Below are positions 1 to 64,000 of a DNA stretch of 64,000 bases, piece by piece. The notes below the pieces were generated by a model. It saw only the letters and a program-made list of their open reading frames with translations, searched no databases and was not told where the DNA came from. This DNA is from Alphaproteobacteria bacterium (lineage in GTDB: Bacteria; Pseudomonadota; Alphaproteobacteria; Micavibrionales; Micavibrionaceae). The DNA lies in contig JAUHXT010000001.1 of the NCBI GenBank assembly GCA_030426925.1, positions 1-64,000 on the forward strand, written 5' to 3'. Numbering within the stretch: position 1 is the first letter of the stretch; every line of letters begins with the position of its first letter. The translations under genes were made by a program, and so were the position numbers.

Positions 1-607
1 TTAAATCATGGCCGGCGTTGACGTCGATGCCCAGTTTCGCACATTCCTGCGCGGTTTCGACATAGTCATGGAGGATAACGCCGAAATCGTCCGCTTCCCA
101 CGCGAAGGCGTAAGGGCCGGTGTATAATTCCACGCGGTCAGCCGTGACAGTTGCTGCCAGTTCAGGCAGGCGCGGGTTCGGGTCAATAAACAACGATACC
201 CGGCGTTCATGCGCATGCAGGCGCGTAATGACGTCTATCAAAAAATCCTTTTGGGCGGCGATGTCCCAGCCGTGATCAGACGTGCGTTGATCCGGGGCGT
301 CGGGAACCAGTGTTACCTGATCGCACGGATAGCGGGTGACGAGTTCCAGGAAATCGTCTGAGGGATAGCCTTCGATATTGAATTCAACCCTGGCGGCGTT
401 CTTTTCATTCCATTTTTCAATAGTTTCAGAAATGGCGGGAACGTCGCTTTTGCGGATATGGCGCTCATCGGGGCGTGGGTGGACGGTCAGCCCCTGTGCC
501 CCGGCCTTCAAGATAATGTCTGCGTGTTCCAGCAAGTCGGGATAGCCGATATCGCGCTGGTTTCGCAGCAGGGCAACTTTGTTCAAATTCACGCTTAAAT
601 TCGTCAT
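1..607 (-). CDS. pdxJ: Pyridoxine 5'-phosphate synthase, C-terminus cut by window edge
   Basis: Condenses 1-deoxyxylulose 5-phosphate with 3-amino-2-oxopropyl phosphate in the DXP-dependent vitamin B6 pathway. Reading the minus strand from the ATG at 607 gives an uninterrupted 202-residue frame beginning MTNLSVNLNKVALLRNQRD, the usual PdxJ N-terminus, followed by AGAQGLTVHPRPDERHI and VEFNIEGYP, both typical of the family's TIM barrel. About 40 residues are missing beyond position 1. It is divergent from serC, whose product makes the 4-phosphohydroxy-threonine used in the same pathway, so the pairing makes sense. The identification rests on recognising family motifs. Confidence 0.93.
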   Translation of the reverse strand, partial: MTNLSVNLNKVALLRNQRDIGYPDLLEHADIILKAGAQGLTVHPRPDERHIRKSDVPAISETIEKWNEKNAARVEFNIEGYPSDDFLELVTRYPCDQVTLVPDAPDQRTSDHGWDIAAQKDFLIDVITRLHAHERRVSLFIDPNPRLPELAATVTADRVELYTGPYAFAWEADDFGVILHDYVETAQECAKLGIDVNAGHDL

Positions 608-712
608 GGTCACTCACCATTATAAAAGGCTGGACAGGATTGCCAGAATTTTCTAGGGATTTGGAGAAGTTTTTATTATGCGGCGCAGTATTTTTTTCAG
701 AAGAGGTAAATT

Positions 713-1882
713 ATGAGCAAGCCATCCGTTAAACCAAAAACCCCTTTCTTTTCTTCCGGCCCGTGTTCCAAGCGTCCGGGTTGGTCCGTTGAGGCGCTGG
801 AAGACGCGCTGTTGAGCCGTTCTCACCGGTCCGGTCCGGGTAAGAAAAAGCTGAAAGAAGTGATTGACCGCCATCGTGCCATCCTGGGCATTCCCGACGA
901 TTACCGGATTATGATTACGGCGGCGTCCGATACCGGCGCGTTCGAAATGGCGATGTGGAACCTGCTGGGTGCGCGCGGTGTTGACGTGCTGGCGTGGGAA
1001 AGCTTTTCCTCCGACTGGCTCAAAGACATTAAAAGCCAGCTGAAGCTGAGCGATGTGAATTACTACGAAGCGGCGTACGGCGATATTGCCGACCTGTCCA
1101 AGGTCGATACAGACCGTGATGTGGTCTTTGCCTGGAATGGTACAACATCCGGCGTACGCGTACCGAATGGCGACTGGATCAAGGACGACCGCGAAGGATT
1201 GACCATGGCGGATGCGACGTCCGCGGTTTTCGCGTATGACATGCCGTGGGAGAAGCTGGACGTTGTGACATGGTCATGGCAGAAGGTCCTGGGTTCCGAA
1301 GCTGCGCACGGCATGCTGGTCCTGTCCCCACGGGCGGCGCAGCGCATGATCGAGTACACGCCAAGCTGGCCGCTGCCGAAGTTTTTCCGCCTGAAAAAAG
1401 GTGACGGGCTGATCGAAGGTGCGTTTGCCGGTGAAACATTGAACACGCCGTCCATGCTGGCCGTCGAAGATTGTATCGACGCGCTGAAATGGGTCGAGTC
1501 GATTGGTGGGCTGAAAGAGACGATCAAACGGTCGGAGCAATCATATAAGGCCGTGGCCGAATGGGTTGCCAAAACAGACTGGATTGACTTCCTGCCGTCC
1601 GACCCGGCGACCAATTCTTATACGTCTATCTGTCTGAAAATCGTTGATCCGGCCTTTGAAGCGCTGGAAGAAGCGGACCGTCAGGCGTTCGTTAAATCCA
1701 TGTGCAAGCTTTTGGAAGCCGAAGATGCGGCATACGATGTCGCCGCTTACCGTGCGGCGCCTGCGGGCCTGCGTTTGTGGGGCGGGGCAACCGTCGATCC
1801 AAAAGACATGGAAGCGTTGCTGCCGTGGCTGGACTGGGCGTTTGCCGAGGTGAAGGCCGAACAGCAAAAAGCCGCTGCGTAG
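713..1882 (+). CDS. serC: Phosphoserine aminotransferase
   Basis: PLP-dependent transaminase converting 3-phosphohydroxypyruvate to phosphoserine, and the matching step of pyridoxine synthesis. It has 389 residues and is of the type found in Alphaproteobacteria and methanogens ([14 protein letters not shown] near the N-terminus, [29 protein letters not shown]). The PLP lysine is probably K191 in [15 protein letters not shown]. The start is the ATG preceded by AAGAGGT. It is followed at once by the oppositely oriented methyltransferase and then serA, so serC and serA are split by an unrelated gene. Confidence 0.95.
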
Positions 1883-2527
1883 TCAGACTTTTTTAAACAC
1901 GAGACAATGTGTAAAGGGATAATCCGGTTTCGGGTTATCCCATTTTACTATGATTTCATCTTCCAGTTTTAAAGACGGTTCGATGGCAAGCGACAGGTCA
2001 CGCACCAGCGGGGTGTAGGTACGGCCATGCAGATTGTCCGCCTGTACGACCACGTACGAATTCTTTTTCATCTGCTGTGCAATTTTTTGAAAAATGGTTT
2101 TCATGCGGCGCAGGTAGGTATTGTATCCGGCCTTTTTCGGATCGCCCGCGAAGAGCGGATTCCATTTGTGGTGTTTGGGCATGTAGGGCGGTGAGGTCAT
2201 ACAGAAATCCATCCTTGGCAGGGCGAATCTATCGATATTCGCGCTGTCGCCACAGATGACATTTTGCCAGTGCTGTAACTGTCCCGCGCTCCATTCAAAT
2301 TTTTGTTCGTCGGCTTCTATCCCATAGGGGATGCGGCCCATTTCCTCCGCCACGAACAGAGTCGTGCCGAGTCCCGTAAACGGGTCGAGGATTTTGTCGC
2401 CCTTTTTGGTGTAGAGCTTTAAAAAATGGCGCACCAGCTCTTCGGGGTATTTGATATCGTTTCCTTCGAAAGGGGGCGGATTCCGCTCAAGTTTGAAAGG
2501 GATGTTGATCAGGGTCGGTGCGGTCAT
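1883..2527 (-). CDS. DNA methyltransferase with SAM motif before the catalytic motif
   Basis: 214 residues. The SAM-binding motif DPFTGLGTT is at residues 48-56 and the catalytic TSPPY at 111-115, marking an amino-methyltransferase acting on adenine N6 or cytosine N4. In the usual PF01555-type enzymes the TSPPY block comes first, so this looks circularly permuted and lacks an obvious separate target-recognition domain. The start is the ATG at 2527 because AAAGGAAC lies eight bases upstream; a longer open frame to 2701 would run into serA. No restriction gene is adjacent, so this looks solitary. The target site, and DNA rather than RNA as substrate, are inference. Confidence 0.75.
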   Translation of the reverse strand: MTAPTLINIPFKLERNPPPFEGNDIKYPEELVRHFLKLYTKKGDKILDPFTGLGTTLFVAEEMGRIPYGIEADEQKFEWSAGQLQHWQNVICGDSANIDRFALPRMDFCMTSPPYMPKHHKWNPLFAGDPKKAGYNTYLRRMKTIFQKIAQQMKKNSYVVVQADNLHGRTYTPLVRDLSLAIEPSLKLEDEIIVKWDNPKPDYPFTHCLVFKKV

Positions 2528-2632
2528 AAACTGGTTCCTTTGCCGTTCCATCATAAGGCGCTTGCATTGCAGGAAACAAGGGCATATGAAGAAGGTCTGT
2601 TTGCCTGAACAAGACAAAATCAGGAGGTCATT

Positions 2633-4219
2633 ATGAGCAAACCAAAGGTTCTTATCGCAGATAAGATGAATCCGCTCGCTGCGGAAATTTTCGAAAAACA
2701 AGGCTGTGACGTCACTTATAAGGGTGAAAATGTTCCGGCTGATGAATTACTTAACATCATTGATCAGTTTGACGGCTTGGCGATCCGGTCGTCAACGACT
2801 GTTACCCCGGAAATACTGGAAAAAGCCAAAAACCTAAAAGTGATCGGCCGTGCCGGTATCGGCGTCGACAACGTCGATGTGAAGGCTGCGACCAGCGCCG
2901 GGGTTATCGTTATGAACACCCCGTTCGGGAATTCCATTACCACGGCCGAACACGCGATTGCGATGATGTTCGCGCTGGCGCGGCAAATTCCACAGGCCAA
3001 CGAATCAACCCATGCCGGAAAGTGGGAAAAGAAGAAGTTTATGGGTGTCGAGCTGACCGGTAAGACGCTGGGTGTTATCGGTTGCGGTAATATCGGCGGA
3101 ATCGCTGCGACACGCGGTGTCGGCCTGAAAATGAATGTGATCGCTTTCGACCCGTTCCTGACCGAAGACCGTGCCGTTGAATTGGGCGTTGAGAAGGTTG
3201 AGCTGGATGATTTGCTGTCCCGTGCCGATTTTATTACCATCCACGTACCGAAAAACGAGCATACAGTCGGTTTGATCAATAAAAAGTCCATCGCGAAGAT
3301 GAAAAAAGGCGTGCGGATCATCAATTGTGCCCGTGGAGGCATTATTATTGAGCCAGATTTGAAAGAAGCGCTGGATTCCGGTCATGTGGCCGGGGCCGCA
3401 CTGGATGTGTTCGAGGTCGAGCCAGCCAAGGAAAACGTGCTGTTCGGGCATCCGAATGTCGTGTGTACGCCTCACCTTGGGGCTGCGACAACAGAAGCGC
3501 AGGTGAATGTGGCGATCCAGGTGGCCGAACAAATGGCCGATTACCTGGTGAACGGCGCCATTACCAACGCGATCAACATGCCGTCGATTTCAGCGGAAGA
3601 CGCACCGCGCCTGAAGCCTTACATGAAACTGGCCGAACAGCTTGGCAGTTTTTCGGGCCAGATTACCGAACATGCGATCAAATCCGTCGATATCGCGTAT
3701 GAAGGCAGTGTGTCCGAGATCAATACCAAGCCTTTGACGTCTATTTTGCTTGCAAGCTTGCTGAAAGCGCAGACAGATACGGTCAATATGGTGAACGCAC
3801 CGGCCGTTGCCGAAGCGCGCGGTATTACGGTCAGCGAATCCAAGAGCGGGTCGATGAAAGATTTTCGCAGTTTGATTACCGTAACGGTCGTCACCGAGGA
3901 GCGTATGCGTACGCTTGGCGGTACGCTATTTACCGGTAAAGAGCCGCGGATTGTGAATATCGAAGGTGTACCGATCGAAGCGGCGCTGTACCCGCATATG
4001 CTGTTTATCCGCAACGAAGACAAGCCCGGCCTTATTGGGGGTGTTGGCTCTATCCTTGGTCAGGCGGGGCAGAATATTGCCGATTTCCGCCTTGGCCGGA
4101 AAGATGAGGGTGAGTCCGCTATCTGTCTTATTGGACTGGATGCGCCGGTTCCGGATGATGTGTTTGACGATGTGGCCAACCTGCCGCAGATCAAGCAGGT
4201 CAAACGTCTCAGTTTTTAA
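2633..4219 (+). CDS. serA: D-3-phosphoglycerate dehydrogenase
   Basis: First step of serine synthesis: NAD-dependent oxidation of 3-phosphoglycerate. At 528 residues it is the long form: substrate- and NAD-binding domains (VIGCGNIGGIAA nucleotide motif), then the allosteric-substrate-binding insert and a C-terminal ACT domain (MLFIRNEDKPGLIGGVG) that usually senses serine. Catalytic residues visible are R234 (NCARGG) and H281 (CTPHLGA), with the Glu in DVFEVEP between. A strong CAGGAGGT precedes the ATG. It ends in a bidirectional terminator shared with the convergent gene. Confidence 0.97.
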   Translation: MSKPKVLIADKMNPLAAEIFEKQGCDVTYKGENVPADELLNIIDQFDGLAIRSSTTVTPEILEKAKNLKVIGRAGIGVDNVDVKAATSAGVIVMNTPFGNSITTAEHAIAMMFALARQIPQANESTHAGKWEKKKFMGVELTGKTLGVIGCGNIGGIAATRGVGLKMNVIAFDPFLTEDRAVELGVEKVELDDLLSRADFITIHVPKNEHTVGLINKKSIAKMKKGVRIINCARGGIIIEPDLKEALDSGHVAGAALDVFEVEPAKENVLFGHPNVVCTPHLGAATTEAQVNVAIQVAEQMADYLVNGAITNAINMPSISAEDAPRLKPYMKLAEQLGSFSGQITEHAIKSVDIAYEGSVSEINTKPLTSILLASLLKAQTDTVNMVNAPAVAEARGITVSESKSGSMKDFRSLITVTVVTEERMRTLGGTLFTGKEPRIVNIEGVPIEAALYPHMLFIRNEDKPGLIGGVGSILGQAGQNIADFRLGRKDEGESAICLIGLDAPVPDDVFDDVANLPQIKQVKRLSF

Positions 4220-4244
4220 ACTATGTACGGCTATGTAAGAGAGG

Positions 4245-4272
4245 GGGCAGTAAGTTTTTACTGCCCTTTTTT
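4245..4272. terminator. Bidirectional terminator between serA and the convergent gene
   Basis: Perfect 9-bp stem GGGCAGTAA / TTACTGCCC with a four-base loop, followed by six T on the plus strand. The stop codon of the minus-strand gene lies inside the stem. Confidence 0.85.
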
Positions 4273-4764
4273 CTTGGCGTAATATCTGGCGCAAGCGTCT
4301 TTTAGCTCTTTGACCATTTGCGCGCCGACTTCACCGCCGTCACCCTTCATCTTTTTCTTGATGATGGCGTTCAGGGTTGTGTGATGTGCCCGCAGGATTT
4401 CAATGGAATCCTTGTCGAGTTCACTTAAGGCTTCCATGAAACTCAGGATTACATTGGCAAGGTTGCCGACCAGGTGGTAATGAAAGATCGCGGCATTGGC
4501 CTTTAGCTGCATGACCGGCCCTGTCAGCATCTCCCTGTAGGCGCTGATATCGTTGCCTTCGGCGGCTTGTGCCTCGTTGATCGCTTTTTCAAGCTGACCC
4601 AGGAATTGCTCACCCAGCGGGGTGAAATCGACATCGTTATTGTCGATAGCTTCCTGCATACGCTTCACAGAGGCTTCCTCCAGCGGACCGGAGCCTATTT
4701 TTTGCTGAAGCATGTAGCTGGCCTTGTAGACCTTTGCTTTATCTTGCTTTATTTCCTCGCTCAT
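4258..4764 (-). CDS. Uncharacterised helical protein next to a CheY-like regulator
   Basis: 168 residues, no signal peptide or membrane segment, probably all helical. Not recognised as a named family. The C-terminal third (AHHTTLNAIIKKKMKGDGGE) is rich in charged residues and has two adjacent histidines. It starts 12 bases after the stop of the response-regulator gene on the same strand, so the two are probably cotranscribed and may work together; a phosphotransfer or scaffold role would be a guess from context only. Confidence 0.75.
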   Translation of the reverse strand: MSEEIKQDKAKVYKASYMLQQKIGSGPLEEASVKRMQEAIDNNDVDFTPLGEQFLGQLEKAINEAQAAEGNDISAYREMLTGPVMQLKANAAIFHYHLVGNLANVILSFMEALSELDKDSIEILRAHHTTLNAIIKKKMKGDGGEVGAQMVKELKDACARYYAKKKGQ

Positions 4765-4776
4765 CCTGCTTTTCTT

Positions 4777-5301
4777 TTATTTTAATTCAATATCAATGGG
4801 GGTGTGGCCGGCAGAGTCATTTTCCCTGCGGAACGGGCCGCGGTAATTCGGATTGACGCGCCGGCGACGGTCGGGGCCGAAAAAGTCCTGTGTTTCAATA
4901 AAATCGCGGGGTGCGTTGATGACGTGTACGATGCGGCGGGCGAGGTCGTTTGCCGTAAAAGGCTTCACAAGGAATTCGGTTACACCGCAATCGCGCGCTT
5001 CCTCTACCCTTTGCCAGGCGCTGTAGCCGGTTATCAGCACGATCGGAACCATACGATTCGGAGACAGCGGGTTTTTTCTGATTTCCCGCGTCAGCTGCAT
5101 TCCATCCATCGGTTCCATCAACCAGTCAGTCAGGATGATGTCCGAATTGTATTTCTGGAACATTTCAAACGCCTTTTCCCCGTCAGGAGCCGACATTATG
5201 TTTTTGACGCCGAGATTTTCGAGGACAGAGATAAGCAATTTCCGCATAGGCGCTGTGTCTTCAACGATTAAGACATCGAGTTTTTCAAATTTAAATCCCA
5301 T
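4777..5301 (-). CDS. CheY-like response regulator with a basic C-terminal tail
   Basis: 174 residues. Receiver domain with acidic pair E14/D15, phospho-acceptor D59 (ILTDW), T91 (LITGY) and K113 (LVKPF), so all receiver residues are present. After the domain comes DFFGPDRRRRVNPNYRGPFR, a tail without a DNA-binding fold; similar tails occur in single-domain regulators of Alphaproteobacteria. Output is therefore probably through protein contact. It is the first gene of a two-gene unit with the helical protein downstream. The cognate kinase is not evident. Confidence 0.9.
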   Translation of the reverse strand: MGFKFEKLDVLIVEDTAPMRKLLISVLENLGVKNIMSAPDGEKAFEMFQKYNSDIILTDWLMEPMDGMQLTREIRKNPLSPNRMVPIVLITGYSAWQRVEEARDCGVTEFLVKPFTANDLARRIVHVINAPRDFIETQDFFGPDRRRRVNPNYRGPFRRENDSAGHTPIDIELK

Positions 5302-5438
5302 TACCTTCCAGTGCCTTGAAAATTACGCCGTTTGCACGGACATCAAAAAATGACCGGTACAAAGCTTTAGAAGACAGATTACTATGGTTTTGCGCGCCAT
5401 TACAATGGCAAGAATAAAGATAATATTATAAAAAAGAA

Positions 5439-5988
5439 CCCTGGTGCTTTTGTGTTTAGCCTGTTTACAAGAAACGAGCTGAACAGCACCAGGGCCTTGT
5501 CTGGGAAGCATGCTCCTGTCTGTCAACCGGGATAAATCCCTAAAGTTAAAACAATACAGGGGTCATCGCTTAAGATCTGGCCTTGCCAAACAGATCCGGG
5601 ACATACGGTCCTTCGCTTTTGACAAGCTGGGATTGAGTACCTCAATCCCTTATTTATAGTGGCCGATCAACCACTCGCTGATAACGATCGCGACATTAAA
5701 AGCCATGCGGAACGTCAAGATATGCACGCCTGTTCCAGCCTCTTTCTTGCAACCCAACTTATATTTTTACGTGTACGACCACGGGCCTTGGGTGGGCTGG
5801 ACGTTCATGCACCATTTCGTCCCTTAAGCGCCGAAAGTAAGTATGCAGAGCACCTTTTGCTTTTCGGACCCGGATGCTGACCAATGCATCCTGTCTGTCA
5901 GACCATCTCATCGACGCCTCATTAAGAGGTATTGCCTGAAGACATTTTCATGATGACTCGGTTTCCAAAGACGAGTCGAGTCTTTTTT
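5439..5988 (+). ncRNA. Candidate large structured non-coding RNA (~550 nt)
   Basis: No convincing gene exists here, but inverted repeats follow one another almost without gaps. Examples: 5439-5448 with 5485-5494 (CCCTGGTGCT / AGCACCAGGG) continued by GTTTAGC / GCTGAAC and GTTT / AAAC; 5574-5579 with 5591-5596; 5629-5637 with 5641-5649 (9 bp); 5658-5662 with 5671-5675; nested 5735-5740/5795-5800, 5752-5757/5788-5793 and 5770-5773/5780-5783; 5831-5836 with 5862-5867; 5872-5877 with 5886-5891; 5892-5901 with 5936-5944 (9 bp, one bulge). The series ends in a terminator-like hairpin. The GTTTAGC/GCTGAAC stem needs a U-G pair on the plus strand but an A-C mismatch on the minus strand, which favours plus. 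RNase P, tmRNA, SRP and 6S signatures were looked for and not found. Confidence 0.55.
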
Positions 5989-5990
5989 GC
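5955..5990 (+). terminator. Terminator-like hairpin ending the structured RNA
   Basis: Stem GACTCG (5955-5960) / CGAGTC (5972-5977), then GAGTC and a run of six T, with seven more T shortly after. The other end of the region also has a terminator-like hairpin for the minus strand (10-bp stem at 5439-5494 followed by TTCTTTTTTAT read on minus), so minus-strand transcription cannot be excluded. Confidence 0.55.
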
Positions 5991-6263
5991 ATTTTTTTGA
6001 AAAAAAATTTTAACAAAGGGGTGTTAATCGTAATTATATTACAAAACTAAACGGTTCAAATACGGCCATAAATCAGAGTCAAACACAGTTTGATGCCCAG
6101 ATTTATCCACATGGATAAACAAGCCGTTTTTTTCTTTTCGGGGGTGGAAAAATTGTCTTTCTGACGGATTTTTTTGCGTTCCGATTCACGAAAAAGAATC
6201 GATTCCGAGTGTTTTTTAAGAATCGCCGCCGTAATTTGCGGGCAACCATACGCCTTTTGATTC
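5990..6263. promoter_or_regulatory. AT-rich patch with GANTC cluster and DnaA-box palindrome
   Basis: Non-coding and rich in A/T runs. The 18-base palindrome TTTATCCACATGGATAAA at 6102-6119 contains a perfect DnaA box (TTATCCACA). GANTC sites lie at 6076, 6183, 6196, 6201, 6220 and 6259, with three more at 5955, 5973 and 5978: nine in 309 bases against about one expected by chance. A minus-strand promoter-like pair, TTGAAC (6059-6054) and TATAAT (6038-6033) 15 bases apart, is also present. This could be a cell-cycle-controlled promoter region or a replication origin; which one cannot be decided here. Confidence 0.45.
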
Positions 6264-6280
6264 GCAGATCAACAAAAAAA

Positions 6281-6763
6281 TTAATTCATCAGCCAGATAT
6301 AACCGCTCAGGTATGTCGCAAAGGACACCCACATCAGGTAAGGGAGCAACAGGAGGCCGGCAGTTTTTCGAATCGTAAAGAACCAGACGATGAGAAAAGA
6401 AAGCAGGCCAAGGATGACTGTAATCAGCGCAAACGCCGCCAACAGCATGTGAAATTCAAAGAAAACAAAATTCCAAGACCAGTTCATCAACATATGTACG
6501 CCAAATATGGCCAGAGCCGGAGCGACACCGGGCTTGCCAGCAGAGCGCCAGATCAGCCAGACAGCAAAAGCCATCAGCAGATACAGGGACGGCCAGACAA
6601 CACCAAACACCCAGTCCGGCGGGGTGAGGGCGGATTTCACCAGCCCTTCGTACCAAATATCGCCCTTTGGGGCAGTGCTGACGCCGATGGCTGCCGATAC
6701 GCTTTCAAATAAGACTATCAGCACGATCAACGAGAGATATTTTTTCGTATCTTTCATAATCAT
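6281..6763 (-). CDS. tspO: TspO/MBR family membrane protein
   Basis: 160 residues with five predicted membrane helices, the TspO fold that binds porphyrins and related tetrapyrroles. Family motifs seen: SALTPPDWVFGVVWPSLY after helix 1, the NWSWNFVFF segment, and PYLMWVSFATYLSGYIWLMN at the C-terminus. The start is the first of two close ATGs; the second, two codons on, is also possible. It is divergent from the dehydrogenase at 6808. Porphyrin or stress signalling is known for the family; nothing here shows its local role. Confidence 0.92.
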   Translation of the reverse strand: MIMKDTKKYLSLIVLIVLFESVSAAIGVSTAPKGDIWYEGLVKSALTPPDWVFGVVWPSLYLLMAFAVWLIWRSAGKPGVAPALAIFGVHMLMNWSWNFVFFEFHMLLAAFALITVILGLLSFLIVWFFTIRKTAGLLLLPYLMWVSFATYLSGYIWLMN

Positions 6764-6807
6764 TCTTTTATAAGTTGAGGGCGGTTAATCAAAGAGCCCA
6801 GTATCCT

Positions 6808-8268
6808 ATGACTAGAGAAACCTTATCTTTGATAAGACATCAAGCGTTTATTGACGGTGTGTGGAGTGATTCGCACCATAAAAAAACTTTTTCCATTTAT
6901 AACCCGGCCACCGGCGATGACATAGTACAGGTCCCCGATATGGATGCGGCCGATACCAGGCGTGCAGTCGATTCGGCGCATAAAGCCTTTACCGGATGGA
7001 AAGCGCTGACCGGAAAAGAGCGGTCCGCACATATATATAAGTGGCATCAGCTTATTGTGGAGCATGCGGAAGAACTGGCAGCGCTTGTCAGCCTGGAGCA
7101 GGGGAAACCGATGTCCGAATCGCGTGCCGAAGTTCAGGTCGGTGCGGATTACGCGCTGTGGGCCGCGGAAGAGGCCAAGCGGATTTACGGCGATTATATC
7201 CCGGCGCACAAAAGTAATGCGCGGATTATTGTGACAAAAGAGCCGGCCGGGGTTGTCGGGGCCATTACGCCGTGGAATTTCCCATCATCCATGGTGACAC
7301 GCAAAGTGCCGATGGCGCTGGCCGCAGGATGCACGGTTGTTTTGAAACCTGCGGAAGATACGCCATTGTCTGCACTGGCGCTGGCAGCGCTGGCAGAAGA
7401 GTCGGGCCTGCCTGCCGGTGTGTTCAATGTTGTTACGGCGTCCGGAGACAGTGCACCGGAAGTGGGAAGTGTGCTGACCGGCGATTCGCGGGTGCGCAAG
7501 ATCTCCTTTACCGGTTCAACCGAGGTCGGGCGGCAGTTATTGGCGCAATCCGCACCGGATATCAAGAAAATGTCGCTGGAGCTGGGCGGTAATGCCCCGT
7601 TCATCATATTTGACAGTGCGGACATTGATGCGGCTGTACAGGGTTTAATCGCCTGTAAACTGCGAAATGCCGGGCAAACATGCGTCTGTGCGAACCGGAT
7701 TTTTGTGCAGAGCAGCATTTATGACACTGTTATAGAAAATTTTAACCATAGTATGGGACAATTAAAGATAGGGGCAGCGACGGACATCGGGACGGACATC
7801 GGGCCTCTGGTGAACATACAAGGGGTCGAAAAGGTGGAATCCTTCATACAGGATGCTTTGGCGCATGGCGCGCAGGTAAAAGCAGGCGGCAACCGCCATG
7901 CTCTGGGCGGCAATTTCTTTGAATTAACCATTCTCAGCGATATGAACGACGATATGCAGTGCTTCAGCCACGAGATTTTCGGGCCTGTGGCCGCTTTTTA
8001 TCGCTTTGAGAACGAACAAGAGGCTGTTGATAAGGCAAATAAGACGGATTACGGGCTGGCGGCTTATGTATATAGTCAAGATCAGGCGCAGATATGGCGT
8101 GTCATGGATGGTCTGGACTATGGAATGATCGCAGTAAATGAGCCCATGTTAACCACGGAACTGGCCCCGTTTGGCGGGGTTAAACACTCCGGAATTGGAC
8201 GTGAAGGATCAAAATACGGTATTAATGAGTTCACAGAGGTGAAATACAGACTTTTGGGTAATTGCTAA
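6808..8268 (+). CDS. gabD: Succinate-semialdehyde dehydrogenase-type aldehyde dehydrogenase
   Basis: NAD(P)-dependent aldehyde dehydrogenase of 486 residues, closest in pattern to GabD (succinate or glutarate semialdehyde to the acid). Catalytic C292 in GQTCVCANR and general-base E258 in LELGGNAPF are both present, as are ITPWNFP and FTGSTEVGR. The ATG at 6808 (MTRETLSLIRHQ) is preferred over an in-frame TTG at 6775, which would add 11 unlikely residues. No GABA transaminase gene is nearby, so substrate choice is inferred. Confidence 0.9.
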   Translation: MTRETLSLIRHQAFIDGVWSDSHHKKTFSIYNPATGDDIVQVPDMDAADTRRAVDSAHKAFTGWKALTGKERSAHIYKWHQLIVEHAEELAALVSLEQGKPMSESRAEVQVGADYALWAAEEAKRIYGDYIPAHKSNARIIVTKEPAGVVGAITPWNFPSSMVTRKVPMALAAGCTVVLKPAEDTPLSALALAALAEESGLPAGVFNVVTASGDSAPEVGSVLTGDSRVRKISFTGSTEVGRQLLAQSAPDIKKMSLELGGNAPFIIFDSADIDAAVQGLIACKLRNAGQTCVCANRIFVQSSIYDTVIENFNHSMGQLKIGAATDIGTDIGPLVNIQGVEKVESFIQDALAHGAQVKAGGNRHALGGNFFELTILSDMNDDMQCFSHEIFGPVAAFYRFENEQEAVDKANKTDYGLAAYVYSQDQAQIWRVMDGLDYGMIAVNEPMLTTELAPFGGVKHSGIGREGSKYGINEFTEVKYRLLGNC

Positions 8269-8304
8269 CAAACGAAAGGACAGCAAAATACCTTTACATA
8301 AAAT

Positions 8305-8332
8305 TTGACAGGATTGCCTAAATGATGATAAA
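8305..8332 (+). promoter_or_regulatory. Putative sigma-70 promoter of the giant adhesin gene
   Basis: A perfect TTGACA (8305-8310) and GATAAA (8327-8332) are spaced 16 bases apart, about 100 bases before the ATG at 8435, which has its own GGAGAG ribosome site. Predicted by eye only. Confidence 0.4.
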
Positions 8333-8434
8333 AAATATGGTAATCACGTTAGGATATTGTTAACCATTGAAACGAACCCCGTTCCGTTTATTTAAAGTAT
8401 ACGGCGTAAGAGGTAGGATAATAGGAGAGTACAC

Positions 8435-11400
8435 ATGGAAACCTGCAAAACAATTGTTCTTGCTCAACCTGAGGCAGGCGCATCGGTTAATTACGAAATT
8501 CCCACTAATGAGACAGCGCAATTATCGTTTGGTCCGGATCAAATTTCCGGCATCAAACTGAATGATTTCGGCGGTCTTGAAATCAGCTTCCTGGATGGAA
8601 GCACAGCGACGCTTACAAATTTTGAAGCGCTGGTCGACTCAGGCAACCTCCTTTATTTAAATGACGGCACACTTATTGATCCTTCCGTCCTTACGGGCGC
8701 ACTTGGTAATGCCGCAGATCCTACTGAAAACTCCGATATCCTGACTATCGTCGGCCCCGCCGATAACGTGACACGCGAAATTAATCTGGAGCCCGGTCAA
8801 AAGTATGTACTCGATTTTGACTTTGCCCAGCCGAGCGCAGCCGAAGTGCAGGACGGCAAGCTTGTTATCTCTTTCGCCAATGACGGTATCCTTGTTCTCA
8901 ATAACTACGAAGAAGTGATGAATGGCGAGCTGCCAGCCGAACTCTCCCTGGCAAGCAGCGATACAATCATTTCCGGCGAAGAGCTGCTGACAAGCCTGAC
9001 GCTTGCCGAAGCTGCTCCGAGTGACGATGTACTGGCCTTTGAAGAAGAAGAAACAGAAGACGTCCGCAGAACGGAAGTTGCCGAAGCCAACCTTGAAGGT
9101 GAAAATGCAATCGGCGCCGGCGATGAAGCAGCTCTTGCTTATGAAGTTGCGCAAGTTGAGCCGGCATCCGGTACGGATGACGATCTTGATTCTATCGCTG
9201 AAGCCCTGCAACAGGTTGAGCCTGCTGCCGGTGAAACAGGCGGCGCAAGTGGCCGCGGCGGTTACGGATTTAACAGTAATCCGGGTTCCGAGCCTTTGGG
9301 CAGCATCGATGATGTGGGGCCTATCAATCCGACAGCGTTGAATTATCAGGCGCCTCAATTCTCTCCCGAACGTCTTGACGTTGAAGATCAGGGGCCGCTT
9401 TCCCCGGTTGACAGCAACCCGATTGTGTCCGGTCCGTTTGAAAACAGACTGGATGAAACAAATCTGGATTCAGGTAATCTGGTTGACAGCGGCCAGGTTC
9501 TTGTGGACTTCGGTACTGATGGTCCGGGTACGATTTCGCCGAGCGGTTCTGTCGAAGTTGAATGTTCAGTCCTGAACGACGACCTGTCATCCGGCGGTGT
9601 CGATGTTGTTATTTCTGAAATTATTCCTGGCTACTTCGGTGGCGTGACAGGGCAGGGTTATGTCGGTACTGCCGGCGGTGAGCTTGTCTTTACTCTTGTC
9701 ATCGATCCTGAAACAGGTGAATACACCTATACACAATTCAAGCCGTTCGATCATGCCGATGCGAACGATGCAAACGATGAAATCTGTCTGACATTCGGTG
9801 TTGTTGCCGAAGATAAAGACGGCGATACAACGAACACAGAAATTAAAGTGATTGTTGCTGACGATGCGCCGCTGGTGCTTGATCAGGCTACGAAAACACA
9901 TGACGAAACAGACTTTAACGGCAACCCGGCCCAGCTGATGGGTACATTCGCCGTTGATTTCGGTCAGGATGTTGACGGAACAATTACGCCGGAAGGTACG
10001 TTTACACCGGGCGGCTCACTGGCTGGCGGCGTTTTGTCATCCGGCGGCGACCCGATCACTGTGACGCCGACTGCCAATGGTTACGAAGGTAAGCTTGGTG
10101 ACGGTACGGTTATCTTTACGCTGGAAGTTGATTCTTCGACCGGTGATTACAAATTCACGCAATATGCACCGCTGGATCATGAAGACGGTGCAAATCCTGA
10201 TGATGTTATTTCACTGGAATTCGACCTTACGGTGACGGACTTTGACGGTGACAGCGCGACAGGTACGATCCGTATCAATGTCGTTGACGATGCGCCGGTT
10301 ATTGCAGGTCCGGCCACGGAAACAATTGACGAATCAGACCTTGGTCCTATCGTTGAAAACGGTTCTGTCGCAGTTGACTTCGGTGAAGACGGTGCGGGTG
10401 AAGTTGCACCGAACGGCGACTTTACACCGGGCGGTTCACTGGATAACGGTGCGCTGACTTCGGGCGGCGAGCAGATTGTCGTGACGCAGACAGCCGATGG
10501 TTATGTCGGTAAACTGCCGGATGACAGTGTTGCATTTACGCTGGAAATTGACCCGGCCACCGGCGATTACACATTTACACTGCTGAAACCTCTTGATCAT
10601 GCAGACGACACAAATGCGAACGACATCATTACGCTGGAGTTCGGTGTTACTGCCACAGACTTTGACGGTGACAGCGCGGCGACAACTATCACGATTAAAG
10701 TGAAGGACGATGCGCCGGAATTCCAACCGAATGGTCCGAAGCCGGATGCGGGTCTGGAAACAGTCGATGAAACAAATCTTGAAAACGGTAACATCGTAGA
10801 AACAGGTTCTTTGAACGCTGATTTCGGTCAAGATGCGCCGGGTTCTTACGCATTTACCACTGACAATTCTTCGGGCGGTTCCAAGTTGGGTGGCGTTCTG
10901 TCATCGAACGGTGTTCCGGTGGTCGTCAGCGTTGCAGGCAACACATATAGCGGTGTGGCGAATGGTACGACGGTCTTTACCCTGACACTTGATCCTGCCA
11001 GCGGTGATTACACCTATACGCAGTTTGAAGAGCTGGATCATGCCGATGCCAATGATGATAACGATGTCATTACACTGGAATTCGGTGTTGCGGCTTCCGA
11101 TAGTGAAGGCGAATCAGTGTTCGGCGAAATCGTCATCAACGTTAAAGACGATGCGGCCATCGCAAATGACGACTTTAATATGTACGACGTGACCAACGGC
11201 GGTACAGACGGTAATGTTATTACCGGCCTGAACGGCGGTCCGGGCGCTGCGGACAATCTGTCCGAAGACGTGCCGAACACGGTGACGAAAATTTCCTTTG
11301 GCGGTAACACAGTTGACGTTCCGCAAGATGGAACGGACGCCACAATCGAAGGCGATTTCGGTATCCTGAAAATCAACAAGGATGGCGAGTACACTTACGA

Positions 11401-14400
11401 AATTAAACCGGGTGTTACAGTGAGCGGAACCGGCGGTTCTTCGACACTTGACCCTGAATCAGGTGATGTTGCGGGTACGCAGGATTCCATCACTAAAAAC
11501 GGTATTACAGTGACATCTGCCAATGGTGCCGACCTGACATGGGTTGCACAAGACGGCGCCGGCATCGGGATTGCCGGTGGCGGTTCTAATAAAGTATTCC
11601 CGGCCGGTGAAACGCTGGAACTGACATTCGACCAGAACGTCAAGATGGCTGAGATCACCATTGCCGACATTGGCGCGAACAACGTAAACGACGGTATTGA
11701 TTTCGCTGTTTACCTGGCGAGTGATCCGAACACACCGATTATCGGTGAAGTCGGTATCGAGAATCTGACGATTGTTGATGGACGCGTTGTGTTCACAATC
11801 AATGCCGATGATTACGGTTCCGGCGCGGAAATCGCACAGATTGACGTGTTCTCTACAGATGCCGGCCAATATGGCGCTGCGTCCTTCCTGTTGCATGATG
11901 TTACCGTGACTTACGGTGGTCTGGATTGTATTCAGGATCAGTTTGTTTACACGCTGCGCGATGGCGACGGTGACACAGACACAGCGATTCTTGACCTGAA
12001 AGGTAAGGATTTGACCGACAATACGCCGGTTATCGTCGAGCCCATCAAGGAATATGTTGATGAAACATTCCTGGGCCCAATCACGGAAACAGGTACGGTA
12101 CAGGCTGACTTCTTTGGTGAAGGGCCGGGTACGATTGCCGGTAACGACGATTTCTCATTCGACGGTTCTGCCAAAAACGGTCAATTGACCTCAGGCGGTG
12201 AAGAAGTTGTTGTCACACAGGTTGGAGACAAATATGTCGGAACAGCCGATGGCACAACAGTCTTCGAATTGATGATCGAAGCGGACGGCGATTACACATT
12301 CAAATTGTATGAACCTCTGGACCATGCAGACGGTAACGATGACAATGACCGTATCAATCTGAATTTCGGTGTCGTTGCGACAGACGCCGATGGCGACACG
12401 GATACAGCGACCATTACGATCGTTGTGAAAGATGACGCACCGATTGCCAATGACGATTCAGCCGGTGTAGCAGAAGGTGGAAGCGTTACCGGTAATGTTA
12501 CAAATAACGATGATGGCGGTGAAGACACACCGGCAACAGTTGTGAATGTAAGATTTAACGGTACGGATTACCCTGTTCCTGCGACCGGCACAACGGATGT
12601 TCCGGGTCAGTATGGTACGCTGACGATTGCGGCGTCCGGTGCGTTTACGTACACAGTAACAGATCCGAACAACCCGGATGGTACAGATACATTTACGTAC
12701 ACTCTGGAAGATTTTGACGGTGATCAGGATACGGCAAAACTGGATGTTAAAGTGTCACCGAAAGATGACGTTCCGGTTGTTGTTGATCCGGCAGAGAAGA
12801 CAGTTGATGAAACAGCCCTTGACGGCGGACCGGTTATGGTCAGCGGTACGGTTGATGCGAATTACTTCAGCGATACACCGGGTGCGATTACGCCGAATGG
12901 TGACTTTGAAGCACTGGCAGACATCCTGAACGGTAACCTGACGCATAACGGCGTTGATATCGAAGTCAATGTTGTCGGTAACAGCTATGTCGGTACGGCA
13001 GGCGCAACGACAGTCTTTACACTGGATATTCAGCCGGATGGCGACTTTAAGTTTACATTGTTCGAGAACCTGGATCACGACGATCCGACCCGCGACAATG
13101 AAGTCATTGAACTGAACTTCGGTGTGACTGCCACAGACAGTGACGGTGACACGGATACAGCAGAAATCTCTATCCGCGTGAAGGATGATGTTCCGCGTAT
13201 TTCCGAGAAATTCATTACAATTGATGAAAGCGACCTGGATACAGGGCCGTTGATGGTTACGAACGCTGTGTCACATGACTTTGGTGAAGACGGTCCAGGT
13301 GAAATCCGTCCGACCGGTTACTTCGAAGTGAAAATCGATGACAGCGGTACAACACAGCCGCTGACGAAAGACGGCGAGCCTGTGACAGTAACACAGGACG
13401 GTAACGGCTATGTTGGTAAGCTGGCTGACGGCACTGTTGTGCTGACGCTGGACATCAATCCGCAAACAGGCGAATACACATACAAACAGTTTACGTCTGT
13501 GGATCATCCGGATACGAATGACCATGACGATGTGATGTGGCTGAAGTTCCAGGTTGAAATCGTTGATTACGATGGCGATACGGACACAACATTCATCGGT
13601 ATCGACCTGAAAGATGACGGTCCGGTTGCCCATGATGATACAGACACAGTGACGGAAACAGGCGGTTCAACCGGCGGTAACGTTATTACCAACGATGATC
13701 CGGGTGAAGACGAGCCGGGTTCCATTACGAACATTATGTTTGGTACGAACAGCAAGGATATTCCGGAAGGCGGTTCTGTCACGATTTCCGGCACATACGG
13801 TAATCTGACCATTCACTCTAACGGTTCTTACACGTATGCTCTGACCGCGGCACAAGTACCGGATACCGGTATGGAAGTGTTTAAGTACACATTGGCGGAT
13901 GCCGATGGCGATACGGATACGGCGGAACTGAAGCTGAATATTATCGGTGATGATGATACGCCGATCGTTCTTGATCCGGCGATGAAAACCGTTGATGAAA
14001 CAGACTTCTCATATGTCGGCAATCCGGCGGTTAAACAGCCGCTTACGGTTTCCGGCGATGTGGATGTTAATTACTTCAACGACACTCCGGGTGCGATTAC
14101 TGTGAACGACGATTTCACGTTTGAAGGTTCTGCCAAAGACGGCAAGCTGACATCCGGTGGTGTTGACGTTGTTGTTAATCAAATCGGCGATCATACATAT
14201 TCCGGTACGGCCGGTGGTACGAACGTATTCACACTGACGGTTCAGCCAGACGGCGGTTACAAATTCACATTGTTCGAGCCGCTGGATCACGATAATCCGA
14301 ATGATCCGGATGACACGATACAGTTGAATTTCGGTATCAAGGCAACGGACGCTGATGGTGACATGGATACCGCCACTATCATGATTAAAGTTGATGACGA

Positions 14401-17400
14401 CGGTCCGAGCATTTCCGATCGCACAGGCGCAGTGAGTGAAAACGACCTGAAGAATGGTGGTACGATTTCTATTACGCGTACTATTGACCATGACTTCGGT
14501 GAAGACGGTCCGGGTGACATTCATGGCAACGGTACGTTCATGAAAACCGGATCTCCCGATCCGTTGACATCCGGCGGTGCTGCAGTGATTGTTACACAGC
14601 AAGGCAACGGCTATGTTGGTAAGCTGGCGAATGGTACGGTTATCTTTGCACTGACAATCAACCCGGCCAACGGCACGCATACATACACGCAGTATGAACC
14701 TCTGGATCATACAGAAGGGCACAATGCCTCAGACAACGTGTTCTGGCTGAAATTCGGCGTTGATATTGTGGACTATGACGGTGACACAGACTCAGGGTTT
14801 ATCGTTATTGATGTTCATGATGGTGAGCCGGTTGCAAACGATGATGTTAACAACTTCTCCGGCAATACGGCGAACGGTAATGTTATTACCGGCCTGAACG
14901 GTGGTCCGGGTGCAGCCGACGAGTTGAGCCCTGACGTGCTGAATGAAATAAAAGCAATCTGCTTTGGTGTTAAGGAAATCCAGTTGACCAATGGCACGGC
15001 CACTATTGACGGCGACCACGGACGACTGACAATTCATTCCGATGGTTCCTACACTTATACATTGTTCCCTGGAGCAGGCGGTCAAGCTGGCAAAACATTT
15101 AGTTTTGATCCGAATTCCGCTCTTGTTTCCGGCTTCCAGACATCTGTGACACAGGACGGTATTACCGTATCTGCTTCCGCTGATCTGGTTTGGTTGTCCA
15201 GCAATATTGTTGGTAATCCAGGTATCGGTGTCGCCGGTGGTGCGAGCAACACCGGAAAAATCTACAAGGAGACGATTAATATTCATTTTGCTGAAGGTGT
15301 GGAAAGCGTTTCTATCGATGCGTCTGACATTGGTACAAACAACTTCAACCAGTTGTTTACTTTCCAGGCAACGTTTGCAGACGGAACCACAGCGAGCATT
15401 CAACAAAATACGGGGCAGCCGGGAGACGGTAACGTAACGTTCAGCTTCGACAATGGTGATTTCGGCAAAAGCTCATTGATCACCAATATTGTTGTAACGT
15501 CTCATACATCATGGTTGCTTGCAGATATCACTGCGGAAACGCCGGATACAAAAGTTCCTGTTATGGATACGTTTACTTACAAACTGGTAGACGGTGATGG
15601 CGACGTCAGTGAAGCAACGCTGAAACTTAATCTTGAGAATGATGTTCCAAAGATCGATAGTACGTCACGCCCGGTTTACGAAGAAAATCTGCGTGATGGT
15701 GGTATTATCGATGTCACACGTGATATCAGCTTCTTTGATTTCGGTAACGATGGTGCCGGTAACATTCATGTTGATGGCCGCTTCGAACTTCTTCTGAAAG
15801 ATAACGGAACACCGCAGACCCTTAAATCCTGTGGTAAGGAAGTTCTTGTTACCCAGAACGGTTCGAATGGCTATGTCGGTAAACTTGCCGACGGTACGCT
15901 CATCTTTACGATGACTGTGCACCCGACGAACGGTACTTACACATACAAGCAGTATGAAGCCCTCGATCACTTTGAAGGCCATGATCCTGCGGACGATGTG
16001 TTCTGGCTGAAGTTCGGTGTTGAAATCGTCGATTCAGACGGTGATACAGATACAGCCTGGATCAATGTTGATGTGAACGATGATGAACCGTTCGCGAATA
16101 CAGATGTCAACGTCTTCGACGGCATGATGACGACCGGCAATGTTATAACGGGTCAGAACGGTGGCGCAGGAGCAGCTGATGTCAAGAGTGCTGATGTTGA
16201 AACACTGGTAAACCAAATCTCCTTTAATGGTATGACGAAAGCTGTTTCCAATGGCGATGTTGTTATCAATGGTGAGTTTGGGAAGCTTGTGATCGATGAG
16301 CACGGTGACTACAAGTACACCTTATTTGATAATTCAGTCTCTCAACCGAAGGAAACGGTTTATCACTATAATGTGAAAAACCCGACCAGCAGTGTCAGCC
16401 ACAAAGGCGGTACTATCAAGGAAATCGATACAACCTTTAATAAAACGACGAATGAATTCACATTCGAACTGGTTATACGTGATCCGAGCGGTAAACATTC
16501 GGACGGCTTTAAGCTGGCCCTGAATGGTGGCGCGAACCCGAAAGGCATTCCGTCTGAAATGGCCATGCTGTATTTTGATGCGTCAGGCAGCGGTGAGCCG
16601 ATTATCACGGTTTACAGCTATAACGGTGAAAACACCAGTACGAGCTATAAAGACGGTTCTCCGGCCAGCGGTACGCAGGCCCCGGACAAGATTACAAGCT
16701 CTCTACTGTCTGATAGTCCGTTTACGTCCATTACTGAAACAATCGACGCAAACGGCAACCGCGTGTTCTCATTCACAATGGATGCGAGCGTGATCCAGAA
16801 TCACAATCCGCTTTACGGCGATGCATCCCAATGGACGGGCGTTGAGTTTGGCAATCAGATCGGGATGTGGATGCACCCTGCGGCCGGCCTGCAAACTTCC
16901 TACGGGTCCGATGGATATCTGACCTACTGGAATGCTGATATGAACGGTTACTATGACGTGGCTTACAAGCACGCAGAAGTTATCGAAATCTGCCCATGTG
17001 AGAAAAACTTCGAACCGGATGCGCATGATATTGGATCAAACCAATACAGCCTGACACTGGACGGCATTACTGTGAGTGTTGGCAACCCGCTGTACAGCCA
17101 CCTGTCAAAAGGTACGCTAAGTTGGGTTGACGTTGGTGATGGTCCGGGTATCGGTATTAACGGTAACGGTTCCAACAAAGTCTGGCAGCCAGGTGAAGTT
17201 CTGGAAATCAGCTTTGATGAAGCGGTTACGAAGGCTACTTTGGATTTTGCTGATATCGGCTCCAACGACCGTTATGACGGGCTGGACTTCAAGATTTACC
17301 TGCAAGGCCAAGCTCAACCGGTTGAATGGGAATTCGACATTGGAGCAGCAAATCCGCAAGATGGCGTGCTGATGAATGTGATGATTGACTCTGCCAACTT

Positions 17401-17965
17401 TGGCGGTGCATTGATCGAACGCATTGAGGTGTTCTCAATCGATAACTCACATTTGGAGCAGACATCCTTCCTGCTTAATAGCGTTCATGCTGAATGCCCG
17501 CCGGAAGATGTTATAGCCGGAACTGATACCTTCGAATATCAAATTGTTGATAAAGACGGTGATACTTCTTCGGCTAACCTTGTATTCACAAATGGTGAGA
17601 GTGGCGCTTTCAGCAGTACGCAGAATGCTCAACCCCTAAACTTTGCGACATTTGATGGCGGCAGCAATGACGTTCTGTTTGAAAGCTTCGATGACGATGC
17701 TTTCCTTTATTTAAGTGCTGATGATGGCGGCGGCCCAATCAAGGATTCTACCTTTGGTGAGGGGTCTATAGATCTGTCGCAGTTGCTGGAAAATGATGAT
17801 GAAATCAACGGTGCTATTGGAGATTTCGTGTTCATGTCACATGCTAATGGCGATAACACGATTTCTGCCGATCAGAACTTAGGTGGCAAGACAACCGATG
17901 TGGTCACATTGGACAGCACGGTTGTTGACCTGAATGAACTGCTTGGTCAGGACACTGTGGTTTAA
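8435..17965 (+). CDS. Giant repeat-built type I-secreted adhesin (3176 aa)
   Basis: An acidic surface protein of LapA/BapA style. Residues 1-330 are a unique N-terminal region like a retention module, with a PAAG sequence at 263-266 that resembles the di-alanine site cut by LapG proteases. Ten T1SS-143-type repeats follow, starting near residues 335, 485, 626, 774, 1204, 1452, 1592, 1848, 1995 and 2409; each has a DET/DES opening, an FGxDGPG-like turn, PLDHAD, and a DxDGDTDT...VxDDAP end. VCBS-like and other domains are inserted between them. The last ~70 residues (GSIDLSQLL ... VVTLDST, DLNELLGQ) look like a type I secretion signal. No RTX nonapeptides are seen. The exporter genes follow directly. 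The ligand is unknown. Confidence 0.9.
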   Translation: METCKTIVLAQPEAGASVNYEIPTNETAQLSFGPDQISGIKLNDFGGLEISFLDGSTATLTNFEALVDSGNLLYLNDGTLIDPSVLTGALGNAADPTENSDILTIVGPADNVTREINLEPGQKYVLDFDFAQPSAAEVQDGKLVISFANDGILVLNNYEEVMNGELPAELSLASSDTIISGEELLTSLTLAEAAPSDDVLAFEEEETEDVRRTEVAEANLEGENAIGAGDEAALAYEVAQVEPASGTDDDLDSIAEALQQVEPAAGETGGASGRGGYGFNSNPGSEPLGSIDDVGPINPTALNYQAPQFSPERLDVEDQGPLSPVDSNPIVSGPFENRLDETNLDSGNLVDSGQVLVDFGTDGPGTISPSGSVEVECSVLNDDLSSGGVDVVISEIIPGYFGGVTGQGYVGTAGGELVFTLVIDPETGEYTYTQFKPFDHADANDANDEICLTFGVVAEDKDGDTTNTEIKVIVADDAPLVLDQATKTHDETDFNGNPAQLMGTFAVDFGQDVDGTITPEGTFTPGGSLAGGVLSSGGDPITVTPTANGYEGKLGDGTVIFTLEVDSSTGDYKFTQYAPLDHEDGANPDDVISLEFDLTVTDFDGDSATGTIRINVVDDAPVIAGPATETIDESDLGPIVENGSVAVDFGEDGAGEVAPNGDFTPGGSLDNGALTSGGEQIVVTQTADGYVGKLPDDSVAFTLEIDPATGDYTFTLLKPLDHADDTNANDIITLEFGVTATDFDGDSAATTITIKVKDDAPEFQPNGPKPDAGLETVDETNLENGNIVETGSLNADFGQDAPGSYAFTTDNSSGGSKLGGVLSSNGVPVVVSVAGNTYSGVANGTTVFTLTLDPASGDYTYTQFEELDHADANDDNDVITLEFGVAASDSEGESVFGEIVINVKDDAAIANDDFNMYDVTNGGTDGNVITGLNGGPGAADNLSEDVPNTVTKISFGGNTVDVPQDGTDATIEGDFGILKINKDGEYTYEIKPGVTVSGTGGSSTLDPESGDVAGTQDSITKNGITVTSANGADLTWVAQDGAGIGIAGGGSNKVFPAGETLELTFDQNVKMAEITIADIGANNVNDGIDFAVYLASDPNTPIIGEVGIENLTIVDGRVVFTINADDYGSGAEIAQIDVFSTDAGQYGAASFLLHDVTVTYGGLDCIQDQFVYTLRDGDGDTDTAILDLKGKDLTDNTPVIVEPIKEYVDETFLGPITETGTVQADFFGEGPGTIAGNDDFSFDGSAKNGQLTSGGEEVVVTQVGDKYVGTADGTTVFELMIEADGDYTFKLYEPLDHADGNDDNDRINLNFGVVATDADGDTDTATITIVVKDDAPIANDDSAGVAEGGSVTGNVTNNDDGGEDTPATVVNVRFNGTDYPVPATGTTDVPGQYGTLTIAASGAFTYTVTDPNNPDGTDTFTYTLEDFDGDQDTAKLDVKVSPKDDVPVVVDPAEKTVDETALDGGPVMVSGTVDANYFSDTPGAITPNGDFEALADILNGNLTHNGVDIEVNVVGNSYVGTAGATTVFTLDIQPDGDFKFTLFENLDHDDPTRDNEVIELNFGVTATDSDGDTDTAEISIRVKDDVPRISEKFITIDESDLDTGPLMVTNAVSHDFGEDGPGEIRPTGYFEVKIDDSGTTQPLTKDGEPVTVTQDGNGYVGKLADGTVVLTLDINPQTGEYTYKQFTSVDHPDTNDHDDVMWLKFQVEIVDYDGDTDTTFIGIDLKDDGPVAHDDTDTVTETGGSTGGNVITNDDPGEDEPGSITNIMFGTNSKDIPEGGSVTISGTYGNLTIHSNGSYTYALTAAQVPDTGMEVFKYTLADADGDTDTAELKLNIIGDDDTPIVLDPAMKTVDETDFSYVGNPAVKQPLTVSGDVDVNYFNDTPGAITVNDDFTFEGSAKDGKLTSGGVDVVVNQIGDHTYSGTAGGTNVFTLTVQPDGGYKFTLFEPLDHDNPNDPDDTIQLNFGIKATDADGDMDTATIMIKVDDDGPSISDRTGAVSENDLKNGGTISITRTIDHDFGEDGPGDIHGNGTFMKTGSPDPLTSGGAAVIVTQQGNGYVGKLANGTVIFALTINPANGTHTYTQYEPLDHTEGHNASDNVFWLKFGVDIVDYDGDTDSGFIVIDVHDGEPVANDDVNNFSGNTANGNVITGLNGGPGAADELSPDVLNEIKAICFGVKEIQLTNGTATIDGDHGRLTIHSDGSYTYTLFPGAGGQAGKTFSFDPNSALVSGFQTSVTQDGITVSASADLVWLSSNIVGNPGIGVAGGASNTGKIYKETINIHFAEGVESVSIDASDIGTNNFNQLFTFQATFADGTTASIQQNTGQPGDGNVTFSFDNGDFGKSSLITNIVVTSHTSWLLADITAETPDTKVPVMDTFTYKLVDGDGDVSEATLKLNLENDVPKIDSTSRPVYEENLRDGGIIDVTRDISFFDFGNDGAGNIHVDGRFELLLKDNGTPQTLKSCGKEVLVTQNGSNGYVGKLADGTLIFTMTVHPTNGTYTYKQYEALDHFEGHDPADDVFWLKFGVEIVDSDGDTDTAWINVDVNDDEPFANTDVNVFDGMMTTGNVITGQNGGAGAADVKSADVETLVNQISFNGMTKAVSNGDVVINGEFGKLVIDEHGDYKYTLFDNSVSQPKETVYHYNVKNPTSSVSHKGGTIKEIDTTFNKTTNEFTFELVIRDPSGKHSDGFKLALNGGANPKGIPSEMAMLYFDASGSGEPIITVYSYNGENTSTSYKDGSPASGTQAPDKITSSLLSDSPFTSITETIDANGNRVFSFTMDASVIQNHNPLYGDASQWTGVEFGNQIGMWMHPAAGLQTSYGSDGYLTYWNADMNGYYDVAYKHAEVIEICPCEKNFEPDAHDIGSNQYSLTLDGITVSVGNPLYSHLSKGTLSWVDVGDGPGIGINGNGSNKVWQPGEVLEISFDEAVTKATLDFADIGSNDRYDGLDFKIYLQGQAQPVEWEFDIGAANPQDGVLMNVMIDSANFGGALIERIEVFSIDNSHLEQTSFLLNSVHAECPPEDVIAGTDTFEYQIVDKDGDTSSANLVFTNGESGAFSSTQNAQPLNFATFDGGSNDVLFESFDDDAFLYLSADDGGGPIKDSTFGEGSIDLSQLLENDDEINGAIGDFVFMSHANGDNTISADQNLGGKTTDVVTLDSTVVDLNELLGQDTVV
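9437..16095 (+). repeat. Ten tandem T1SS-143-type domain repeats in the adhesin
   Basis: About 140-residue units sharing DET(N/D)L openings, GSL..G.LTSGG, YVGK or YVGTA, VFTL, YTYTQ..PLDHAD.ND.ND and FGV.ATD.DGDTDTA. Some units are contiguous (2-3-4, 6-7, 8-9), others are separated by inserted domains of 100-400 residues. DNA identity between units is only partial, so these are old duplications. Confidence 0.85.
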
Positions 17966-18027
17966 TAACCGGAGATAACATAAAAAGAATTCTCCCTTCC
18001 TATCTTGTATCCTAACGGGGGAATACG

Positions 18028-18060
18028 GACCGGGGCTCTGCAGAGCCCCGGTCTACCTTT
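18028..18060 (+). terminator. Terminator after the adhesin gene
   Basis: A 26-base perfect palindrome at 18028-18053 (half-site GACCGGGGCTCTG) followed by a short T-rich stretch. The rest of the 329-base gap to the next start is AT-rich with no other feature seen. Confidence 0.65.
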
Positions 18061-18294
18061 TGGGGCTATAGTTCGGGGCCGAAAGCTGTTCATTAAGCTA
18101 TTGTAATCGCTCAATAAAATTGTTTTCATAAACAGTGAAATTTTGCTTGTATTACTATGAAAAGTGACTAAACTGCAGCTAAATTTACAATTATGGTGTT
18201 TGCGGGCTTGCACTGGCAGGTCAAAAGCGTCATAACTGTACTGGAATAATTTGATTTTTTGCGTATGAACGATTTTTATCCTAGGGGCATCAAC

Positions 18295-19656
18295 ATGACT
18301 ATCAAACTCCTCAAGCGTTACGGTTTAACGGCATCCTGCGCGGTTCTTCTGGCCTTATCCGCCGGACAGGCAGGGGCACAAGGAAACCCGACGGAACTGA
18401 CACTGCAGGGGGCTGTGGCAAAAGGTGTCATGACCAACCCGGAATACGGTGTTGTTGCCTCCAGCCGCCGCGCAACAGATGAAGAGCTGAGACAGGCTTA
18501 CGCCCTGTACTTCCCGTCTATTGATGCACGTGCAGATGGTGGTCTTGAATATACAGACGACCCGGTGACCCGCGGTGGTTCCGGTGAGCGTGATGAAGAA
18601 TTGTGGCGTTACGATGCCAGCCTGACCCTGACACAAATGCTGTTTGACGGTTGGGAAACAAAATATGAGAACGAGCGTCAGAAAGCCCGTGTTTTGTCTT
18701 CCGCACACCGTGTGCGTGAAACGGCCGAGCTTGTTGGTCTGAGCATTGTCGAGTTTTTCCTGGAAGTTATGCGTCAGCGCGAATTGCTGGCTATTTCCCG
18801 TGAAAACGTGGCCGACCACATTGCCATTCTTGAACAAATTCAGGACGGTGTGTCCGCCGGCCGCTCCACGCAGGCCGACCTGGAACAGGCGAAAGCCCGT
18901 CTGGCATCTGCGCGCGCGCAGGAGTCAACAATTCGCCAGCAGCTGCGCATTGCCGAATCAAACTTTAACCGCGAAGTCGGTGAAGACCCTAAAGACCTGA
19001 TATTGCCGATGGTTCCGGTTGATTCCCTGTCTCCTGACGTTGAAGAAGAGATCAAGCAGGTTTTGGCAAACAGCCCGACACTGGATATTTTTGAAGCAGA
19101 TATTGATGTTGCTTACGCAGAATACCAAGGTACGGGTTCTACACTGTATCCTCAGTTCGATTTGCAGGTAAATGGCCGTCAGGGGCATGACCTTGGTGGT
19201 GTTCAGGGGCGTGACCGCAGTGCTTCTGCGCTGGTTGTTATGAACTGGAACATGTATCGCGGCGGCGCTGATGTTGCCCGCGTGCGTGAATTTACGCACC
19301 GTCACCAGCAAGCCAAGGAAGAGCGCGCCGAAGCAGCCCGTGCGATTGAGGACGATGTCCGTCAAACATGGGCGCGTATGGTATCTTCCGGTGAACGTGC
19401 CCGCGAATTCGCAGCACAGGCTGCCGCCAACCAGGAAGTTGTCCGCGCTTACAAAGACCAGTTTACACTGGACCGCCGTACGCTTCTGGATGTTCTGGAT
19501 GCCCAGAACGAACTGTTCGTTTCCCGCAGCAACTCCATCAATGCCGAATTCTTGGAAATGTTTTCCGTATTTCGCATTCTGGCGCTGAAAGGCGAACTTT
19601 TACCTACACTGGGCGTTGCCTATCCACGTGAAAGCGGTAAAATGAATAAAGGTTAA
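18295..19656 (+). CDS. TolC-family outer-membrane channel of the type I exporter
   Basis: 453 residues. The signal peptide is followed by an AGA-QG cleavage site near residue 28, then come two homologous OEP repeats made of long helices (ETAELVGLSIVEFFLEVMRQ; QADLEQAKARLASARAQES; later the TLLDVLDAQNELFVSRSNS motif typical of TolC, LapE and AggA proteins). It provides the outer-membrane and periplasmic tunnel. The ATG at 18295 has AGGGG upstream; an in-frame TTG at 18259 is rejected. It lies between the adhesin and the ABC/HlyD genes, so it is the likely channel for that substrate. Confidence 0.93.
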   Translation: MTIKLLKRYGLTASCAVLLALSAGQAGAQGNPTELTLQGAVAKGVMTNPEYGVVASSRRATDEELRQAYALYFPSIDARADGGLEYTDDPVTRGGSGERDEELWRYDASLTLTQMLFDGWETKYENERQKARVLSSAHRVRETAELVGLSIVEFFLEVMRQRELLAISRENVADHIAILEQIQDGVSAGRSTQADLEQAKARLASARAQESTIRQQLRIAESNFNREVGEDPKDLILPMVPVDSLSPDVEEEIKQVLANSPTLDIFEADIDVAYAEYQGTGSTLYPQFDLQVNGRQGHDLGGVQGRDRSASALVVMNWNMYRGGADVARVREFTHRHQQAKEERAEAARAIEDDVRQTWARMVSSGERAREFAAQAAANQEVVRAYKDQFTLDRRTLLDVLDAQNELFVSRSNSINAEFLEMFSVFRILALKGELLPTLGVAYPRESGKMNKG

Positions 19657-19689
19657 TTCCATCCTTTATTCATATTTACAGGCTAATAC

Positions 19690-22080
19690 GTGAGCGCAGA
19701 CAAACCCAATCCGACAGTCAAACGATCAACTCCGGATAATAAACAAAATCAGGCGGCCAGTAGTCCGCCCGATTCCCATTCTTTGCCCGGTGAAGGCGAT
19801 ACGTCCGTTCCCGATCGCGAGCTGGATACACCCTTAACAAAAGAACATGAAAAAGACCCCGATGTCTGGCCGCTGGAAGCCGACCGCATTGCGATTCAGG
19901 ACCCGTTGATCGACACATTGCGGATTATGGCCGGTCATTATGGCCGCCGGACGAGTAAGGCGGCGCTAACCAGTGGTTTGCCGCTGTCCAAGAAGGGGCG
20001 TATTACGCCGACATTGTTCCTGCGGGCTGCCGAGCGCGCCGATTTACAAGCGCGGATGGCCGAACGCTCGCTCGAGTCGCTGGCGATTGCGCCAAATCTG
20101 CCCTGTATTCTGGTCCTGGAAGAAAATCAGGCCTGTATCTTGTGGGAAGTACGTTCCCCGAAAGCACAGAAAAAGCCGACGAAAAAAGGCGAGCCGGTAG
20201 AATTGCATCCGGATACGCAGTTTATTGTCCAGTTTCCGGAGACCAAAGAAGACAAACAGGTTATCTCGCTTGATAATCTGAAGGCGCTGTATACAGAGTA
20301 CGCGTTCTTTGTACGTCCGATTGCACGTACGGATGAGCGTGCCGGTCCTGCCGAAATTGATAATGCGCGCGAGTGGTTCTGGTCCGCCCTTTGGGAAAAC
20401 CGTGCGGTGTATAGCGAGGTTGTCCTCGCGGCCGTGATGGTCAATTTGTTTGCGCTGGCATCGCCCTTATTTGTGATGAACGTGTATGACCGGGTGATCC
20501 CGAACAATGCGGATGAAACGCTGTTTGTGCTGGGTGCCGGGGTTACTATCGCCTATTGTTTTGACTTTCTTTTGAAGCAGTTGCGGGCCGTTTTCCTCGA
20601 CCATGCGGGGCGCAAATCGGATGTGGTTATTTCCGCGCGGCTGTTTGAACAGATGCTGGGCATGACCATGGCCGCCCGCCCGGCGAGTGCCGGGGTGATG
20701 GCATCGCATATGCGGGAATTTGAAACATTGCGCGATTTCTTTACCTCCGCGACGATGGCCGCACTGATCGACCTGCCGTTCGTGTTCTTCTTTATTGCCT
20801 TGATTGCCGTGATTGGCGGGCCGATTGCGTTTGTACCGCTTGCGGCTGTTCCGATTGTTGTGCTGGCCGGGCTGGTTATGCAGGGGCCGCTGAAGAAGGT
20901 TATCAAAGATTCCATGATGGAAAGCGCGCTTAAAAACGCGCTGTTGTTCGAAACCGTTACCGGGCTTGAAACCATCAAAGTACAGGCCGCGGAAAGCCAT
21001 ACGCAGCGCCGGTGGGAAGAATTAACGGACAAGGCATCACGTACGGCCGTGAAATCCCGCAAAATCAATTCGTTTACTGTGAACTTCGCTGTGTTTATCC
21101 AGCAAATGTGTTCCGTGGCAGTTGTGGTTGTCGGGTATTTCCTGATCAAGGAAGCGGAATTGTCGATGGGTGCGCTGATTGCCTGTGTGATTTTATCCGG
21201 CCGCGCGCTGGCGCCGCTGGCGCAAATTGCCGGACTTCTGACCCGCTTGCAGCAATCGCGTGAAGCGCTGCTACAGCTTAATGAAATGATGAAAAAAGAA
21301 GTCGAGCGGCCGGCCGGTACACACTTTATTTCCCTGCCGAATATTAAGGGCCGTGTCGAATTCCGCGATGTCGAGTTCCATTATCCGGGGCAAAGCGTTG
21401 CCGCGCTGAACAAGCTAAGCTTTATTATCGAACCGGGCGAACATGTAGGTGTCATCGGCGCCGTTGGTTCCGGAAAGACCACGATTGAGCGTTTGTTGCT
21501 GAACCTGTTCCAGCCGGGTAGCGGATCAGTACAGCTGGACGGTACAGACGTACGGCAGATTGATCCGGGCGATTTGCGCCGGTCTATCGGCGCCGTGCAA
21601 CAAAGCCCGCAGCTGTTTTACGGTTCTGTTCGTGAAAATATTACTATGGGGCATGAAACTGCCCCTGACCGTGCGGTGTTGCGGGCAGCGGAGCTGGCGG
21701 GTGTCATGGAATTTCTGCGCGATTCACAACATGGGCTGGATACGCAGGTCGGGGAACGCGGGGAAGCCTTGTCCGGTGGGCAGCGGCAGTCTGTGGCGAT
21801 TGCCCGTGCGCTTTTGTACGATCCGCCCGTGCTTATCCTTGACGAGCCGACTGCGGCCATGGACCCGGCATCCGAAAACCGCCTGCGCAAACGGTTGCAC
21901 CACCTGACCGAAGGGCGTACGACGATTTTGATTACGCATAAAGGGTCAATGTTGACGCTGGTTGACAAGCTGATCCTGATCGACCGCGGGCGGCTTGTTG
22001 CTTTCGGTCCGAAAGATGAAGTTATTCGCAAATTGCAGGCCCGCCAGTACGGTACGGCCGCCGAACAAACGGATGTGTAA
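19690..22080 (+). CDS. Type I secretion ABC transporter, permease and ATPase
   Basis: 796 residues, LapB/HlyB class. A ~90-residue disordered N-terminus precedes a C39-like domain that lacks the catalytic cysteine, so it would bind rather than cut substrate. Six membrane helices follow (about residues 235-510), then the ATPase with Walker A GAVGSGKTT near 591, signature LSGGQRQ near 694 and Walker B ILDEPTA near 716. It energises export across the inner membrane. The start is GTG, 33 bases after the TolC-like gene. It ends two bases before the HlyD gene, implying coupled translation. Confidence 0.95.
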   Translation: MSADKPNPTVKRSTPDNKQNQAASSPPDSHSLPGEGDTSVPDRELDTPLTKEHEKDPDVWPLEADRIAIQDPLIDTLRIMAGHYGRRTSKAALTSGLPLSKKGRITPTLFLRAAERADLQARMAERSLESLAIAPNLPCILVLEENQACILWEVRSPKAQKKPTKKGEPVELHPDTQFIVQFPETKEDKQVISLDNLKALYTEYAFFVRPIARTDERAGPAEIDNAREWFWSALWENRAVYSEVVLAAVMVNLFALASPLFVMNVYDRVIPNNADETLFVLGAGVTIAYCFDFLLKQLRAVFLDHAGRKSDVVISARLFEQMLGMTMAARPASAGVMASHMREFETLRDFFTSATMAALIDLPFVFFFIALIAVIGGPIAFVPLAAVPIVVLAGLVMQGPLKKVIKDSMMESALKNALLFETVTGLETIKVQAAESHTQRRWEELTDKASRTAVKSRKINSFTVNFAVFIQQMCSVAVVVVGYFLIKEAELSMGALIACVILSGRALAPLAQIAGLLTRLQQSREALLQLNEMMKKEVERPAGTHFISLPNIKGRVEFRDVEFHYPGQSVAALNKLSFIIEPGEHVGVIGAVGSGKTTIERLLLNLFQPGSGSVQLDGTDVRQIDPGDLRRSIGAVQQSPQLFYGSVRENITMGHETAPDRAVLRAAELAGVMEFLRDSQHGLDTQVGERGEALSGGQRQSVAIARALLYDPPVLILDEPTAAMDPASENRLRKRLHHLTEGRTTILITHKGSMLTLVDKLILIDRGRLVAFGPKDEVIRKLQARQYGTAAEQTDV

Positions 22081-22082
22081 CC

Positions 22083-23507
22083 ATGGCTGATCAACAACAG
22101 AAAAAACCGGCTGCACAGCCTGCGCAAAAAAAACCGATCAAGGAACTGAAATTTGATCCGACCGGCAAGCCGCTAAAAGAAAACTCCGGCGGCGATGCGA
22201 TGGGTAAACTGCAGGCACATGCGGAAAAATTCCTGGAAGTGGATGAAGAACTGCCGTTGTCCCGGCATTTGATTTTGATCGGGACGGTCGCGTCTATTGC
22301 GATTTTGATCCTATGGGCCAGCTGGGCGAAACTGGATGAAGTAACGCGCGGGGACGGCAAGATTATCCCGTCCAGTGAAATCCAGAAAATATCATCGCTG
22401 GAAGGCGGAATTATCGAAGCAATCTTGGTGAAAAAGGGTGACGAGGTACAGGCCGGACAAACGCTGGTGCGTTTGAGCGATATTGCCGCGTCATCCGACC
22501 TTGGGTCGAACGAGCAGCGCTATCTGGGCCTTTTGGCCACTGTGACCCGCTTGCAGGCGGAAGTGGAAGGGAAGATCCCGGAATTTCCGGACGAGGTGAT
22601 GCAGGGCGTACCGCAGAGCGTGACAGAAGAGATGAACTCCTATCGCGCCAATCAGGACAAAATTGCTAACCAGACATCCATTATGGAGCAGCAAAGAAGC
22701 CAGCGGGAGCAGGAGTTGAATGAATTACGCGTTCGTTCCAGCGGTCTGAGTGGCGAGTTGCGGTTGATTCAGGACGAGAAAGCGATGATTGCGCCGCTTG
22801 TCGAGCGCGGGTCAGCGCCGCCGCAGGAATTGTTGCAGCTTGACCAGCGGATCAAGCAAAAGCAAACGGAGCTGAGCGGGGTTAATGCCGGTATTCCGCG
22901 CGCCAAGTCCGCGATCGCCGAGGCCAATGCCCGGATTGAAGAGGTCAAAGCATCAGCGCGGGCGCAATCGCAGACCGAATTGTCGGCCAAGCTAATTGAA
23001 ATGAACGCGATCAAGGAAGGTCTGGGAGGTTTGCAAGACCGGAAAGACCGGACAGAGATCAAATCGCCTGTGAACGGGTATATCAAAGACATCAAGGTTT
23101 ACACCCAAGGCGGTGTGGTTCAGCCGGGGCAGGAGTTTATCGAGATTGTGCCCAAGGATGACCAGTTGTTGGTCGAGGCACGGATCAAACCCAAGGATAT
23201 TGCGTTTTTGTATCCGGAGCAGCCGGCAGTTGTGAAAATTACCGCCTATGACTTTTCCATTTACGGCGGGCTGAAGGGCAAGCTGATTGAAATTTCACCG
23301 GACGCCATTACTGATGAGAACGGTGAGAGCTTTTATCTTGTACGAATCCAGACAGATAAAAGCGCGCTGGAACGCCGCGGAGAAGTTTTGCCGATTATTC
23401 CGGGGATGGTGGCGAGCGTCGATATTCTGACCGGTGAAAAAACGGTCATGGAATATTTGCTCAAGCCGTTTGTCAAAACGCTTGATAACGCCATGAACGA
23501 ACGCTAA
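22083..23507 (+). CDS. HlyD-family periplasmic adaptor of the type I exporter
   Basis: 474 residues: basic cytoplasmic N-terminus, one membrane helix near residues 60-80 (LILIGTVASIAILILWASW), then a biotinyl-lipoyl half-motif (VTRGDGKIIPSSEIQKISS), a long coiled coil (about 150-320) and a C-terminal beta-barrel (EARIKPKDIAFLYPEQPAVV; GMVASVDILTGEKTVMEYLL) typical of HlyD/LapC. It links the ABC transporter to the TolC-like tunnel. It starts two bases after the ABC gene stop and closes the exporter operon. Confidence 0.95.
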   Translation: MADQQQKKPAAQPAQKKPIKELKFDPTGKPLKENSGGDAMGKLQAHAEKFLEVDEELPLSRHLILIGTVASIAILILWASWAKLDEVTRGDGKIIPSSEIQKISSLEGGIIEAILVKKGDEVQAGQTLVRLSDIAASSDLGSNEQRYLGLLATVTRLQAEVEGKIPEFPDEVMQGVPQSVTEEMNSYRANQDKIANQTSIMEQQRSQREQELNELRVRSSGLSGELRLIQDEKAMIAPLVERGSAPPQELLQLDQRIKQKQTELSGVNAGIPRAKSAIAEANARIEEVKASARAQSQTELSAKLIEMNAIKEGLGGLQDRKDRTEIKSPVNGYIKDIKVYTQGGVVQPGQEFIEIVPKDDQLLVEARIKPKDIAFLYPEQPAVVKITAYDFSIYGGLKGKLIEISPDAITDENGESFYLVRIQTDKSALERRGEVLPIIPGMVASVDILTGEKTVMEYLLKPFVKTLDNAMNER

Positions 23508-23519
23508 ACCTTACATATT

Positions 23520-25505
23520 ATGGAAGCAGCGAAAAACACAATGCAGAACAGCATTACGATTACTTTGCCTGATGGTGCAACACGAGAGTATGCCGCCGGC
23601 ATTACCGGTATGGAGATTGCGGACAGCATTTCGAAATCACTGGCGAAGGCGGTGGTGGCGATTAATATTGACGGGGAATTGTCCGACCTTTCCCTGCCGA
23701 TTACGGCGGATGCGTCCATTTCCCTTATCAAGCGTGAAGATGATATCGCGCTGGAGATGATCCGCCACGACTGTGCGCACGTGATGGCGGAGGCGGTACA
23801 AACGCTTTTCCCCGGTACGCAGGTAACGATTGGGCCGTCCATAGAAAACGGATTCTATTACGATTTCGCCCGCAACGAACCGTTCAGCACGGAAGATTTC
23901 GAGGCGATCGAAAAAGAAATGCGCAAGATTGTCGAGCGCGGTGAAAAATTCGTGCGTGAAGTCTGGGGCCGCGATGAGGCGATCAAATATTTCACCGACA
24001 AGGGTGAAATGTATAAAGCCGAACTGATCCGCGATTTACCGGACAGCGAAGAGATCAAAATTTACCGTCAGGGCGCGTGGCTGGATTTATGCCGCGGGCC
24101 GCATATGCCGTCCACCAAACATGTAGGTACGGCGTTCAAGTTAATGAAAGTTGCTGGCGCGTACTGGCGCGGAGATTCATCGAAGGCGATGCTGACCCGT
24201 ATCTACGGCACGGCGTGGCGCAACGACAAAGAATTGCAGGAATACCTGACGCAGCTGGAGGAAGCGGAAAAACGCGACCACCGCAAGCTGGGTGCGGAAA
24301 TGGATTTGTTCCATATCCAGGAAGAAGCGCAGGGGTCTGTTTTCTGGCATCCGAAAGGCTTTACGATTTACAACCAGCTGGAAGGCTATATCCGTCGGCG
24401 TTTGCAGGATGCCGGGTATGTCGAGGTTAAGACGCCGCAGCTGATTGACAACAAACTGTGGGAAGCGTCCGGTCACTGGGGCAAGTACCGCGAAAATATG
24501 TTTGTCGTGCCGGATGTTGTGCCGAATACGGAAGAAGGCGGTAAAGTTTTCAAGGAAGAGCCTACAAAATTCATGGCGCTGAAACCCATGAACTGCCCTG
24601 CACACGTCCAAATCTTTAATCAGGGCTTGAAATCATACCGTGATTTGCCGTTACGTATGGCGGAATTTGGTTGTTGCCACCGAAATGAAGCGCATGGCGC
24701 TCTGCATGGCTTGATGCGCGTACGGCAAATGACGCAGGATGACGCGCATATTTTCTGTACCGAAGACCAGATTTCATCTGAGTCTCTGGCGTTCTGTGAC
24801 CTCGTCAAAAATGTCTATAACGATATGGGTTTTGACGATGTGCGCGTTGTGCTGGCTTTGCGTCCGGAACAACGTGCGGGATCGGATGAGATCTGGGATA
24901 AGGCGGAAGAAGGGTTGCGGCAAGCGTTGACGCAGGCCGGTCTGGACTTTGAAGAAGAAGAAGGCGAAGGCGCGTTTTACGGGCCGAAGGTCGAATATCA
25001 TATCCGCGATGCGATCGGGCGAAGCTGGCAGTGCGGGACATTGCAGCTCGACTTTGTTTTGCCGGAGCGGCTGGATGCGTCCTATATCGGTGAGGACGGA
25101 GAAAAACACCGTCCCGTGATGTTGCACCGGGCAATTTTGGGTTCTTTGGAACGATTCATCGGCGTAATGGTTGAAAACTATGCGGGTAAATTGCCGTTAT
25201 GGCTGGCGCCGACACAGGTAGTTGTTGCGACCATCACCGGTAAGGCCGATGCCTATGCAGAAAAACTGGTCGCAGATTTACGGGCCGAAGGTATTCGTGC
25301 GGAGATCGACATCCGCAATGAAAAGATTAATTACAAGGTACGTGAGCACAGTGTTCAAAAAGTGCCTGTCCTTTTCGTGGTCGGCGTGCGTGAAGCCGAA
25401 GAAGGCACGGTTGCCATCCGCCGGCTTGGTTCACAGGACCAGAATGTCGTGGCCGCGGATGATGCTATATCAGCCCTTGCTGATGAAGCAAAAGCACCGT
25501 TTTAG
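23520..25505 (+). CDS. thrS: Threonine-tRNA ligase
   Basis: 661 residues, class II synthetase charging tRNA-Thr. Order: TGS domain ([16 protein letters not shown]), editing domain ([20 protein letters not shown]), catalytic core with the zinc cysteine in MNCPAH and [16 protein letters not shown], and anticodon-binding domain at the end ([20 protein letters not shown]). The first ATG at 23520 and another at 23541 are both possible; neither has a clear ribosome site. The following infC is a common neighbour. Confidence 0.97.
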
Positions 25506-25620
25506 TATAGAATGCTTGTCAGAATCGCTTGCATCGTGCCGAAAACAGCCGTATTAATGCGATATTAAGTGCTTTTGCGCTATTTTATATATTAGTTTTA
25601 ACAACTTACAGGAGATAACG

Positions 25621-26244
25621 ATCGCTAGACCAACATTCCGGCCACCACAACGAGAGGAGGAGCTGGCCCGTATTAACGACAGAATTATTGCTGATGAAAT
25701 ACGTGTCATTGATGAAGAGGGAGAAATGCAAGGTGTTATGAGCGTTGCAAAAGCGCTGAAGCTTGCTGAAGATGCCGGGCTGGACCTGGTGGAAGTTTCC
25801 CCCAATGCGAAGCCGCCTGTTTGTAAAATCCTCGACTACGGCAAATATAAATACGAACAGCAGAAAAAAGCGAACGAAGCCCGTAAGAAACAAAAAACAA
25901 TCGACGTTAAAGAAATTAAAATCCGTCCGACAATCGAAGATCACGATTACGGGGTCAAACTGCGTAATGCGCGCAGGTTCCTGGAAGATGAAAACAAGGT
26001 AAAAGTCACGTTGCGATTTCGTGGCCGTGAAATGGCGCACAAGGAACAGGCACTGGCCGTTCTTGAACGGTTTCGTGATGACCTTGCCGATATTTCCAAG
26101 GTTGACCAGGAAGCCAAAATGGAAGGCCGTCAGGCGATTATGGTTTTAAGCGCAGAAAAAAGCGTGCCGGTCAAAGGCGGCGGGGACAAGCCCCCGGTAG
26201 AGGAGCCGACGCCGGATGCTGCGCCAGAAGAAGCAAAAGAATAA
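25621..26244 (+). CDS. infC: Translation initiation factor IF-3, AUC start
   Basis: Prevents premature 50S joining and proofreads start-codon choice. The full frame is 207 residues and begins at ATC (25621): AGGAG at 25610-25614 sits six bases upstream, and the residues that follow (ARPTFRPPQREEELARINDR) are the standard alphaproteobacterial IF-3 N-terminus. The first in-frame ATG, at 25726, lies inside the N-terminal domain and would remove conserved residues. Non-AUG starts in infC are known to give self-regulation, since IF-3 discriminates against them. The end is an acidic tail after ILMVLSAEK-like core sequence. It shares a terminator with trxA. Confidence 0.95.
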   Translation: MARPTFRPPQREEELARINDRIIADEIRVIDEEGEMQGVMSVAKALKLAEDAGLDLVEVSPNAKPPVCKILDYGKYKYEQQKKANEARKKQKTIDVKEIKIRPTIEDHDYGVKLRNARRFLEDENKVKVTLRFRGREMAHKEQALAVLERFRDDLADISKVDQEAKMEGRQAIMVLSAEKSVPVKGGGDKPPVEEPTPDAAPEEAKE

Positions 26245-26245
26245 T

Positions 26246-26276
26246 AAAAAGGCCGCGAAAGCGGCCTTTGTTTTTT
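26246..26276. terminator. Bidirectional terminator between infC and trxA
   Basis: GGCCGC-GAAA-GCGGCC hairpin at 26251-26266 flanked by AAAAA and TTTGTTTTTT, a good terminator in both directions for the convergent genes. Confidence 0.9.
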
Positions 26277-26290
26277 GGTGATGTCTTTAT

Positions 26291-26608
26291 TTAAGCGACA
26301 GAGGACAGCCAGTCCGTCAATTGTGATTTGGACATGCCGCCGACTTTGGTGTCGACCAGCTCGCCGCCCTTGAACACCATCAGTGTCGGGATGCCGCGCA
26401 CGCCATATTGTGTCGGCGTATTCGGATTTTCATCGATATTGATTTTGACGATTTTGATTTTGTCGCCCAGTTCGCCGGACACTTCGTCCACGATCGGGGA
26501 CAGCGCCTTACAAGGGCCGCACCATTCCGCCCAGAAATCGACCATGACGGGTCCGTCTGATTTTAAAACCTCTGACTCAAAATCGGCGTCTGAAATATTG
26601 GAAGCCAT
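26291..26608 (-). CDS. trxA: Thioredoxin
   Basis: 105 residues with the WCGPCK active site (C30, C33), the cis-proline region RGIPTLMVFKGGE and standard length, so a general cytoplasmic disulfide reductant. AAAGGA lies upstream of the ATG. It is the last gene of the tsaE-murU-addB-addA-trxA run on the minus strand, with 85 bases after addA. Confidence 0.97.
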   Translation of the reverse strand: MASNISDADFESEVLKSDGPVMVDFWAEWCGPCKALSPIVDEVSGELGDKIKIVKINIDENPNTPTQYGVRGIPTLMVFKGGELVDTKVGGMSKSQLTDWLSSVA

Positions 26609-26693
26609 ATTGTTATCCTTTCTTTACTCTCCTATTAACATTGTCCGTGTGAGGCCTATGGTCAACCCCTTAATATTTATTCGTAAACAGGGA

Positions 26694-29600
26694 TTACAGC
26701 GTTACAGCCATTAGCCGCGGGACGTTGGTCCACAGCAAGGCGGTACGTATGGGACGGTTCGGATAGATTTTTGCCAATGCTTTTGCGTACGCTGCCATCT
26801 GGTTCCTGTATTGCGCGGGGACGCCGGATTCATCTTCGGGCGGCGGGCGGTTGGTCTTATAATCGACAATCAGGATTTCATTATCAGTGACCAGCAGGCG
26901 GTCGATTTGTCCGCTGATGAGGGTTTTATCATCCAACAAGCCTGTGACGGGCACTTCGGCCATGGAACCGGGCCCGAATATTGCCGCAAACGCCGGATCG
27001 TTCAGGATCGCAAGGATTTCTGTACGAATTTCGGCTTGTTCAGTGTCCGGCAAATTATGGGCCGGGCTTTTCAGGTATCTGTGCGCCGCTTCCTCGCGCA
27101 GGGCCGGTGAAACATCGGGAAGCATTTGCAGCAGCGTGTGTATGATATTTCCACGTTTGTAGCGGTAGTTGTCCGAGGCGGCCAACGGCGATAAAGCGGC
27201 CGGATCCGGCATGGACGGGCGGCTTGGCACCAGCGGGCGTGGCGGATCGCTTTCTTCGGGCATTGGCCTGTCGTACCAGTCCGGCAGAGGTGCCGTGACG
27301 GGCTGTTTTTTCTTTTTGTCTTCCTTGTCTTCCGGGTCTTTTGTTTGCGGGTTGTAGACGGACAGAACGCCGGTGTCAGGGTCTTCAGACACATCGGGCA
27401 GCCGCCCGAACGCATCGTGGATATAGTTGTACCAGCTATCTTCCAGCATGCCCCTTGATGGTTTTGTTCCGGCGATATACAGGCGGTCTTCAGCGCGGGT
27501 CAAGGCAACGTACAGCAGGCGGCGGTATTCATCGTCCAGCGCGGCCTCAAGTTTTTCAAATGCCTTGCGGTAGGCTTTGCACTCCCCGTCTTTGCGCGGG
27601 GTCCAAAGCGGTATATCCAGATCCGTTTTATCGGGCCATAACAGGCGCGGTGTACGCCTGCTGTTATGGGTGCGAGTGGTATCGGGCAGGAAAACGATTG
27701 GCGCCTGCAGCCCCTTGGCGCCATGAATGGTCATGATGCGCACCGCGTTGCCGGCTTCTTCCAGTTCACGTTTGATTTCGCTCCTGTTTTTGCGGAAAGA
27801 ATGGACAAAATGCTGGAGCGAGGAAAAACATTCATTCTCGCCGCTTAGGGCCATGCCCATCATTTCTTCCAGCGGGTCTAGGCTGTCGTTGCCCAGACGG
27901 GTTAAAATGGCCTTCAGGCCGCTTTCTGTACTGGCCGGGCAGGGCGTTTGCAGGATATGTGCGAAAAAATCGTATGGCGGCATGTATTTCGCCCTGCCGA
28001 TCATGCCGCGGCAATACTCCACGATCGCTTTATCCGCCTTTTCCTGTACCGATTCCCACAGGCTGCCGTTCCGGTCTATGGCCAGGGTATAAAGCTGGTC
28101 GTCATTGAAGCCGATAAACGGGCTTTTGAGCAGGGTGGCCAGTGCCAGATCATGGAACGGCAGCAAGGCGAATTCGGCTGCGACAACCAAATCCTGCACG
28201 GCCAGTGCCTCGCTTAATACCAGGCGGTCAACACCGGAGACCGGTATGTTGCGGCTTTTTAACGCCTTCACCAGTTGGCCGACAAAGGACGTACGCGTAC
28301 GCATCAGGACGAGGATATCGCCTGCGCGGACCGGTCGGTTTTGCGATTCCAGCATTTCACCGCTTTTCAGCCATCCGTCAATGGTCCCGGCGATTTGTCC
28401 GGCCAGCAGGCTGGGGGCGCTGGTGACGTCATGTATCGTTGTCGGGGGCGTCCATGGCTCTTCGTCTTCTGTTTCCTGTGCCTGTGTCAGGGGCCATAGT
28501 TCAGCATAGCCTGCGTCTTCCCGGCGGCGGGCTTCGTGCGGCAATATGTTATCGCCCAGGCCTCTTTTTGCCGCATCGGCTGCGAACACCTCATCCACCA
28601 GACGCAGGACGGTTTTTGTTGAGCGGAAGGACATAGTCATGTTCTCTTCCAGCCAATTGTTGCCTGATTCATTGATTTTGGCGGCAAAATAGGTGCGCAT
28701 GCGTTCAAATTCCTTCGGTGCTGCGCGCTGGAAAGAATAAATCGACTGTTTCTCATCGCCGACAACAAACAGGGTGCGGCCGATTTCTGATTGCCCCTGC
28801 CCACTGAAAAATTCGTGAGTCAAAATTGAAATTATTTTCCATTGCTCGGGATTTGTGTCCTGTGCTTCATCAATCAGGATGTGATCAAGGCCGCCATCCA
28901 GCTTAAATAATACCCATGAGGGTGGTACGCTCTGTCTGGTGTCCCCTTGCAGCAAGTCCAGCGTCCGGCTAATCAGGTCCTCGTAATCCAAAACGCCAAG
29001 ACGCTCCTTCTTTTTCGTGTATTCCTGCAAAATGGTGTGTCCCAGCGTCAGCAGGGCCTCGCTTGTGCGGGCGTTTCTCAGGGCGCACAGCTTGTCGCTC
29101 GTCTCCAGAATACGGTGGATTTCCGTAGCTAGCATGTCCGCAAGCGCGGGATTATCCGCCAGCAGTTTTTTATCGATAGCACGCGGTTCCTGCTTTCCGG
29201 TCATCAGGGCGGCGGCATAGTTCTCGAAGTTTTCTCTGCGCGCCGCGCTGTCAGCCTCAATCCAGTTTTGCAAGGCATCGGCCATTTTGCGGTTGTTCAC
29301 TCCCCCTTCCGATAAGGCGCGGCACAGGGGCGTTAGAGCGCCCGGCGTTTCCTCGCAAAACGCGGTGAGAATGTCACTTTCGTCCATATTGTGCGGGGCG
29401 TTCAGTGCCGCGCATAGTGCCGCGTACAGGGCAGCAGTGTCCTTATACTGGCGTAGTATTCGCCGAAGCTGCGTTATTTCCGAGCACAGGTTTTTGTTCA
29501 GAAGCTCGGTAAACTGCGATTCGCTGATGTCTCCGGCTATCAGTTCCAGCGGCTCTGTCAGGCCCAGTTCTTGAGCCCGGTGCAGAACGCTGTGGCGGGC

Positions 29601-30134
29601 GTCGTCGAGCAGGATTGCGGCCTGGCCTTCTTCAACAAGCTGGAAATTAGGGGGCAAGTCGGCTTCGATTGGAAATCGGCCCAGCAAAGACTGGCAAAAT
29701 GCGTGGATGGTCATGATATTCAGCCCGCCGGGCGAATCCAGCACTTCGACGAACAGGCGGCGTGCCGCTTCCATCATTTGCGGTGTCGGGGTTTTGCCGA
29801 GCAAATTGTCTTTCAGCTCGATTTTTAATTCAGCATCGCCCATTACCGCCCACTCGGACAGGCGCGCGTTGATCCGTAGTGCCATTTCGGCAGCCGCGGC
29901 CTTGGTGAAGGTCAGGCACAGGATACGGTGCGGCTTTGTTCCCGGCCTGCCATCTTCGGATGGAAGCAGCAGGCGCAGCACACGGTCGGTCAGGACTTTT
30001 GTTTTTCCCGTTCCGGCAGAGGCGTTGACCCAGACAGAATCATCCGGATTGGATGCGCGGCGCTGGCGGACATTCGGGTCGGTATCGCGGCTTTCGCCGT
30101 CCTTTGGCTGTAACAGGGCGGGATCTGTCGTCAT
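26694..30134 (-). CDS. addA: Double-strand break repair helicase-nuclease AddA
   Basis: 1146 residues, UvrD-like helicase plus C-terminal RecB-type nuclease. With AddB it resects broken ends for RecA. Walker A is NASAGTGKTK (about 37-46), motif II is ILIDEAQDTN, the late helicase motif is RIMTIHGAKGLQAPIVFLPD and the nuclease motif is ILIVDYKTNRPPP. The start codon overlaps the addB stop in ATGA, indicating translational coupling. Length is typical for Alphaproteobacteria. Confidence 0.96.
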   Translation of the reverse strand: MTTDPALLQPKDGESRDTDPNVRQRRASNPDDSVWVNASAGTGKTKVLTDRVLRLLLPSEDGRPGTKPHRILCLTFTKAAAAEMALRINARLSEWAVMGDAELKIELKDNLLGKTPTPQMMEAARRLFVEVLDSPGGLNIMTIHAFCQSLLGRFPIEADLPPNFQLVEEGQAAILLDDARHSVLHRAQELGLTEPLELIAGDISESQFTELLNKNLCSEITQLRRILRQYKDTAALYAALCAALNAPHNMDESDILTAFCEETPGALTPLCRALSEGGVNNRKMADALQNWIEADSAARRENFENYAAALMTGKQEPRAIDKKLLADNPALADMLATEIHRILETSDKLCALRNARTSEALLTLGHTILQEYTKKKERLGVLDYEDLISRTLDLLQGDTRQSVPPSWVLFKLDGGLDHILIDEAQDTNPEQWKIISILTHEFFSGQGQSEIGRTLFVVGDEKQSIYSFQRAAPKEFERMRTYFAAKINESGNNWLEENMTMSFRSTKTVLRLVDEVFAADAAKRGLGDNILPHEARRREDAGYAELWPLTQAQETEDEEPWTPPTTIHDVTSAPSLLAGQIAGTIDGWLKSGEMLESQNRPVRAGDILVLMRTRTSFVGQLVKALKSRNIPVSGVDRLVLSEALAVQDLVVAAEFALLPFHDLALATLLKSPFIGFNDDQLYTLAIDRNGSLWESVQEKADKAIVEYCRGMIGRAKYMPPYDFFAHILQTPCPASTESGLKAILTRLGNDSLDPLEEMMGMALSGENECFSSLQHFVHSFRKNRSEIKRELEEAGNAVRIMTIHGAKGLQAPIVFLPDTTRTHNSRRTPRLLWPDKTDLDIPLWTPRKDGECKAYRKAFEKLEAALDDEYRRLLYVALTRAEDRLYIAGTKPSRGMLEDSWYNYIHDAFGRLPDVSEDPDTGVLSVYNPQTKDPEDKEDKKKKQPVTAPLPDWYDRPMPEESDPPRPLVPSRPSMPDPAALSPLAASDNYRYKRGNIIHTLLQMLPDVSPALREEAAHRYLKSPAHNLPDTEQAEIRTEILAILNDPAFAAIFGPGSMAEVPVTGLLDDKTLISGQIDRLLVTDNEILIVDYKTNRPPPEDESGVPAQYRNQMAAYAKALAKIYPNRPIRTALLWTNVPRLMAVTL

Positions 30135-33085
30135 GCGCTCTCACTTTCCGCATCGTCGAGTGCCGCCCATTCCTGTACGCGGGCGAGATGGGCGTAGTCC
30201 TGAAAGGCTACGGGCGGCGCGGCCTTTGGGCGCGGCAGGCTGATGTACGGGGTATTTTCATCAGCATAGGTTTGCACCAGCGTGCCCAGCCCGGTTTCAG
30301 CCACAGTGATCAAATCCTGCAGGTTTTCATCTTTTTTGGGCTTGATGGTGATGGTTTCCCCGGCCTTCGCCCCACCGGAAAGTTTCCAGAAGCCCATATA
30401 GCCGACATCATTGGCCGGTATGTCCGGATATCCGCCTTTTTGAAGGATCAGGCCTTCGAGAGGCAATTGCGGTGCGAATCCTGCACGGACATCACCGGGG
30501 CCGGGCGGCGCGCCTGTTTTATAATCAATAATCGCCGCTGCGCCGCTATTTATAATATCTATACGGTCTGCTTTCGCTGTGATCGTAAAACCATCGGGGA
30601 GGGTGTACGTACCCTTGATTTCTGTCTGGCCGACTTTGGCTTCCGTGCGCCACTGTTTTTCATTGTCCAGGAACCAGTCGATCATGCGGGCAAAACGCGG
30701 CTTCCAATAGGCCCAGAATCCGGGTTCTTCGGCCTGTGCCCCCAAGGCTTCTAATGTATATGACATCAGGATTTCCGCTGATTCATGGGGCAAGTCGAGT
30801 GGATAATCGGTTACAAACCGGTCGAAAATATCGTGGATCAGGCTTCCGCGCAGGGCGGCATCCATATCTTCTTCCAGATCATCCGGGCCTGTAATTTTTA
30901 ATATATATTTTGCGTACAGTGCGTACGGGTCGCGCATCCAGCTTTCGATAGCGGTGACGGACAGTTTGTCCGGGCGTTTGTCTATTGGCGGGCAGGGCGC
31001 GGGCCGTGTAAAGGGCGTCAGTGTTTCCGGAGCGGCTTTTGCAAGTTCCGCCCAGTGGGCATAAGGGCCGCTACTGAGGTCATCCAGCTCCATATCCACG
31101 GCCTTTAATACGGTATCAAGGCGTTGTAGCCAGCGGGAGGGTACACCGGGTGCGCCGTCAACGCGTTTTGAGCGTGTCAGGACAACTGTCCCGGCGCAAA
31201 AGCATTGCCCAAAATCATGGGCAGACAGCCCGATCCGCATGTCCATGCCGGGCAGGCCATAAGTCTGGCGCATCGGGCGGGACATCCACGGATCGTGCCC
31301 GACATCCGGTGGCCAGCTTCCTTCGTTCAGGCCGCTTAAAATCATTGTGTCGGCCTGCACAAGGCGGGCTTCCAGCTGTCCCAGGATCATCAGGCGCGGA
31401 TGCGTACCGTAGGACGGCCGCACGGTTGCCTGTGATAAGAGCTGGCGCATTATATCTGCATATTCCTGAAATGTGAGCGGCGGGAAAAAATGCGCGAGAG
31501 ATAATAGCTCCGCAAGCAGGGAGGATAGCGATTCCCCGTCATCTTCGCTCCACAGTGTGGCGGCGTCATTGTCGCACAGGGTTTCTGTCAGTTTTATGTG
31601 CGTTTTCAGCCATTGTGAAAAATCATTCTGATTAGCGGTTTTCAGGGATAAAAAAGGCCGAAACGCACTGTCCAGTTCGGTCAGGAAGGTTTTTAGGCTG
31701 TCCGGTATTTTATCGTGCATGGCAGACAGATTATTTAAGTCTCTATGTGCAACATTGCCGCGAATATAGTCTTTATCCAGTGTGTAAATTAACGAGGTCA
31801 GTGTCCGGGCGTTGCGTTCTCCTGCACTGAAAAGCCCGTGTTTCAGAACCGATAGCAGCGATACGGGTTTACAGTTTTCTGCCACAGCCTGTAATGCCAG
31901 TGCCATGAAACTGCCGCGATATGTTTCGATTAACGGCCGGCCGCCGGAATCATCCAGCGTGATTCCCCATTTGCGGCACAGCATGGATACACGGCGGGCC
32001 AATGCGCGGTCCGGTGTAATCAGCGCCGCGGTCTTTTCCGGGGTTTCGAGTGTTTCCCGCAGGATCAGGGCGATAGTTGCGGCTTCGTCCTGCTGGGTTT
32101 CGCATGGGTAATATTGCAGGTCGGCGAGGCAGGGTTTGATGGCCTTCGCGTCGATTTTTGCCCATGCGCCGGATGTTTCCGCCGGGCGCATGATTTCACG
32201 CAGTAAAGGGGTTCGGTCATTGTGTACGTTTTGCGATGCGTACGGCCATAGCGGAATGTCGGATGGCGTTTTTTCAAAAGACTCCAGCAATACTTTCAGG
32301 CTGTGTTGCGGGTGGCTGTCATCCAGTGACTGCCAGCTTTGATCATCTATGGCGGTATCGAGGCCGGGCAAAATAACGCTGCCGTGGGGCATTTCCGCTA
32401 TCGTATTCAGCAGTTTTCGTGTTGCCGGAACGGTTCCGGTAGACCCGGCGGCAATAACAGGTGTTTGAAGCGGCGTTTCCCGCCAAAGGTCGTTCAGTGC
32501 CAGTACCAGGCGGTTGCGGCGGTCGGCGGCATCGATAACGCCACTTTCTTCCAAAATCTTCGGCCAGTTTTCGCTGAGGATTTTTAGAAAATCGACCGTA
32601 ATTTGCCAGTGTTCGGCAAAACCTTCGGGTACGATTGAACCGAGGTGATCGAGTGTCAGGCCTTCGATCAATACCTGGTCCATAAACTGGCCGAGCGCTT
32701 TTGCCAGGCTCATGGCCTGATCGGCGCCTGCTCCGAAGGTCGGCATGGCGCGGATAAAACGGGCCAGCAGAACCTGCCGCTGCAGCGGGGAAATGGCAGG
32801 CGGAATATCCATGGCGTCCACTCCGGCCATTTTTATCATTAATTCGTCATCGTCGATATCGCCGAGGGGTTGCATCATCGGCAGTAATAAAGGTTTGCCG
32901 CCAGTCTGGCGCAGAATGGCTTCGCGCAAGGAACGGCAAGCCCGCCGCGTCGGCAGTAAAATCCGGTAACGGCTTAATTTTTGCGTATCCTGTCCGGTCT
33001 GTTCCAGCAATCCTGCCGCCAACGTATCAATAAAGCCATGGTTCGCGGGAATGGTGAACAGGTTCGGCGGTTTTTTTGCGCTCAT
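30131..33085 (-). CDS. addB: Double-strand break repair protein AddB
   Basis: 984 residues; partner of AddA, a degenerate helicase with a RecB-type nuclease near the C-terminus (AAIIDYKTGAPPGPGDV). The N-terminal RILLPTRRACRSLREAIL pattern is the alphaproteobacterial AddB start. In this group AddB normally lacks the iron-sulfur cysteines of the Bacillus protein, and no such cluster is apparent here. Its start overlaps the end of the nucleotidyltransferase gene by four bases. Confidence 0.95.
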   Translation of the reverse strand: MSAKKPPNLFTIPANHGFIDTLAAGLLEQTGQDTQKLSRYRILLPTRRACRSLREAILRQTGGKPLLLPMMQPLGDIDDDELMIKMAGVDAMDIPPAISPLQRQVLLARFIRAMPTFGAGADQAMSLAKALGQFMDQVLIEGLTLDHLGSIVPEGFAEHWQITVDFLKILSENWPKILEESGVIDAADRRNRLVLALNDLWRETPLQTPVIAAGSTGTVPATRKLLNTIAEMPHGSVILPGLDTAIDDQSWQSLDDSHPQHSLKVLLESFEKTPSDIPLWPYASQNVHNDRTPLLREIMRPAETSGAWAKIDAKAIKPCLADLQYYPCETQQDEAATIALILRETLETPEKTAALITPDRALARRVSMLCRKWGITLDDSGGRPLIETYRGSFMALALQAVAENCKPVSLLSVLKHGLFSAGERNARTLTSLIYTLDKDYIRGNVAHRDLNNLSAMHDKIPDSLKTFLTELDSAFRPFLSLKTANQNDFSQWLKTHIKLTETLCDNDAATLWSEDDGESLSSLLAELLSLAHFFPPLTFQEYADIMRQLLSQATVRPSYGTHPRLMILGQLEARLVQADTMILSGLNEGSWPPDVGHDPWMSRPMRQTYGLPGMDMRIGLSAHDFGQCFCAGTVVLTRSKRVDGAPGVPSRWLQRLDTVLKAVDMELDDLSSGPYAHWAELAKAAPETLTPFTRPAPCPPIDKRPDKLSVTAIESWMRDPYALYAKYILKITGPDDLEEDMDAALRGSLIHDIFDRFVTDYPLDLPHESAEILMSYTLEALGAQAEEPGFWAYWKPRFARMIDWFLDNEKQWRTEAKVGQTEIKGTYTLPDGFTITAKADRIDIINSGAAAIIDYKTGAPPGPGDVRAGFAPQLPLEGLILQKGGYPDIPANDVGYMGFWKLSGGAKAGETITIKPKKDENLQDLITVAETGLGTLVQTYADENTPYISLPRPKAAPPVAFQDYAHLARVQEWAALDDAESESA

Positions 33086-33813
33086 GCCGCTCCTTTGGCC
33101 TTTAAGTGCAGGTCAACGCGCTGGAGGTCGCCGGGTGTGCTGATATGATGCCATTGTCCTTCGTGCACAAGGCCATATAGTTTACCTTTCTCTTCGGCAT
33201 TATCGAGCAGGTCGAGGTATGAAAACGCGCCTTCCGGCGAGCCGCGTAGAACTTCCGGTTTCATAATGCGAATACTGGTGAACATGTATTTCCCTTTTTT
33301 ATCGGGCGATCTGGTGGCGTGGCCGTCTTGGTCGAGATCGTAATCGCCGATTCCTTCCGTTAAAGTCATTTCATCAGCCTTTTGCAGCAGGATCAGAATG
33401 TCCATTTTGTCCGGGTCCCAGGCATCTGACAGTCGCTGGAGGGCGGTTTTGTTTGGCCCTTCCGTCCAGAAAGCATCGCCGCTTAGAACATAAAACGGGT
33501 CGTCGCCCAACATGCGGGCGGCCTTGCGAATGCCGCCACCGGTATCAAGCAAGGCCGGTTCTTTTGAAAAATTGAACCGGATGTCATCGCGCTTGGCCAG
33601 ATGGTTTTCCAGGATGTTGCCGTAGTAATGCAGGTTCACGGTAATATCATTGACTCCGTCCTTTACCAACGCATCAAGTGTGTAGTCGATCAACGGGCGG
33701 TGGTTTAGTTCGACCATCGGTTTCGGTTTTTCGTTGGTCAGCGGTTTCATGCGCGTTCCTTTTCCGGCCGCCAGTATGAAAGCTCTTACAGGCTTTTGTT
33801 TATTCGTGCTCAT
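33082..33813 (-). CDS. murU: MurU-like N-acetylmuramate-1-phosphate uridylyltransferase
   Basis: 243 residues. Nucleotidyltransferase signature LAAGKGTRMKPLTNEKPKPM at the N-terminus, then HRPLIDYTLDALVKDGVNDI and NLHYYGNILENHL, as in MurU enzymes that turn MurNAc-1-P into UDP-MurNAc during wall recycling. In many Alphaproteobacteria the kinase gene amgK sits just upstream; here tsaE overlaps directly instead. Other sugar-1-phosphate substrates cannot be excluded. Overlaps: 14 bases with tsaE, four with addB. Confidence 0.85.
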   Translation of the reverse strand: MSTNKQKPVRAFILAAGKGTRMKPLTNEKPKPMVELNHRPLIDYTLDALVKDGVNDITVNLHYYGNILENHLAKRDDIRFNFSKEPALLDTGGGIRKAARMLGDDPFYVLSGDAFWTEGPNKTALQRLSDAWDPDKMDILILLQKADEMTLTEGIGDYDLDQDGHATRSPDKKGKYMFTSIRIMKPEVLRGSPEGAFSYLDLLDNAEEKGKLYGLVHEGQWHHISTPGDLQRVDLHLKAKGAA

Positions 33814-34219
33814 GAACAGTTATCTTTCGCGTTGTGGGATCGACAATGCTGAGTGTGACATCGGTACGACGGGCGGGCAAGAGCGAACCAAGACGCTCCG
33901 GCCATTCAACCAGAACCAAAGCGCTGGCGAGGGCGTTGTCCCAGTCCAGTTCGTATATCTCTTCAGGATCTTCGAGCCGATATAGGTCAAAGTGATAAAG
34001 CGGTCCTTTGGCCGTGTCGTATGTCTGAACAAGCGTGAAAGTCGGGCTCGGTACTTCTGTTTTTTGCGATGTTAATGACTTTATAAAACCGCGCGCGAAT
34101 GTGCTTTTCCCCGCGCCCAAATCGCCGTGCAGGCAGACCAGACGGGGAGGCTCCATATCAGCCGCGATGCCAGTCGCGAGATTGGCGGTTTCTTGTTCAG
34201 AGGACGTTGTTTTTTCCAT
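33800..34219 (-). CDS. tsaE: tRNA threonylcarbamoyladenosine ATPase subunit TsaE
   Basis: 139 residues, P-loop GDLGAGKST (32-40), then TFTLVQTYDTAKGPLYHFDL and the acidic DPEEIYELDWD region that define TsaE. It works with TsaB and TsaD to make t6A at position 37 of ANN-reading tRNAs. It heads the murU-addB-addA-trxA run. Confidence 0.95.
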   Translation of the reverse strand: MEKTTSSEQETANLATGIAADMEPPRLVCLHGDLGAGKSTFARGFIKSLTSQKTEVPSPTFTLVQTYDTAKGPLYHFDLYRLEDPEEIYELDWDNALASALVLVEWPERLGSLLPARRTDVTLSIVDPTTRKITVHEHE

Positions 34220-34282
34220 CCCTTGCTTTTAGCAAAGCGGGCGGCTATCTGTCACTGAAGGAATCATTGAAAGGCAATTTCC

Positions 34283-35302
34283 ATGGATGAGACCGGCAAC
34301 AAGGTAAAAGACGTCGCAATTATCGGTGCAGGGCCCGTGGGCCTGTTTGCCGTTTTTCAGTGCGGGATGCTCGGTCTGTCGTGCCATGTGATTGATGCGT
34401 TGCCGGAGATAGGGGGGCAGTGCACGGCGCTGTACCCGGAAAAGCCGATTTACGATATTCCCGGCTATCCGTCCGTTTTGGCGGGCGAATTGATTGAAAA
34501 GCTGGAGGCACAGGCCGCGCCGTTCGAGCCTTTCTATCATCTGGGGCAACAAATTGTTGCTATTGGCAAAGAAAGTAGCGGATTTGAGTTACGTACGTCT
34601 TGTGGCGATGCTATGCGTACAAAAGCGATCGTCATTGCGGCCGGAGCGGGAGCTTTCGGACCAAACCGGCCCCCGCTGGAAGGGCTGGCGGATTACGAAG
34701 GAAAAAGTGTCTTTTATATGGTGCGCCGGAAAGAGGATTTCGCCGGCAAGCGGGTGGTAATTGCTGGTGGCGGGGACAGCGCCGTGGACTGGGCGCTATC
34801 GCTGGAGCCATTGGTGGATAGGCTGTTTGTGGTTCACAGGCGTGATAAATTCCGCGCCGCGCCGGAGAGCGTAAAGCAGCTTCATGCCCTGGCCGATGCC
34901 GGGCGGATTGAGCTGATTGTTCCTTATCAGCTACACGGATTGGACGGGCAGGACGGAATATTGTCTGCCGTGAATGTGGCAACTTTGGACGGGCAGGAAC
35001 GTACACTTGAGGCTGACTTTTTATTGCCATTTTACGGACTCGCACCCGATTTGGGCCCTATCGCCGATTGGGGGCTGGGGCTGGATCATCATCATGTGCA
35101 TGCCGACCCCGCGACAGGCGCGACCACCATTGACGGAATTTATGCGATTGGTGACATTGTTACTTATAGAGACAAATTAAAGCTGATCCTGACCGGCTTT
35201 GCGGAAGCAGCGCAGGCCGCGCACGCGATTTATAAACAAATCCACCCGGATACGCCGCTGCATTTTGAACACTCCACCACAAAAGGGCTGCCGGACGCGT
35301 AA
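34283..35302 (+). CDS. Thioredoxin reductase-like ferredoxin-NADP reductase
   Basis: 339 residues. FAD-binding GAGPVG (15-20), IGGQCTALYPEKPIYDIPGY, NADP-binding GGGDSAVDWA near 161, and the C-terminal IYAIGDI and LILTGFAEAA motifs. It lacks the CxxC of true thioredoxin reductases, which places it with the type 2 ferredoxin/flavodoxin-NADP reductases. It is divergent from tsaE by 63 bases; AAAGG precedes the ATG. With the small secreted protein it separates tsaE from divL. Confidence 0.92.
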   Translation: MDETGNKVKDVAIIGAGPVGLFAVFQCGMLGLSCHVIDALPEIGGQCTALYPEKPIYDIPGYPSVLAGELIEKLEAQAAPFEPFYHLGQQIVAIGKESSGFELRTSCGDAMRTKAIVIAAGAGAFGPNRPPLEGLADYEGKSVFYMVRRKEDFAGKRVVIAGGGDSAVDWALSLEPLVDRLFVVHRRDKFRAAPESVKQLHALADAGRIELIVPYQLHGLDGQDGILSAVNVATLDGQERTLEADFLLPFYGLAPDLGPIADWGLGLDHHHVHADPATGATTIDGIYAIGDIVTYRDKLKLILTGFAEAAQAAHAIYKQIHPDTPLHFEHSTTKGLPDA

Positions 35303-35323
35303 AAGTTGCGGTACACTGTTTTT

Positions 35324-35722
35324 ATGCGTGCCGTTCTTTTTGTTATTCTTTCCTGCTTTTTTCTTCCTGCGCCTGCACTGGCGCAGGAAATCCTGGATTC
35401 GCCGATTTGCACGCAAATTGTGAATGAGGCGGAGTATACCGTGCGCGGAACGATTGCAACGGCGGGCAGTACATATTCCGACCCGAACGATCCGGTCAAA
35501 GACGGCACACAGGCACGTCATTCCGTTAATTTCAAGCTGGAGCAAGGGGAGCGGTGGGACGTGTGCTCGTCCGGTCCGTTTTTTCCGGGGCAAAGGCTCG
35601 AACTGACGCTTCGAACGCTCTTTCCCATTTTTGAATGCCGTACGTCACTGGTTGCGCCGATTGTTATACGCAGCGAGCGTGATGCCAACGGTGATCTGAA
35701 AACCTGGGCAGAGTGTTTTTAG
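35324..35722 (+). CDS. Small exported protein of unknown function
   Basis: 132 residues. Clear signal peptide with cleavage likely after PALA (about residue 18). The mature part has four cysteines (PICTQ, WDVCSS, FECRT, AECF), probably two disulfides, and no recognised domain. The ATG at 35324 gives the signal peptide; an in-frame TTG at 35306 is unlikely. It follows the reductase by 21 bases and overlaps the end of the convergent divL-like gene by four bases. Confidence 0.75.
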   Translation: MRAVLFVILSCFFLPAPALAQEILDSPICTQIVNEAEYTVRGTIATAGSTYSDPNDPVKDGTQARHSVNFKLEQGERWDVCSSGPFFPGQRLELTLRTLFPIFECRTSLVAPIVIRSERDANGDLKTWAECF

Positions 35723-38052
35723 TCTTTTGCGCCTTTGTCCTGCGCTTTTAACGGCAGGGATACGTGTACGGTTGTGCCTTTGCCTTCCGCGCTTTCGATC
35801 GATACTTCACCACCATGTAATTTGACGATATTACGCACCAGTGCCAGGCCGAGCCCTGCTCCCCGTGACTGGCCGCCGGATGGCTGGTCGTTTTCGGGCA
35901 GGCATTCAAAGGGCTGGAATATTATTTCCTGCGAACCTTCGGGAATACCTGCACCGGTATCGCTGACGCTCAATACCACCATGTCCTTTTTCTTTCCGGC
36001 CTTTAAGACGATAATGCCTTTTTCCGGCGTGTGGTGGATGGCGTTGCGGATCAGGTTCAGTAAAACCTGCTTGATACGGCGCTGATCGGCTTCCAGCTTG
36101 CCGATGTTTTTCGGACATTCGATCAAGACCTCGGTGTCCTGTGTACGGGCCCAGTCGTCGGTCAGATCCTGTAAACCCTGTAGCATGGTCAGGATGTCAA
36201 ATTCTTCATAATCCAGTTCCATATAACCGGCTTCGAGCGTGGACAGATCAAGGATATCGTTGATCAGGTTGACGAGCCGGTCGCCTGCTTCATGGATGCC
36301 AGAGGTGTATTCTTTTTGCTTGCTGTTCAGTTCACCAAAATATTCATTGTCGAGAATTTCATTAAAGCCCATCAGCGCGTTCAAAGGGGTGCGCAGCTGG
36401 TAGGATACGTTGGCCAGGAAATCCAGTTTTACGCGTTCGGCGGCTTCCAACGCTGCGTTCTTTTCGCGCAGGGCGGTTTCCACCTTAACGCTGTCCGTGA
36501 CATCGTAATAGGAAATCAGGACGCCACCATCGGGCAGCGGGACAGTTGAATATTCAATGTGCGTCCCATCGCCGCAAAGCAAACGGCCGTCCTGTAGCGT
36601 GCGTTCCAGCCCCATTTTGACCAAAAAATCTTTTTGTTCTGCCCATTTTTTTTCGTCAAAACAGGGCTTCATTTTTTCTGCCAGTTCCGTGATATGCGGG
36701 TTGCTGTCCAGATCTTCCGGGTTAAGCTTCCACAAAGTGGCAAAAGGCGGGTTCCAGAGCTTCAGGCGACCGTCTCCACCATACACGGCCACTCCTTCGG
36801 CCAAATTGTCCAGTGTCTCTTTCTGGACGGCAATCAGGGTGTTGTAGGATGATTCCAGTTCCAGCCGGCTGGTGACGTCTTCGAAGGTCAGAATCAGCCC
36901 GCCGTTGGGGTTGGGGATGATGAGCATGCGTAAAGCTTTGCCATCCGGCAAATACAGCATGTCTTCGTGCGGGTCGATCAGGCTGGTGAACATTCTCAGC
37001 CAGCTGTCCTTGTACTTCCTGAAATCCGCCTGTTCGGGCAGGCGACGGGATTCACGCAGTTTTTCCAAAATGTCGCCCAGTTTTGGCCGGGTGTTGAGCC
37101 ATAAATCCTCAAGCCCCCATAATTGCGCGAAAGCGGAGTTGTAGAATTCAAGGTTATGGTCGGGGTTGCAGATGCCGATGGCGGTACGGAGTTGTTCCAG
37201 CAGTTCCTTGTTGGCGCTGGTATAGCGTTTGATTTCCTGCTGCAGTTCTTCTTCGCGGGTGATGTCCTGCGCTGTGCCCAATGTCTGATCAGATGACGGG
37301 AGGGGCGTTTCCGATAAATGGATGAAACGGCGTTTGCCGTTCATGATGGCATGGACTTGTGCGGTTTGGGCTGCACCCTCTGCCAGCGCTTTTTCCGCAA
37401 GTTCACGGGCTTTCGGCCCCTTGCCCTTGGTGACGGCGATTTCCTTTTGTTCAGCAATGATGGTGGCCGGGGTTGTACCCAGCGCAGTGGCGTAGGCGCG
37501 GTTGCACCAGATAATCGTAAAGTTGGCATCGCGAATCCACATCATTTGCGGCAGGCTGTCCATGGCGGTCTGTAAGCGTCTGGTTTCGCCTTCCGCGGTG
37601 TCGCGGTGTTTTTGCAGTTTTTTCTTTTCGCTTTCCAGCCCTGTAATGTCTTCCAGCCACAGGATTTCAAACGCGTCCTGTCCTTCTATCGCCTGCCCCT
37701 TTGTACCGGACAGGCGGAAAATACGCAGGCCGTTGTCCAGCTGCACGGGGATGGAGAATTCCTTGCCCTGATGTTGCAGGTCGTAAAACTGGCCTTCCAA
37801 TGCGGCGGCGTCGCTGGTGGACAGTGCGCCCTGAATATCCTCCATCGTAGCGATTTTGGATAGTTGTAGCAGGGAGGCAAAGCCGGGGCTGAAAATCACG
37901 CTGCCGTCCTTCGCAAAGCCGCAATATTCGCCCGGGACGGCGGCCAGAAAGGCCTCGAGCCGCGCTTTTTCTTCGCGCAATTCGGCGGCGCCGGAAACCG
38001 GTTCCAGTATTTTTTTGAACAGCGAGGATTGCTTGGGTGCGGTATTCGGCAT
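35719..38052 (-). CDS. divL: DivL-like PAS kinase with tyrosine in the H-box
   Basis: 777 residues. Several PAS domains come first (about residues 50-500), then a HisKA-type dimerisation domain and an ATPase domain (NLIRNAIHHTPEKG; DTGAGIP; GAGLGLALVRNIV). The phospho-acceptor position in FLANVSYQLRTPLNALMGF is Y551 instead of histidine, as in Caulobacter DivL (Y550), which acts as a cell-fate regulator of CckA rather than a normal kinase. The nearby tsaE-murU-addB block also fits the alphaproteobacterial divL neighbourhood. The ATG at 38052 is chosen over an upstream TTG at 38091. No N-terminal membrane helix is obvious. Confidence 0.85.
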   Translation of the reverse strand: MPNTAPKQSSLFKKILEPVSGAAELREEKARLEAFLAAVPGEYCGFAKDGSVIFSPGFASLLQLSKIATMEDIQGALSTSDAAALEGQFYDLQHQGKEFSIPVQLDNGLRIFRLSGTKGQAIEGQDAFEILWLEDITGLESEKKKLQKHRDTAEGETRRLQTAMDSLPQMMWIRDANFTIIWCNRAYATALGTTPATIIAEQKEIAVTKGKGPKARELAEKALAEGAAQTAQVHAIMNGKRRFIHLSETPLPSSDQTLGTAQDITREEELQQEIKRYTSANKELLEQLRTAIGICNPDHNLEFYNSAFAQLWGLEDLWLNTRPKLGDILEKLRESRRLPEQADFRKYKDSWLRMFTSLIDPHEDMLYLPDGKALRMLIIPNPNGGLILTFEDVTSRLELESSYNTLIAVQKETLDNLAEGVAVYGGDGRLKLWNPPFATLWKLNPEDLDSNPHITELAEKMKPCFDEKKWAEQKDFLVKMGLERTLQDGRLLCGDGTHIEYSTVPLPDGGVLISYYDVTDSVKVETALREKNAALEAAERVKLDFLANVSYQLRTPLNALMGFNEILDNEYFGELNSKQKEYTSGIHEAGDRLVNLINDILDLSTLEAGYMELDYEEFDILTMLQGLQDLTDDWARTQDTEVLIECPKNIGKLEADQRRIKQVLLNLIRNAIHHTPEKGIIVLKAGKKKDMVVLSVSDTGAGIPEGSQEIIFQPFECLPENDQPSGGQSRGAGLGLALVRNIVKLHGGEVSIESAEGKGTTVHVSLPLKAQDKGAKD

Positions 38053-38094
38053 CTCACCGCCTAGTGTAAAAGCGCCTGCGCCTTTGGACAAGGA

Positions 38095-38934
38095 TTAAAG
38101 GATGACCGTGCGGCCCCCGTGCACAAATATGCGGCGTTCGGCGTACAGGCGGATGGCTTCGGCCAGGGTGCGGGTTTCGTTGTCCTGTCCTATGCTAATG
38201 AGGCGTTCAGGCGTATCGGCGTGGGTGACGGGGGCGACACGCTGCACAATAATCGGCCCTTCGTCGAGGTCGGACGTCACAAAATGCGATGTTGCGCCGA
38301 TGATTTTGACTCCGCGCTCGTAAGCCTGATGGTACGGTTTTGCGCCCTTGAATCCGGGCAGGAAAGAATGGTGGATGTTGATGATGCGCCCGGCGTGACG
38401 TTCGCTCATCTCCGCTGAAAGAATTTGCATATAGCGGGCAAGGACGGTGAGTTCCGTTCCCGTGCTTTCAATCAGTTCCGAAATCTGTGCTTCCTGCTGC
38501 GGTTTTGTTTTCGGTGTTACCGGCAGGTGGTGGAAGGGCAGGCCGTGCGATTCCACAAAATCTTTGCTGTCCGTATGGTTGGACACGACACCCGCAATAT
38601 CGACGGGCAGGGTTTTTGTGAGCCAGCGGTACAGCAGGTCATTCAGGCAATGATCCGGTCTGGATACAAGGATAAGGGTTTTCAGCGGTTTGGCTGCATC
38701 GCATACTTCATGCTTCATGTCGAAATTTGCTGCGATATCCTGCATGGTATCCGAAAATTTTGCTGCAGCATTTTGTGCGGTTTGTGAGAATTTGACCCGC
38801 ATGAAAAACTGTTCCGACAAGGGGTCGTGATATTGCGCGGATTCTTCGATGTTGCAGCCGGAATCAGACAGGGCCGTGGCTACGGCCGCAACAATTCCGG
38901 GTTTGTCGATGCAGGAAAGACGTAAGATATACAT
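38095..38934 (-). CDS. purU: Formyltetrahydrofolate deformylase
   Basis: 279 residues. N-terminal ACT domain (LRLSCIDKPGIVAAVATALS) followed by the formyltransferase-fold hydrolase domain with VSNHTD, GLPFHHLPV, LARYMQILS and the IINIHHSFLPGFKGAKPY motif. It releases formate from 10-formyl-THF to balance one-carbon pools. Its start overlaps the DUF4139 gene's stop in TAATG, so translation is probably coupled. Confidence 0.96.
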   Translation of the reverse strand: MYILRLSCIDKPGIVAAVATALSDSGCNIEESAQYHDPLSEQFFMRVKFSQTAQNAAAKFSDTMQDIAANFDMKHEVCDAAKPLKTLILVSRPDHCLNDLLYRWLTKTLPVDIAGVVSNHTDSKDFVESHGLPFHHLPVTPKTKPQQEAQISELIESTGTELTVLARYMQILSAEMSERHAGRIINIHHSFLPGFKGAKPYHQAYERGVKIIGATSHFVTSDLDEGPIIVQRVAPVTHADTPERLISIGQDNETRTLAEAIRLYAERRIFVHGGRTVIL

Positions 38935-40607
38935 TAATTCGGCAGTCCTATGATTTGCGTGTCCTTGGGCCAGCTGACGGTCCAGCCGAGTTTGATATCG
39001 GTTTTGGTTTTTGCCGGCAGCTCGCTGCGCCAGGTCAGCAGGCCTTTGATATTGTCCGTATCCTTTTCATATCCGGGGGTGGTGGCGTCGGGCAGGATTT
39101 TGGCTTCGATTTTTTCATCCTTTGATACCGGAACGGTTTCCTGCACCACCAGTTTAACAGGTGCGCTTCGCAGGTTGTTGATGCCCGTAATCACCTGGCG
39201 TTCCTTGTTGTTGTCACGTCCCAGAAGGCCGGTTTCACCGCCTTCGTCTTTCAGCGTATTGCGGGTGACTTCGACCTGGTCGTCGATGCCGAAATACAGT
39301 GCCGTGTCTTTACCCGGGCGCAGCAATGGCAACGATGATTGACCGACATAGGCGCCATCGCGGAACAGGCTGACCGTGCCCGGCAGTATCGGGGCTTCGC
39401 CCTTCAGCATTGTTTTGGTGGCGAGGTAGGCGTCTGCGCTAACCTGCGGTTTCACATGAATTTCCAGAACGGAATCCGTATCAAAGCTGCCGACCAGTAA
39501 CTTGCTTTCCGTGCCATCGGCCAGAACGTCGCTTGGGCCCACGATTTTATATTCCGCCGTAAAGCCGCCTGTGTCGATTTGTGCAGCAATCATGCGCGCA
39601 GGTTGCGGCGCGGTGGCCATGTCAGACTCTGCCTCATCCATTAACGCGGCAGGGGCGGCCATTTCCATCGCAGCTCCGGCAGAGAAGGATTGCCTGCTCA
39701 TCGCCTTCATTTCACGCATGGCGTGTTGTGCAATGTTGACCCACATTGCGGACAGGTCCGGCAGGGACGCGCCACGGTGCGGGCGGGCGGTGGAGAGGGT
39801 GAGCGCAATATCGGTCCAGTCTTCGCCTGTGCGCTGGCTCACTGCACCATATTGCACCAGTTCCAGCTTGCCGGTTTTGGTGTTCAGGCGGGCATCATAG
39901 ACCGGGCGCCAGCCGGCATTGCCCATCTGGTAGCTGAGCTCCAGCGTCAGATTGGCCCCGCGGGCCGCTTCGACAGGCAGGGAGACGGTGTAGGTCTGTT
40001 TGCCGCCGGTGCGGATCTGGTCTAAATCCTGGCGCAGTTTGACAATCTGCTGTTCGATATCGGCCAGTTCAATTTGCTTTAGAATCGTGTTTTTTTCCGC
40101 TTCGCCATAACCGTCCGTTACCGTTTTTGCTGCGCTTGCCCATTGGTCAGGTTTTAGGTTGAAATCGGCTATTTCTTCACGCGTGCGTTCGGACGCCTTG
40201 GCCATCAGGCTGTCATAAAATTCCTTTTGCTTGGCCAGTGCAGTCATTTCCGCGCCGATAATCAGCTGGCGGTCCTGAAGCACCTTGATCTGGTCATTGA
40301 TTTCTTTTTCGCGGGGTATGACAAGGTCGGCGGAGTTCACCAGCTTGTGGCTCAAAGCGCCCAGTGTCACGGCTGCGTTACCCGTTCCTTCTACACGCAA
40401 GGAGTCAGGGAATAAGCCGATAGGCAGGCCGGTCAGCTGAATTTCATGTGCGCCGGCCGGTACATTCACGATGGCCGTACGGGTTATTGTTGCGCGCCCC
40501 GAATACACAGTCGCGGCCGTGATATCGCTATCCGTTTCAATGGTATTGGCATAGGCGGGAAAGGCCAGAACACTTAAAACTGTCAAAATAGAAAGGGCGG
40601 TGCGCAT
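38934..40607 (-). CDS. DUF4139 (MuiA-type) exported protein
   Basis: 557 residues with a signal peptide (cleavage near AYA-N, residue 21). N-terminal DUF4140 strand region (ATVYSGRATITRTAIVNVPA), a coiled coil in the middle (about 95-210), then the DUF4139 beta domain (NLTLELSYQMGNAGWRPVYD, TGEDWTDIALTLSTA). Related proteins are annotated as mucoidy-inhibitor MuiA family, but molecular function is not known. It probably acts in the periplasm. Confidence 0.88.
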   Translation of the reverse strand: MRTALSILTVLSVLAFPAYANTIETDSDITAATVYSGRATITRTAIVNVPAGAHEIQLTGLPIGLFPDSLRVEGTGNAAVTLGALSHKLVNSADLVIPREKEINDQIKVLQDRQLIIGAEMTALAKQKEFYDSLMAKASERTREEIADFNLKPDQWASAAKTVTDGYGEAEKNTILKQIELADIEQQIVKLRQDLDQIRTGGKQTYTVSLPVEAARGANLTLELSYQMGNAGWRPVYDARLNTKTGKLELVQYGAVSQRTGEDWTDIALTLSTARPHRGASLPDLSAMWVNIAQHAMREMKAMSRQSFSAGAAMEMAAPAALMDEAESDMATAPQPARMIAAQIDTGGFTAEYKIVGPSDVLADGTESKLLVGSFDTDSVLEIHVKPQVSADAYLATKTMLKGEAPILPGTVSLFRDGAYVGQSSLPLLRPGKDTALYFGIDDQVEVTRNTLKDEGGETGLLGRDNNKERQVITGINNLRSAPVKLVVQETVPVSKDEKIEAKILPDATTPGYEKDTDNIKGLLTWRSELPAKTKTDIKLGWTVSWPKDTQIIGLPN

Positions 40608-40691
40608 GGTTTACTCCTTTACGGCTCAAGGGATTTGCGTGTGCGTGCGCTACAGGATAGCATAGATAAGGAGAAGGGAAAGGAACGAATC

Positions 40692-40937
40692 ATGTGTTGT
40701 AAATTCATTCATGGGGCCGCGCTGGCTGCGAATATCCTCACCATTCTGGCGCTGTTGTTTTTCGCCGTGACGGAAGCACGCGGTGCACAGGATTTTGTTA
40801 TCCTGGTGCCCTTCCTGATTGCCCCGGTCCTTTCCGTGATTGCGCTTTTCCAGATTCCGGGAACGGAGGAGCGGAAGCTGGCAAAACAGGTTCGCCTCGC
40901 GCGATTGAAAAAGGAGCTTGAAGACTTAAAGGCATAG
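40692..40937 (+). CDS. Small two-helix membrane protein
   Basis: 81 residues, two hydrophobic segments (ALAANILTILALLFFAV and FVILVPFLIAPVLSVIALF) and a charged C-terminal helix (LAKQVRLARLKKELEDL). The ATG at 40692 has AAGGAA upstream. The last 140 bases overlap the 3' end of the convergent HD-domain gene. Function unknown. Confidence 0.65.
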   Translation: MCCKFIHGAALAANILTILALLFFAVTEARGAQDFVILVPFLIAPVLSVIALFQIPGTEERKLAKQVRLARLKKELEDLKA

Positions 40938-41637
40938 TGTAATGCAGTGAAAAATGCCGCCCCAGAATTGTAAACGGGATAGGCAGCCTTTCGCCCCTTG
41001 ATGAAAATTCTTTAAGCAGCTTGTTCGCCATTCTGGGGTGTTCTTTGTATCCCTCTCTTGAACGCATGTAGTCGACCATGGACCTGCCGGGTGCGTTGTA
41101 ATCCGCTTTCGGGTCCGCCCTGACCTTCAGGATATCAACCAGATAGTGATAAGCGACATTGTACGCCTTTGCTTTAAGTTCCTGATGCCGCGGCTCCGTG
41201 ATATGGCGGTAGCGCGTTGGGTCCGAGTTGTGTTTCAAGTCAGCAATTTTTACCTGAATGGCGTCTTCCCCTGCCAGGCTGCATCTTTCAATGAAATCGA
41301 AATACTGTTCACCATCCCTTTTTGTCACGGCGTCCAGCGCCTTTAATACCCGTTCGGAAAAACCCATGTCCCGGATATCCTGCAAGGTCCAGTCACTATC
41401 CTCGATGACATCGTGCAGGATAGAGATGATCCGTTTGTATTTGGATTGGTGTTGTGCCGTAACAGTCACAGCGTGTTCGGAGAAATCTTCGCCAGACCGC
41501 TGTTTTTTGCCGTAAAAAGCGCAGCCAGCAATGATCATGGCGACATTCAGCTGCGCTTCTTCAAAATTAGCACCGTTCCCAATGGCGGCTTCATACAGTT
41601 CGTCTTTGCGCGCTTTGATTTCCTGTTTTGTGAACAT
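40798..41637 (-). CDS. HD-domain hydrolase related to ppGpp hydrolases
   Basis: 279 residues. Metal-binding HD in SILHDVIEDSDWTLQDI and VKIADLKHNSD, as in the hydrolase half of RelA/SpoT-type enzymes; the synthetase and regulatory domains are absent, so it is a stand-alone small hydrolase-like protein. The first ~215 residues look like the whole domain; the rest is proline- and glycine-rich and overlaps the opposite-strand membrane-protein gene. The true end may be ancestrally earlier. Its start lies 57 bases outside the IS1595 element. Confidence 0.75.
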   Translation of the reverse strand: MFTKQEIKARKDELYEAAIGNGANFEEAQLNVAMIIAGCAFYGKKQRSGEDFSEHAVTVTAQHQSKYKRIISILHDVIEDSDWTLQDIRDMGFSERVLKALDAVTKRDGEQYFDFIERCSLAGEDAIQVKIADLKHNSDPTRYRHITEPRHQELKAKAYNVAYHYLVDILKVRADPKADYNAPGRSMVDYMRSREGYKEHPRMANKLLKEFSSRGERLPIPFTILGRHFSLHYTMPLSLQAPFSIARGEPVLPASAPPFPESGKAQSRKGPGQSGRAPG

Positions 41638-41693
41638 AGTCGGTTTTTATATACCCATTGTTCTTATGTAAAGGCTTTTTCTACGCACTCTTG

Positions 41694-41738
41694 TTATTAT
41701 AGGAATAATATCCCAATTATATCCTTGACTGCACATAT
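41694..41738 (+). repeat. Left terminal inverted repeat of the IS1595 element
   Basis: Begins TTATTATAGG and contains CCTTGACTGCACATAT; it mirrors the right end at 43861-43905. Confidence 0.8.
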
Positions 41739-41759
41739 CCGACCCTGTATATTAAGGGT

Positions 41760-42737
41760 ATGAACATTACAGCAAAGATATACCATAACGAAGACGCGGC
41801 CCGTAAGCACCTTGAAAAGATGCGCTGGGGTGACGGAATGCACTGCCCTTATTGTGGCGGTACAGAGAAAATCAAAGAAGCCAAGATGAAGTCCAAGCCC
41901 TCGAAGGCCAATCCAGAGGTTAAGGACGTGAAGGGCTATTACCACTGTGGCGACTGCCGCAAGAGATTTACCGTTCGCACAGGCTCAGTTTATGAGCGTA
42001 GCCACATTCCCCTTCATAAATGGGTGCTGGCAACGCACCTCATGGCATCATCCAAGAAAGGCATGAGTGCGCACCAGTTACACCGTATGTTAGGCGTGAC
42101 CTATAAATCAGCTTGGTTTATGGCACACCGCATAAGAGAAGCCATGAACGATCTAACGCCCCCGCCTATGGGCGGTGAAGGTAAGACGGTTCAAGCCGAT
42201 GAAACATATTTCGGCTCTAAGTCCGGCCCGTTGCCAAAGGAACGCACGAGCGGTGAGCCGTTTAGTGGCCGTAAGGGCGGACAAAAACGCGCTCACAAAA
42301 TGTCTGTGGTATCCCTGATCTCGGAAGGTAAAGCCCGTACATTCCACGTTGACCGCGCTACAGTAGACAGTGTGGGTGAAATCCTGCGCCGTAACGTGGA
42401 CTTGGCTTCTATCCTGCACACCGATGAATCCCGCCTGTATCCCCGTAATGCGGAAGACTTCGCAGGGCATGAAACGGTACGCCATGCTGCCGGAGAATAT
42501 TACCGGGACGGTGTAACCACAAACAACTGTGAGAACTTCTTCTCTATCTTTAAACGGGGAATGAAGGGTATCTATCAGCACTGTTCAGAACGCCACCTAC
42601 AGCGTTATTTGAGCGAGTTCGACTTCCGTTATAACAACCGTGACATTGACGACTTCACAAGAGCCGTTGCCGCTATCAAAGGGGCAGAAGGAAAGCGCCT
42701 GACATATCGGCGGATTAACGAACGCAAAGCCGCGTAA
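41760..42737 (+). CDS. IS1595-family transposase
   Basis: 325 residues. N-terminal zinc ribbon with C29/C32 and C63/C66, a helical DNA-binding part (GMSAHQLHRMLGVTYKSAWF), and an RNase H-like core with D147 (VQADETYFG), D222 (HTDESRLY) and E258 in NNCENFFSIFKRGMKGIYQH, the characteristic ISXO2-like signature. All catalytic residues are present and the frame is intact, so it may be active. The ATG is only 22 bases from the left inverted repeat, without a clear ribosome site. Confidence 0.95.
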   Translation: MNITAKIYHNEDAARKHLEKMRWGDGMHCPYCGGTEKIKEAKMKSKPSKANPEVKDVKGYYHCGDCRKRFTVRTGSVYERSHIPLHKWVLATHLMASSKKGMSAHQLHRMLGVTYKSAWFMAHRIREAMNDLTPPPMGGEGKTVQADETYFGSKSGPLPKERTSGEPFSGRKGGQKRAHKMSVVSLISEGKARTFHVDRATVDSVGEILRRNVDLASILHTDESRLYPRNAEDFAGHETVRHAAGEYYRDGVTTNNCENFFSIFKRGMKGIYQHCSERHLQRYLSEFDFRYNNRDIDDFTRAVAAIKGAEGKRLTYRRINERKAA

Positions 42738-42826
42738 GTATAAAAAAATTAGACATGTGGGGAAAACTTAAGTTGTTCCCCTTGCGTACCTGTATCGCTG
42801 TGGACGAATCGGTGTATATCTGACCT

Positions 42827-43072
42827 TGGCGGTTGTCGTCCTCATTTCTGAACTAAGGCACCCTTATGTGGTTACCGTTGACGCAATAGGGCGTCAAAAT
42901 CAGAAAGGAGGTGATTACCATACAGGTAATTTGCACTTGGCCTAAAGCTGTGTTCGTTCGCGCGTACCAGCGTTTTAGGTTAGGCAGATGGGAGTCCGTT
43001 GTGGCTCACTGTCGTTCTTATCCTAGCTAAATTTGGTTAGGGAAGATTTAACTAAGTAAGCGACAACCGCCA
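42827..43072. repeat. 12-bp inverted repeat enclosing ~220 bases inside the element
   Basis: TGGCGGTTGTCG at 42827-42838 and CGACAACCGCCA at 43061-43072 pair perfectly. Smaller hairpins lie between them, for example GACGC/GCGTC near 42885, ATTACC/GGTAAT at 42914-42929, and CCTAAAGCTG with CAGC..TTTAGG. Either a structured transcript or a nested element boundary. Confidence 0.6.
42920..43030 (+). CDS. Short ORF with strong ribosome site and probable AUA start
   Basis: 36 residues reading QVICTWPKAVFVRAYQRF after the start, then LGRWESVVAHCRSYPS and TAA. The sequence AGGAGG (42907-42912) lies eight bases before ATA at 42920; no ATG is in frame. A GTG at 42911 overlaps the ribosome site and is less likely. 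The composition looks protein-like but no family is recognised. It lies inside the 12-bp inverted repeat. Confidence 0.4.
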   Translation: MQVICTWPKAVFVRAYQRFRLGRWESVVAHCRSYPS

Positions 43073-43105
43073 CTATTGCTATGGAATCAGATTCGAGTCC
43101 GGCGG

Positions 43106-43228
43106 TCAATCATCCTTTTTTTCCTTGGACTTATCAGCGGGTTTCCTAGGCTTAGGCGGTGTTTTCAACATGCGCTCCAATACTTTATCCCGTTCCTTTT
43201 CGTCTTTAGTTGGTTTATCTTTAGTCAT
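43106..43228 (-). CDS. Tiny lysine-rich protein of the IS element
   Basis: 40 residues, highly charged, with the phrase LERMLKTPPKPRKPADKSK. Small proteins with an (R/K)MLxTPPKPxK core are, from memory, common in Alphaproteobacteria, though function is unknown. Its ATG and that of the HEPN-like gene overlap on opposite strands in the tetramer CATG (43226-43229). Confidence 0.45.
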   Translation of the reverse strand: MTKDKPTKDEKERDKVLERMLKTPPKPRKPADKSKEKKDD

Positions 43229-43793
43229 GCTTGAGCCTATCCCAGATAAAGAATTGCAGCAAGAAGCAGAGATCAAATCTGCCATTGGTGAGGCTACTCT
43301 AGCTTGGTCCCACGTTGAAATGCAGTTGTGTGAGATACTCCAAAACTTCATGGAGCCCGCAGTAGCAGTGTCCACTTGGGACTCAATAATTAGCTTTAAC
43401 GCCCGCCTTAATACAGTGAGTAATGTTGTTACCCTCAAAATTGAGGACAGCGAATATCTCTCCCTTTGGGGAAAACTGGCCCGCAAAGCCAATAGGCTGT
43501 CCAGCCTGAGAAATGAGGTTGCTCACTCAACCCTATTACACGGCGAGAAAGAGGGGGTTCTTTTAGTACCCTATTTCTCTTATCTGAAAATCGAAAACCA
43601 AAAGAAGCTTACAGCCAAAGAAATATTAGAGCTCTCCATGAGCTTTCTAGATCTATCCCACGCCCTTATGTGGTTTCAATACACCCTGTTTCCTGTGGAA
43701 GACCAAGACATTCAGAGACAAGCGACAGAACCAGTTCCCGATCTAATAATTCGTTTTCAAAAGAAAGACGACCAGAACCCTGAAGAACCTTAA
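43227..43793 (+). CDS. HEPN-like passenger protein of the IS element
   Basis: 188 residues from the ATG at 43227. It is all-helical in appearance, with a conserved-looking IGEATLAWSHVEMQLCEILQ helix and, at residues 95-100, RNEVAH, an R-N-x3-H arrangement matching the RX4-6H motif of HEPN RNases and their relatives. No antitoxin-type neighbour is certain. Longer in-frame starts exist (ATG at 43170, TTG at 43125) but would overlap the minus-strand ORF fully. No clear ribosome site. RNase activity is inference from a single motif. Confidence 0.6.
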   Translation: MLEPIPDKELQQEAEIKSAIGEATLAWSHVEMQLCEILQNFMEPAVAVSTWDSIISFNARLNTVSNVVTLKIEDSEYLSLWGKLARKANRLSSLRNEVAHSTLLHGEKEGVLLVPYFSYLKIENQKKLTAKEILELSMSFLDLSHALMWFQYTLFPVEDQDIQRQATEPVPDLIIRFQKKDDQNPEEP

Positions 43794-43857
43794 CGCCCCT
43801 CTGGATCATCTCCTCAGTTATTTCTACGCCGCCCTGTCCTTTAGAATCATCTGTCAT
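43666..43857 (-). CDS. Tiny acidic protein at the right end of the IS element
   Basis: 63 residues (MTDDSKGQGGVEITEEMIQR start). The ITEEMI..GV pattern followed by an acidic helix recalls short proteins seen in alphaproteobacterial genomes, but I cannot name a family. It overlaps the last 128 bases of the HEPN-like gene on the other strand and begins four bases inside the right inverted repeat. No ribosome site visible, so moderate doubt. Confidence 0.4.
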   Translation of the reverse strand: MTDDSKGQGGVEITEEMIQRGVKVLQGSGRLSFENELLDRELVLSLVSECLGLPQETGCIETT

Positions 43858-43860
43858 AAT

Positions 43861-43905
43861 ATTTGTGCAGTCAAGTATATAATTGTGAATAATATCCTAT
43901 AATAA
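43861..43905 (-). repeat. Right terminal inverted repeat of the IS1595 element
   Basis: Reverse complement begins TTATTATAGG and contains ACTTGACTGCACAAAT, matching the left end; GGCTTTTT follows directly. Confidence 0.8.
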
Positions 43906-43929
43906 GGCTTTTTATCAAGGGGGCCAGCC

Positions 43930-44202
43930 ATGCCGCGCAAATGGACAGACGAACAAAAACGTCAGCAAGCCGAAAAAATCCGCCGCTGGAAACCGTGGGA
44001 ACACTCCACCGGGCCGAAAACGGCGCAGGGCAAAGCGCGCTCGCGCTATAACGCCTTAAAAGAAGGCACGTACACCCCGGAATGGGGGGACATCCGCAAA
44101 GCTTTGATCCTCAACAAGGCGTTTTTGGACAAGGCGCTGGATTTTCAGGTCGCGCGCGACATGCTTGCTTTCAAACGCAGCGTTAAGGATTCGAACTATT
44201 AA
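43930..44202 (+). CDS. Small basic protein of unknown function
   Basis: 90 residues, basic. It contains KPWEHSTGPKTAQGKARSRY followed by NALKEGTY, a GP(K/R)T..GKARS.NALK.G motif shared by short alphaproteobacterial proteins of unknown role. AAGGGGG lies upstream of the ATG. The IS1595 element sits just before it, so its original promoter may have been displaced. Confidence 0.7.
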   Translation: MPRKWTDEQKRQQAEKIRRWKPWEHSTGPKTAQGKARSRYNALKEGTYTPEWGDIRKALILNKAFLDKALDFQVARDMLAFKRSVKDSNY

Positions 44203-44240
44203 CATCAGCAACGCCGTCATAATGAAATCAAGGGCTTATA

Positions 44241-44270
44241 AAAAAGACCGCCCCATGGGGGCGGCCTTTG
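44241..44270 (-). terminator. Terminator of ahcY
   Basis: Hairpin CCGCCCC / GGGGCGG (44248-44264) followed, on the minus strand, by TCTTTTTTAT. It may also stop the plus-strand small gene. Confidence 0.8.
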
Positions 44271-44293
44271 TCGAAAACGAACTATTATCGCGT

Positions 44294-45610
<1,317 letters not shown>

Positions 45611-45715
45611 CTAAGCTCCTGAAATATTTAAGAAATCTTTACTGTTTTTGTTTATGCTATCTGCTTTGTGGTAAAACATAGGCATAAAGATAAAAAACCA
45701 GGGTTGGATATAGCA

Positions 45716-46102
45716 ATGAAGCACATGGATTTCAATCAATCAACTGAATTACCGCGTTATTCCTACGCACGCAGTCCAGTGAACGAACGTGCGTTTTTGA
45801 TACTGTTACAGGAAAATGCACAGGACAATGCCGAACCTGTCGGTGATTACACCGTGCTGGACAGGGACGAAGACATCCTGCTGGCCGAGAAAAAGGTGAT
45901 GAACCTTATTTCCCTTTTGAATGAAAAACCGGGGAAAGTCATCCAGCTGGACGGAGTGGAAGGACGCACGCATTACAATGTCATTTCAAATCCGCAAGAA
46001 ACAGAAGAACTGAAAGTCATCTTTTACACGCAAAAACGTGAAGGCGTATCAACGGAAAATGCGTTGTTCCGCGTGAAAAGCGATGAGACGATCTGGAATT
46101 AA
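45716..46102 (+). CDS. Hypothetical cytoplasmic protein
   Basis: 128 residues from the ATG at 45716 (a GTG at 45668 is the alternative). No signal or membrane segment; mixed alpha/beta composition with LLAEKKVMNLISLLNEKPGK and a strand-rich end. No family recognised. Divergent from ahcY and followed by a 36-residue ORF 15 bases on. Confidence 0.6.
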   Translation: MKHMDFNQSTELPRYSYARSPVNERAFLILLQENAQDNAEPVGDYTVLDRDEDILLAEKKVMNLISLLNEKPGKVIQLDGVEGRTHYNVISNPQETEELKVIFYTQKREGVSTENALFRVKSDETIWN

Positions 46103-46116
46103 GGGAGAGTCAGACA

Positions 46117-46227
46117 ATGAAAAATATTCACGGGGCATTAAAAGAGTTTGCACATTCGACATCAGGGCCGATTGCAGCTCTTGTTTCTGCTGCCAAGCCT
46201 ACATCGGCGCCGGGCGCAAAAATCTAG
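46117..46227 (+). CDS. Very small ORF after the hypothetical protein
   Basis: 36 residues starting MKNIHGALKEFAHSTSGPIA, alanine/serine/proline-rich at the end. AAGGGAGAG sits at good distance from the ATG and the frame begins 15 bases after the preceding stop, so it could be cotranslated. It ends two bases before the convergent transporter stop. Function unknown. Confidence 0.45.
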   Translation: MKNIHGALKEFAHSTSGPIAALVSAAKPTSAPGAKI

Positions 46228-46228
46228 C

Positions 46229-47137
46229 CTAAAGCAGTAAGACAGTTAGTCCGCCGAGAACCATGGCAATGAAGATTATTTTTATGCCTAAGAACCGGTC
46301 GAAGTCGTGACGGTTGAAATGGCGCGGAATCAAAAGCCCTAAGGTTATTCCAAATACCATTAGCAACATTGGCTGAATACCGTTTACCAATAAGACGTAA
46401 GTGGAGCTTGGGGCGGCGGCCAGTGCCAGAATTAAGAAGGCTTTTGCTGCGAATGCACCGCTTTGTTGTAATAAATCCCAGCCGAATGCTTCGAACCGTG
46501 ATTCAATCAGTACATTCTTAATATGGCTCCGCGTTTTACCTGAAAAGCAGAGGTAGATGAGGCCGCAGGACATCTGACCGGTCATGACCCAGAATGTGGT
46601 TGTTAACCAATATATGCTTTCAGTCGAAATGCTGCGCAATAATACCATATGGAGCGCAATAATAACGGATGACGAGATCATCAGACCCAGAACCTGAAAC
46701 GAGAATGATTTATTGCGAAAATCCCAGAGCAAACCAATACCGCCACAGATAATGACCAGGCCGGCGATCATATGCCGGATTTCCATGGTTTCCTGAAAGA
46801 GCAGCCAGCCGAATATAAGTGTGAAAAAGGGCACTGTTTGGAACAACGGTAGAGCGTTGCTGGCATCTTCCTTTTGAATCGCCAGAATGTATGGAACGAC
46901 GCCAACATAGAACAAGGTGCCGATTAACGCGGTTTTTATGATGGTAGACGGGGAAATTGAAAAAACAGCCGGCTGATAGAGTGCTATCGCGATCAGAAAC
47001 AAGCCGTATCCAATAACGGCAAAGCTTGAGTGAGCAAGTGGCTTACCCATAAAATAACGGCGGGACAGATATTGATCGATGAAATTTGTCGCCGCCCAGA
47101 AAAACGGGGGGATGAGTGCGAGCACAAACCAGTTCAT
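46229..47137 (-). CDS. EamA/DMT-family membrane transporter
   Basis: 302 residues with about ten hydrophobic helices in two halves, as in drug/metabolite exporters (DASNALPLFQTVPFFTLIFG; GIQPMLLMVFGITLGLLIP). The substrate cannot be told from sequence. It follows rapZ by five bases on the same strand and is probably in that operon, where PTS genes often stand in related genomes. Confidence 0.85.
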   Translation of the reverse strand: MNWFVLALIPPFFWAATNFIDQYLSRRYFMGKPLAHSSFAVIGYGLFLIAIALYQPAVFSISPSTIIKTALIGTLFYVGVVPYILAIQKEDASNALPLFQTVPFFTLIFGWLLFQETMEIRHMIAGLVIICGGIGLLWDFRNKSFSFQVLGLMISSSVIIALHMVLLRSISTESIYWLTTTFWVMTGQMSCGLIYLCFSGKTRSHIKNVLIESRFEAFGWDLLQQSGAFAAKAFLILALAAAPSSTYVLLVNGIQPMLLMVFGITLGLLIPRHFNRHDFDRFLGIKIIFIAMVLGGLTVLLL

Positions 47138-47142
47138 AAACG

Positions 47143-47985
47143 TTACCTGTCCATATCACGGTGTTTGATATGCAGGGGAAAGCCCTGGTTTTCGAGCCAG
47201 GGCTTTAACGTTTCCACCGTATAGACCGAACGGTGCTTGCCGCCGGTGCAGCCGACGGCGATGGTGAGGTAACTTTTCCCCTCATGCGCGTATCGCGGCA
47301 AAAGCGGTGTCAGCAGTTTTTTGAAATTTTCTATAAACGGGGCGAAGGACTCATCCTCCTCGATGTACGTGCCGACGGGTGCGTCCTGCCCGGTCTGGTT
47401 TTTTAGCTCTTCCACCCAATGCGGATTTTTCAGAAAACGGACATCCATGACGAGGTCCGCTTCACGCGGGACGCCATATTTAAATCCAAATGACATCAAA
47501 GTGAGTGTTAATGCACTTGCGCCATGAAGCGAAAACTGACCTTCCATCGTGCGGCGCAGGTCGTGGATCGTCAAATTTGTTGTGTCGAGCATGACATCGG
47601 CCTGATCGCGTAAAGAATATAATAATTCCAGCTCTTTACGGATGCCGGCACTTACAGGACGGTCCGTTGCCAATGGGTGTTTGCGCCGCGTTTCAGTGAA
47701 CCGTTTTTGCAACACTTGTTCATCAGCGCTGAGGAACACGAGTGTTGCACCGATGCCCTGAACCGTTTCAAGAATGGTATCAGGATCGAAGCCACGCGTG
47801 CGTGTGTCGATGCCGATCGCGATGGGTTTTGTGTTGTCAGAATCCTGCAGCAGCGGATCAATCATAGACACCGGAAAATTATCGAGGACTTCATAGCCCA
47901 GATCTTCTAGTGCCTTCAAGGCAGACGACATGCCTGCGCCCGATAAGCCGGTGACGATAATGATGCTGTTATCCGATTTTGACAT
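47143..47985 (-). CDS. rapZ: RapZ-type nucleotide-binding protein with altered Walker A
   Basis: 280 residues (285 if the ATG at 48000 is used). N-terminal P-loop-like VTGLSGAGMSSALKALEDLG, where the Walker A lysine is M19, and the C-terminal RapZ domain with DVRFLKNPHW and the VGCTGGKHRSVY loop. In E. coli RapZ guides RNase E to GlmZ; in Alphaproteobacteria it lies with ChvG/ChvI, HprK and PTS genes. The 5' end overlaps the membrane-protein gene. Confidence 0.93.
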   Translation of the reverse strand: MSKSDNSIIIVTGLSGAGMSSALKALEDLGYEVLDNFPVSMIDPLLQDSDNTKPIAIGIDTRTRGFDPDTILETVQGIGATLVFLSADEQVLQKRFTETRRKHPLATDRPVSAGIRKELELLYSLRDQADVMLDTTNLTIHDLRRTMEGQFSLHGASALTLTLMSFGFKYGVPREADLVMDVRFLKNPHWVEELKNQTGQDAPVGTYIEEDESFAPFIENFKKLLTPLLPRYAHEGKSYLTIAVGCTGGKHRSVYTVETLKPWLENQGFPLHIKHRDMDR

Positions 47986-48571
47986 GCGGTTTTGTACCAT
48001 GAAGTCTGTATCGCCGCCAGTATAGCATAGCGATAAACACCCAGTTCATTAAAACGAGTGAGGCGGGGTACAGGGCGGTCGTCAGATTCAGGGTATCCAA
48101 CGCCGCGAGCGAGAGAACGAATTTCAGCCCAGCAATCACATAATGTAGCGGCAGTTCATTGCCCGGCCTGTTCCAGCATTTGCGGAAAGTCGGGAAGAAG
48201 CCAAGCGCATCAATCACTGTGATCAGTATGACCGCCCAGAGCGGGTCTTCGGTCACCAGCCAGAGGGGGATGGCCGAAAGACCGGCGAGAAAGGTTATCC
48301 AGTCTGCGCGCGTGATTTCGAAATCGCGGCTTTTGTAGTAGGCGAGCGCCACTATCCCAAACGAGACAGCGGCCGTTGTTCCGGTGATCCATGCGCCGGG
48401 TCCGGCGTTTTCAGCAATCTGTGCGAAGAAGGCTATGGCGGTCAGGCTGCCCCATATTATCCATGAAAATGGATGGGGCATGGTTGTACCTGTCAGGATG
48501 GAACGGATGTAAGCAGTGTAACCGATGATGGTGAGGATAATGCCGATCAGGGCGATGAGTTCTTTATCCAT
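47969..48571 (-). CDS. Seven-helix membrane protein between chvG and rapZ
   Basis: 200 residues with about seven hydrophobic helices (LIALIGIILTIIGYTAYIRS; SWIIWGSLTAIAFFAQIAE; later helices to residue 185). No named family recognised. The ATG at 48571 begins one base after the chvG stop, and its 3' end overlaps rapZ by 17 bases, so it sits firmly in a chvI-chvG-X-rapZ operon, in the slot usually filled by hprK. Confidence 0.8.
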   Translation of the reverse strand: MDKELIALIGIILTIIGYTAYIRSILTGTTMPHPFSWIIWGSLTAIAFFAQIAENAGPGAWITGTTAAVSFGIVALAYYKSRDFEITRADWITFLAGLSAIPLWLVTEDPLWAVILITVIDALGFFPTFRKCWNRPGNELPLHYVIAGLKFVLSLAALDTLNLTTALYPASLVLMNWVFIAMLYWRRYRLHGTKPHVKIG

Positions 48572-48572
48572 A

Positions 48573-50381
48573 TTATTCCGAGGCCGATAGCATGACCGTG
48601 AAACGGGCACCGGAGACATCGCCATTTTCATTTTCGATATTTTCGGCCCAGATGTCGCCACCATGCGCCCTTATGATCTGCTTCGAAATGGACAGTCCGA
48701 GACCCGAATGCGATCCATAATCCTCTGCCGCAGGACGTTCCGTATAGAAACGCTCAAATATTGTCTCCAGCTTGCTTTCGGGGATTCCAGGGCCTGAATC
48801 TTCCACGGTTATTTTCACCATGGACTGATCCTTTCTGACATGCACGTGAACCTGTTTGTCCGGTGGCGAAAATGACAAAGCGTTGCTGATTAAGTTTCCG
48901 AAAACCTGGCTCAAACGATCGGCATTTCCGAACACTTTGACCGGCGTGATTTGTGGCATATCGAGTTTGATATTCGTGCCTTTGTCGTGGTCGTCCCCTT
49001 CGAGCCGTTCCAACGGTTTCTTGTACGCGTCTTGCAATTGGACAAGTACACGGCGTAAATCGACCTCAGCCATTTCATCACGGCTTAGCTCGGCATCCAG
49101 GCGGGAGGCGCTGGAGATATCCGAGATCAGGCGGTCGAGGCGCTGGACATCATGGTGAATAATATCCATCAGCTTTTTACGGGCTTCGTCGTCCTTTACG
49201 CGCGCCGCGGTTTCTACGGCACTGCGCAGGGAGGTCAGTGGGTTTTTTATCTCATGCGCCACATCGGCGGCAAAATGTTCGATCGTATCCATCCTGTCCC
49301 ACAGGGCTTGCGTCATGTCCCGCAGCACGACGGACAGTTCACCGATTTCGTCATTACGTTCAGACATATCGGGAATTTCAATCTGCCGTCCCTTACCCAT
49401 ACGCACGGATTCAGCCGCTGCCGCCAGCCTTTGCAAAGGCTGTGTGATCAAACTGGACAGGTAAATAGAGAGCATAACTGTTGCTCCCAGCGCGCCAAGG
49501 AAGACGCGGAAGACATCAACGCGTACTTCGTCAATGGAATGTTTCAGTTCAGTGCCGTCGCGCACCAGCAGAACCACGCCTGTGACCTGTTTCACGTTCT
49601 GAATAGGGGCGGCGGCGGAGAGAACAATCTCTTTTTCATCCTGAAACCAGGCGGTGGCGGAAATATCACCGTTCAGTGCGCTTTGCGTATCGGGGAATTC
49701 AAACGCGAAATCTTCTGTCAGGTCATCGGACGGGTATTGTGGCAGTTTTGTCTGTACCGGGATCAAATCCAGAAAGCGGATGGCAGATTGAGAAAACAAG
49801 GTATCAAATGATAAGTCTTTTTTCTGTTCGTCCAGTTGCTGGATTTCCACGACCCCTCCCGGCCCTATCAGCAGGTGGGAATCGGCCATGACGGTGCCTT
49901 CGACATTGAACAGTCGGATGCGGCTTTTGCCGATGCTGCCCAGTGTGCGTACCATGCTGCGCGCAAGTGCCGGGTTGATCGCCTTGGTTTCAACGGCGTT
50001 TTGGCGCCCATAAGGGCTTTCGAACAGGACGGGGCGCATGGCACCTTCCAGGATTGCGCCGGCCGTGAATCGGGCCTCGGCCTTCATCGCTTCCAGTTCC
50101 GCCTTGATTAGATTTTCCGTATACTGACCCAAGTACAGGATGCCGACGCCCAGAATCATAATCGCGATGACGTTGACGGCCAGAATACGTGTTGTCAGGC
50201 CGCTGATCCGGTCCGATGACTTTTTCCAGCGACGGCGAATCCTTTCCTCCGCCTCCGGGTAATAGGACGGCGTGGTTTTCTTCTTTTTCCAGAGTTTCAA
50301 TAAATCGACGCGTGGGAGATCACGCTTCTTTATAGCGGTACCCAACTCCGTAAAGAGTTTCGATTTGGTTGAATCCTTCAT
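48573..50381 (-). CDS. chvG: Sensor histidine kinase ChvG
   Basis: 602 residues. A cytoplasmic basic N-terminus, a membrane helix ([20 protein letters not shown]), a periplasmic sensing domain, a second helix, HAMP ([17 protein letters not shown]), the H-box with H376 in [16 protein letters not shown], and the ATPase domain. ChvG-ChvI senses acidity and envelope stress. The ATG at 50381 is preferred to the GTG at 50408; either way the start overlaps the end of chvI. Confidence 0.93.
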
Positions 50382-51018
50382 CGAGCTGTTTGAATTTTTT
50401 CCGGACACGTTTGATATGCGAATCGATTGTTCTATCGTCTACGTAGATATTCTCACCATATGCCAGATCGATCAACTGATCCCTGTTTTTCACGTGGCCG
50501 GGGCGTTGAGCCAAGGCCTTGACCAGCAGATATTCGGTTACGGTCAGGTTTACGGGCTGGTTTTTCCAGGTGCATAAGTGACGCGCATCGTCGAGGGTCA
50601 GGTCGCCCCGTACGACTTTTTCGCTGGATTTTGTCTCTTCCTTCGCGGATTGCAGCTCCTGACGGCGGAGCAGGGCGCGGATGCGTTCGATCAGAAGACG
50701 CTGGGAAAACGGTTTTGTTATGTAATCGTCGGCACCCATGCGCAGGCCGATGACCTCATCAACCTCGTCATCCTTGGATGTCAGGAAAATCACAGGCGTG
50801 CTGGCTTCCTCGCGGAATTTGGAGAGAACCTCCATTCCGTCCATCCGCGGCATTTTGATATCCAGCACCACAAGATCGGGTGTGGTTTCCAAAATGCCTT
50901 TCAGGCCTTCTTCGCCGTCGTTGAAGGTTTTGACTTCATAGCCTTCGGCTTCCAATGCCATGGAGACAGAGGTTGTGATGTTACGGTCGTCATCGACCAA
51001 GGCAATACGTTGCGCCAT
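50320..51018 (-). CDS. chvI: DNA-binding response regulator ChvI
   Basis: 232 residues, OmpR/PhoB type: receiver domain with D9/D10/D11, D53 (VVLDIKMP) and K in DYITKPF, then a winged helix ([39 protein letters not shown]). First gene of the chvI-chvG operon. GGAT and similar weak ribosome sequence precede the ATG. Confidence 0.96.
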
Positions 51019-51104
51019 GTCATATCCTTTCTTATTCCATAGTCAGTGGTAGCGCCGAACTGCGACACGCACAAGGCAAAATCTGGACCTCTTTAGGGCG
51101 CGGA

Positions 51105-51203
51105 GCGTCCATCGTTTCCGCCCGGCTGCGTCACTGCGTCGTTCATGTACTTACCTGTACATTTTACTCCTTGTTTCTGGCTGGACAAAAACGCTGTTTG
51201 CTC
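51105..51203 (+). repeat. Intergenic repeat family 1, copy A
   Basis: ~99 bases sharing the order ATCGTTTC, GCGTCACT, CGTCG, TGTAC-loop-GTACA (51146-51150/51157-51161), CTCCT, AAAACGCT and TTTGCTC with copies at 57439 and 59561. It lies between chvI and folC. Confidence 0.75.
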
Positions 51204-51207
51204 CGGG

Positions 51208-52524
51208 TCAGGCGGTTTTGAGGACATGACCGGCAAGGTAGAGGGAGCCGGTGACCAGAATCCGGCCATTTTTGTCATAACTTTTCTGTAGTGATTTGAT
51301 GGCATGCTGAACCGATTCTGCCTGCATTACAGGTGCATCAGAGAGCGGTTCAATGACTTTTGCCAAATCCGGAGGCTGAAATCCGGATTCTTCTGAAGGA
51401 ACCGGTATGCAAGTAACAGAGGCAATTTTCGATACGTATGGTTTGATGAAATCGACCGGATTTTTTCGGGTCAACATGCCCAAAATGACATGCACCGGTT
51501 TTGCGTGTTTTTCTGCGTTCCAGCGGTCAATTTGCTGCGCTAAAACCGTTCCTGCGCTATCATTATGTCCACCGTCGAGCCAGAGTTCCCAACCGTCCTT
51601 CAGGATTCCGTTAAATGCGCCGTGAGCAAGCTTTTGCAGTCTCGCCGGCCAGTGAATTTGTCCCATTGCTGTGGATAACTTTTGTGCGTCCAGTTCAAAA
51701 TCAGGAATGACACGCAGTGCTTCGATTGCTGCACCGGTATTGTAGATTTGGTGAGTCCCAACAAGACTCGGATATGGAAGGTCATAGTGAACCGCAGTGT
51801 CGCGAAAGCGAAAATGATCCGTGTCCGGTGCAACGCTCCATTCCGCTCCGTAACGGTGAAGCGGTGCATCTGTGGATAAACTTTTGGACAAAAATGAATC
51901 TTCTATGTCCGCCGCTTTTGCCTCGTCCGTCTGCCATCCGATGATACAGGGGACGCCCGGCTTCATAATGCCCGCTTTTTCGGCCGCGATGTCCTTGAGT
52001 GTATGTCCCAGAAAATCCTGGTGGTCCATGGATATAGTCGTGATGATCGTCGCTGCCGGTTTTGGGATGACGTTTGTGGCATCGAGCCTGCCGCCCAGAC
52101 CCGTCTCCAGCAGGCAAAAATCGGCCGGTACGCGTGAAAACGCCAGAAAGGTGATGCAAACCATCATTTCAAAAAAGGTGATGTCCTGGCCTTTGTTGCT
52201 GGCCAGGCATTCTTCGATGAGGTCGGCCAGTGCTTCATCTTCAATCTCACTCCCTGCCAGTATAATGCGTTCGTTAATGTGCACCAGATGCGGCGATGTC
52301 GCAACGTGACAGGTTTTGCCGTGGGTTTCCAGAATGGCACGCAATGCAGCAATGGTAGAGCCTTTGCCGTTTGTGCCTGCGACATGAATGACGGGCGGCA
52401 GGGACAAGTGCGGATTGCCGAGATCGGCCAAAAACCGTTCGACACGGCCCAAAGACAAGTCAATTAGTTTGGGGTGTAATCCATAAAGTTGTTCGATCAG
52501 CTGTGACCGGCGGTCGTTTGACAT
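51208..52524 (-). CDS. folC: Bifunctional folylpolyglutamate/dihydrofolate synthase
   Basis: 438 residues. P-loop VAGTNGKGSTIAALR, the HLVHINERI and ETGLGGRLDATNVI motifs, and the C-terminal ligase domain (LDGGHNDSAG). It adds glutamate to dihydropteroate and to reduced folates. It lies 17 bases after accD on the same strand; accD-folC is a common pair. Confidence 0.96.
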   Translation of the reverse strand: MSNDRRSQLIEQLYGLHPKLIDLSLGRVERFLADLGNPHLSLPPVIHVAGTNGKGSTIAALRAILETHGKTCHVATSPHLVHINERIILAGSEIEDEALADLIEECLASNKGQDITFFEMMVCITFLAFSRVPADFCLLETGLGGRLDATNVIPKPAATIITTISMDHQDFLGHTLKDIAAEKAGIMKPGVPCIIGWQTDEAKAADIEDSFLSKSLSTDAPLHRYGAEWSVAPDTDHFRFRDTAVHYDLPYPSLVGTHQIYNTGAAIEALRVIPDFELDAQKLSTAMGQIHWPARLQKLAHGAFNGILKDGWELWLDGGHNDSAGTVLAQQIDRWNAEKHAKPVHVILGMLTRKNPVDFIKPYVSKIASVTCIPVPSEESGFQPPDLAKVIEPLSDAPVMQAESVQHAIKSLQKSYDKNGRILVTGSLYLAGHVLKTA

Positions 52525-52541
52525 ATGACCCGCTTTTGGGT

Positions 52542-53600
52542 TCAGCCTGACGCGCTTTTGCGTTTTGGCTGCTGTTCTTGTTGCTCCTGCTCAGGCTGGG
52601 TGCGCGTTTTGGCTTTCTTTTGCTTGCCCTTTTTGATCGACAGGCGGGTCACGTTGGAAGATTTTTTATCGCCCTTTTGCTTTTTGCCCTTGCCGCCGTT
52701 GCCGTTCTTGCCATTTTTACGGGGCTTTTCCTCGCGGACGTATTCCTGCGACGTATCCATGAGCAATGTCAGGATTTTGCCGATTTCCGCGTTTTGATCC
52801 TTGCGGGCGACAACTGCGTCAACCATGCCGTGATCTACTAGATATTCGGCCGTCTGGAAGTCTTCGGGGAGTTTTTCACGAACCGTTTCCTCAATCACAC
52901 GCCGACCGGCAAAGCCGATGGTCGTCCCCGGTTCAGCCAGATGTATGTCCCCCAGCATCGCGAATGACGCACTGACGCCGCCCGTAGTCGGGTTGGTCAG
53001 CAGCACGATATAGGGCAGGTTTTCAGCCTTTACCATATTGACGGCGATGGTTGTGCGCGGCATTTGCATCAGGGACAGCGCCCCTTCCTGCATACGCGCG
53101 CCGCCGGATGCGGGAATGATAATCAGTGCTGCTTTATGCTTTACGGCCTTTTCCGCCGCGCGGACGATTCCTTCGCCCACGGCGGTGCCCATAGAACCGC
53201 CCATAAAATCGAAATTAAAGGCCGCGACAACGGCGTCCTGTCCGCCGATTGTGCCTTTCGCAATGACCAGAGCGTCTTTTTCCTTGGTCTTGTTTTGCGA
53301 GTCGCGCATGCGGTCCGCGTATTTCTTCTTATCCTTGAATTTCAGGGGATCGGCCGGCACGTTCGGCAACGGGAATTTTTCGTACTTACCGTCATCAAAC
53401 AGCAGGGCCAAACGCTCCATCACGCCGATTTTCAGATGGTGACCACAGTGGTAACACACGCTGTGCGCCGCTTTCAGCTCGGAATGGAACAGCATATTTT
53501 CGCAGGACGGGCATTTTTGCCACAGATTGTCCGGCACCTCTTTTTGCTCTCCGACAAGGGAGCGCAGGCCTGGGCGAATGAAATTTGTCAACCAATTCAT
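52542..53600 (-). CDS. accD: Acetyl-CoA carboxylase carboxyltransferase subunit beta
   Basis: 352 residues. N-terminal zinc ribbon with C30, C33, C49 and C52, then the crotonase-fold carboxyltransferase (FMGGSMGTAVGEG; PASGGARMQEG; TNPTTGGVSASFAMLGD). It makes malonyl-CoA with AccA for fatty-acid synthesis. The final ~60 residues are a lysine- and glutamine-rich low-complexity tail not needed by the fold, so the protein is longer than the usual ~290-300. The ATG at 53600 gives the standard MNWLTNFIRPG start. Confidence 0.95.
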   Translation of the reverse strand: MNWLTNFIRPGLRSLVGEQKEVPDNLWQKCPSCENMLFHSELKAAHSVCYHCGHHLKIGVMERLALLFDDGKYEKFPLPNVPADPLKFKDKKKYADRMRDSQNKTKEKDALVIAKGTIGGQDAVVAAFNFDFMGGSMGTAVGEGIVRAAEKAVKHKAALIIIPASGGARMQEGALSLMQMPRTTIAVNMVKAENLPYIVLLTNPTTGGVSASFAMLGDIHLAEPGTTIGFAGRRVIEETVREKLPEDFQTAEYLVDHGMVDAVVARKDQNAEIGKILTLLMDTSQEYVREEKPRKNGKNGNGGKGKKQKGDKKSSNVTRLSIKKGKQKKAKTRTQPEQEQQEQQPKRKSASG

Positions 53601-53633
53601 AGGGTTATAGTCGCTTCCTTTTGTTTTTGCAGT

Positions 53634-53708
53634 GCGTTGCCGCACTCCTAAAGCAGGTCAATCTACTCGTCGTCGCTTGCGCCTGCTGCAAAAATAAAAC
53701 CAAGCGAC
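53634..53708 (+). repeat. Intergenic repeat family 2, copy 1
   Basis: Shares CGTTGC, CTCCTA and a 21-base identical core (53667-53687) with 57646-57666. Here GTCGCTTG (53672-53679) also pairs with CAAGCGAC (53701-53708). It lies upstream of accD. Confidence 0.65.
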
Positions 53709-53819
53709 TGAAGAGTTTTTATTACTTATTAAAACCGCGCATATATGAGCGTTATAGCATAAAAATGTCAAGGACAGTAGGTATTCAGCTAAAACCCTGC
53801 GATTCCTTGTTCTTTCCCT

Positions 53820-54302
53820 TTATTGCAGATTTTCAAAGGCAATGTGGATCAGAACTTCATGCAAATTCGGTTCAAAAAATCGCGGGCCGTACAGCTCGTA
53901 ATCGGATGTAAAGGCGCGGGGCAGGGATTCCATGTCCCAGATATGTTCCCAGGTCCGGATAAGGGACGCAGGCTGTTCCCCGATAGCGGAAAATACGCCG
54001 ACCCTGCTTTGCGGTACGTGGTGGGCAACGAGATTGTCCGGAATGTCGTCCGCCGTACTGACCTTGCAGCCGATAATGACGCGGTAAGGTTTCGTATGGT
54101 CGCCTTCGTAATCAGTATAAACGGCGTAAATGGCTTCGCCTGTCCTGTTCGGGATCTGGTCGCCGATGGCTTCGGTGAAAAAGCGTTGCCAGAGCGCGTT
54201 GATGTCGTCTGCTGCCTGCCCGTTTTCGTTGGTTGTGGTGACGTCGATGCCGACGATATCGAACCCTTCGACCTGTTTGATGGTGTATTCCTGAGATTTC
54301 AT
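53820..54302 (-). CDS. GyrI-like / AraC effector-binding domain protein
   Basis: 160 residues forming one GyrI-like small-molecule-binding domain: IVGIDVTTTNENGQAADDIN, AIYAVYTDYEGDHTKPYRV, then DMESLPRAFTSDYELY and the closing HEVLIHIAF strand. No DNA-binding part. Such single domains bind hydrophobic ligands or gyrase; its role here is unknown. It stands where trpB and trpA usually lie, between trpF and accD. Confidence 0.85.
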   Translation of the reverse strand: MKSQEYTIKQVEGFDIVGIDVTTTNENGQAADDINALWQRFFTEAIGDQIPNRTGEAIYAVYTDYEGDHTKPYRVIIGCKVSTADDIPDNLVAHHVPQSRVGVFSAIGEQPASLIRTWEHIWDMESLPRAFTSDYELYGPRFFEPNLHEVLIHIAFENLQ

Positions 54303-54354
54303 GGCACAGGTTTACAGGATCAAAGACGGCTTTCGCAAGATTTTATGCGCCGTG

Positions 54355-55008
54355 TCAGGCAGCTTTTGCGTCGGCCTGTTTGACCGCATCGAGGAAGGCC
54401 GCGATTTTCGCCGCATCCTTAACACCCGGCGCACTTTCCACGCCACTGGATACATCCACAATATCAGGGGACAGGTGCGCGATGGCTTCGTGTACGTTAT
54501 CCGGGGTCAGTCCGCCGGCGAGAAACCACGGGTGCTTTGTTGCCATCCCTTTCAGGATATTCCAGTCGAATGTCAGGCCGTTGCCTCCGGGCAGGGAATC
54601 AGGATCAGCCGGTTTTGCATCGAACATGATGTGATCAGCGGCGACTTCATAACCCGGCACCTGTTCCAGATCATGCTTGTTTTCGATGGAGATGGCCTTG
54701 ATGACCTGAATTCCGAATTTGTGTTTGATTTCCGCGATGCGGCCCGGGCTTTCATGGCCGTGCAGCTGAACCATATCGAGTTGTACGTTTGAAAGCGTAC
54801 GTTCCAGTGTTTCATCATCCGGATCAACAAACAGGCCGACGGCACGCACGCCGGTTGGAACATATCGGGCGAGATAGGTGGCGATTTCAATATCCACGGC
54901 GCGTGGGGATTTTGGGTAAAATACCAGTCCAACAAACCTAGCGCCCCCTTCGATGGCGGCTGTCATCGCTTCAGGGGTCGTAATTCCGCATATTTTTGCG
55001 TCGGTCAT
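54355..55008 (-). CDS. trpF: Phosphoribosylanthranilate isomerase
   Basis: 217 residues, TIM barrel. AKICGITTPEAMTAAIEGGA at the start (catalytic Cys), VGLFVDP with the catalytic Asp, VQLHGHE, and the GGLTPDNV phosphate-binding loop. Third step of tryptophan synthesis. Its ATG overlaps the pyrF stop by four bases. Confidence 0.96.
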   Translation of the reverse strand: MTDAKICGITTPEAMTAAIEGGARFVGLVFYPKSPRAVDIEIATYLARYVPTGVRAVGLFVDPDDETLERTLSNVQLDMVQLHGHESPGRIAEIKHKFGIQVIKAISIENKHDLEQVPGYEVAADHIMFDAKPADPDSLPGGNGLTFDWNILKGMATKHPWFLAGGLTPDNVHEAIAHLSPDIVDVSSGVESAPGVKDAAKIAAFLDAVKQADAKAA

Positions 55009-55700
55009 AGGGAGCTCAGAATATCTTTCACGGCCTTGGCCGGATCATCAGATTTTGTAATCGGGCGGCCGATGACCAGATGCGTTGCACCGGCTACCAT
55101 GGCTTCTTCCGGGGTCATAATGCGTTTCTGGTCGTCCTGCGCGCTGCCTGCCGGGCGGATGCCAGGAACCATCAGAACAAAGTCCTGGCCGCTGTTTTTA
55201 CGCAGCATTTTGATTTCATGGGCGGAGCAAACCACACCGTCGAGCCCGGCCAGTTGCGCCAGTTCGGTCAAGCGCTGAACCATGTGTTCGGCGGAGGCAA
55301 TTTGCCCGATGCTGGACAGGTTGTCGTCGTCCAGAGACGTTAAAACAGTTACGCCCAGAAGTTTTGTGCCGGGTTCGCAGGCTTCGCGGGCGGCCTTCAT
55401 CATTTCCAGCCCGCCGGAAGCATGCATATTGAGGTACATAACGCCCAGTTTCGACGCTTCACGCACAGCACCTGCCACAGTGTTCGGAATATCATGGTAT
55501 TTGAGGTCAAGGAAAATCGGCGGATTGCCCGCTTCGTCCTGCACACGTTTGACGCCATCCGGGCCATAACGGTTATAAAATTCCAGCCCCAGTTTCAGGC
55601 CGCAGCCCTGCTTCACCACGCTTTGAATGATTTTTAAAGCGTGGTCCATGTCTGCCATGTCGATGGCGCAGAAAATTTTGGGCTCGATTGTATTACTCAT
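55005..55700 (-). CDS. pyrF: Orotidine-5'-phosphate decarboxylase
   Basis: 231 residues. The catalytic DLKYHDIPNTV segment (Asp-Lys-x-x-Asp), LGVTVLTSL, and the C-terminal VPGIRP and VIGRPITKS loops define OMP decarboxylase, last step of UMP synthesis. It begins two bases after the lapA-like gene and is coupled to trpF. Confidence 0.97.
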   Translation of the reverse strand: MSNTIEPKIFCAIDMADMDHALKIIQSVVKQGCGLKLGLEFYNRYGPDGVKRVQDEAGNPPIFLDLKYHDIPNTVAGAVREASKLGVMYLNMHASGGLEMMKAAREACEPGTKLLGVTVLTSLDDDNLSSIGQIASAEHMVQRLTELAQLAGLDGVVCSAHEIKMLRKNSGQDFVLMVPGIRPAGSAQDDQKRIMTPEEAMVAGATHLVIGRPITKSDDPAKAVKDILSSL

Positions 55701-55702
55701 TA

Positions 55703-56056
55703 TTATAACCGGGGTTCATCAGTATCGAGGGGCCGAGGGAGACTTTCAGCCTCCGATACGGCCTGTGCTTCTTCTATCCTATATTGGTCTTGTGTTTCCA
55801 ATGTTTTCTTTAAAGTTTTGACTTCTTTTTTCAGTGTACGCCTGTCTTTGCGCAAGGTTCCCATGGACAGCCATGTCAAAATCATGCCCATCAGGAAGCC
55901 AATCGCAAGAGCGCAGAGAATCACAAAATAGAGTTCCAGTTCGACTGGATCGTGAAAGGGACTGTAGGTGAAATCAATGCTTTGCCGGTTGGCCAAGGCA
56001 ATGAATACGCAAATAACGATGACTGGAAGAGTGAATATCCAGCGTAAGAGAATCAT
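55703..56056 (-). CDS. LapA-domain inner-membrane protein
   Basis: 117 residues with two membrane helices (FTLPVIVICVFIALANRQ and YFVILCALAIGFLMGMILTW) and a cytoplasmic coiled coil (LRKDRRTLKKEVKTLKKTLE), the LipopolysaccharideAssembly A layout (PF06305, DUF1049). In related genomes it stands after ihfB, as here. It is thought to act in LPS assembly in E. coli; in this organism inferred. Confidence 0.85.
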   Translation of the reverse strand: MILLRWIFTLPVIVICVFIALANRQSIDFTYSPFHDPVELELYFVILCALAIGFLMGMILTWLSMGTLRKDRRTLKKEVKTLKKTLETQDQYRIEEAQAVSEAESLPRPLDTDEPRL

Positions 56057-56069
56057 TTAGTTCTGTCCC

Positions 56070-56408
56070 TTAATCGGACGTTGAGAACGGGCTGTAGAAA
56101 GAATCCTCAGAAGACTGCGAATCGTCCTTTTCATTGTTCAGAGCCTCACGAAGCGCTTTTCCAGTTTTAAAGAATGGCAGGCGCTTGGCTTCTACCTGTA
56201 CTGTTTCGCCTGTGCGCGGGTTGCGGCCTGTCCGTGCTTCACGCTCCTTTACCGAAAACGCACCGAAGCCACGCAGTTCCACGCGGTCGCCGTTGGCCAA
56301 AGCCCCGGTGATTTCATCAAACACGGTATCGACGATTTTTTCAACATCCCGCAGGTACAAATGCGGGTTCCGTTCGGCCAGACGCTGGATTAATTCTGAT
56401 TTGGTCAT
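56070..56408 (-). CDS. ihfB: Integration host factor subunit beta
   Basis: 112 residues. HU/IHF fold: [29 protein letters not shown] and the DNA-intercalating arm [14 protein letters not shown]. The C-terminal ~18 residues form an acidic/serine tail longer than in E. coli. It bends DNA with IhfA. The order rpsA-ihfB-lapA-pyrF is conserved, though here an opposite-strand gene separates rpsA from ihfB. Confidence 0.95.
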
Positions 56409-56602
56409 ATAAGCCTCCTACTGGGCTGCATGCTTACATTTTACTAAGAAAGTATGGCGGAGCAGTTAAAAATCCAGCCAAAACAAATTCTTGTACAATT
56501 ATACCTATATAAACAGCATGCCTCATTTTTTACGTGTCCGTCAAGCAATTCATTGAAAACAAAGAAAGATTTTTAACTATCGTTAACATTTATGGCAGAA
56601 TT

Positions 56603-56632
56603 TTGCGCTAACTAATATGAAAAATATATAAT
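56603..56632 (+). promoter_or_regulatory. Promoter placing the start site at the ATG (leaderless)
   Basis: TTGCGC (56603-56608) and a perfect TATAAT (56627-56632) are 18 bases apart. Seven bases downstream of the -10 is the A of the ATG at 56639, and no ribosome-binding site is visible, so the mRNA is probably leaderless. Confidence 0.5.
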
Positions 56633-56638
56633 ATACGC

Positions 56639-57373
56639 ATGAGTGAGAGGGATTTACGTATTGATGCATTTCAGGAAAATGAGAGCGACGTAGGTGGCGG
56701 CCCAGGCTTTGATTTTTTTGATAAAACAGCGGATTTGGGTGAAGTGGACATTAAAGTTGGCGTTGGTGTATCGACGGACGGGCCAGCACATGCCACGGTC
56801 GGTGCAGAGAAAGAATTCCGGGGTGCAGACCCCAATGTTAAATACGAAATTCAGGGTGAAGTAGGTGCCGGTATCGAATGGAACGGGGACCTGGCTGCAG
56901 GTGTTGGGGGCAATATCACGCGCACCACGGATTTAGGAGAAGGCGGAGAATTTCGTTTGGGATTGGGCGGAAACCTTACCACTGATTATAACCGCTTTGC
57001 TGTCGGACTTGGAGTTAGCAGGGAAAATTTAGCACCGGAAGGTGTACATATGCGCCGTGGTTCGCTTGATCTTTCTCTTGGTGTTGAAGATGGGGAACCC
57101 GCGGCCGGACTTTATGGCCGTGGTGAAATTGGAAAAGAAGGCAGCCAATTTTATGGTTATGGTGAAGCAGACCTAGTGTCAGTTGGTGGAGAACAGGGCG
57201 TCGGTGTTCGCGCAGGTGTCGGGTATGACTTCAGGCCGGGCATGTCGGTGGAGGCAGGTGTCGGGTATGGTACTGGTGACGGGTTGGCATCGCCCCATTC
57301 GGATAGTGGCAGTTTTGGTCGCACACTTGGGGACGGCGTTGGTGTTCATGCCGGTGTTAAAATGAAATTCTAA
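56639..57373 (+). CDS. Glycine-rich beta-repeat protein, possibly outer-membrane barrel-like
   Basis: 244 residues made of alternating strands with glycine turns (VDIKVGVGVSTDGPAHATVG; GEFRLGLGGNLTTDYNRF; GVGVRAGVGYDFRPGMSVEA) and ending in MKF, a terminal Phe as in outer-membrane barrels. There is no signal peptide, so export by Sec is not supported. No family recognised. It sits alone on the plus strand between ihfB and rpsA, breaking a normally continuous cluster. Confidence 0.75.
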   Translation: MSERDLRIDAFQENESDVGGGPGFDFFDKTADLGEVDIKVGVGVSTDGPAHATVGAEKEFRGADPNVKYEIQGEVGAGIEWNGDLAAGVGGNITRTTDLGEGGEFRLGLGGNLTTDYNRFAVGLGVSRENLAPEGVHMRRGSLDLSLGVEDGEPAAGLYGRGEIGKEGSQFYGYGEADLVSVGGEQGVGVRAGVGYDFRPGMSVEAGVGYGTGDGLASPHSDSGSFGRTLGDGVGVHAGVKMKF

Positions 57374-57387
57374 AGTTTAATTGCAGG

Positions 57388-57430
57388 GCAAAAAAACGGG
57401 CTGCTTCGTGGGTATGAAGCAGCCCGTTTC
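57388..57430. terminator. Strong hairpin terminator between the orphan gene and rpsA
   Basis: A 13-bp stem AACGGGCTGCTTC / GAAGCAGCCCGTT (57395-57407/57416-57428). On the minus strand it is followed by seven T, so it fits the end of the rpsA transcript; on the plus strand only TTTC follows. The 340-base gap to rpsA otherwise holds the repeats listed. Confidence 0.75.
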
Positions 57431-57438
57431 GCTATGAG

Positions 57439-57537
57439 TTTCGATCGTTTCGTCTGAATTATGTTGCTTCGTCGCTCATGTAGGGTTTCTACACTTCGCT
57501 TCTCGCGCCTTATTCAATCAAAACGCCCTTTACTCAC
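57439..57537 (+). repeat. Intergenic repeat family 1, copy B
   Basis: Same order of blocks as copy A, with the hairpin changed to TGTAG-GGTTT-CTACA (57479-57483/57489-57493), a compensatory change relative to TGTAC/GTACA in copies A and C. Confidence 0.75.
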
Positions 57538-57613
57538 GCCCTTGAAACCAAACGAAGGAGATGGAGGTTTGTGATCCCAAGGGTGTCCAGTCTTCTGCGT
57601 TTGCCCCCTGTGT

Positions 57614-57680
57614 TCGTTGCTTCGCTCCTAGAATATTATTTATATTCGTCGTCGCTTGCGCCTGCTCAGGGGAAAAACGC
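57614..57680 (+). repeat. Intergenic repeat family 2, copy 2
   Basis: Carries CGTTGC, CGCTCCTA and the 21-base core (57646-57666) identical to 53667-53687. It lies just downstream of rpsA. Confidence 0.65.
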
Positions 57681-57713
57681 ATTTGATTTATATGTTGTTA
57701 AAGAGTTGCTGTT

Positions 57714-59537
57714 CTACTCTTCTTTTGCGTCCTCGTCATCCGCTTTTTCGGCTTTCTTTGCAGATTTTTTGGCCGGAGCTTTTTTGGCTTTCGGCTTTTC
57801 TTCCGCATCATCTGCCTTGGCTTCTTTTTTGTCTTCCTGACCGGAGTCTTTCAACGCCGCGCCCAGAATATCACCAAGAGATGCACCGGATTCGGTTGAA
57901 CCGAATTCCTCCAGAGCCTGCTTGTCTTCGTCGATTTCGCGGGCCTTGATGGACAGGGTGACGCTGCGCTTTTTCTTGTCGATAGACATGACTTTCGCGT
58001 CAACTTTTTCACCAACGGCGAAGCGGTCTGTACGTTGTTCAGAACGTTCGCGGGACAGATCAGCTTTTTTGATCGTGCCTGTTACGCCGTCATTCACGGA
58101 CAGTTCAACTTCCTTATCAGTGATGGCCGTCACCGTACCGGTCACAACCGCACCCTTGGCAACGCCCTTCATGGCGCCTTCGAACGGATCGTCGGTCAGT
58201 TGCTTGATGCCCAGTGCAACGCGCTCTTTTTCAGCGTCGATGTCCAGGATCTTGACTTTAACCTGCTGACCTTTTTCGAAAGGTTTCAGAACGTCTTCCG
58301 TCTGATCTTCCCAAGAAATGTCGGAAATGTGAACCATACCGTCAATATCACCGGGCAGGCCGACAAACAGGCCGAATTCCGTAACGTTGCGGACTTCGCC
58401 TTCGATTTCCTGATCAACCTTGTGGCCTTCGGCAAATCCCTGCCACGGGTTGTCCTGGCATTGTTTGATGCCAAGGGAAATACGGCGTTTTTCCAGGTCG
58501 ATTTCCAGTACCATGACTTCGACTTCCTGAGACGTAGACACGATTTTGCCAGGGTGGACGTTTTTCTTTGTCCATGACATTTCGGATACGTGCACCAGAC
58601 CTTCGATACCGTCTTCCAGTTCCACGAACGCACCGTAATCGGTGATGTTCGTGACGCGGCCTGTCATTTTCAGACCGATCGGGAATTTGGCTTCGACGCC
58701 GTCCCACGGATCGCTTTCCAGTTGTTTCATACCCAAAGAAATACGCTTGTTTTCTTCGTTGTAACGAATGACCTGTACGTCAACATTCTGGCCGATGGAC
58801 AGAACTTCAGACGGGTGGTTCACGCGTTTCCATGAAATGTCGGTGACGTGCAGAAGCCCGTCAATACCGCCCAAATCAATGAACGCACCATAGTCAGTGA
58901 TGTTTTTCACAACACCCTGAACGACGCTGCCTTCGGAAATCGTATCCAACAGTTCGCCGCGTGCTTCGTCACGTGATTCTTCCAGAACGGCGCGGCGTGA
59001 GACAACGATGTTGCCGCGTGCGCGGTCCATTTTCAGAATGTGGAACGGTTGCGGTGTATCCATCAGCGGAGAGACGTCGCGCACCGGACGGATATCAACC
59101 TGTGAGCCCGGCAGGAACGCAACAGCGCCGCCAAGATCAACAGTAAAGCCACCTTTTACGCGGCCAAAGATAACGCCTGTGACGCGCTCGTTCTTGTCGT
59201 GCAGTTTTTCAAGGTCTGCCCAGACTTCTTCGCGGCGTGCTTTTTCACGGGACAGGACGGTTTCACCGTTCCGGTCTTCCATACGATCAACGTAGACTTC
59301 CACGTTGTCGCCGATACGGATTTCCGGTGGTTGTCCCGGTTTGCTGAATTCGCGGATCGCGATGCGGCCTTCTGATTTCAGGCCAACATCGACCATCACA
59401 AATTCCTGATCGATATCAATAATAGTTCCTTTGACGACTGAGCCTTCAAAGGAAGACTGCTTCATGGAATCTTCCAAGAGTGCAGCAAACTCGTTTGAAT
59501 CTTGCTTGTCAGCAAGGTTTGCAGCTGTATGAGCCAT
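57714..59537 (-). CDS. rpsA: 30S ribosomal protein S1
   Basis: 607 residues with six S1 (OB-fold) repeats; repeats 3-6 are clear from VKNITDYGAFIDLGGIDGLL, VTNITDYGAFVELEDGIEGL, VRNVTEFGLFVGLPGDIDGM and the SLGMKQ/SLGIKQ ends. It delivers mRNA to the ribosome. The C-terminus is a lysine/alanine-rich tail (about 45 residues). Downstream of cmk as in most Proteobacteria. Confidence 0.97.
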   Translation of the reverse strand: MAHTAANLADKQDSNEFAALLEDSMKQSSFEGSVVKGTIIDIDQEFVMVDVGLKSEGRIAIREFSKPGQPPEIRIGDNVEVYVDRMEDRNGETVLSREKARREEVWADLEKLHDKNERVTGVIFGRVKGGFTVDLGGAVAFLPGSQVDIRPVRDVSPLMDTPQPFHILKMDRARGNIVVSRRAVLEESRDEARGELLDTISEGSVVQGVVKNITDYGAFIDLGGIDGLLHVTDISWKRVNHPSEVLSIGQNVDVQVIRYNEENKRISLGMKQLESDPWDGVEAKFPIGLKMTGRVTNITDYGAFVELEDGIEGLVHVSEMSWTKKNVHPGKIVSTSQEVEVMVLEIDLEKRRISLGIKQCQDNPWQGFAEGHKVDQEIEGEVRNVTEFGLFVGLPGDIDGMVHISDISWEDQTEDVLKPFEKGQQVKVKILDIDAEKERVALGIKQLTDDPFEGAMKGVAKGAVVTGTVTAITDKEVELSVNDGVTGTIKKADLSRERSEQRTDRFAVGEKVDAKVMSIDKKKRSVTLSIKAREIDEDKQALEEFGSTESGASLGDILGAALKDSGQEDKKEAKADDAEEKPKAKKAPAKKSAKKAEKADDEDAKEE

Positions 59538-59560
59538 AGTAGTTTCTTCCTTTCAATGAG

Positions 59561-59657
59561 CTTCGATCGTTTCGCCTGACCAGCGTCACTCGTCGCTTAT
59601 GTACTATTTGTACATGTGCGCTCCTAGTTCCTAATTCAGTCAAAACGCTCTTTGCTC
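59561..59657 (+). repeat. Intergenic repeat family 1, copy C
   Basis: ~97 bases between rpsA and cmk; hairpin TGTAC-TATTT-GTACA (59600-59604/59610-59614). Ends CAAAACGCTCTTTGCTC like copy A. The remaining 120 bases to cmk show nothing further. Confidence 0.75.
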
Positions 59658-59777
59658 GAATAATTTTTACAAACCACCTGTTGTTACCGTTCTTTTGGCA
59701 ACAATTTACCCAAATACATGGATTCCCCGGACAAACCGGGTCATAGCGGTTTTGTGATTTTCTTCAACGGGTTGGAT

Positions 59778-60440
59778 TTATGCGTTTTCTTCGAGTTTTT
59801 TTACTACCAGAGCGAGGGCTTGATCGAAGGCTTCATCGGCACTGAGATCGCTTGTATCAAGGATCTGAGCATCCTCAGCCGGTTTTAAAGGGGCCGTGCC
59901 CCTTGTGGAATCGCGCTCATCTCGCTCACGCATATCCGTCAAAATTGCCGCCTTTGTAACGCCAATTCCCTTGGATTGCAACTCTTTATATCGTCTTTCC
60001 GCGCGGATTTCGGTGCTGGCGGTAATGAACAGTTTGGCATCGGCATCGGGGCAGATGACCGTTCCGATGTCACGGCCGTCCAAAACCGCACCTGTAAAGC
60101 CTTCTGGCGGGTTTTGGGCGAAGTCACGCTGCAGGTTAAAGAGGGCCGAGCGGACCGGTTCAAAGGCCGCGACTTTCGACGCGGCGGAGCCGACATCATC
60201 GGTGCGCAGGGCCGGATTATCCAGGTCGCCGGGTTTCAGCGTGTCTTTCAGGGTCTGGGCCGCCGCAAGGGCCGCAGCTTCATCGGACGGGTCGTGACCT
60301 GCGGTCAGAACGATATGGGCGACGGCGCGGTATAGCGCACCAGTATCCAGAAACGCAAAATTCAGTTTCTGTGCAATTTTGCGCCCAATGGTGCCTTTTC
60401 CACTGGCGGCAGGGCCGTCTATCGCTATGATTACAGACAT
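59778..60440 (-). CDS. cmk: Cytidylate kinase
   Basis: 220 residues. P-loop IDGPAASGKGT (7-17), LDTGALYRAVA, VLDGRDIGTVICPDA and AERRYKELQ motifs. Phosphorylates CMP and dCMP. It lies between aroA and rpsA as usual, but a plus-strand lipoprotein gene is inserted between aroA and cmk. Divergent from that gene by about 50 bases. Confidence 0.96.
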   Translation of the reverse strand: MSVIIAIDGPAASGKGTIGRKIAQKLNFAFLDTGALYRAVAHIVLTAGHDPSDEAAALAAAQTLKDTLKPGDLDNPALRTDDVGSAASKVAAFEPVRSALFNLQRDFAQNPPEGFTGAVLDGRDIGTVICPDADAKLFITASTEIRAERRYKELQSKGIGVTKAAILTDMRERDERDSTRGTAPLKPAEDAQILDTSDLSADEAFDQALALVVKKLEENA

Positions 60441-60489
60441 GATGGTGTGTTACGCATTTTCTACGGTTTTGCCAAGGGGTTTAAAAAAT

Positions 60490-61095
60490 ATGACGGTCAA
60501 AAATGTTGCGGTATGTTTACTTGCCGTTTTGTTGTGCGGGTGTTCCAGCGGCATCAACCCGCAGCAATTTGCCGGGCCGGATACGCATTACCAGAAATTT
60601 ACCCTGTGCCATGGCTATGGCTGTTCGCAGCGCATGGATGTCGGTTTATACCAGTATGAATGGAACGAGGTGCTGGCCGCTTTCAAACCCGCAGCAAACT
60701 CGGCGGAAGAAGAGCGCAAACAGATTGCAAAAGGCGCAGCAATTTTTGAGAAATTTGCGAACAAGGCATCGGGGTTGCCCGCGGACCACGCGGAAGCCAG
60801 CCATTTGCCGGAAGATGACGGGCAGATGGACTGCATCGATGAAACGGTCAATATTTCGCAATACCTGGATTTTATAGAGGCGGAAGGTGTTTTGTCATTC
60901 CATGCTGCGGGCGAGCCAATCCATCGCGGGTATTTTATCGACGGGAAATGGCCGCACAATACGGCGACGATCACGGAAAAGGTCAATGGCCAGATTTATG
61001 CCGTCGACAGCTTTTACCGCAGCACGGGTGAAGAGCCGTATATCATTGAGCGGGATGTCTGGCTTGCGAACTGGAGTCCGTCTAGGCAGCCCTGA
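60490..61095 (+). CDS. Putative lipoprotein of unknown function
   Basis: 201 residues from the ATG at 60490, which has AAGGGG upstream. The signal MTVKNVAVCLLAVLLCGCSS has a lipobox LCGC with Cys 18 as the lipidated residue. The mature part has four more cysteines (TLCHGYGCS, MDCIDE) and no recognised domain; VNGQIYAVDSFYRSTGEEPY near the end looks like a folded beta region. The last 14 bases overlap the end of aroA. Confidence 0.8.
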   Translation: MTVKNVAVCLLAVLLCGCSSGINPQQFAGPDTHYQKFTLCHGYGCSQRMDVGLYQYEWNEVLAAFKPAANSAEEERKQIAKGAAIFEKFANKASGLPADHAEASHLPEDDGQMDCIDETVNISQYLDFIEAEGVLSFHAAGEPIHRGYFIDGKWPHNTATITEKVNGQIYAVDSFYRSTGEEPYIIERDVWLANWSPSRQP

Positions 61096-62419
61096 TCACC
61101 ATTCCCAGCTGTTTCATCAGGTCAATAAAGTTCGGGAAGCTGGTGCGGATGGGTGCAGCATCATCAATCGTTACAGGTTCATCCGTTACGCTGCCCAGAA
61201 TGAGGAAGCTCATGGCGATACGGTGATCTAGCGCGGTTTCGATCATGGCGCCGCCCTTTGGCGGCTGTCCGGTTCCATGCACCACGAGGCTGTCTTCGCC
61301 CATTTCCAGCTCTACGCCGCAGGCCTTTAGCCCGTTTGCAATCATCAGCAGGCGGTCGCTTTCCTTGACACGCAGTTCTTCAAGGCCCGTCATTACGGTT
61401 TTACCGATGGCGCAGGATGCGGCCATGGCCAGGATAGGGAATTCATCAATCATGGACGGCACACGGGTCGGCGGGACATGAATGCCCTTTAGTTTGTTTG
61501 ATCCGCGGACAATCAGGTCTGCCACGCGTTCGCCCGCCTGAATGCGTTCGTCTTCATATTTGATATCCGCGCCCATTTCGATAAGGGTTTCGTAGATTCC
61601 CGCACGGCGGGGGTTCAGGCCGATGTTGGGCAGGCGGACTTCCGATCCTTCATTGATCAATGCAGCCACGGCGGGAAATGCTGCGGAGCTGGGGTCAGAG
61701 AAAATGTCGATGGCGCAGCCCTGCAATTCCTCCTGCCCATGCACGCGGATGGCCTGCGCGCCGCCTTTGAGGTCTTCGACATCCACCTGAACGCCGAAAT
61801 GGCGCAGCATATTTTCGGTGTGATCGCGGGTCGGGGTTTGTTCAATCACCGTCGTAATGCCGGGGGCGGTGAGGCCCGCCAGCATAATCGCGCTTTTTAC
61901 CTGCGCCGAGGCTACGGGGCTTTTATATTCTATCGGTAAGGGGTTGCCCGTGCCTTTAACGGTCAGCGGCAGGCGGCCGCCTTCACGGGCCATGAATTCT
62001 GCGCCCATCATTTCCAGCGGGGTCATAATGCGTTGCATCGGGCGCCCCGACAGGGATGCATCTCCCTCAAACGTGCAGGTGATTGGCGAGGTAGACACGA
62101 GGCCGATCAAAAGGCGTGTCGACGTTCCACTATTGCCCATTTGCAGCGTATTTGCGGGTTCGCGCAGGCCGCCGATACCGACACCGAATGTGCGCCATAA
62201 TCCGTCACCACCAGCTTCCACGGTTGCGCCCAGTGCGCGCATCGCGTCAGCGGTGTGCAGCACGTCTTCGCCTTCCAGAAGGCCGGAGATGATTGTTTCC
62301 CCAACAGCCAGGCCGCCCAGCATCAGCGAGCGGTGGGACATGGATTTATCGCCGGGGACGTTGGCGACACCGGACAGGGCGCCGGACTTTTCAGATAGTA
62401 ATGGTGTTGCTTCAGTCAT
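61082..62419 (-). CDS. aroA: 3-phosphoshikimate 1-carboxyvinyltransferase
   Basis: 445 residues. EPSP synthase of the shikimate pathway: VPGDKSMSHRSLMLGGLAVG, MGNSGTSTRLLIGLVS, LSGRPMQRIMTPLEMMGA, SAQVKSAIMLAG and DEFPILAMAA. The GNSGTS form differs from the GNAGTAMRPL of class I enzymes and is nearer class II. The ATG at 62419 is used; an ATG four codons upstream is possible. Confidence 0.95.
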   Translation of the reverse strand: MTEATPLLSEKSGALSGVANVPGDKSMSHRSLMLGGLAVGETIISGLLEGEDVLHTADAMRALGATVEAGGDGLWRTFGVGIGGLREPANTLQMGNSGTSTRLLIGLVSTSPITCTFEGDASLSGRPMQRIMTPLEMMGAEFMAREGGRLPLTVKGTGNPLPIEYKSPVASAQVKSAIMLAGLTAPGITTVIEQTPTRDHTENMLRHFGVQVDVEDLKGGAQAIRVHGQEELQGCAIDIFSDPSSAAFPAVAALINEGSEVRLPNIGLNPRRAGIYETLIEMGADIKYEDERIQAGERVADLIVRGSNKLKGIHVPPTRVPSMIDEFPILAMAASCAIGKTVMTGLEELRVKESDRLLMIANGLKACGVELEMGEDSLVVHGTGQPPKGGAMIETALDHRIAMSFLILGSVTDEPVTIDDAAPIRTSFPNFIDLMKQLGMVIRAA

Positions 62420-62476
62420 AGGAATTTGCATACACGCATCATGGCGTGATGACAACCAGAGTTATGGGGAAGAATG

Positions 62477-64000
62477 TTACGCGTTTTTGTCGAAACTGCT
62501 TAAATCACCGGTGTATGTGGCCACGAATTTGCGGAATTCTTCTTCCGGAACGGGGCGGGAATAGCGGAACCCCTGAACTTCGTCACAGGTTTGCTCACGC
62601 AGGAAGGTTTCGTGTTCGATTGTTTCCACACCTTCCGCAATGACTTTCAGGTTCAACGAGTGGCCAAGCGTAATAATTGTTTTGGCGATGGACGCATCAT
62701 CGGCATTGTTCAGGGCGTTACGAATGAACGACTGGTCGATTTTCAGGCGGTCAATCGGGAATTGGCGCAAGTATGACAGCGAAGAGTAACCGGTTCCGAA
62801 ATCGTCAATGGCCAGTTCAACGCCCAGACTGTGCAGATTGCGCAGTGTGTCGATGGCGTGCTGGATATCGTCCATAAAGACGCTTTCCGTGACTTCTAGT
62901 TCAAGATTGGAGGCTTTCAGCCCGGTTTCGCCCAGAACTTTTTGTGTGAATTCCACAAGGTCGCTTTGGTAGAATTGAGCGCCAGATACGTTGACGGCAA
63001 TCCGCAGTTCACCGCCATTTTTCTGGAAGTCTGCAGCCATTGTGCAGGCCTTGTGCATGACCCATTCACCGATCGGGACAATGAGGCCGGAGCTTTCAGC
63101 CACAGGAATGAACTCTGCCGGTGAAATAAATTTACCGCCTTCTTTGCTGTTGTCCGGCTTGAACCAGCGCAGCAAAGCTTCGGCACCGATGAGTTTGCCT
63201 GTCGATAGATCAAACTGCGGCTGGTAGAACAGGTCCAGTTGTTTGTGGTCCAGTGCATCGCGCAGGTCGCGCAGCATCTGGAATCTTTGCTGCACTTCGC
63301 GGTCGTAATCTTCGGAATATTCCTTGTATGTGTCGCGGCCTTCTTCCTTGGCGCGGTTGAGTGCGATATCAGCGTTTTTCAGCACCTGGTCCGGATCAAT
63401 CCCGTCATCGGGGAAGGTCGCTGCGCCGATAGATGCGCGGATCTGGAAGTTTTCGTTAAATGCTTTAAACGGTTCTGAGCGGATAACCTGCGATACTTTT
63501 TGTGCAAGGTCTTTTGCGCTTGGTATGTCACTGTTCAGCGGCATAGTGATGGCGAATTCATCCTCACCGGATCGGGCAACAATTGCATCATCCGGCAATG
63601 CGGAACGCAGACGTTTGCTGACCCCGCGCAAGATAGCATCGCCGACATTATGGCCCATTGTGTCGTTTACATCCTTGAAATGGTCGAGGTCGAGGGCGAT
63701 CACCGCGAAATGTTCGGGGTCTTTTTCACCGCGCTGGGATTTTGCCTGTTCGTTCAGTTTTTGCAGGAACAATGTGCGGTTCGGCAGCCCGGTCAGGGTA
63801 TCGTAATAGGCGAGTTTATGAATTTTGTCTTCGGCCGCGCTCTTGATCTGGCGGATGTTGTCGGCGTTTTGCAGAATCAGGCGGTGCGCCACGATAATCG
63901 CGCCGCCGATTTCATCGTTTGGATCGAAGGGGCTGTCATGAATTCCCGGGTTTTCGGGGTTTTCAGATGCGATTAACAGGTTTTCACGCAGAAACAGCAA
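62477..64000 (-). CDS. GGDEF-EAL protein with GEDEF motif, N-terminus outside window
   Basis: 507 residues visible. A GGDEF domain (LAYYDTLTGLPNRTLFLQKL) whose signature reads SGEDEF instead of GGDEF, then a full EAL domain: GAEALLRW, the DDFGTGYSSLSYLRQF loop and KIDQSFI. The cyclase half is therefore probably inactive or regulatory and the phosphodiesterase half active on cyclic di-GMP. The N-terminal sensing part lies beyond 64000. Confidence 0.92.
   Translation of the reverse strand: MLFLRENLLIASENPENPGIHDSPFDPNDEIGGAIIVAHRLILQNADNIRQIKSAAEDKIHKLAYYDTLTGLPNRTLFLQKLNEQAKSQRGEKDPEHFAVIALDLDHFKDVNDTMGHNVGDAILRGVSKRLRSALPDDAIVARSGEDEFAITMPLNSDIPSAKDLAQKVSQVIRSEPFKAFNENFQIRASIGAATFPDDGIDPDQVLKNADIALNRAKEEGRDTYKEYSEDYDREVQQRFQMLRDLRDALDHKQLDLFYQPQFDLSTGKLIGAEALLRWFKPDNSKEGGKFISPAEFIPVAESSGLIVPIGEWVMHKACTMAADFQKNGGELRIAVNVSGAQFYQSDLVEFTQKVLGETGLKASNLELEVTESVFMDDIQHAIDTLRNLHSLGVELAIDDFGTGYSSLSYLRQFPIDRLKIDQSFIRNALNNADDASIAKTIITLGHSLNLKVIAEGVETIEHETFLREQTCDEVQGFRYSRPVPEEEFRKFVATYTGDLSSFDKNA

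Follow-up and report, generated by a model that had tools for sequence, protein, structure and literature searches.

What is encoded between positions 5439 and 5988 of the window, and on which strand? The window is a stretch of 64,000 nucleotides from a genome of the Micavibrionaceae, and a preliminary description, made from its letters, had proposed here a large structured RNA that fits no recognised family, in a stretch free of plausible genes and covered by nested inverted repeats. The inverted repeats are present, for example at 5439-5451/5482-5494 and 5629-5637/5641-5649, and the folding of 5439-5988 was compared with dinucleotide shuffles, giving z values of -4.01 for the plus and -3.93 for the minus strand, with none of 100 shuffles as good on either strand. 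A conserved protein gene was sought in the same interval and none was found: two open reading frames, 5323-5526 on minus and 5659-5880 on plus, were rejected as chance frames, matched by tblastn in homologues over short patches only, and runs free of stops were close to the values from shuffled sequence. The 12-base direct repeat TCCTGTCTGTCA does occur twice, as had been reported, but it is not kept in the alignment of relatives and was for that reason set aside as incidental, no part of the RNA feature.

In five further genera of the window's family, blastn of related genomes picked up patches in collinear order, and the intergenic stretches located before the gene for the same response regulator, together with the region from genome G003, aligned over their length with strikingly conserved blocks. 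A covariance model built from nine sequences recovered held-out members (e.g., G034, G124, G003, G007, G009, G030, and the window itself) and found one copy each in 31 of 104 genomes of the family. Models R1 and R2 were made for the plus strand, and R3 is the corrected minus-strand model. R3 found the RNA, always as one copy per genome, in 39 of the 142 genomes from the order, distributed over 18 genera, with 34 genomes in the window's family and five in a second family; when 385 genomes drawn from the class were searched with R3, there was none in the other 381. Weak R2 matches in G179 and G011 lay within or beside open reading frames and were gone with R3. Of 37 loci picked up by a pattern scan across about 85,000 species, 16 passed the model; all 16 were Alphaproteobacteria records, two of them labelled Micavibrio sp., and the remaining matches, in Citrobacter and others, failed it. 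No locus in the viral collections passed the model, and a phage, plasmid or viral origin was rejected, given no phage match, a single chance 51-base match to a plasmid, and viral pattern matches that failed the model. The RNA is also absent from G022 and G076, two single-contig genomes thought to be near Micavibrio aeruginosavorus.

Compensatory changes were found in four separately aligned elements, far above shuffled and slid controls, so that the covariation among homologous regions ahead of this response regulator, proposed as a check in the preliminary description, was indeed observed. The terminal stem, aligned with its loops removed beforehand, had double changes in 9 of 9 pairs across 26 species (score 0.487 vs. 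0.248 shuffled), and the U-rich tails that follow it were also seen in relatives. In the core, read on minus, double changes affected 15 of 17 pairs (0.442 vs. 0.217 shuffled and at most 0.130 slid), and R3 matched the core of the window with an E value of 1.8e-9. The H-type pseudoknot was paired in 180 of 180 alignment cells, 37 of them double-change cells, in 30 distinct sequences (0.531 vs. 0.222), and the UUGGUC hairpin had double changes in 7 of 7 pairs (0.644 vs. 0.325 shuffled). The pieces for the terminal stem, the UUGGUC hairpin and the pseudoknot were cut by hand around conserved anchors, which somewhat favours structure; this is an insufficient explanation of the covariation because of the slid controls and the agreement between separate elements. 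Long-range helices connecting the elements were visible in consensus folds; they were seen by folding and stand outside the formal covariation counts. Within the RNA of G009, G123, G088, and apparently G058 (loci L094, L095, L098, and L103), there are two tandem copies of the pseudoknot motif GUGGUCGC(G/A)CAC.

The same alignments place the RNA on the minus strand, opposite to the one first proposed. The plus strand had been preferred from one U-G pair in the stem GTTTAGC/GCTGAAC, and that single pair does point to plus, but the wobble pairs across relatives point to minus. Read on plus, the non-Watson-Crick cells of the element alignments comprised 72 A.C, 9 G.U, and 38 others; since an A.C on plus is a G.U on minus, this predominance of A.C assigns the RNA to minus. 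Consensus energies from RNAalifold on two sets of full-length alignments were lower for minus in both (-142.3 vs. -125.9 and -136.5 vs. -101.4). Recurrent loops on minus were often cUUCGg (CUUCGG), and the hairpin that would open the plus strand at its 5' side is, when read on minus, an intrinsic terminator. The plus-strand reading was ruled out by the wobble asymmetry and the consensus energies, and these together with the loops and the terminator therefore indicate an RNA running from about 6026 down to 5430.

The ends were revised accordingly (Table 1). The hairpin and T-run described as a terminal terminator do exist on plus, at 5955-5988, but they are located at the 5' end of the RNA, and the intrinsic terminator is the minus-strand hairpin at 5430-5494. 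The interval first given, 5439-5988, overlaps the RNA, which spans 5430 to at least 5982 and has a likely start near 6026, as placed from a -10-like box. Members were 522-820 nt long (median 577, n = 31), measured from the terminator to the GACUCGAC block, and the true 5' end may lie some 45 nt further upstream. The locus is very likely a standalone structured non-coding RNA gene on minus.

Table 1. Positions in the window of the RNA gene, its structural elements, and its surroundings.
Positions	Strand	Feature	Basis or remark
4777-5301	minus	Response regulator, usual downstream neighbour on the RNA strand, outside the RNA	Pfam Response_reg
5430-6026	minus	Whole RNA gene	Conserved in 39 genomes of the order; strand from wobble pairs and consensus energy; ends placed from sequence
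5430-5494	minus	Intrinsic terminator, RNA 3' end: stem 5485-5494/5439-5448, then UUCUUUUUU (5438-5430)	z -5.46
5505-5512	minus	Conserved block GCUUCCCA (TGGGAAGC on plus), just before the terminator stem	Near-invariant in alignments
5626-5715	minus	Conserved core: helix with UCGCGA; hairpin GUGG-UUGAUC-CCAC (5671-5674/5659-5662); AUAAAUAA; hairpin 5641-5649/5629-5637	Region behind models R1-R3
5762-5785	minus	Pseudoknot motif CCCGUGGUCGUACACGUAAAAAUA: 5770-5773 with 5780-5783, 5762-5763 with 5774-5775	Covariation
5872-5891	minus	Hairpin 5886-5891/5872-5877, conserved loop UUGGUC (GACCAA on plus)	Covariation
5975-5982	minus	Conserved GACUCGAC block near the RNA 5' end	In nearly all members, including G055, G052, and G127 of the second family
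6030-6042	minus	Candidate -10 region of the RNA promoter, GTAATATAATTAC on minus	Position and AT-rich form kept in relatives; putative
6103-6111	plus	DnaA-box-like TTATCCACA upstream of the RNA	Consensus match
6183-6262		GANTC cluster upstream of the RNA	Direct reading
8435-17965	plus	Giant adhesin, 3176 aa, T1SS-143/VCBS repeats, BapA/Bap/LapF type	NCBIfam; constant neighbour across the RNA promoter

The surroundings of the gene were examined in the same genomes. Each of the 33 family members inspected has a giant adhesin of the BapA/T1SS type beyond the RNA promoter, no more than about 4 kb away and in most cases directly divergent. Because the matches rest on a repeated-domain protein, they establish the type of the adhesin and fall short of strict orthology. 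TspO and an aldehyde dehydrogenase stand between the RNA and the adhesin in the window. Two members of the second family retain the aldehyde dehydrogenase and the adhesin, and in four others no adhesin was seen, three of these being on short contigs. In the second-family genus g49 (L078, L079, L080, and L081) the RNA seems to lie apart from the adhesin, an uncertain observation with three of the four contigs short. Of 104 family genomes, 63 had the N-terminus of the adhesin, in many cases with no RNA, and about two thirds of the family genomes lack the RNA, many of them with the adhesin. The link is thus one-sided, since the adhesin is often present without the RNA, and neither absolutely needs the other, as the RNA is absent from many adhesin-bearing genomes. 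In M. aeruginosavorus, GMV0107, which adjoins type I secretion genes, is expressed mainly in the attachment phase, with an index of 16.9 vs. 0.3 (PMC3189940). By its size and neighbourhood, GMV0107 is the likely counterpart of the giant adhesin.

The constant linkage to the adhesin and the divergent transcription in most members would suit an antisense regulator, in trans or in cis, pairing with the translation start of the adhesin mRNA. However, complementarity to the adhesin start was not in excess in 11 genomes, with z from -1.7 to +1.8 and differing positions, and we regard such a role as unlikely.

Another possibility is that the operon of the response regulator has the RNA as its very long 5' leader, with the hairpin 5430-5494 as an attenuator sensing a ligand or a protein. 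The response regulator begins about 130 nt past the terminator in the window and is the next gene on the same strand in most members. A cis-regulatory leader is always followed by its regulated gene on the same strand, but in G001, G003, and G063 convergent genes take the place of the response regulator after the terminator, so that the RNA is there nobody's leader, and other genes follow it in the second family. Many genomes also retain the response regulator without the RNA, and the size and complexity of the RNA go beyond those of known attenuators; a leader of this kind is accordingly most improbable.

Three further observations concern this side of the locus. The 168-aa protein encoded beside the response regulator, at 4258-4764 of the window, is conserved in the family and has no Pfam or NCBIfam match. 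In genus g6 (L088, L109, and L111) the response regulator and this partner gene are tandemly duplicated beside the RNA. In genus g35, G064 and G061 (L023 and L041) carry the response regulator and the adhesin but lack the RNA; their gap is about 450 nt shorter than that of relatives, as would follow from a clean loss of the RNA.

Regulator sites were counted as consensus matches in the stretch between the RNA and the next gene, over the set of loci. The CtrA box was taken as TTAA-N7-TTAA, and the motifs are those of Caulobacter (PMC4287350). DnaA-box-like sites numbered 23 (about 1.4 expected), and 18 lay at 50-100 nt from the RNA 5' block; there were 228 GANTC sites vs. about 55 expected; and 43 CtrA boxes vs. 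3.6 expected, 35 of which lay 50-150 nt from the start of the next gene. DnaA-box-like and GANTC sites thus cluster at the RNA start, and CtrA boxes at the adhesin start. At loci where genes intervene before the adhesin, the former two remain by the RNA, and hardly any CtrA boxes are present. The RNA-adhesin region holds 5 of the 23 CtrA boxes in 400 kb of G034, the densest cluster there. The upstream regions of L096-L115 are suggestive of cell-cycle control of the adhesin itself; for the RNA, the site pattern leaves the chances of such control about even.

These adjoining DnaA-box-like, GANTC, and CtrA sites recall the Caulobacter origin, yet a DNA-level element, a replication origin or similar whose inverted repeats would function as DNA and yield no RNA, is hardly conceivable: the asymmetry of the wobble pairs between strands, the pseudoknot, the tetraloops, and the U-tract terminator are characteristic of RNA, the GC-skew minimum of G034 is about 70-110 kb away with dnaA further off, which rules out an origin proper, and the window has no sign change in GC skew, although only 6 kb of it lie to the left of the element.

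The reading that we prefer is thus a single-copy, standalone, large structured non-coding RNA on minus that acts in trans, and as one joint claim it is probable. The RNA would be transcribed as its own unit, from a putative promoter region of its own to its own intrinsic terminator, with transcription timed by DnaA and by GANTC methylation (CcrM), and the adhesin promoter with its CtrA boxes would be controlled separately. The trans action of the RNA would then be that of a folded scaffold, made of RNA alone or of RNA and protein, in an attachment or cell-cycle programme; a scaffold role tied to attachment is offered tentatively. Equally speculative is the fullest version, a new class of large ornate RNA confined to Micavibrio-type Alphaproteobacteria and similar in complexity to OLE, ROOL, and GOLLD, whose DnaA/CcrM-timed promoter would face a CtrA-controlled giant adhesin and whose product might be an RNA or RNP assembly for surface attachment or the predatory cell cycle.

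Few structured bacterial RNAs exceed 500 nt, and those classes that are known comprise ribozymes, RNP cores, and unusual assemblies; RNAs so large and elaborate often prove to be molecular machines or scaffolds. The host group of Alphaproteobacteria includes epibiotic predators. Against this background, we have an RNA that is conserved in 18 genera of one order, contains a pseudoknot paired without exception as well as unpaired blocks that are conserved, and is linked to a giant adhesin whose likely counterpart in M. aeruginosavorus has its main expression in the attachment phase. Large structured non-coding RNAs are already known as a general kind; new is an RNA that apparently lies outside every described family, and its gene is a concrete target for structural and functional work.

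As anticipated in the preliminary description, no known family was recognised. At the gathering score, neither the window nor any of seven homologous loci matched an Rfam 15 family, OLE, ROOL, GOLLD, HEARO, RNase P, tmRNA, 6S, and SRP included, and at relaxed thresholds the matches were at chance level or none. RNase P RNA and alpha tmRNA, which are likewise large, folded, and single-copy per genome, were found elsewhere in the same genome (contigs C55 and C86) and had no match at the RNA locus. In the open-access literature we found no description of such an RNA in this bacterial group, though it may be described elsewhere; the conserved large RNA gene, assigned to no Rfam family, is thus apparently undescribed. 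CcnA of Caulobacter crescentus is a cell-cycle non-coding RNA of 182 nt in the replication origin (PMC8959179). The present RNA shares with it the setting in Alphaproteobacteria beside CtrA and DnaA sites and may, like CcnA, be timed by the cell cycle, but it has about three times the length of CcnA and is placed outside the origin, about 70-110 kb from the skew minimum in G034. OLE, ROOL, and GOLLD are large ornate bacterial RNAs (PMC12286853). The present RNA differs from them in having no Rfam match and in its host range of one order of Alphaproteobacteria; yet with its 522-820 nt, where about 500 nt or more and extensive covarying structure mark a large ornate RNA, with its many covarying helices and conserved unpaired blocks, and as a standalone unit, it most resembles these three, in kind and not by homology.
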